Virus record (IMG/VR): IMGVR_UViG_3300049916_000740
Span: 1-21,376 of that record
Strand: one strand, 5' to 3'
DNA: 21,376 nt
Origin: a virus
This document shows, one piece after another, positions 1 through 21,376 of the stretch (its first letter is position 1; each line of letters starts with the position of its first letter). The position numbers were made by a program, and so were the translations under genes. A model generated the notes under the pieces. That model was given only the letters and a program-made list of their open reading frames with translations. It did no database searches and was not told the DNA's origin.

Positions 1-1016
1 TCACTATTTCCACCAATCTCACTTGTCAAACCAAGATCAGCCGCAGATGACGTGCCATGTAGGATGTATTCAAAATTAGCATTCTGGGTAAATGCTCCAG
101 GATCACCAATAGCAAACTGGGTATCAACGGTAGTGTTAGCATCCAGCCTACTCTCGGATGGCCCGCCATTTGATGCTATAAAGTGCTGATGCGAAGGTGT
201 TTCATCAATAGAAAGGCTATAATTGTTTGTACTAGTGATGCCATCTCCTCCGTAGTTACCTAAGCTACCGGCATCAAATCCTCCAGCAACGTCAGTCCCT
301 ACTGGAACTCTACCTCTATAATCAGGAAGCTGAAAGTCACCATTATTTTCACCCTCGCTACCACCGTAAGTATATTTTATTACATCAAACAAGTCTTTAT
401 ATTGGCCATTCTTTGCTACAAATGCGCCTTCACATAAAAGATAATTGTTATCATTAGTAAGTCCAGCTAAAGCAATAATAGAACCAACTGGCATAACTTC
501 TTCAAACACCGTTGTAGTTTGTTCTAAACCTCCTGCAGCTTCAAAAAGTGTTGCGGCGTTCTGCCAAGCAAGATCACCATTTGTAGTTGCGGATGTAAGC
601 ACCGCGTTATTAATCGCGGGAGGACTTGGAACAGTGTATGTTTTAGTGCCAAGGATGAGTTTACTTCCTGCTTTTACTTTATCTGAAGTTAATTGAGTAG
701 CTGATTCAATTTCAGTATTAACTGAAAGTTTAGTAAATGAACCACTTAATTCAGAACCACCGACTGTAACCAATTGATTAAAGGACGCAGCAGAAGTAAA
801 TTGTAAAGGCGTTGAAACGGATGTTGATTGACCAGCCTGCGGAATATAAATTTCACTTAAAGCCGCAATGTCTGTGTTAATCTTAGTCGTAAGTGTACCT
901 TTAACAACTTCAATTTCTTGTCTAATACCATTAGTCTTTTTACGCCAGACATCGAAAGTATCGTCACCGATAATTCCATTTCCGAAGTCCATTATATCTG
1001 ATTCTTGTATTGCCAT
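1..1016 (-). CDS. Second tail-collar fibre protein (3' end outside window)
   Basis: I read this frame by hand from the ATG at 1016-1014 to the left edge: 338 codons with no stop, so the gene continues beyond the window. It starts MAIQESDIMDFGNGIIGDDT, then FDVWRKKTNG, so the GDxTFxxWRxKTN motif (residues 17-29) matches the one at 109-120 of the neighbouring fibre. Residues ~55-165 are a Ser/Thr-rich beta shaft (SLSEIYIPQ-type and KLILGTKTYTVPSPP strands). A tail-collar domain follows at ~173-240 (VMPVGSIIALAG, YLLCEGA, FQLPDYRGRVPVGT) with an HxH at 276-278 (PSHQHFI). Unlike its neighbour it lacks the VYY/HTFE/FYMP N-terminal module, so attachment probably relies on the short motif. It is probably a trimeric receptor-binding fibre. 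The start is supported by the ATAAATAGAATT upstream element shared with the preceding gene. Confidence 0.85.
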   Translation of the reverse strand, partial: MAIQESDIMDFGNGIIGDDTFDVWRKKTNGIRQEIEVVKGTLTTKINTDIAALSEIYIPQAGQSTSVSTPLQFTSAASFNQLVTVGGSELSGSFTKLSVNTEIESATQLTSDKVKAGSKLILGTKTYTVPSPPAINNAVLTSATTNGDLAWQNAATLFEAAGGLEQTTTVFEEVMPVGSIIALAGLTNDNNYLLCEGAFVAKNGQYKDLFDVIKYTYGGSEGENNGDFQLPDYRGRVPVGTDVAGGFDAGSLGNYGGDGITSTNNYSLSIDETPSHQHFIASNGGPSESRLDANTTVDTQFAIGDPGAFTQNANFEYILHGTSSAADLGLTSEIGGNS

Positions 1017-1021
1017 AATTC

Positions 1022-1029
1022 TATTTATT
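1022..1029 (-). promoter_or_regulatory. Late-promoter-like AATAAATA adjacent to second collar fibre start
   Basis: The minus strand reads AATAAATA-GAATT-ATGGCA in the 13-base gap after the 716-residue fibre stop (TAG). Sequence and spacing are the same as at the preceding fibre start, apart from the first base of the box. Confidence 0.45.
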
Positions 1030-3180
1030 CTATCCTGCTATTGCTGTTATAGTGATATGTGGTTCAACTAGCGAGTCCACGGCTCCGGTTCGAGTGTCAA
1101 ATTCGTCAGAAATACTCCCCGGCGCGGTCGTTTGGTTATGATCTTCAAATAATCTAACATCGTAACCCGTGCTATGTGCATTAAAGCTAAATCCTATTGC
1201 TCTCGAAGATGTCCACGACTTCAATATTTGATTATATATTGAAGAATTATTTTCACTACTAATTGTTGAATCAATTGTATATGTTGCAGCTACTGTTATG
1301 GTCGAGCGCGCTGCGGTCGAAGGGTACTGTATCCTTGAAAATGAATAGTATTTAGAGGGAATTAGTGTTGTATTTGATTCAGTACTTATAGAAGGATAAA
1401 AATAAGCAATGTGCTCATTGTCTAGACTTTCACCTCCGAATGTTATTTCTAACCTTACATGCTTTGTTCCAGCAGGAGGTGTATAATTCATTTTACATCC
1501 TTCTAATAATTCAGTGCCATTACTGCCAATAATTACGTTAACATCTGGTAAAGTGTGTGTTCCTGAAACAACAGTAACTGATCTTCCATCGCAAGGCCCT
1601 CCAAACGTTTCAATCACTTCGCCTAGTCTATAATTGGTGTCAACTAGTTTTAATTGATTATTGACAAACTCAAAATCTTCTGAATCAACATCCAGCGTAA
1701 TGCTATTTGCGTTATTCGCACCACCTTTACCATCTGGATCAGTCGATGATCCTAAAAGATTCGTTTGTGAATGGCTGCCATTGATTTGTATACCATTTGT
1801 AGGAGTAACATTCTGAACAACAACACTTGAACTTTCAGTTTTAATGATATAGTTAAGTACGATATAAGGTTGAATGTTATTGTGTGCTAGATTACTACCA
1901 GTAGATTCAGTAGTTACACTTCCTGCGGTATTAGGATCATAACCACCTCCTCCTTTATCTCGATCATAAACATTTCTGGCATTAACATTATTAATAGAGT
2001 GTGTATGCTCTGCTAATTCATCTACTGTAAGTGCGTGTTTGTATTCGCCACCTGAGGCACCTAACACATTAAATCCTCCACTTGGTAGTGTATTAGAATT
2101 TAAACCATTTACATCAGTAGTACCTCCAGTTGCTGTTCTGCCGATTGGAATCCGTCCTCCCATATTAGGAACATTAAAGGTAGTAGTTACATCAGCTTGA
2201 TCGGTCGTGCCTTCAAGAAATGCAGTACCGCCATATGTGTTTGAAATCACCGCGTGTAAAGCACGATAGGTATATGTATTCAGCGTTTGACCGTTGCAAA
2301 GTTTCCATTTATCAGGAGCCCCTGCTTCAGACCATTGTATCACTGAACCAATAGGATTCGGATCTTCAATTAAAAACGGATCAACATTCAGTTGTACCGC
2401 CTCTTCAAAATCCCAATCAAGAACATCGTCATCTAAAACCTTTAATATTTGACCTGGGATTGGAGGATCGCTTGGCCACGTGTATGTTGTATTAGCGTAT
2501 TTGGTTCTGCCTGTAGGAACGTCAAGTAGACTTGCCTTTAGTGTTTTGCTAGCGGTGTGTAAATCAATCGATTGTGTAAACTTAAACTCACTTGACTCTA
2601 CATAAATTTTACCATTAGCCCCAACCTGAATACCGTTTGTTGAATCATCAGCCGCAGTAAATTTTACTAATCCTTCAAATTGTTTTTCACCGGTAATATT
2701 ATCACTCGATGTAAGAGTCATGATATTGTTTTCACCACCAGTTACATCAATCAACCGAGAAAATCGAGTATCAAGAGAAGATACACTTGCTTTATTTAGT
2801 ATCGCGTCACGCGCAACTTCATTTGTTTTTCTACGCCATGAATTAAAAGTATCACCTGCAAGAACACCAAAATTTATAGGTTCAATGTCTGCATCAGAAA
2901 TTGGACTTGTATATGAGATATAAGTTTCTCCATTGAACTGGCCAGTAGGTGCGCTACCTTGGTCACTACCAGAAGGATGTACCATACCTATAGTTGGCAT
3001 ATAAAAAGTAACACCAATAACTTCTTCAAATGTATGTGCGTGAGAAGTTCCACTACCACCAGCTTGCGCAAGATCAGCTTCGTTCGCTTCTGTTTGTGTC
3101 AAGTATAAAGGCGAATAAAATCCCTTTATTCCAAACGTTGATCCCGAGTTACTTGTGCCATATATGTAATAAACTGCCAT
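1030..3180 (-). CDS. Tail-collar-domain fibre / putative receptor-binding protein (716 aa)
   Basis: Modules in order: residues 1-90, an N-terminal module also found on the gp7-like protein (VYYIYGTSN, SHAHTFEE, VTFYMP); 104-120, NFGVLAGDTFNSWRRKTN, a motif repeated at the start of the next fibre; ~125-265, a beta-rich shaft; 275-345, a phage tail-collar domain (NPIGSVIQW, KWKLCNG, FNVPNMGGRIPIG); 388-447, its HxH part (ELAEHTHS) and closing NIQPYIVLNYIIK; 455-500, a linker; ~510-716, a separate C-terminal beta domain starting YRLGEVIETFGGPCDGRS with TYTIDST-like strands. Collar domains occur in T4 gp12 short fibres and other receptor-binding fibres, where HxH histidines can bind metal in the trimer. 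The C-terminal domain is the likely variable receptor-binding tip. The product is probably trimeric. A gp12-like role is plausible but the architecture is not T4-like. Confidence 0.85.
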   Translation of the reverse strand: MAVYYIYGTSNSGSTFGIKGFYSPLYLTQTEANEADLAQAGGSGTSHAHTFEEVIGVTFYMPTIGMVHPSGSDQGSAPTGQFNGETYISYTSPISDADIEPINFGVLAGDTFNSWRRKTNEVARDAILNKASVSSLDTRFSRLIDVTGGENNIMTLTSSDNITGEKQFEGLVKFTAADDSTNGIQVGANGKIYVESSEFKFTQSIDLHTASKTLKASLLDVPTGRTKYANTTYTWPSDPPIPGQILKVLDDDVLDWDFEEAVQLNVDPFLIEDPNPIGSVIQWSEAGAPDKWKLCNGQTLNTYTYRALHAVISNTYGGTAFLEGTTDQADVTTTFNVPNMGGRIPIGRTATGGTTDVNGLNSNTLPSGGFNVLGASGGEYKHALTVDELAEHTHSINNVNARNVYDRDKGGGGYDPNTAGSVTTESTGSNLAHNNIQPYIVLNYIIKTESSSVVVQNVTPTNGIQINGSHSQTNLLGSSTDPDGKGGANNANSITLDVDSEDFEFVNNQLKLVDTNYRLGEVIETFGGPCDGRSVTVVSGTHTLPDVNVIIGSNGTELLEGCKMNYTPPAGTKHVRLEITFGGESLDNEHIAYFYPSISTESNTTLIPSKYYSFSRIQYPSTAARSTITVAATYTIDSTISSENNSSIYNQILKSWTSSRAIGFSFNAHSTGYDVRLFEDHNQTTAPGSISDEFDTRTGAVDSLVEPHITITAIAG

Positions 3181-3184
3181 AATT

Positions 3185-3394
3185 CTATTTATCTAATTTT
3201 TCAATAAGGTTATCAACAAGATTTGTTAGTTTATCAACTTTCGTTTTTAAATCTTGTATCTCTTTTGTTTTTTCTAAATGTATTTTCTTTTGTGTTAATC
3301 TTCTACGATATCCTGCGTTATCTTTTGAAAGAATGGCATTAGAGTTCGTATCTCTTTCTAAATCTTTTCTTTCTTTAACTACTAAGCGACTCAT
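3185..3394 (-). CDS. Small basic coiled-coil protein (69 aa), possible fibre-assembly or linker protein
   Basis: The product is highly charged. Residues 1-45 are basic and polar, with an RDTNSNAILSKDNAGYRRRL segment. Residues ~45-69 form a heptad-like coiled coil (IQDLKTKVDKLTNLVDNLIEKL) with I/L/V at a and d positions. I recall small proteins with a similar NAI-x-x-x-D-x-x-x-Y motif plus coiled coil at this locus in other marine myophages, so the gene is probably real despite its size. It lies tightly between the DUF4815 gene (one-base gap) and the collar fibre, and its TAG stop falls inside the fibre's ATAAATAG box. T4 gp57A is a similarly small coiled-coil chaperone for fibre trimerisation, but I see no sequence similarity. 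A role in trimerising or attaching the fibre is inference. Confidence 0.7.
   Translation of the reverse strand: MSRLVVKERKDLERDTNSNAILSKDNAGYRRRLTQKKIHLEKTKEIQDLKTKVDKLTNLVDNLIEKLDK
3186..3193 (-). promoter_or_regulatory. Late-promoter-like GATAAATA adjacent to collar fibre start
   Basis: The minus strand reads GATAAATA-GAATT-ATGGCA, matching an (N)ATAAATA late core. It overlaps the TAG stop of the 69-residue gene and ends five bases before the fibre ATG. The same 16-base string (ATAAATAGAATTATGG) precedes the next fibre gene. Confidence 0.45.
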
Positions 3395-3395
3395 C

Positions 3396-6300
3396 TTAAA
3401 TTGTAGCTATAGCCCTAAAATCTTTTACTAAAGGCGCAAACGCGGTACTTTCTGCAGTAAATACAATTTTAACTTGGAATGATGAAAAAGGTTCAACCAC
3501 TCCATCACCGCCATAGACGTATTCTACTTCACCAAACTGCGCTGATGAACTAATTGGTATATTATTAGAAGGTGCAATCCTATCAAACGCAACGGTGTTT
3601 ATAGGTTCATCGCCGGTTTTAGTTCGTATATATACTAAAATTTCAGACTGATCGTTTGGCTTTGTTGCGTTAATAAGAATATTAACTTGATCAGAAGCGT
3701 TATTCAATTCAACTTCTCGAGTAATGTATCTCGAAAGAGCATTTCCGTGGCCAGGTAACAATTCAGTATCAGCACCATTAGAATCTATTACTGCCTCGCT
3801 ATCGAGCGCATCGGCTGGATTAGTCGATGCGTCGAGAGTGCCAATGACATTGTCTTCAGCCACTAAAGATATTCTATCTAAGTCAATGACTGGACTTACG
3901 TAATCACTTTCACTTGTAAATTCAGCATCGACATGCAATTTACCTGTTGTTGTACCTGAGCCTGTTACTGTTTGTAAATTATTGAAATATAATCTTCCAT
4001 CACGCGATGTAAGATAATCACTACTTCCTATGCTTAAAAGATATCGGATATTTGTATTTGAAAAACTTAAGTCTTGTGAAATAAACCTTAAATTATTAAA
4101 AATCATATCTGGGTTACTTCCACCAATTCCTAAGGGATCAAGTCTATATGTAAATCCATCAAGATTAGTAAACTTCGCTCTCCAGATAGTCATCTTAAAA
4201 TCTTTATTTTGATCAGGCGTCCAGGTCGATGCATTTTGCGATTTAAATGAAACACCAGAATATGTATTTTTAGAAATCTTAGATCCTGTAACTGTATCGT
4301 CTCCTCCAGTTTCTGCCATCCATAATCGATAATCGGGAGAATTAGACATTACAACAATTGCATATTCAACACCTGGTGCAAGATACACTGGAGATTCGAA
4401 TTTAAATCGTGTTGCGAGACGTGCTGTATCAGAAACTGCTACTCCAGATGTTGCAATATCATCAGCTGCAGGATTTGCAGTAGTTGACCCATCGCCTGTT
4501 TCATATACTAAATCGTCTTTCGCCTTTTTCGTTACACGCGAAAATGGAAGCACCTTCTGAGTTGGCTGTCCGTTTTCAACAGTAACCAAGTGTACATTAA
4601 GAGGAACATTAGCAGATTTTGCTTTAAAGAATAGATCAATCTGTGTTGCATAACAACCGGTTGGTATTTTACCAATTAGAAAAGATTGCGCAAGAGGATC
4701 GTAATATTCTTGTACCACCTTTGTTGTAACACCTGGTATGATCTCCTTTATACGTTCTCCAGTAGATACTACTTCAATTTCACGTGTTGAAATTATCTGT
4801 TCTTGTTTAGTTTGTAATAACCCTCGAGCTACGTACGTCACAGATGCTGATGTAGTTGTATTTGCTAAATTATTTGTAGATGAATCTGTTAGTTTAAAAA
4901 CTCGTGCACCTGTTAGAAACTGTAGCGCTTGATTATTTGGAACAATGAAGAAACCATCAAGGTCACCTTCATTACTGCTAATAAGTTCTTGCCTTGATAC
5001 GCCTATTTCAGCAAATGCCGCTGTTGCTTCTTTATCAAATGTAGATTCATCAACTTCTTCGTTATCAATTCCGTACTTTTTAAAAGTTGCTTTAGAACAA
5101 TAATCTGTTATATCAATACCATCAAAGAAAGCAAAAACCTTAGTGTTAGGTTTAAGCATTTGTGCTTTAAAGTAAACTCTGCGTGAGCGAATGAATGGTA
5201 CAAAGGAGATGTCAAGCACTTTATCGCCCATACTTGTTTCAACGGTGTTGACTACAGCCTCTTGCTTGTATCCTTCCAAAATTGTTTCTGTTTTCTGCGT
5301 CACAGTGACATTTCGCACTGGGGCATTGGATGTAAAGCCTGCCTTACGTTTCGCAGCACCTTGGCCCCAGCCGTATACCTGTCTACCCGCTTTTCTTTTT
5401 GGTGAACCTACAAGATTTGTTTCAGTTGAATCATATACATTAGTGAATGAATCACTTTCGTTCAAGGCTGCTGCTACAACATCCGCATTTGATTCAATGT
5501 TAGTGATTAACGCAGGCCTTCTATCAACTTCTATCCATTCATCACCTGAAGGAGATAATTCTAAGGCGCCGTTCCATGAAGCTAAATCGTATGGATTCAC
5601 ACTAATATCAATACTTGCAGTTGGCTGATGAATTAATTTTTCGTGCGTAAAAGGTAAAGATAAAAGGTTTCCTCCTCCATCTCCACGGGCTGTGTTTAGC
5701 AACTCAGTATCTTGGTTTCCTCCTCCTAATAAACCGGCGCCTCCTCTTTGTGCGTATTTTAAACGCTTTTGGTTTAAAGAATACTTCGGTCTTAAAATTC
5801 CTTTCTTCGTATCTATAGATGCTTGATATCCTGGATCTAATATATTTGCAACTCCACCTGTTAGAAAGCTATCTACAATAATGCCATTCTTAAATCTTTC
5901 GCCGTTGCTGTCGATAATCTGTTTACCATTTGCTTCTCTTTCAAGCAATGAAAGAGAAGTGTAGTATTCTATGTTTTGAACACGCTTTTCTAATCGGCCG
6001 ATGTCTTCCATCGTAAATCTACGATTATCGACAATTCTACTTTGAATATCATCAGCACTACGTGTATAAGCTGGAATATAGAAGGTGTATAACGCCATCG
6101 TATTATCTGGAACTGATGGAATACTTGGTGATATATTCGAATCCCCTTGCACAATTTTGTATTCGCCTGTAGTATTTACAACTAGTTGGTCGTATCGAGA
6201 TTTATAATAATCAAGTTTTATTTTTGTAGCGGCATTAGGATCTAAAGCAAAATGAGCTGTGTCATTATCGTCTGGTCTAAAATCTAAAACGTCTGTAAGG

Positions 6301-8669
6301 TATTGTCCTTTGTACAGGCCAATTGAGGCATAAGGCACACTACCGTCGATGTAACTATCAACACTATAATAATCACCTGGTGTGCTACGGTCGTAATAGG
6401 TGTAAGTTATAGTTAAGCCTGAGCCTGCAGCAATTGTTGAGCCAGTATATTTAACGTTACCTACTTTATAGACACCATCACGCTGGCCGTTATCTAATTC
6501 TATACTGGATGTTAAATCAGTCACTGGTGAATCATCTATTGTAGTGACTGAAGTGATAGCAATGATATCTCGTTTAGCTAACGCATAAGATGAGTTTTGG
6601 TTTACCGGATTATTACTCGCAACTAACACTTCTGTGTGAGTAGCAACTGTTTTAATCCCCTTTATAAGACCATTACTATCATCTAATGATACTTTAACCG
6701 GTGCAATTAGATCAATCGTTGCGCTTGAAGTGTCGAAAGTAAGTGTAAGGGTTTGATTGGAATTAGAAAAAGCCACATTAGTTACAGGTATAGGAGCATC
6801 GTCACTTTGGTTAGTAACAACGTATGAGTCAACCGAATCATTAAAGAATAAAGAATTAGATTTTCCAATCATTTGACCAACCGTCACAGAAAGTGTGTTA
6901 TTACTAATAGTAAGACCACTTTTTTGCGCTCTCATTATGACCTGTGAATCAGTTCCTCCTGTCGTTATTCCTTTAATGGTGTTATAAGGAAGCAGAATCG
7001 CTCCTATATTAAATCCTGTATCAAAAATTGGTGTAGGGTTAGATTGGTTACTTTCTGACAAAGTTCCAGTAAACGTTTGACCAGAATGACTCGCAGCACC
7101 AGTTATATTTAACGCAGTCCTAGGTATTTCTCCGCTTAAATCATAAATGTATAATCTATATAGTGTACCAACTTTTTCAATACCACGTATTCTACAAGTT
7201 ATGCCGGTAAGAGCTTCTGGCGAATTGCCATCACCAAAAAACTCATATGTATTAGTTATATCTTCGTAATCTGGAAGATTAGTAATTGCTGATAGTTCAA
7301 TGTAACTACCAAGCACGGCTTGGCCAAACGATTCAACACCATCTTCAGATTCTCGTGCCTTTTCTGCGTATAGATTTATGGATTCTTCTAAAGGAACTCG
7401 ATATCCATTTACATATGCAACTCCAGGTTCGACTGAAAGACCATAGCGCGATTCACCAAATGTTTGAGCGCGCTGTGCAGTATTAATCGCAGCGTTATTT
7501 AATCCTGACACATCGCTAGCTGATGTAGTAATATCTAACGCTTGGATTTGTGTATCGTTATACAGTCCATCATTGCCTGCAAGGTTATTTCGAAATTCTC
7601 TACTCCTCGCAACAAAAGGTTGAACTGTATAATTTCCACTTTCTTCAAATGTTCGAAGAGCGGCCTTATCATCAAGCTGGGTGTATTCGGGTCTCGCGGG
7701 AGCAATGTACTGACTTGATTCTATTGTTAAAAGATTCAAATAATTGACTGCGGTAGTGCCGCTCGTTGTTGAAGCACATTTATTAGCGTTTTGAGTAATG
7801 CTGGTTATTGTAGAATCGTCAGTAAGCAACATTGGAACAAGATCAACACTATATCTATCAGCGCCTGGAGCCTTATGATTAGGTGTTCCGGCCGCGATGT
7901 CGAATAACGATTCATCTTCGGCCGTGGTTTTAATTACTTGATCTATGCGAAATACCGCAGTGCCCGTAATTACATCATCCTTTGAAGCCTTTTCAATAAA
8001 CAACCGGCTTGTTGTATCGTTATACATAAACGTGCCTTGAGAAAAGAATACACCTTTATCAGTAGTAATTTCTGAGGCGTAACCAACACCAGTATCTTGA
8101 ATAATAGTTCCTAAAGGATCACCACTAGATAAAATCGTAGAGTTACCAGAGACGAAGGCGGAATCAACTACAAGAGTACGACTATTTGCGTTTCCTGTAA
8201 CATCAAACTCACCAATATTTGAATCAGTTGCGCTTGAAACGCCTGAAGAATTATATCTTAAATACAAACGCCATCTTTGATTACCAGTAGTAAAAATATT
8301 CTCATACGCATATACTTCAGCGGACAAGTCATTGACGCTACCTGAAGCAGTTATACGTATGGTTTTACCTGCAATCAAATTCATATTAGCGTTTACTCCA
8401 GCAGTTGCTGCAGCACTATCAATATCAACATCAATATAGTTTACAGTGTCAGTAAAATAAGTACTACCGTCCAAGATAGGACCTTCTTTATAAACAGACC
8501 TTCCAAACTTGTCGATTTGCGATTGCAAAACCGACTGCATTTGATTTAATTCACGAACCTGAATACTTACACCAGGTTTGAATAAAATTCTTAGGTAATT
8601 CTTATCTTCTAATTTTGAAGTATTAAAGTCGTCAAAATAAGGAGATGCATCATAAGTTTTAATAGCCAT
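3396..8669 (-). CDS. Giant virion structural protein with N-terminal DUF4815 domain, probable peripheral baseplate/fibre-connector protein
   Basis: This 1757-residue protein begins with the DUF4815 pattern of marine T4-like phages: DASPYFDDFNTSK, NYLRILFKPGVSIQVRELNQ, LQSQIDKFGRSVYKEG (residues ~8-63), with RTFEESGNYTVQPF (~339) and SVEPGVAYVNGYRV (~412) further on. The middle has an alpha-helical stretch, MEDIGRLEKRVQNIEYYTSLSLLE (~888), then SVNPYDLASWNG with SGDEW (~1025) and a conserved-looking KAQMLKPNTKVFAFFDGIDITDYC (~1180). A C-terminal beta region ends in APLVKDFRAIATI. I recall homologues annotated only as virion structural protein. Its place after gp8 is where T4 has gp9, gp10 and gp11, so it may fill the pin/fibre-connector role, but I see no direct gp9 or gp10 similarity. 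The start lies 12 bases after gp8 without a Shine-Dalgarno. The stop is one base before the next gene. Confidence 0.85.
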   Translation of the reverse strand: MAIKTYDASPYFDDFNTSKLEDKNYLRILFKPGVSIQVRELNQMQSVLQSQIDKFGRSVYKEGPILDGSTYFTDTVNYIDVDIDSAAATAGVNANMNLIAGKTIRITASGSVNDLSAEVYAYENIFTTGNQRWRLYLRYNSSGVSSATDSNIGEFDVTGNANSRTLVVDSAFVSGNSTILSSGDPLGTIIQDTGVGYASEITTDKGVFFSQGTFMYNDTTSRLFIEKASKDDVITGTAVFRIDQVIKTTAEDESLFDIAAGTPNHKAPGADRYSVDLVPMLLTDDSTITSITQNANKCASTTSGTTAVNYLNLLTIESSQYIAPARPEYTQLDDKAALRTFEESGNYTVQPFVARSREFRNNLAGNDGLYNDTQIQALDITTSASDVSGLNNAAINTAQRAQTFGESRYGLSVEPGVAYVNGYRVPLEESINLYAEKARESEDGVESFGQAVLGSYIELSAITNLPDYEDITNTYEFFGDGNSPEALTGITCRIRGIEKVGTLYRLYIYDLSGEIPRTALNITGAASHSGQTFTGTLSESNQSNPTPIFDTGFNIGAILLPYNTIKGITTGGTDSQVIMRAQKSGLTISNNTLSVTVGQMIGKSNSLFFNDSVDSYVVTNQSDDAPIPVTNVAFSNSNQTLTLTFDTSSATIDLIAPVKVSLDDSNGLIKGIKTVATHTEVLVASNNPVNQNSSYALAKRDIIAITSVTTIDDSPVTDLTSSIELDNGQRDGVYKVGNVKYTGSTIAAGSGLTITYTYYDRSTPGDYYSVDSYIDGSVPYASIGLYKGQYLTDVLDFRPDDNDTAHFALDPNAATKIKLDYYKSRYDQLVVNTTGEYKIVQGDSNISPSIPSVPDNTMALYTFYIPAYTRSADDIQSRIVDNRRFTMEDIGRLEKRVQNIEYYTSLSLLEREANGKQIIDSNGERFKNGIIVDSFLTGGVANILDPGYQASIDTKKGILRPKYSLNQKRLKYAQRGGAGLLGGGNQDTELLNTARGDGGGNLLSLPFTHEKLIHQPTASIDISVNPYDLASWNGALELSPSGDEWIEVDRRPALITNIESNADVVAAALNESDSFTNVYDSTETNLVGSPKRKAGRQVYGWGQGAAKRKAGFTSNAPVRNVTVTQKTETILEGYKQEAVVNTVETSMGDKVLDISFVPFIRSRRVYFKAQMLKPNTKVFAFFDGIDITDYCSKATFKKYGIDNEEVDESTFDKEATAAFAEIGVSRQELISSNEGDLDGFFIVPNNQALQFLTGARVFKLTDSSTNNLANTTTSASVTYVARGLLQTKQEQIISTREIEVVSTGERIKEIIPGVTTKVVQEYYDPLAQSFLIGKIPTGCYATQIDLFFKAKSANVPLNVHLVTVENGQPTQKVLPFSRVTKKAKDDLVYETGDGSTTANPAADDIATSGVAVSDTARLATRFKFESPVYLAPGVEYAIVVMSNSPDYRLWMAETGGDDTVTGSKISKNTYSGVSFKSQNASTWTPDQNKDFKMTIWRAKFTNLDGFTYRLDPLGIGGSNPDMIFNNLRFISQDLSFSNTNIRYLLSIGSSDYLTSRDGRLYFNNLQTVTGSGTTTGKLHVDAEFTSESDYVSPVIDLDRISLVAEDNVIGTLDASTNPADALDSEAVIDSNGADTELLPGHGNALSRYITREVELNNASDQVNILINATKPNDQSEILVYIRTKTGDEPINTVAFDRIAPSNNIPISSSAQFGEVEYVYGGDGVVEPFSSFQVKIVFTAESTAFAPLVKDFRAIATI

Positions 8670-8681
8670 ATAATTTGTCTT

Positions 8682-10325
8682 TTAAAACTGGATCACTAGT
8701 TTAATTTCTTCTTCTTGTGAAGCAGCTCTTTGAATTGGTTTTCTATTTTCTAAAAATAAAACTTCACCCGTACGAGGAGTAAGTTCTGGTGTAACATTTG
8801 AATCAGCGGTGTATGTCATTTCTGGTATATTCGTTGTAAATCCATCGCTCGCTTTTGCAATTGTAATTTTCGTAGTCGCACCATCACCAGTAGTAAAATC
8901 GTTATGATTTACATTTGCGCTATCGTTTTGGTGAAAGTAAATATGTTTATTAGTTACATCAACATAATCTACAAAACCCTTTGCTTTAACATAATCACTT
9001 TGACCATCATCTATATCAGCAATGGCATCATAATCGCCATCAGCAGTAGTTTCTGTAATAATATCACCAGAAGTAATCGCGTTTAAATCAGCTTCTGCAG
9101 TATTAGATGCAACGGTGATTCGGCGCAAACCACTCAACACTTCTTGTAAACCATATTCGCCATCGCCTGTAGGTGCTGGACTATCGTCCGAAGCGTTTCG
9201 AGTAGGTTGTCTTATAAGAGAAATTTGGCGATAAGATATTCCAGTAGGTATTTCTCCTTTAACATCACCATTAAAATCAACTGCCAATCCTGCATAAAAT
9301 GCAGGTAGTTCTGCGACAGGGTTATGACCAAATCCATCAATTGGAGAAATTAGAGGATGAATTATCGGTGCAGTAGTTTTATTAACACCACTCTTCATCC
9401 TGATCGATGCTCTTACTACACCTCTTTCGTCTATCATTTCACTAGTATCAGATAACCCTGCACATACAAATCCGCTAATCGCTCCATCTGTAATAGTAGC
9501 CTGGCAATCGAGAATTTTTGGATCTTTATGAGTTGAATCACTTATTAGTAATTGGAAATCTCCATCGCCACCTCCGGTTGAAGTATCCATTCCAGCTCCA
9601 GGGTTTTCTATTTCAAACCCGTATATAATTCCTCCACTAAATTGAGAAGGTGTACCCGCGCCAGTTTTTACAGTTTTAACTTCTATAAATTGATCTGTAT
9701 TAAATTCACTTGCAACTACTAAATCAGCCACGTACACCCAGTTATAATTATCATTGGTTGCACCACTACTTAGTGATGGGGTTCTATTGTCAGAATCACC
9801 AGCAGGAGCAACAGCTGACGGGCCCGCTAAATACGCGCCATTTGTACTATAAGAATTGTTCGAATCATTGTCTAAGCACATATATATTTTATCGTTATAC
9901 ACAGCATAGCAAGGATACTCGGTGTTTCCGGCGCTATTAGTAGAAACATTGAACATGTCTGGATCGTTTTTATTCCACCTCTTATATCTACGATTAGCTA
10001 CCCAATTAATCCTTGGGATAACGTGTAAAGCGTTTGTGGTACTAACTGCTACCGCACCTATTAGATTATCAAGAACTTCTTGTGACTCACTAACGCTACC
10101 ATTCGGCAATGGTGTTGGAAAGTTTTGGTCGGATTCACTAAAAGTAGTTTCTCCTGATGTTATTGAAGCCCAAGGATCAGATTTGCCAATCCCGACGAAA
10201 TACTCAAATCCTCCTGGATCTTGTTCAGGACTATCGTCCGTGCTTCCGGCATTTTTATCAATGATATCTTTGATTAAAAACGTTGCCGAATTACGTCTAA
10301 AATCATCTGTAATTATTGCTGCCAT
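8682..10325 (-). CDS. 8: Baseplate wedge protein gp8
   Basis: The T4 gp8 signature is clear at both ends. Residues 41-51 (EYFVGIGKSDPW) correspond to T4's FITFGRSEPW. Residues 82-113 (EVLDNLIGAVAV, VIPRINW, RRYKRW) correspond to its MMGTVKV, VIPRRDW and TRY region. YRQISLI near residue 366 corresponds to FRQISII, and the last 29 residues (TGEVLFLENRKPIQ, EEEIKLVIQF) correspond to SGEMIYMENRPPII, TEEINILFTF. T4 gp8 is a dimeric wedge protein that binds gp7, gp10 and gp6. This protein is 547 residues against 334 in T4. Much of the extra length lies between YRQISLI and the C-terminal strand (about 395-515), an Asp/Thr/Ala-rich beta-like insertion. It has its own upstream TATAAATA box and is followed after 12 bases by the DUF4815 gene. 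Confidence 0.95.
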   Translation of the reverse strand: MAAIITDDFRRNSATFLIKDIIDKNAGSTDDSPEQDPGGFEYFVGIGKSDPWASITSGETTFSESDQNFPTPLPNGSVSESQEVLDNLIGAVAVSTTNALHVIPRINWVANRRYKRWNKNDPDMFNVSTNSAGNTEYPCYAVYNDKIYMCLDNDSNNSYSTNGAYLAGPSAVAPAGDSDNRTPSLSSGATNDNYNWVYVADLVVASEFNTDQFIEVKTVKTGAGTPSQFSGGIIYGFEIENPGAGMDTSTGGGDGDFQLLISDSTHKDPKILDCQATITDGAISGFVCAGLSDTSEMIDERGVVRASIRMKSGVNKTTAPIIHPLISPIDGFGHNPVAELPAFYAGLAVDFNGDVKGEIPTGISYRQISLIRQPTRNASDDSPAPTGDGEYGLQEVLSGLRRITVASNTAEADLNAITSGDIITETTADGDYDAIADIDDGQSDYVKAKGFVDYVDVTNKHIYFHQNDSANVNHNDFTTGDGATTKITIAKASDGFTTNIPEMTYTADSNVTPELTPRTGEVLFLENRKPIQRAASQEEEIKLVIQF

Positions 10326-10372
10326 ATTTTTTTCTTCTTCTTATAAGTTAAAGGTTAAGTTAATAGTTTTAT
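10326..10372 (-). other. Longest intergenic gap (47 bases), gp8 leader
   Basis: The leader is AT-rich. It contains a short direct repeat (TTAACTTA twice, 12-base spacing) and a purine-rich AAGAAGAAGAA stretch just before the gp8 ATG that may serve as a weak ribosome binding site. I see no convincing hairpin terminator. Confidence 0.5.
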
Positions 10373-10377
10373 TTATA
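10370..10377 (-). promoter_or_regulatory. T4-type late promoter core TATAAATA upstream of gp8
   Basis: An exact TATAAATA on the minus strand overlaps the last codons and stop of the 277-residue gene. It lies about 45 bases before the gp8 ATG, in the longest intergenic gap of the window, and would give a leader of roughly 35-40 bases. This is the best-placed late promoter candidate here. Confidence 0.65.
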
Positions 10378-11206
10378 TAAGTTTCTCCAATACTTTTGAA
10401 GAACCTCTAATAAAAGTTTTATCCATATAATAGTTAGTAGTTTCTGTTATAACACCTTCAGTAAACTTAGGTGTATCTTTAGGACCATCGCTAGGGTAAG
10501 TGTGTGTCTTACTCACGCTGCCTGAACCAACTCTGGTTATTTCAATGTTACTTATTGTAACATCGAACAGGCTGTCTGGAGTAAACGAGAAAAAGATTCG
10601 AGGGTTGGATCCTCCTGAGCTAACATCTTCTGTATCGTCGAATACTTTTACTTCAATACTATTCGAGCCAACACTTGCTCCATAGACATTAGCCGATGCA
10701 TTACCGGCACCATCACGTGTCAAGACACGTAATGCAATAGTCGTACCATTAGAAGCAAATAAAGTCCCACTGTGCAACGTAAGGTCAAACTTAACTAAAT
10801 TTTTTCCAGTTCTAACAGTGTCTGTATCTACAATTTCAACTTCTTTCCATGAATTTATACCATCATTACGTAAATCACTATTAACTCGAAAGCTAGTATT
10901 GCTTATAGCTGTGTAATCATAATAAGCATTTTCACTACCCCCTGGAGTAATGACTGATGGATATGTGAAGGTGCCGAATTGCCCAAAGGTGTCATTATTG
11001 CCATCTCCCCAAAATAGTGTTTCAGTCCCAAGATTAATCTGATTGTAAACAATATCAATTCCGCTAATAGTTGCAGCAGTACTCGTTCCACCTGCGGCAT
11101 GTGTCCAAAATGTTCCAGCAGATTCTGACAAATCATGATTTGCTATTTGTACAGGAGGATCTTTATAAACGAACGCTCCTAATTGTTGTCCTAAAAATCT
11201 TCTCAT
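10373..11206 (-). CDS. Unrecognised probable virion protein between gp7 and gp8
   Basis: I do not recognise this 277-residue protein. It begins MRRFLGQQLGAFVYKDPP and is then rich in Thr, Ser, Gly, Asn and Asp, with strand-like alternation and no obvious helices. This suggests a beta-sandwich structural protein: residues ~95-165 (VRTGKNLVKFDLTLHSG, GTTIALRVLTRDG) and ~170-230 (NSIEVKVFDD, RIFFSFTPDSLFDVTISNIEITRV). The end is polar, then basic/hydrophobic (TFIRGSSKVLEKLI). No signal peptide or membrane helix is seen. Start choice is firm: the ATG overlaps the gp7 stop by one base and has GGAGGA five bases upstream, so translation is probably coupled to gp7 and stoichiometry may be similar. 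T4 has no gene between 7 and 8. Its context suggests a decoration or fibre-attachment component of the wedge, which is inference. Confidence 0.8.
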   Translation of the reverse strand: MRRFLGQQLGAFVYKDPPVQIANHDLSESAGTFWTHAAGGTSTAATISGIDIVYNQINLGTETLFWGDGNNDTFGQFGTFTYPSVITPGGSENAYYDYTAISNTSFRVNSDLRNDGINSWKEVEIVDTDTVRTGKNLVKFDLTLHSGTLFASNGTTIALRVLTRDGAGNASANVYGASVGSNSIEVKVFDDTEDVSSGGSNPRIFFSFTPDSLFDVTISNIEITRVGSGSVSKTHTYPSDGPKDTPKFTEGVITETTNYYMDKTFIRGSSKVLEKLI

Positions 11207-14200
11207 CAGTATCCTCCTTGGCCTCCGGTTTGACCTCCTTGACCAGCATTATTGTTTGTTGCAGGTGGTGTATACTCACTGACACTTGATGAATAATTTC
11301 CTGCGCTTAAATAGGTAGTGTCATTAGAAATATAACCTTCTTCTGTTACAGTCACCATATCGCTAATAGCGGTATTGTAATAAGCGCCTATTCTCGAGTT
11401 ATCGAAAAATTTCAAGTTTTCGTTGTAATTATTTCTAGCCCTATGATCATAATCGTTTGTAGTAATAGTGTGCACCGAAGTTGGTTGAATGTAGATTGCA
11501 TTAGTAGAAACGTTATTAAACTTTTTAACTTTTCTATTAGCAGGTCTATCATCAATATTATAAAAAACGTTAGGTTCTATAGTAGGGTGCAATAACTCTT
11601 CTATCGAAGGCTCAGTTCCATCAACTGCTTCTATCCGCGTTCCGAATATTTCTATTTGATCGTTAGGCTCGGACTTTATTGAAAACAACCCTGCACTTAT
11701 TCCAATTCCTTCTGCTGTAGTTTGATACATAAATTCGTTTGTTCCGCTAATAATCTTTTCTCCCACTGTATTATATATACCACCAAGCTCAGCACCTAGT
11801 GTAGAGCCAGATGAAGCTGCACCTCTTGTCCCATCATCAGGACGAATATATCCTACTAATAAAAACCATTTATTATTCTCTGGCAAATCACCGGTCCAAA
11901 AACTAGCGGGATCATACTCTCCGGATATTTCTGACGTTACAGTAAAAGGAGAATTTAATCGCACAAGTCCAGATGTATTACCTCCGTTATTAGCATACAC
12001 CTCAAATATTTTTTTTCCACTATTACTTTCTTGTTTCATCCAAACAGAGCAACGGTATGTTTTGGTGTTGTTATCGCCGGTTGTAATACCAACCAAAGGT
12101 GAACTAAATCCAGCATTAGGAGTAACAGGTAGATTTAAATTTGAAAGGCCTGTTTCGATAGCAGCGCGGTTTGATGTTTGGTCAGAGGTATAGTAGATAA
12201 GCTCAGACATATATAATTCACCGGCGCTATCAGCTTGGGTTTCAAGCATTCGTCGCGCCGACCTGAGCGACGCTGCGTTAGGCTCATCGTCAAGTGTAAT
12301 AGTTCGGCTACCTATTTGAACACCATCTACGTGACTAGTAGATGTGCCATTGGATTGGCCATCCGTACCATTCATTATATGTGAAACCGTGACTCTATCT
12401 TTACTAGTCATATATGTTCCACCATGTGAATCAACGGACAAAGAAATATTGGTGGTGCTCGGTGAAATAAACCAGTGCGGCCTTCTATTCGCTCCGTGAC
12501 CGCCGTGAGCAGTTTGGTCTGTTGTACTATATAACCTAAACACAGCTGGATAGGTACCTGCCGCAGGGGTTACATTATTTTCTACAACAGCAAACAACGA
12601 TTGTTGGCCATCAGCCGAAAGTGAAAATTCTGGAAGATCTAAAAATGTGGATGTGTTATTACCAGATCTAATCGATGGAGAGCCACTACGTGTGATTAGC
12701 GCACCGTTTGAAACAACCTTCGGCTGGTATCGTCCGTCGCCGCGAGCGTGGTTATTGTTGCCTGATTGGTCATACCATTTAGATACGTAGCCTTCACCAG
12801 ATATTGAACTTCCTGTCTCTGTGTAATCTCCAGGCAAGCTACCTTCTACTATTTGAGCACCCCACAAATAAAACGAACTGCCTACACCTTGATACTCTTC
12901 ATCGCGATTGAACACATCTTGTATCTGGTAAAAAACTGCAGAAACGCCTGTTTGAAGAATACACGTTCCAGTCATTGAGACTCTGTACCACTCATTTCCT
13001 ACACTCGTAACTGTAGCTGAATTGTTTGAGGTCTCCATTGTATCTAAATTAACTGAAACATTTGTGCCAATGGCATGACCACCATTTATGAATAAGAACC
13101 TATTGTCTGATTTCTTTTTAACGTAACAACTAAATGTGTACGTTTTCCCCAATGTTAATCGCATAGTACCTTCTTCGCGAAGAAGGTCGATCGAATACTG
13201 GAACAGCCGGTGGCGACTAAAGCTATCATCTTCTTTTATTTCATACGCAGTGTTCGTACCGTCGGGGGCTGTGGTAGCGGCTACGTTGCTCCATTGGCTC
13301 TCATCTAAACCCAATCTGCCCCAAGATGAATCGTCAAAATTTTGACTATTCCTTACCAAATTAGCACCGCCTACAAAATCTACAAGAGTACCATCAGCAA
13401 CATCGGCTGCTGTAAATGCATTAACACTACCATCACTAGAACGTCTTACCTCAACTACCTCGCCGGTGTAGCTAGAGCTAAGGTTGCGTAGACTAAAGGC
13501 AAGCGCCGCAGAATTATCTACGTCTAAAGGAAGAGTACGGCCTGGATTATCAACATGGGCAGAAGTGCCAATCCATCCAATAGTGCTACTGCCAAATGGC
13601 GTTACAATGTATTCTCTAAAATTCTCTAAAATGTCGCCATTCCTCTTCCACTTTTTCCCATCAGCAGCGCCATACTTTTCATCATCTCCATTTCCAGGAG
13701 ACCACGGTAAAAACGCGTTTAAAAGATTTGTTTCTTTATGCTGTGAAGGTAATACGATTGATTTTTCCGAATTGATTTCATCCACAGTTAAATCTCCATA
13801 GTCTGCTACACGTGTATGTTTATCAAACCACTTGATCCATCTTTTATATTCGTGGTCCACTTTCTGTTCTCGACCTTCTGCATCAGCTCCAAATATAAAA
13901 CGAAGTATTAGGAAAATAGATCTTTCGTATATTCCTCCTCCACTTCTTGGGTTGTTTCCATTTACAAGAGCTTGTATTAATATAAAGAGCCCTCTGATAT
14001 CTACATCTAACCAACCGGGCTGATAGAAAGGCATATGCATTGAGCCCGAGCCTTCATCATTAAGTCTCCTTTGGTCCTCACTAAGATTTTTCCAAGGTGG
14101 AATTAATTTTTCAAGCCAGTCTGTAAGTTTAAGATCATCTGTTTCAATATCATTGTCTACTTTATATGAAGTATCGCCTAGCCAAGAATTTGATCTGCTT

Positions 14201-17200
14201 ATTTGCATAAGAAGAGCACTAAACATTTTCATACCAGCCGGATGAACTAGTCTCAAATATTCGCTTTCCCACTCAGTAAGCTGGATGTCTCCACGTATTT
14301 GATAAGAGTAGTCCGACCAAAAGTTACTATCTTGAACTTTATTAATATCTGATATAAACCCTTTTCTATCAGCGTATTTTCCAGATGATGAAAGTGTTTC
14401 GTTAAAGGTGTGTGAAATTTTATTTCCACTAATAAAATCTAATGAAGGACTTCTATCTCCAAATGTGACTTTTCCTCTTTTATTCGCCTGTTGGTATGTT
14501 ACAGAAAGGTCTGATAGAACGTTATTCGCAGAACTTTCATATGACCAAAACGAATCTTTTAATGGACCAGTTATATTTGAAAATGTGTATGTCTGCGCGC
14601 TATCACGCAAGTAGTATAGCGAAGATAAACTTCTATTTTCATCTACATTAACTCGCATCGCCCATTGATAGGGGTTTAATTTTTTGACTAAATAATCGTG
14701 TATCTCTCCAATTTTTTCATTAGTAACTTCCTTTTGGTAATACGCAAAATATTTTATATTGCCTTTAAAATAGTGAATAGACCTTCTTACACCGAGTCGC
14801 AAACTGCCATTTGAATCATTCACATCAAGCATCTCTTTAGTAGTAACAGCTGTGATTTGCTTACCATAAGTTACCCAATTCTGAGATGATATTTGAGGAG
14901 ATTGCAATGCAACATCTTCACTACGAGAAGCCGCGCTGCTACCTGCTTCATTTAATTGAAAAGGAGAATACGTATGGCGATACAAGCTACCGTTATTAGT
15001 AGACCCATATCCTGCCAACACTTTCATTCTCTTTTCGTAGTCAATAAGCGTTTGATAAAAACTAGTTCTTTGAGAACCAGAATTATTTAAAGAATTGCTG
15101 GCGTGACTTCTTACAACTTGAGCAGCTCCATCGTAAATATCATTTGGTAAAGTAGGATTTGCATCAGCATACTCGTAAAGCTGATGTGCTGCAAGCTTAT
15201 GCATTATCCCGCTTGATCGATTATTAATTACCTCAAACACCGCGTGTGAAGTTGCATCAAACCAAATTTGTAAAGGAAAAAGTTTACCTTCATAGCCTGA
15301 AGCTTGGCCTATTAATATCCACATACCATACGCTGGAGGAGTAGCCGCCAAATCAACATCAAATCCTTCTAACACTTCATTCCAGCTTTGTGTAATGTCA
15401 AAGTTATTTCCTGTATAAAAAGCGCGTATCTCAGCCGCAGTCATATATTCAATTACGTATTTGTCAAAGTCATTGCCGCTACCATCGGTCGTTATAGAAT
15501 TAGCCCAACTATTTGTGCTATTACCTGTAATTACTGCGTCTGCGAAATCAGCTTCGTAATAATCACTTCCATTCGATGATGTTCCTGCTTTTGTAAATCC
15601 ATTAATGTCAATTTGCGTCGTAAGTAAACCACCATCCTCAGAATCATAGTAAACTCCTGCCCTCTTAATATCAAAAGAAGTAGGTGTACCATAGTCGCTA
15701 TCATCCCAAACTCTTTCCCAAGTTTCTCCATTTACCGAAACATCGATGTAGCCATCACCTGCCGCAGCACCAGCAACGTTACCTGCATCAGCAATAGCGT
15801 CAATATCTCTTCGACCTCTTACAGCAACTGTCGCGTAATCTCCGTTAGTTGGAACATCTGTCGTAGATGATGCAGAAACTGGATTATAACCATTACCAGT
15901 TCCCCATCTCCAAGTTTCATAGTTTAGTTTACCTTGTTGTAGATCTAATTTAAGACCAGGATAGTTAGTTTCATCGACAAATAAATGCGCAGGCCCATTG
16001 AGACCTGCATCAGCCTTAATGTGTGCTATCATCGTATGTGATAGCGTGTCATCTGCTTCTGTTAAAATTTCTGGATTCGTTTTATATATTTGTCCAAGAT
16101 CAACGTGGTTTCTATCGTAGGTATTACCTCCAGGACTATCCGTAAATATAAACCCATCTTCTTCACTATAGATTGCTCCGTTTTTTAATTGAGCAACTGT
16201 TTGCGAAAACCTTTCAGAGTGCGCATCGTAAACACGAAAACTATTTTCATCAGGATCATATCTATCTCTTTCTGAAGTATCAATCTCGAGAAAAAGGTAT
16301 TGTGTGTCTGGGTGAATAAGATTAGTATTATCAATTTTTTCAAGCCGTTGTATTTGGCCCGTGCCGATCTCACCATCGCTGCTGTTATAAAATTTAAGAG
16401 GTGTACCTATATCATCTACGCCTAAAAGGCTATTACTTGCAGATCCGGCAAGCGTATTTCCGTAATTAAAAATATCATCGTCTTGAATCCAATCTCCGTC
16501 GGACGCTTTAAGCAAAAAATCCTTTGGGTATAACACCTCTACGATTTCATCAAAAAACAATTTGAAGAAAACTAAAACAGATTCTTCGCTTCCTCGAACA
16601 GAGTAGTAATTAACAATTCTCTTATACAAAGAAACAGTATCAATCACACGAGAATCGGGCACCGAAACCGCAACCTCTTGTTGTATTTTCTTTAGATAAT
16701 CAGAAGACGTTTCATCGATATCGTGTTCAGTCAATATTCTTTTACTTATATTTAAAACCTGATCGTTCGTATTAAGATATGTGTAATAGTCTTCTAAAAG
16801 AGCAGTAAGTGTTTCAGCCGATTCACGCAATTGAAGTGGAATCAAATCATCGACCGCAGAAGATTCTTTATTCGATGTTCTTTCGTTATAAGGGCTGGTT
16901 TGCTTAGGTGAGTATTGCGCAACACTTGAAACCACGAGCGAAGCTTCAGGACGATTTGTGTACGAAATAATATTTGTGGTTGAGTCAAAGTTATACGTAG
17001 CATACTCTGAATACATTTCGTTGTTATACGCTGATGCTGTAGGTGGACCACTTGTCCCGTGATTCATAGATCCTATTGGCATATAAAAAACCACACCATC
17101 TAAACCTTCAAATGTGTGTTGATGGTATTGCCCAACGATATCATCTGAGCTCGTGTATAGAGGATAGTAATAGCCAAATACTCCGGCAGAATCTCCGTAG

Positions 17201-17232
17201 TTGCTTGTTCCTTTTAAATAATAAACTGACAT
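11206..17232 (-). CDS. 7: Giant gp7-like baseplate wedge protein with fibre-type N-terminal module and adhesin-like insertions
   Basis: At 2008 residues it is about twice T4 gp7 (1032 aa). Assignment rests on position between gp6 and gp8 and on two stretches I associate with marine gp7-like proteins: residues ~125-345 (YYSVRGSEESVLVFFKLFFDE, YPKDFLLKASDG) and ~855-1215 (FWSDYSYQIRG, EWESEYLRLVHPAGMKMF). Residues 1-80 are a module (VYYLKGTSN, HQHTFEG, VVFYMP) shared with the collar fibre at 1030-3180. Residues ~385-850 look like a LamG/concanavalin-type insertion ending in IHYFKGNIKYFAYYQKEV. Residues ~1243-1700 match an arabinofuranosidase/LamG-like fold (SLRNLSSSYTGEVVEVRRSSD, later KWYDQSGNNNHA) interrupted at ~1290-1477 by a carbohydrate-binding-like jelly roll. 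Residues ~1703-1875 appear to be a second jelly roll (YRCSVWMKQ, KWFLLVGYIRP). The tail is Gly-rich and ends QGGY. No catalytic site is identified. The stop overlaps the next start (TGATG). Confidence 0.8.
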   Translation of the reverse strand: MSVYYLKGTSNYGDSAGVFGYYYPLYTSSDDIVGQYHQHTFEGLDGVVFYMPIGSMNHGTSGPPTASAYNNEMYSEYATYNFDSTTNIISYTNRPEASLVVSSVAQYSPKQTSPYNERTSNKESSAVDDLIPLQLRESAETLTALLEDYYTYLNTNDQVLNISKRILTEHDIDETSSDYLKKIQQEVAVSVPDSRVIDTVSLYKRIVNYYSVRGSEESVLVFFKLFFDEIVEVLYPKDFLLKASDGDWIQDDDIFNYGNTLAGSASNSLLGVDDIGTPLKFYNSSDGEIGTGQIQRLEKIDNTNLIHPDTQYLFLEIDTSERDRYDPDENSFRVYDAHSERFSQTVAQLKNGAIYSEEDGFIFTDSPGGNTYDRNHVDLGQIYKTNPEILTEADDTLSHTMIAHIKADAGLNGPAHLFVDETNYPGLKLDLQQGKLNYETWRWGTGNGYNPVSASSTTDVPTNGDYATVAVRGRRDIDAIADAGNVAGAAAGDGYIDVSVNGETWERVWDDSDYGTPTSFDIKRAGVYYDSEDGGLLTTQIDINGFTKAGTSSNGSDYYEADFADAVITGNSTNSWANSITTDGSGNDFDKYVIEYMTAAEIRAFYTGNNFDITQSWNEVLEGFDVDLAATPPAYGMWILIGQASGYEGKLFPLQIWFDATSHAVFEVINNRSSGIMHKLAAHQLYEYADANPTLPNDIYDGAAQVVRSHASNSLNNSGSQRTSFYQTLIDYEKRMKVLAGYGSTNNGSLYRHTYSPFQLNEAGSSAASRSEDVALQSPQISSQNWVTYGKQITAVTTKEMLDVNDSNGSLRLGVRRSIHYFKGNIKYFAYYQKEVTNEKIGEIHDYLVKKLNPYQWAMRVNVDENRSLSSLYYLRDSAQTYTFSNITGPLKDSFWSYESSANNVLSDLSVTYQQANKRGKVTFGDRSPSLDFISGNKISHTFNETLSSSGKYADRKGFISDINKVQDSNFWSDYSYQIRGDIQLTEWESEYLRLVHPAGMKMFSALLMQISRSNSWLGDTSYKVDNDIETDDLKLTDWLEKLIPPWKNLSEDQRRLNDEGSGSMHMPFYQPGWLDVDIRGLFILIQALVNGNNPRSGGGIYERSIFLILRFIFGADAEGREQKVDHEYKRWIKWFDKHTRVADYGDLTVDEINSEKSIVLPSQHKETNLLNAFLPWSPGNGDDEKYGAADGKKWKRNGDILENFREYIVTPFGSSTIGWIGTSAHVDNPGRTLPLDVDNSAALAFSLRNLSSSYTGEVVEVRRSSDGSVNAFTAADVADGTLVDFVGGANLVRNSQNFDDSSWGRLGLDESQWSNVAATTAPDGTNTAYEIKEDDSFSRHRLFQYSIDLLREEGTMRLTLGKTYTFSCYVKKKSDNRFLFINGGHAIGTNVSVNLDTMETSNNSATVTSVGNEWYRVSMTGTCILQTGVSAVFYQIQDVFNRDEEYQGVGSSFYLWGAQIVEGSLPGDYTETGSSISGEGYVSKWYDQSGNNNHARGDGRYQPKVVSNGALITRSGSPSIRSGNNTSTFLDLPEFSLSADGQQSLFAVVENNVTPAAGTYPAVFRLYSTTDQTAHGGHGANRRPHWFISPSTTNISLSVDSHGGTYMTSKDRVTVSHIMNGTDGQSNGTSTSHVDGVQIGSRTITLDDEPNAASLRSARRMLETQADSAGELYMSELIYYTSDQTSNRAAIETGLSNLNLPVTPNAGFSSPLVGITTGDNNTKTYRCSVWMKQESNSGKKIFEVYANNGGNTSGLVRLNSPFTVTSEISGEYDPASFWTGDLPENNKWFLLVGYIRPDDGTRGAASSGSTLGAELGGIYNTVGEKIISGTNEFMYQTTAEGIGISAGLFSIKSEPNDQIEIFGTRIEAVDGTEPSIEELLHPTIEPNVFYNIDDRPANRKVKKFNNVSTNAIYIQPTSVHTITTNDYDHRARNNYNENLKFFDNSRIGAYYNTAISDMVTVTEEGYISNDTTYLSAGNYSSSVSEYTPPATNNNAGQGGQTGGQGGY
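11212..11217 (-). promoter_or_regulatory. Strong Shine-Dalgarno GGAGGA within the gp7 tail
   Basis: The minus strand reads GGAGGA-TACTG-ATG, a textbook ribosome binding site with five-base spacing for the 277-residue gene. The same bases encode the final Gly-Gly of the gp7-like protein. It is the only strong Shine-Dalgarno I see at any start in the window. Confidence 0.85.
13611..13630. repeat. Perfect 10-bp tandem duplication inside the gp7-like gene
   Basis: The plus strand reads ATTCTCTAAA twice in direct succession, encoding part of DILENFREY near residue 1203. The unit length is not a multiple of three, so gain or loss of a copy would shift the frame. It may be chance. Confidence 0.5.
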
Positions 17233-17244
17233 AATTTTTTAGTA

Positions 17245-19233
17245 TCAATAACCGCCATAACCACCTCCAGAAGAAGAACTACCAGAAGATGATGATCCGC
17301 TTGAAGATGATGAACTACTACCTTGATCAACAGTGACACCTGAGGTGTTTGACGTAATTACTCCGTTGTCTGCGCGTGAAGAATATGTATTATAGTTATC
17401 ACCCACTGAACCGGATACTGCCGCAGTATCAATTTCTCCATTTACCGAAGTCTTAGGGACGTCAATGCGCAATAGCGTATTTCGACGAGATACGATATCA
17501 TTAGAATCTGGTGCTACTTCGAAGCGTATAGTTTCAACCGATTGCGTAAGTGGAATTTGAGAATTCCTTAAATTTATTTCTCCCTTTGAAACATCAAGTG
17601 TTCCAACAGAATTTATTACTTTTGTTCTTACACCTTCTACTAAAGTATAAATGTATATGTTTCTTTCAACCTGGCCGACCTCTCCAGCCTCGTCTGCTAA
17701 AAAGTAATCAGCATTATTATATTTCCAAGAGGTAGATTGTATAATTGATTGAGAAGGATTTTCGTCAAAAAGCGCCATATCAAAATCAATCTTATGTGTG
17801 ACGGTAGAACCTCTTGTAAGAACTAGATCTTTATACGCGTAGACCCTTACGGTCGAGTTAAGAATAGCGGTATTACTTGAATCTATTTCTCTTAAGAATT
17901 GTGAGTAGCGAAATACACCATCAAAATTTTGTAGTTGTGATTCGTTAAATCTAGTAATTGTTTCTCGCACACCAGTCTCCATTTGTGATTGTGTAAGAGA
18001 TGTAAAATTACTATTATACTTGAAAAGCACATTAAAGAAAAGGTATGTATAATCTGGATCAACTACCACAGGCTCAATCGCGAGTACTCTTTTACTTTGT
18101 AGCGCAGCTGTGACCGAAGTCTTTTCTTCTCGCGTTAAAGAAAGAGCACCTTCAGGTTTTACGGATATAAACACTCTGCCGAACTGTTGAGGATTATTAT
18201 CTTCACCACCCCAAACTGATATACTATCAATAGCACCGAACGCCTGCTTTACAAGAGTTTTATAATCGTCAGTTGTGACTGCACGATTTTGTGCAATGAA
18301 GGTAAGAGGAGCATTGAATCTAATACTTTCGATATCTTCAACTTCAGATCCACCCGCAGAAGCTGAGTTAACTATAATTGTGGTTGTACCATCGACTGTA
18401 GTGTCAGCACCGCCACTATACGAAAATGCTGAAGCACCGTTTGCTACGTCTCCTCGAGTGCTTAGAAATTCAAGTTCAATTACGGATTGATTTCCTGGTT
18501 GCTTGCCGATAATGTTATTACCAAAGTGAATTTCATACTTACCTGCGTAGTTTTCTTCAAGATAATATATGAGAGATGAACTATTCAGGCCTGAAGTATA
18601 TTGTTTAAAACGATTATATATGCTATATGTACTCGCGTTAGGCGTATCGTAAACCTTTACAAGCAAGGTGCTAATATCTGCGTTACGATCTTGAATCACA
18701 AACTTTTGATTTAACAAAGAATTATCTATGTTGTATTTACGTGACTTCATCGAGCCCTGTGATACTAATAAGTTGTTAAATGTAAATGTACCTATTCCAG
18801 ATTCATTGACCACCACAGCTGCCTGTGAGTCTTGAAGAAGTACGAACGTATATGTGATATCATCTATCGTAGATGTAAAGGTGTCACCACGATTAATCGT
18901 GTATGTACTATTAGTAGAATCATCTTTTCTTCGGAGCACTAAAGTAATATCGGCGGTGGCCGCGGTTTTACTCGTAGGAGTATAGCCTAATAGTTTTGCA
19001 CGAGAAACAACGTTAGATCTTATCTGAGCGGAATCAAGAAAAGATTCATTCATCGCAACGTGAGTATTCATCGAGTTGTAATGTGTATTATACGAAAGAA
19101 CATCGAGTAGATTGTTTAAACCTGAACCATCGAAGTCCCAATCTTGAAAAGGTGAGCCTGAACGTTTAAAGTAATCTTTGAGATTACCTTTTATTTTATC
19201 GAAGTCTAATTCCGTTGTATTAAATTGTGCCAT
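17245..19233 (-). CDS. 6: Baseplate wedge protein gp6 (baseplate J-like)
   Basis: At 662 residues it matches T4 gp6 (660 aa) in length. The N-terminus (residues ~7-90) has the expected ELDFDKIKGNLKDYF, then DWDFDGSGLNNLLDVLSYNTHYN, MNESFLDSAQIRSNVVSRAK and LLGYTP segments. The baseplate J-like core motif NRAVTTDDYKTLV lies near residue 315. gp6 dimers make the continuous inner ring of the baseplate whose iris-like opening triggers contraction. The last ~28 residues are an almost pure Ser/Gly tail ending GGGYGGY, which T4 gp6 does not have as far as I recall. The start follows the gp25 stop by one base, with no Shine-Dalgarno seen. Twelve bases separate it from gp7. Confidence 0.95.
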   Translation of the reverse strand: MAQFNTTELDFDKIKGNLKDYFKRSGSPFQDWDFDGSGLNNLLDVLSYNTHYNSMNTHVAMNESFLDSAQIRSNVVSRAKLLGYTPTSKTAATADITLVLRRKDDSTNSTYTINRGDTFTSTIDDITYTFVLLQDSQAAVVVNESGIGTFTFNNLLVSQGSMKSRKYNIDNSLLNQKFVIQDRNADISTLLVKVYDTPNASTYSIYNRFKQYTSGLNSSSLIYYLEENYAGKYEIHFGNNIIGKQPGNQSVIELEFLSTRGDVANGASAFSYSGGADTTVDGTTTIIVNSASAGGSEVEDIESIRFNAPLTFIAQNRAVTTDDYKTLVKQAFGAIDSISVWGGEDNNPQQFGRVFISVKPEGALSLTREEKTSVTAALQSKRVLAIEPVVVDPDYTYLFFNVLFKYNSNFTSLTQSQMETGVRETITRFNESQLQNFDGVFRYSQFLREIDSSNTAILNSTVRVYAYKDLVLTRGSTVTHKIDFDMALFDENPSQSIIQSTSWKYNNADYFLADEAGEVGQVERNIYIYTLVEGVRTKVINSVGTLDVSKGEINLRNSQIPLTQSVETIRFEVAPDSNDIVSRRNTLLRIDVPKTSVNGEIDTAAVSGSVGDNYNTYSSRADNGVITSNTSGVTVDQGSSSSSSSGSSSSGSSSSGGGYGGY
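17248..17331 (-). repeat. Ser/Gly low-complexity C-terminal tail of gp6
   Basis: About 28 codons encode runs of Ser broken by Gly and end in Gly-Gly-Gly-Tyr-Gly-Gly-Tyr. Ser codons are mixed (TCA, TCT, AGT, AGC), so this is protein-level low complexity rather than a pure DNA microsatellite. The Gly-rich end resembles the GGQTGGQGGY end of the adjacent gp7-like protein. Confidence 0.8.
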
Positions 19234-19234
19234 A

Positions 19235-19669
19235 TTATCTTAATCTTTGAAGTCCTAATTCTACTTCCGTTGTAGTGTTTTGTGTAATTACATTAAATCC
19301 TATTGATACGCGATATGCGTTTGCATCTATATCATCAAGTATTTGAATCTTCACCATGTTTATTCGCGGTTCGTGATCTCTTAACAATCGATCAATTTCT
19401 TTCTTCATTTGAATCGCGGTAAATTGATCAGCTGGTTCAAAGAGTAAACCTGTTACGTTCGATCCTAGCTTACTCTGAAATGGCCTTTCTCCAAAATTAG
19501 TAAGGATAAGATTCTTTACCGCGTTACGTACAGCCTGTATATCGCTGAAAGGCGTGATATCTTTCCTTGTTGGGTGTATACTCATACTCAAATCTAAATC
19601 AGAATAGAGTTTCTTCTTCGCCAACGTAGAAGGACGCGTCTGATTATAGTCTGAAGCTGCTGTACTCAT
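19235..19669 (-). CDS. 25: Baseplate wedge protein gp25 (GPW/gp25 family)
   Basis: The 144-residue product is close to T4 gp25 (132 aa). Family hallmarks are visible: an N-terminal SDLDLSMS / HPTRKDI segment (residues ~23-38), a helix ending in LILTNFGERPFQSKLGSN (54-71), LLFEP (75-79), the conserved Glu-Pro-Arg of DHEPRINM (EPR at 100-102), and a C-terminal strand pattern ending in VELGLQRLR. gp25 proteins form part of the inner wedge and resemble the type VI secretion protein TssE. They connect the wedge core (gp6/gp7) to the first sheath layer. The gene is followed by gp6 with a single-base gap (TAA-T-ATG), which fits joint assembly. A TATAAATA box precedes it, so gp25 may be the first gene of a late transcript covering the wedge genes. 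In T4, gene 25 is not adjacent to gene 6; here the two are neighbours. Confidence 0.95.
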   Translation of the reverse strand: MSTAASDYNQTRPSTLAKKKLYSDLDLSMSIHPTRKDITPFSDIQAVRNAVKNLILTNFGERPFQSKLGSNVTGLLFEPADQFTAIQMKKEIDRLLRDHEPRINMVKIQILDDIDANAYRVSIGFNVITQNTTTEVELGLQRLR

Positions 19670-19675
19670 ATAATC

Positions 19676-19683
19676 TATTTATA
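19676..19683 (-). promoter_or_regulatory. T4-type late promoter core TATAAATA upstream of gene 25
   Basis: The minus strand reads TATAAATA, an exact match to the T4 late promoter core recognised by the gp55/gp33/gp45-modified polymerase. It sits in the 18-base gap between the 388-residue gene and gp25. Only six bases (GATTAT) separate it from the ATG, so initiation at the usual T4 distance would give a nearly leaderless transcript. An AT-rich translation signal is the alternative. Confidence 0.55.
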
Positions 19684-19687
19684 ACGT

Positions 19688-20854
19688 TTAGCGTCTTTTG
19701 TAATTATTAAACGCAGCAACTGCATCTGCATATCGTGAATTTATTTCTTTTACGATGGGCCACCATTTCATGCCATCTGCAATCGCAGGAATAATTGTCA
19801 TGACACCGTTACTAAAACTATTTCTATTGTAATGCATCACATGTCCCAATTCTCTTATATCAGCTTTCTGCGCAGCTACTAATACTTCCATTCCATCTAT
19901 AGCGGCTTGTTGACCTCGTACATGCATTGTGTAATAAGCAAAGATAAGCTTTTTATTAAGATGTGCCTCCTTTCCTTCGTTCCAGTATTGCCACTTATCT
20001 TCAATCAGGCTTTTTTCAGCACTCGAAGCAACAGTGTTATAATACTCACTTGTCTTAAGACCCGACTTTGCTTTTTTCTTAACAAGCTTTTGGTATTTTT
20101 TATTACGAGACATTTTCTTTTCGTTATCTGAAAATTTCTTGATTGCTGGTAGGAATGGTTTAATTAGCTCATCGATCTCTTTCCTATAAGGTGCTAGATC
20201 ATCGAGCAATTCTGAATAAGATTTCTCGATTAAACCAGAGGAGCTTACCTCATTCTCCTTTTGCACTACAGTAGGAACCACTTCCTCAACCTTCTTTGGA
20301 ATATCTGCAGCTACGGTAGGCTCCGCGGCTTTGACTTTGACCTTTTCTACTTTTCCTTCAGGACTCACTTCCGGAGCTTCGATATTAGGTACGTCCTTAC
20401 AGAAATCGAACTTCTCTTCTGCAGCACCTGCTATACCACTTAACGCATCACCCGCCGCGCCCGCAATATTACTGACAGCGCCGGTCACGAAATCGTTAAG
20501 ATCTTCTTCGAAGTTTTGCACAAGACTCACAGCACCCGACACCTTATCCATAAGATCATCTATATCTACATCAGGCAAAGCATCACCCCATCTTTCTTTA
20601 AAGGCAGCCTTCGCTTCTGCAAGTTCTGCACCTACCTTACCCTTTAACTCTTCAAGTTCTTTTTTGAAGTTAGGTAATACGGGAGGCTCGGGCACCGCGG
20701 CGAGTAAAGCATCTTTCATATCATTTGCTTTTGCCTGAAGATCAGCCATAGCCGCGGCACCTAAAGATTGCAACTCGGCAACCTTCGCATTCAACGCCTC
20801 CTTCTTTGCATTGAGAGTATCAAGGAGAGCGTTACTAGAACAATTAATAGCCAT
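19688..20854 (-). CDS. Ala/Lys/Glu-rich coiled-coil protein, unknown function, between gp5 and gp25
   Basis: I do not recognise this 388-residue protein. Residues 10-60 are Ala/Leu/Lys-rich and look helical or coiled-coil. Residues ~70-155 are Ala/Gly/Asp-rich, with two repeats resembling G-A-A-G-D-A-L-S-G-I-A-G-A-A. Residues ~165-215 are a Pro/Val/Lys/Glu linker. From ~220 to the end it is a charged helical domain with a basic patch (KKYQKLVKKKAKSG), a Trp/Tyr-rich stretch (KWQYWNEG, FAYYTMHVRGQQ) and a C-terminal helix ending in NNYKRR. No signal peptide or membrane segment is evident. The 5' half is visibly more GC-rich than its neighbours, probably because of its Ala codons. The start is one base after the gp5 stop and has no clear Shine-Dalgarno, suggesting coupled or read-through translation. 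Its position implies a virion or assembly role at the hub-wedge interface, but that is inference only. Confidence 0.7.
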   Translation of the reverse strand: MAINCSSNALLDTLNAKKEALNAKVAELQSLGAAAMADLQAKANDMKDALLAAVPEPPVLPNFKKELEELKGKVGAELAEAKAAFKERWGDALPDVDIDDLMDKVSGAVSLVQNFEEDLNDFVTGAVSNIAGAAGDALSGIAGAAEEKFDFCKDVPNIEAPEVSPEGKVEKVKVKAAEPTVAADIPKKVEEVVPTVVQKENEVSSSGLIEKSYSELLDDLAPYRKEIDELIKPFLPAIKKFSDNEKKMSRNKKYQKLVKKKAKSGLKTSEYYNTVASSAEKSLIEDKWQYWNEGKEAHLNKKLIFAYYTMHVRGQQAAIDGMEVLVAAQKADIRELGHVMHYNRNSFSNGVMTIIPAIADGMKWWPIVKEINSRYADAVAAFNNYKRR

Positions 20855-20855
20855 A

Positions 20856-21376
20856 TTAGTTTAAGTTGATTGTTGCACCATTTACATCTACATCAGCAGC
20901 GCACGTAATATCAAAATCAGTTATCGCATCAATATCAATATTCGCATTCGTGTCGATCTTAATCGTAGAGTTCGAAATGAGAGTCATATTACCTACAGAG
21001 TTAACAGTAAAGGTTCCAATCGCGGTTTGTGCAGCATCTCCGTTAACCACCGTTTTGCTATCTAACACAATGTTCATATTGTAATGGCCGGTAATGTTAG
21101 TGGTACTGTCGACGATTACATCCCTTATCTCGTTGCCGCCAATCCGTGACGTGAAATTTTCTGCTACATTAATACTACGCTCTTGGTCGATCTCGATTAA
21201 TTCATTCTGACCAATCTTACTTGTACGTGTACCTTTCACATATTCTGTTTTATCTCCTTCAACTTCGAGATGATAGTTACCCTTGACAAGAGTTTTCATA
21301 TTACCATCGACGGTAAGGTTCACATTTCCCTTTACATACATGTTCTTACTCTTAAAGGTAACCTCATACTCATCAC
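20856..21376 (-). CDS. 5: gp5-like baseplate hub/needle protein, C-terminal beta-helix part (5' end outside window)
   Basis: The frame stays open to the right edge, so this is the last ~173 codons of a longer gene. The Met codon at 21341 is internal: in-frame codons upstream (reading D-E-Y-E-V-T-F-K-S-K-N) continue the same pattern. What is visible is an almost pure octad repeat, for example YVKGNVNL / TVDGNMKT / LVKGNYHL / EVEGDKTE / YVKGTRTS, with V or I at position 2 and often G at position 4, decaying to a D/N/I-rich end (INLN). T4 gp5 ends in the same kind of VxGxxxxx repeat, which forms the trimeric beta-helix needle under the central hub, and its lysozyme domain lies upstream. That part is not in this window, so lysozyme activity cannot be judged. 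A VgrG-like spike is the alternative, but gp25 and gp6 downstream favour gp5. It is separated from the next gene by one base (TAA-T-ATG). Confidence 0.8.
   Translation of the reverse strand, partial: DEYEVTFKSKNMYVKGNVNLTVDGNMKTLVKGNYHLEVEGDKTEYVKGTRTSKIGQNELIEIDQERSINVAENFTSRIGGNEIRDVIVDSTTNITGHYNMNIVLDSKTVVNGDAAQTAIGTFTVNSVGNMTLISNSTIKIDTNANIDIDAITDFDITCAADVDVNGATINLN

Follow-up and report, generated by a model that had tools for sequence, protein, structure and literature searches.

Gene content of the locus

The window, which is the whole stretch of DNA analyzed here, is a 21,376-base IMG/VR virus record. Its minus strand carries an ORF with an ATG start and without an internal stop, directly downstream of gp6. 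The features that bear on this ORF are the following.

17245-19233, gp6 (PHROG 219, E 4e-155)
11206-17232, minus strand, gp7 baseplate wedge protein, 2008 aa
17056-17232, minus strand, mobile three-His module, residues 1-59 (HxHTF...FYMP...NH), homologous to the collar fiber N terminus
16483-16845, minus strand, gp7 core block 1, residues 130-250 (PHROG 26741/17744)
14668-16323, minus strand, predicted jelly-roll of LamG/ConA type (LamG1), itself interrupted by an insertion, residues 304-855, at the site occupied by domain V in T4 gp7
14215-14385, minus strand, gp7 core block 2, residues 950-1006
13549-14196, minus strand, clade-specific scaffold, residues 1013-1228, ~45-75% identity in L001, L003, and L004, no known family
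12076-13536, minus strand, predicted second LamG/GH54-like domain (LamG2), residues 1233-1719, absent from close relatives
12799-13377, minus strand, predicted carbohydrate-binding module (CBM) nested in LamG2, residues 1286-1478, from VIA fold and sequence profile
11593-12075, minus strand, clade-wide domain, residues 1720-1880, conserved in all clade members
11209-11592, minus strand, conserved C-terminal scaffold, residues 1881-2008, ~60-80% identity to relatives, with a Gly-rich tail ending GGY
10373-11206, 277-aa ORF separating gp7 from gp8
8682-10325, gp8
2977-3180, minus strand, another copy of the three-His module, N-terminal in a collar-domain fiber protein

In order of transcription, the genes are gp25, gp6, gp7, the 277-aa ORF, gp8, and a gene for a VrlC-like protein of 1757 aa. 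Neighbors were identified with PHROGs and Pfam, and the VrlC-like protein was identified from matches to annotated VrlC genes. An earlier note on this DNA had placed the large protein between gp6 and gp8; its coordinates are right and the ORF adjoins gp6, but the 277-aa ORF intervenes before gp8. A small ORF between gp7 and gp8 is also found, in the same order, in L004, L017, and L018. Across the window, L003, L004, L017, L018, and L025, the ends of this ORF are conserved and its middle varies in length (total, ~132 to 277 aa), so that it looks like another insertion site. The gp6 tail (window positions 17245 to 17300) is rich in Ser, Thr, and Gly and closes with -GGY, -GY, or -SY, a pattern that recurs in many marine relatives; the gp7 tail within the clade (window positions 11209 to 11260) has the same composition and the same endings.

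Identification of gp7 and its core blocks

Residues ~129 to 259 match gp7-type PHROGs (E 2e-26 and 6e-22). When profiles were built with T4 left out, core block 1 matched residues 663 to 758 of T4 gp7 (E 9e-6) and core block 2 matched residues 862 to 890 (E 0.0024, against the whole T4 protein), collinear with core block 1. A combined core profile from marine gp7s was compared with the PDB, and its significant matches were to T4-type gp7 only (E 9e-10 and 8.5e-5). A whole-protein phmmer search of the PDB returned chance matches only, and the weak Pfam matches of the whole protein to MDD_C and GH49 were set aside as spurious. The gp7-like core segments proposed in the earlier note are therefore supported. 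The protein is homologous to the T4 core, and its gene lies near gp25, flanked by gp6 and, beyond the small ORF, by gp8; this evidence argues that the 2008-aa protein is a true gp7.

The resemblance to T4 gp7 (PDB 5HX2/5IV5) consists of the collinear core blocks (profile E 9e-10) and the same gene position. The two proteins differ elsewhere. T4 gp7 has ~640 N-terminal residues, comprising an FN3 domain and others, that are missing from the window gp7. Between the core blocks, T4 has ~100 residues, which belong to Pfam Gp7_5th (domain V, residues 766 to 861), whereas the window has 701, and T4 has neither LamG nor CBM. The two core blocks total ~180 residues, and ~90% of the window protein is without a T4 counterpart.

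Size of gp7 across relatives

Thirty-seven complete gp7s were collected, a nonrandom set made up of the results of similarity searches started from the window, with named cultured phages added. Their lengths span 325 to 3530 residues, a tenfold spread with a median of 1252, and their core-to-core inserts range from none to 1886 residues (median, 791; T4, 103). The giant "virion structural proteins" between gp6 and gp8 of cultured cyanophages (S-PM2, 3048 aa; S-RIM44, 3328 aa; S-RSM4, 3515 aa; S-H9-1, 3530 aa) have the same core 1, core 2, and insertion site as the window gp7, with larger inserts. The suggestion that the window gp7 is exceptional in being doubled thus does not stand against the median length or the cyanophage proteins at the same position. 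"Doubled in size" also misleads, given the tenfold range and the ~640 T4 residues that are absent here. Close relatives do not all have a common length and fold, so the finding that would have told most against the reading of the earlier note was not obtained.

The slot of domain V is filled in various ways. The 2673-aa gp7 of L022 has an FG-GAP repeat in this slot, and S-PM2 and S-RSM4 have a YHYH domain there; in the comparison with the window, YHYH stands where the window has LamG and the nested CBM. At the other extreme, a 325-aa gp7 (L038:7935-8909) has little beyond the two core blocks and is possibly a minimal gp7 that could serve as a family reference. In pelagiphage HTVC008M, gp7 (L012:10846-13893) is annotated "head closure Hc2," a label that is apparently wrong. 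According to a published comparison, pelagi- and cyanomyophages lack gp7 and have VrlC in its place (PMC7029224). The claim of absence is not supported by our profiles, which point to a gp7 in these phages, often of greatly increased size.

An N-terminal module shared with gp6 and fibers

Residues 1 to 84 of gp7 are 43% identical to the N terminus of the collar-domain fiber protein of the window. The fiber-type N-terminal module of the earlier note is consequently real, but it is not specific to fibers, since it also occurs in gp6 and in other gp7s. Its invariant features are HxH, FYMP, and a later His, and it matched no Pfam, PHROG, or PDB family. An HMM survey of the gathered loci found the module in 81 distinct proteins: at the N terminus of gp7 in 12, inside the gp7 slot in 23, in 5 gp6 proteins, in 5 collar fibers, and in 36 unassigned proteins. 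Prokaryote genomes seldom carry it (6 loci). In cultured cyanophage S-H34, a tail protein carries it. Several giant marine-phage tail proteins also hold the ~60-residue module (G-YYYPLY...HxHTF...FYMP...NH), and further sites are L023:1531-1833, L027:2227-2529, L035:7625-7942, L028, L044, and L236. DLP6 gp7 was considered as another carrier and rejected, since the tblastn match from residue 5 runs beyond gp7 and DLP6 gp7 starts at the core. That the module binds metal is a guess from its histidines.

A predicted LamG-type domain in the slot of domain V

The earlier note had suspected a LamG-like insertion at residues ~385 to 850, and the fold search bears this out over ~304 to 855. The AlphaFold model was built from a 12-relative alignment and has a mean pLDDT of 42, with the LamG strands at 50 to 80. 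In VIA-align, lectin-type jelly-rolls ranked at the top (Z ~15 to 16 over ~205 residues; rmsd, ~3.2), and Foldseek added neurexin LNS/LamG domains to the matches. Pfam gave no LamG match for this region in either the window protein or its relatives. High scores were also obtained against clostridial neurotoxin binding domains and trans-sialidase; they reflect the common lectin-type jelly-roll, and a function shared with these proteins is not implied. In L003 and L004, a further ~270 to 290 residues are inserted inside LamG1.

Jelly-rolls of phage tails are often structural. Those of gp7 might likewise fill space, brace neighboring wedges, or dock fibers, with sugar binding lost, a possibility that we consider unlikely. 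LamG1 and the region from 1720 to 1880 are fixed across the whole clade, as expected for a structural part, and a lectin fold suggested by a model does not by itself show function. The pattern of change between L001 and L002 points the other way. These near-identical phages, represented by two contigs, differ at 27 gp7 codons, although no codon is changed in gp6 and 3 nucleotides differ over the 3.5 kb upstream. LamG1 holds 24 of the 27 changes and the N-terminal module the other 3, with none in the cores or scaffold (hypergeometric P ~1.8e-6 for the clustering in LamG1). This shows local diversification or recombination. Eleven of the changes are synonymous, so the clustering alone does not prove positive selection, and the changes could have arisen without selection, through recombination over a local tract or through a mixed assembly.

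A predicted second LamG domain with a nested CBM

An adhesin-like C-terminal region had been proposed at residues ~1243 to 1875. The proposal holds for ~1233 to 1719; residues ~1720 to 1880 match no recognized family. A YTFSVYVK-like motif had raised the suspicion of a CBM in the latter region, and profile comparisons gave no confirmation: no PDB or PHROG link appeared, and comparison with known CBMs gave an hhalign probability of 1.8%.

The LamG2 region was modeled from residues 1226 to 1730 alone, because mixed gp7-relative/LamG alignments misplaced the LamG C terminus. The LamG2-CBM model has a mean pLDDT of 50, and its second half is without a confident fold. Within it, residues 1286 to 1478 have both a CBM4/9-like jelly-roll fold and the sequence of that family. 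The modeled CBM matched the baseplate wedge chains of Pa193 and E217 (VIA Z 15.1 and 14.0) as well as CBM4/22/61 structures. Its sequence profile matched the RcGTA head-spike fiber (E 9e-46) and, at ~1e-23, Pa193 gp46 (9B45), which is baseplate wedge 2, and the triplex wedge protein E217 gp45 (8ENV). The RcGTA head-spike fiber binds capsular polysaccharide (PMC10218006, PMC7296036). Residues 1286 to 1478 would bind a glycan by analogy, such binding being shown only for this RcGTA homolog.

Homologs of the LamG2-CBM unit are near-complete phage proteins of ~500 aa that are nested in the same way, L141 being one example. The CBM half occurs often, in at least 384 confirmed places. Members of the family match ArabFuran-catal (GH54, PF09206), CBM_4_9, and Laminin_G_3 (2.5e-4). 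The match to PF09206 was obtained with 4 of the 14 aligned LamG2 homologs (best E 5e-9), and the halves flanking the CBM locally resemble a GH54 enzyme (6sxs; Z 8.1 over 72 residues). These similarities would suit a domain that has kept the ability to cleave arabinofuranosides or some related glycan of the host. The window copy, however, has no Pfam match, its GH54-like domain is split by the CBM, and the half without a confident model adds to the doubt, so that we regard enzymatic activity as improbable.

The unit is absent from L001, L003, L004, L017, L018, and L049, which have a short loop instead. Its presence or absence among relatives that are 60 to 70% identical, together with its higher G+C content (0.44, versus 0.34 to 0.40 in the remaining gp7 gene), points to horizontal gain. 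An insert found in a single metagenomic contig, with a differing G+C content, could also come from a chimera of two viruses. Such an assembly artifact is very improbable: a single open frame crosses both junctions, clade-type sequence resumes beyond them at 60 to 80% identity, and the same nested unit occurs in many phage proteins. A purely structural purpose for the jelly-rolls also sits poorly with this unit, which is dispensable in relatives and whose CBM family includes a capsule binder.

Comparison with other wedge and fiber proteins

E217 gp45 and Pa193 gp46 are wedge subunits of the (2+1) triplex with a CBM of the same family; their equivalence to gp7 rests on this triplex role, and they were not listed among the PDB matches of the gp7 core profile. 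They are small wedges of ~500 aa, and their CBM is not known to be nested in a LamG. The E217 wedge is also a tail-fiber attachment protein, through a separate loop, which favors the structural alternative. Vp4 Gp119 of the Herelleviridae is a wedge protein with CBMs that are lacking in its near relative Deep-Blue, and it binds cells (PMC11406892); it differs in being a BW3 wedge protein rather than gp7 and in belonging to a phage of Gram-positive hosts. The RcGTA fiber Rcc01080 (6TB9), which has a CBM of the same family and demonstrated capsule binding (PMC10218006), is a free fiber on the head rather than part of the baseplate. Wedge proteins with CBMs are thus already known from E217, Pa193, and Vp4, and, since Gp119 is a cell-binding wedge, the idea of a gp7 adhesin has a precedent in kind. 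Its novelty lies in the form: gp7 as a carrier that keeps a single conserved slot, a LamG-CBM unit gained in one lineage, and a module shared with gp6 and fibers.

Proposed role of the gp7 inserts

The fold of LamG1 and the fold and profile matches of the CBM support lectin/CBM-type domains built into the wedge protein, as first suggested in the earlier note. We propose that gp7 is probably a carrier of such domains that adds to the grip on host glycans; judged by analogy, sugar binding and host recognition are the likeliest role for the inserts. The sequence shows a small gp7 core, with a LamG/ConA-type lectin fold replacing T4 domain V between the blocks, LamG2 with its nested CBM inserted into a loop near the C terminus in the window lineage only, and the three-His module capping the N terminus. 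gp7 would join gp6 in each of the six wedges, and the inserted domains would project from the baseplate rim. T4 gp7 is a monomer present in 6 copies and complexed with two gp6 chains (PMC3004832), and the expected number of about six copies per baseplate is supported if this stoichiometry holds. The domains on the rim might hold capsule, lipopolysaccharide (LPS), or other host glycans weakly and polyvalently. This grip would add to the separate fibers and perhaps keep the baseplate near the surface until contraction.

A more general proposal is offered tentatively, as one that may well prove too broad. The gp7 of marine T4-like phages may be a general display platform in which the domain V slot and the loops after core 2 are filled by surface domains that can be exchanged (LamG, LamG with nested CBM, FG-GAP, and YHYH). 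The three-His module would move between gp6, gp7, and fibers, possibly as a metal-bound docking or receptor-contact unit, and the wedge itself would sense the host and act on contraction, with no fiber in between.

Enlargement of gp7 is usual in marine relatives of T4, and the gp7 of the window illustrates with unusual clarity a general design, that of a baseplate that may itself take part in gripping the host. With gp7 present and often enlarged, sense can be made of what was the largest unexplained structural protein encoded here in abundant ocean phages. Host-range models built on tail fibers only would miss part of the recognition machinery should the inserts bind glycans.
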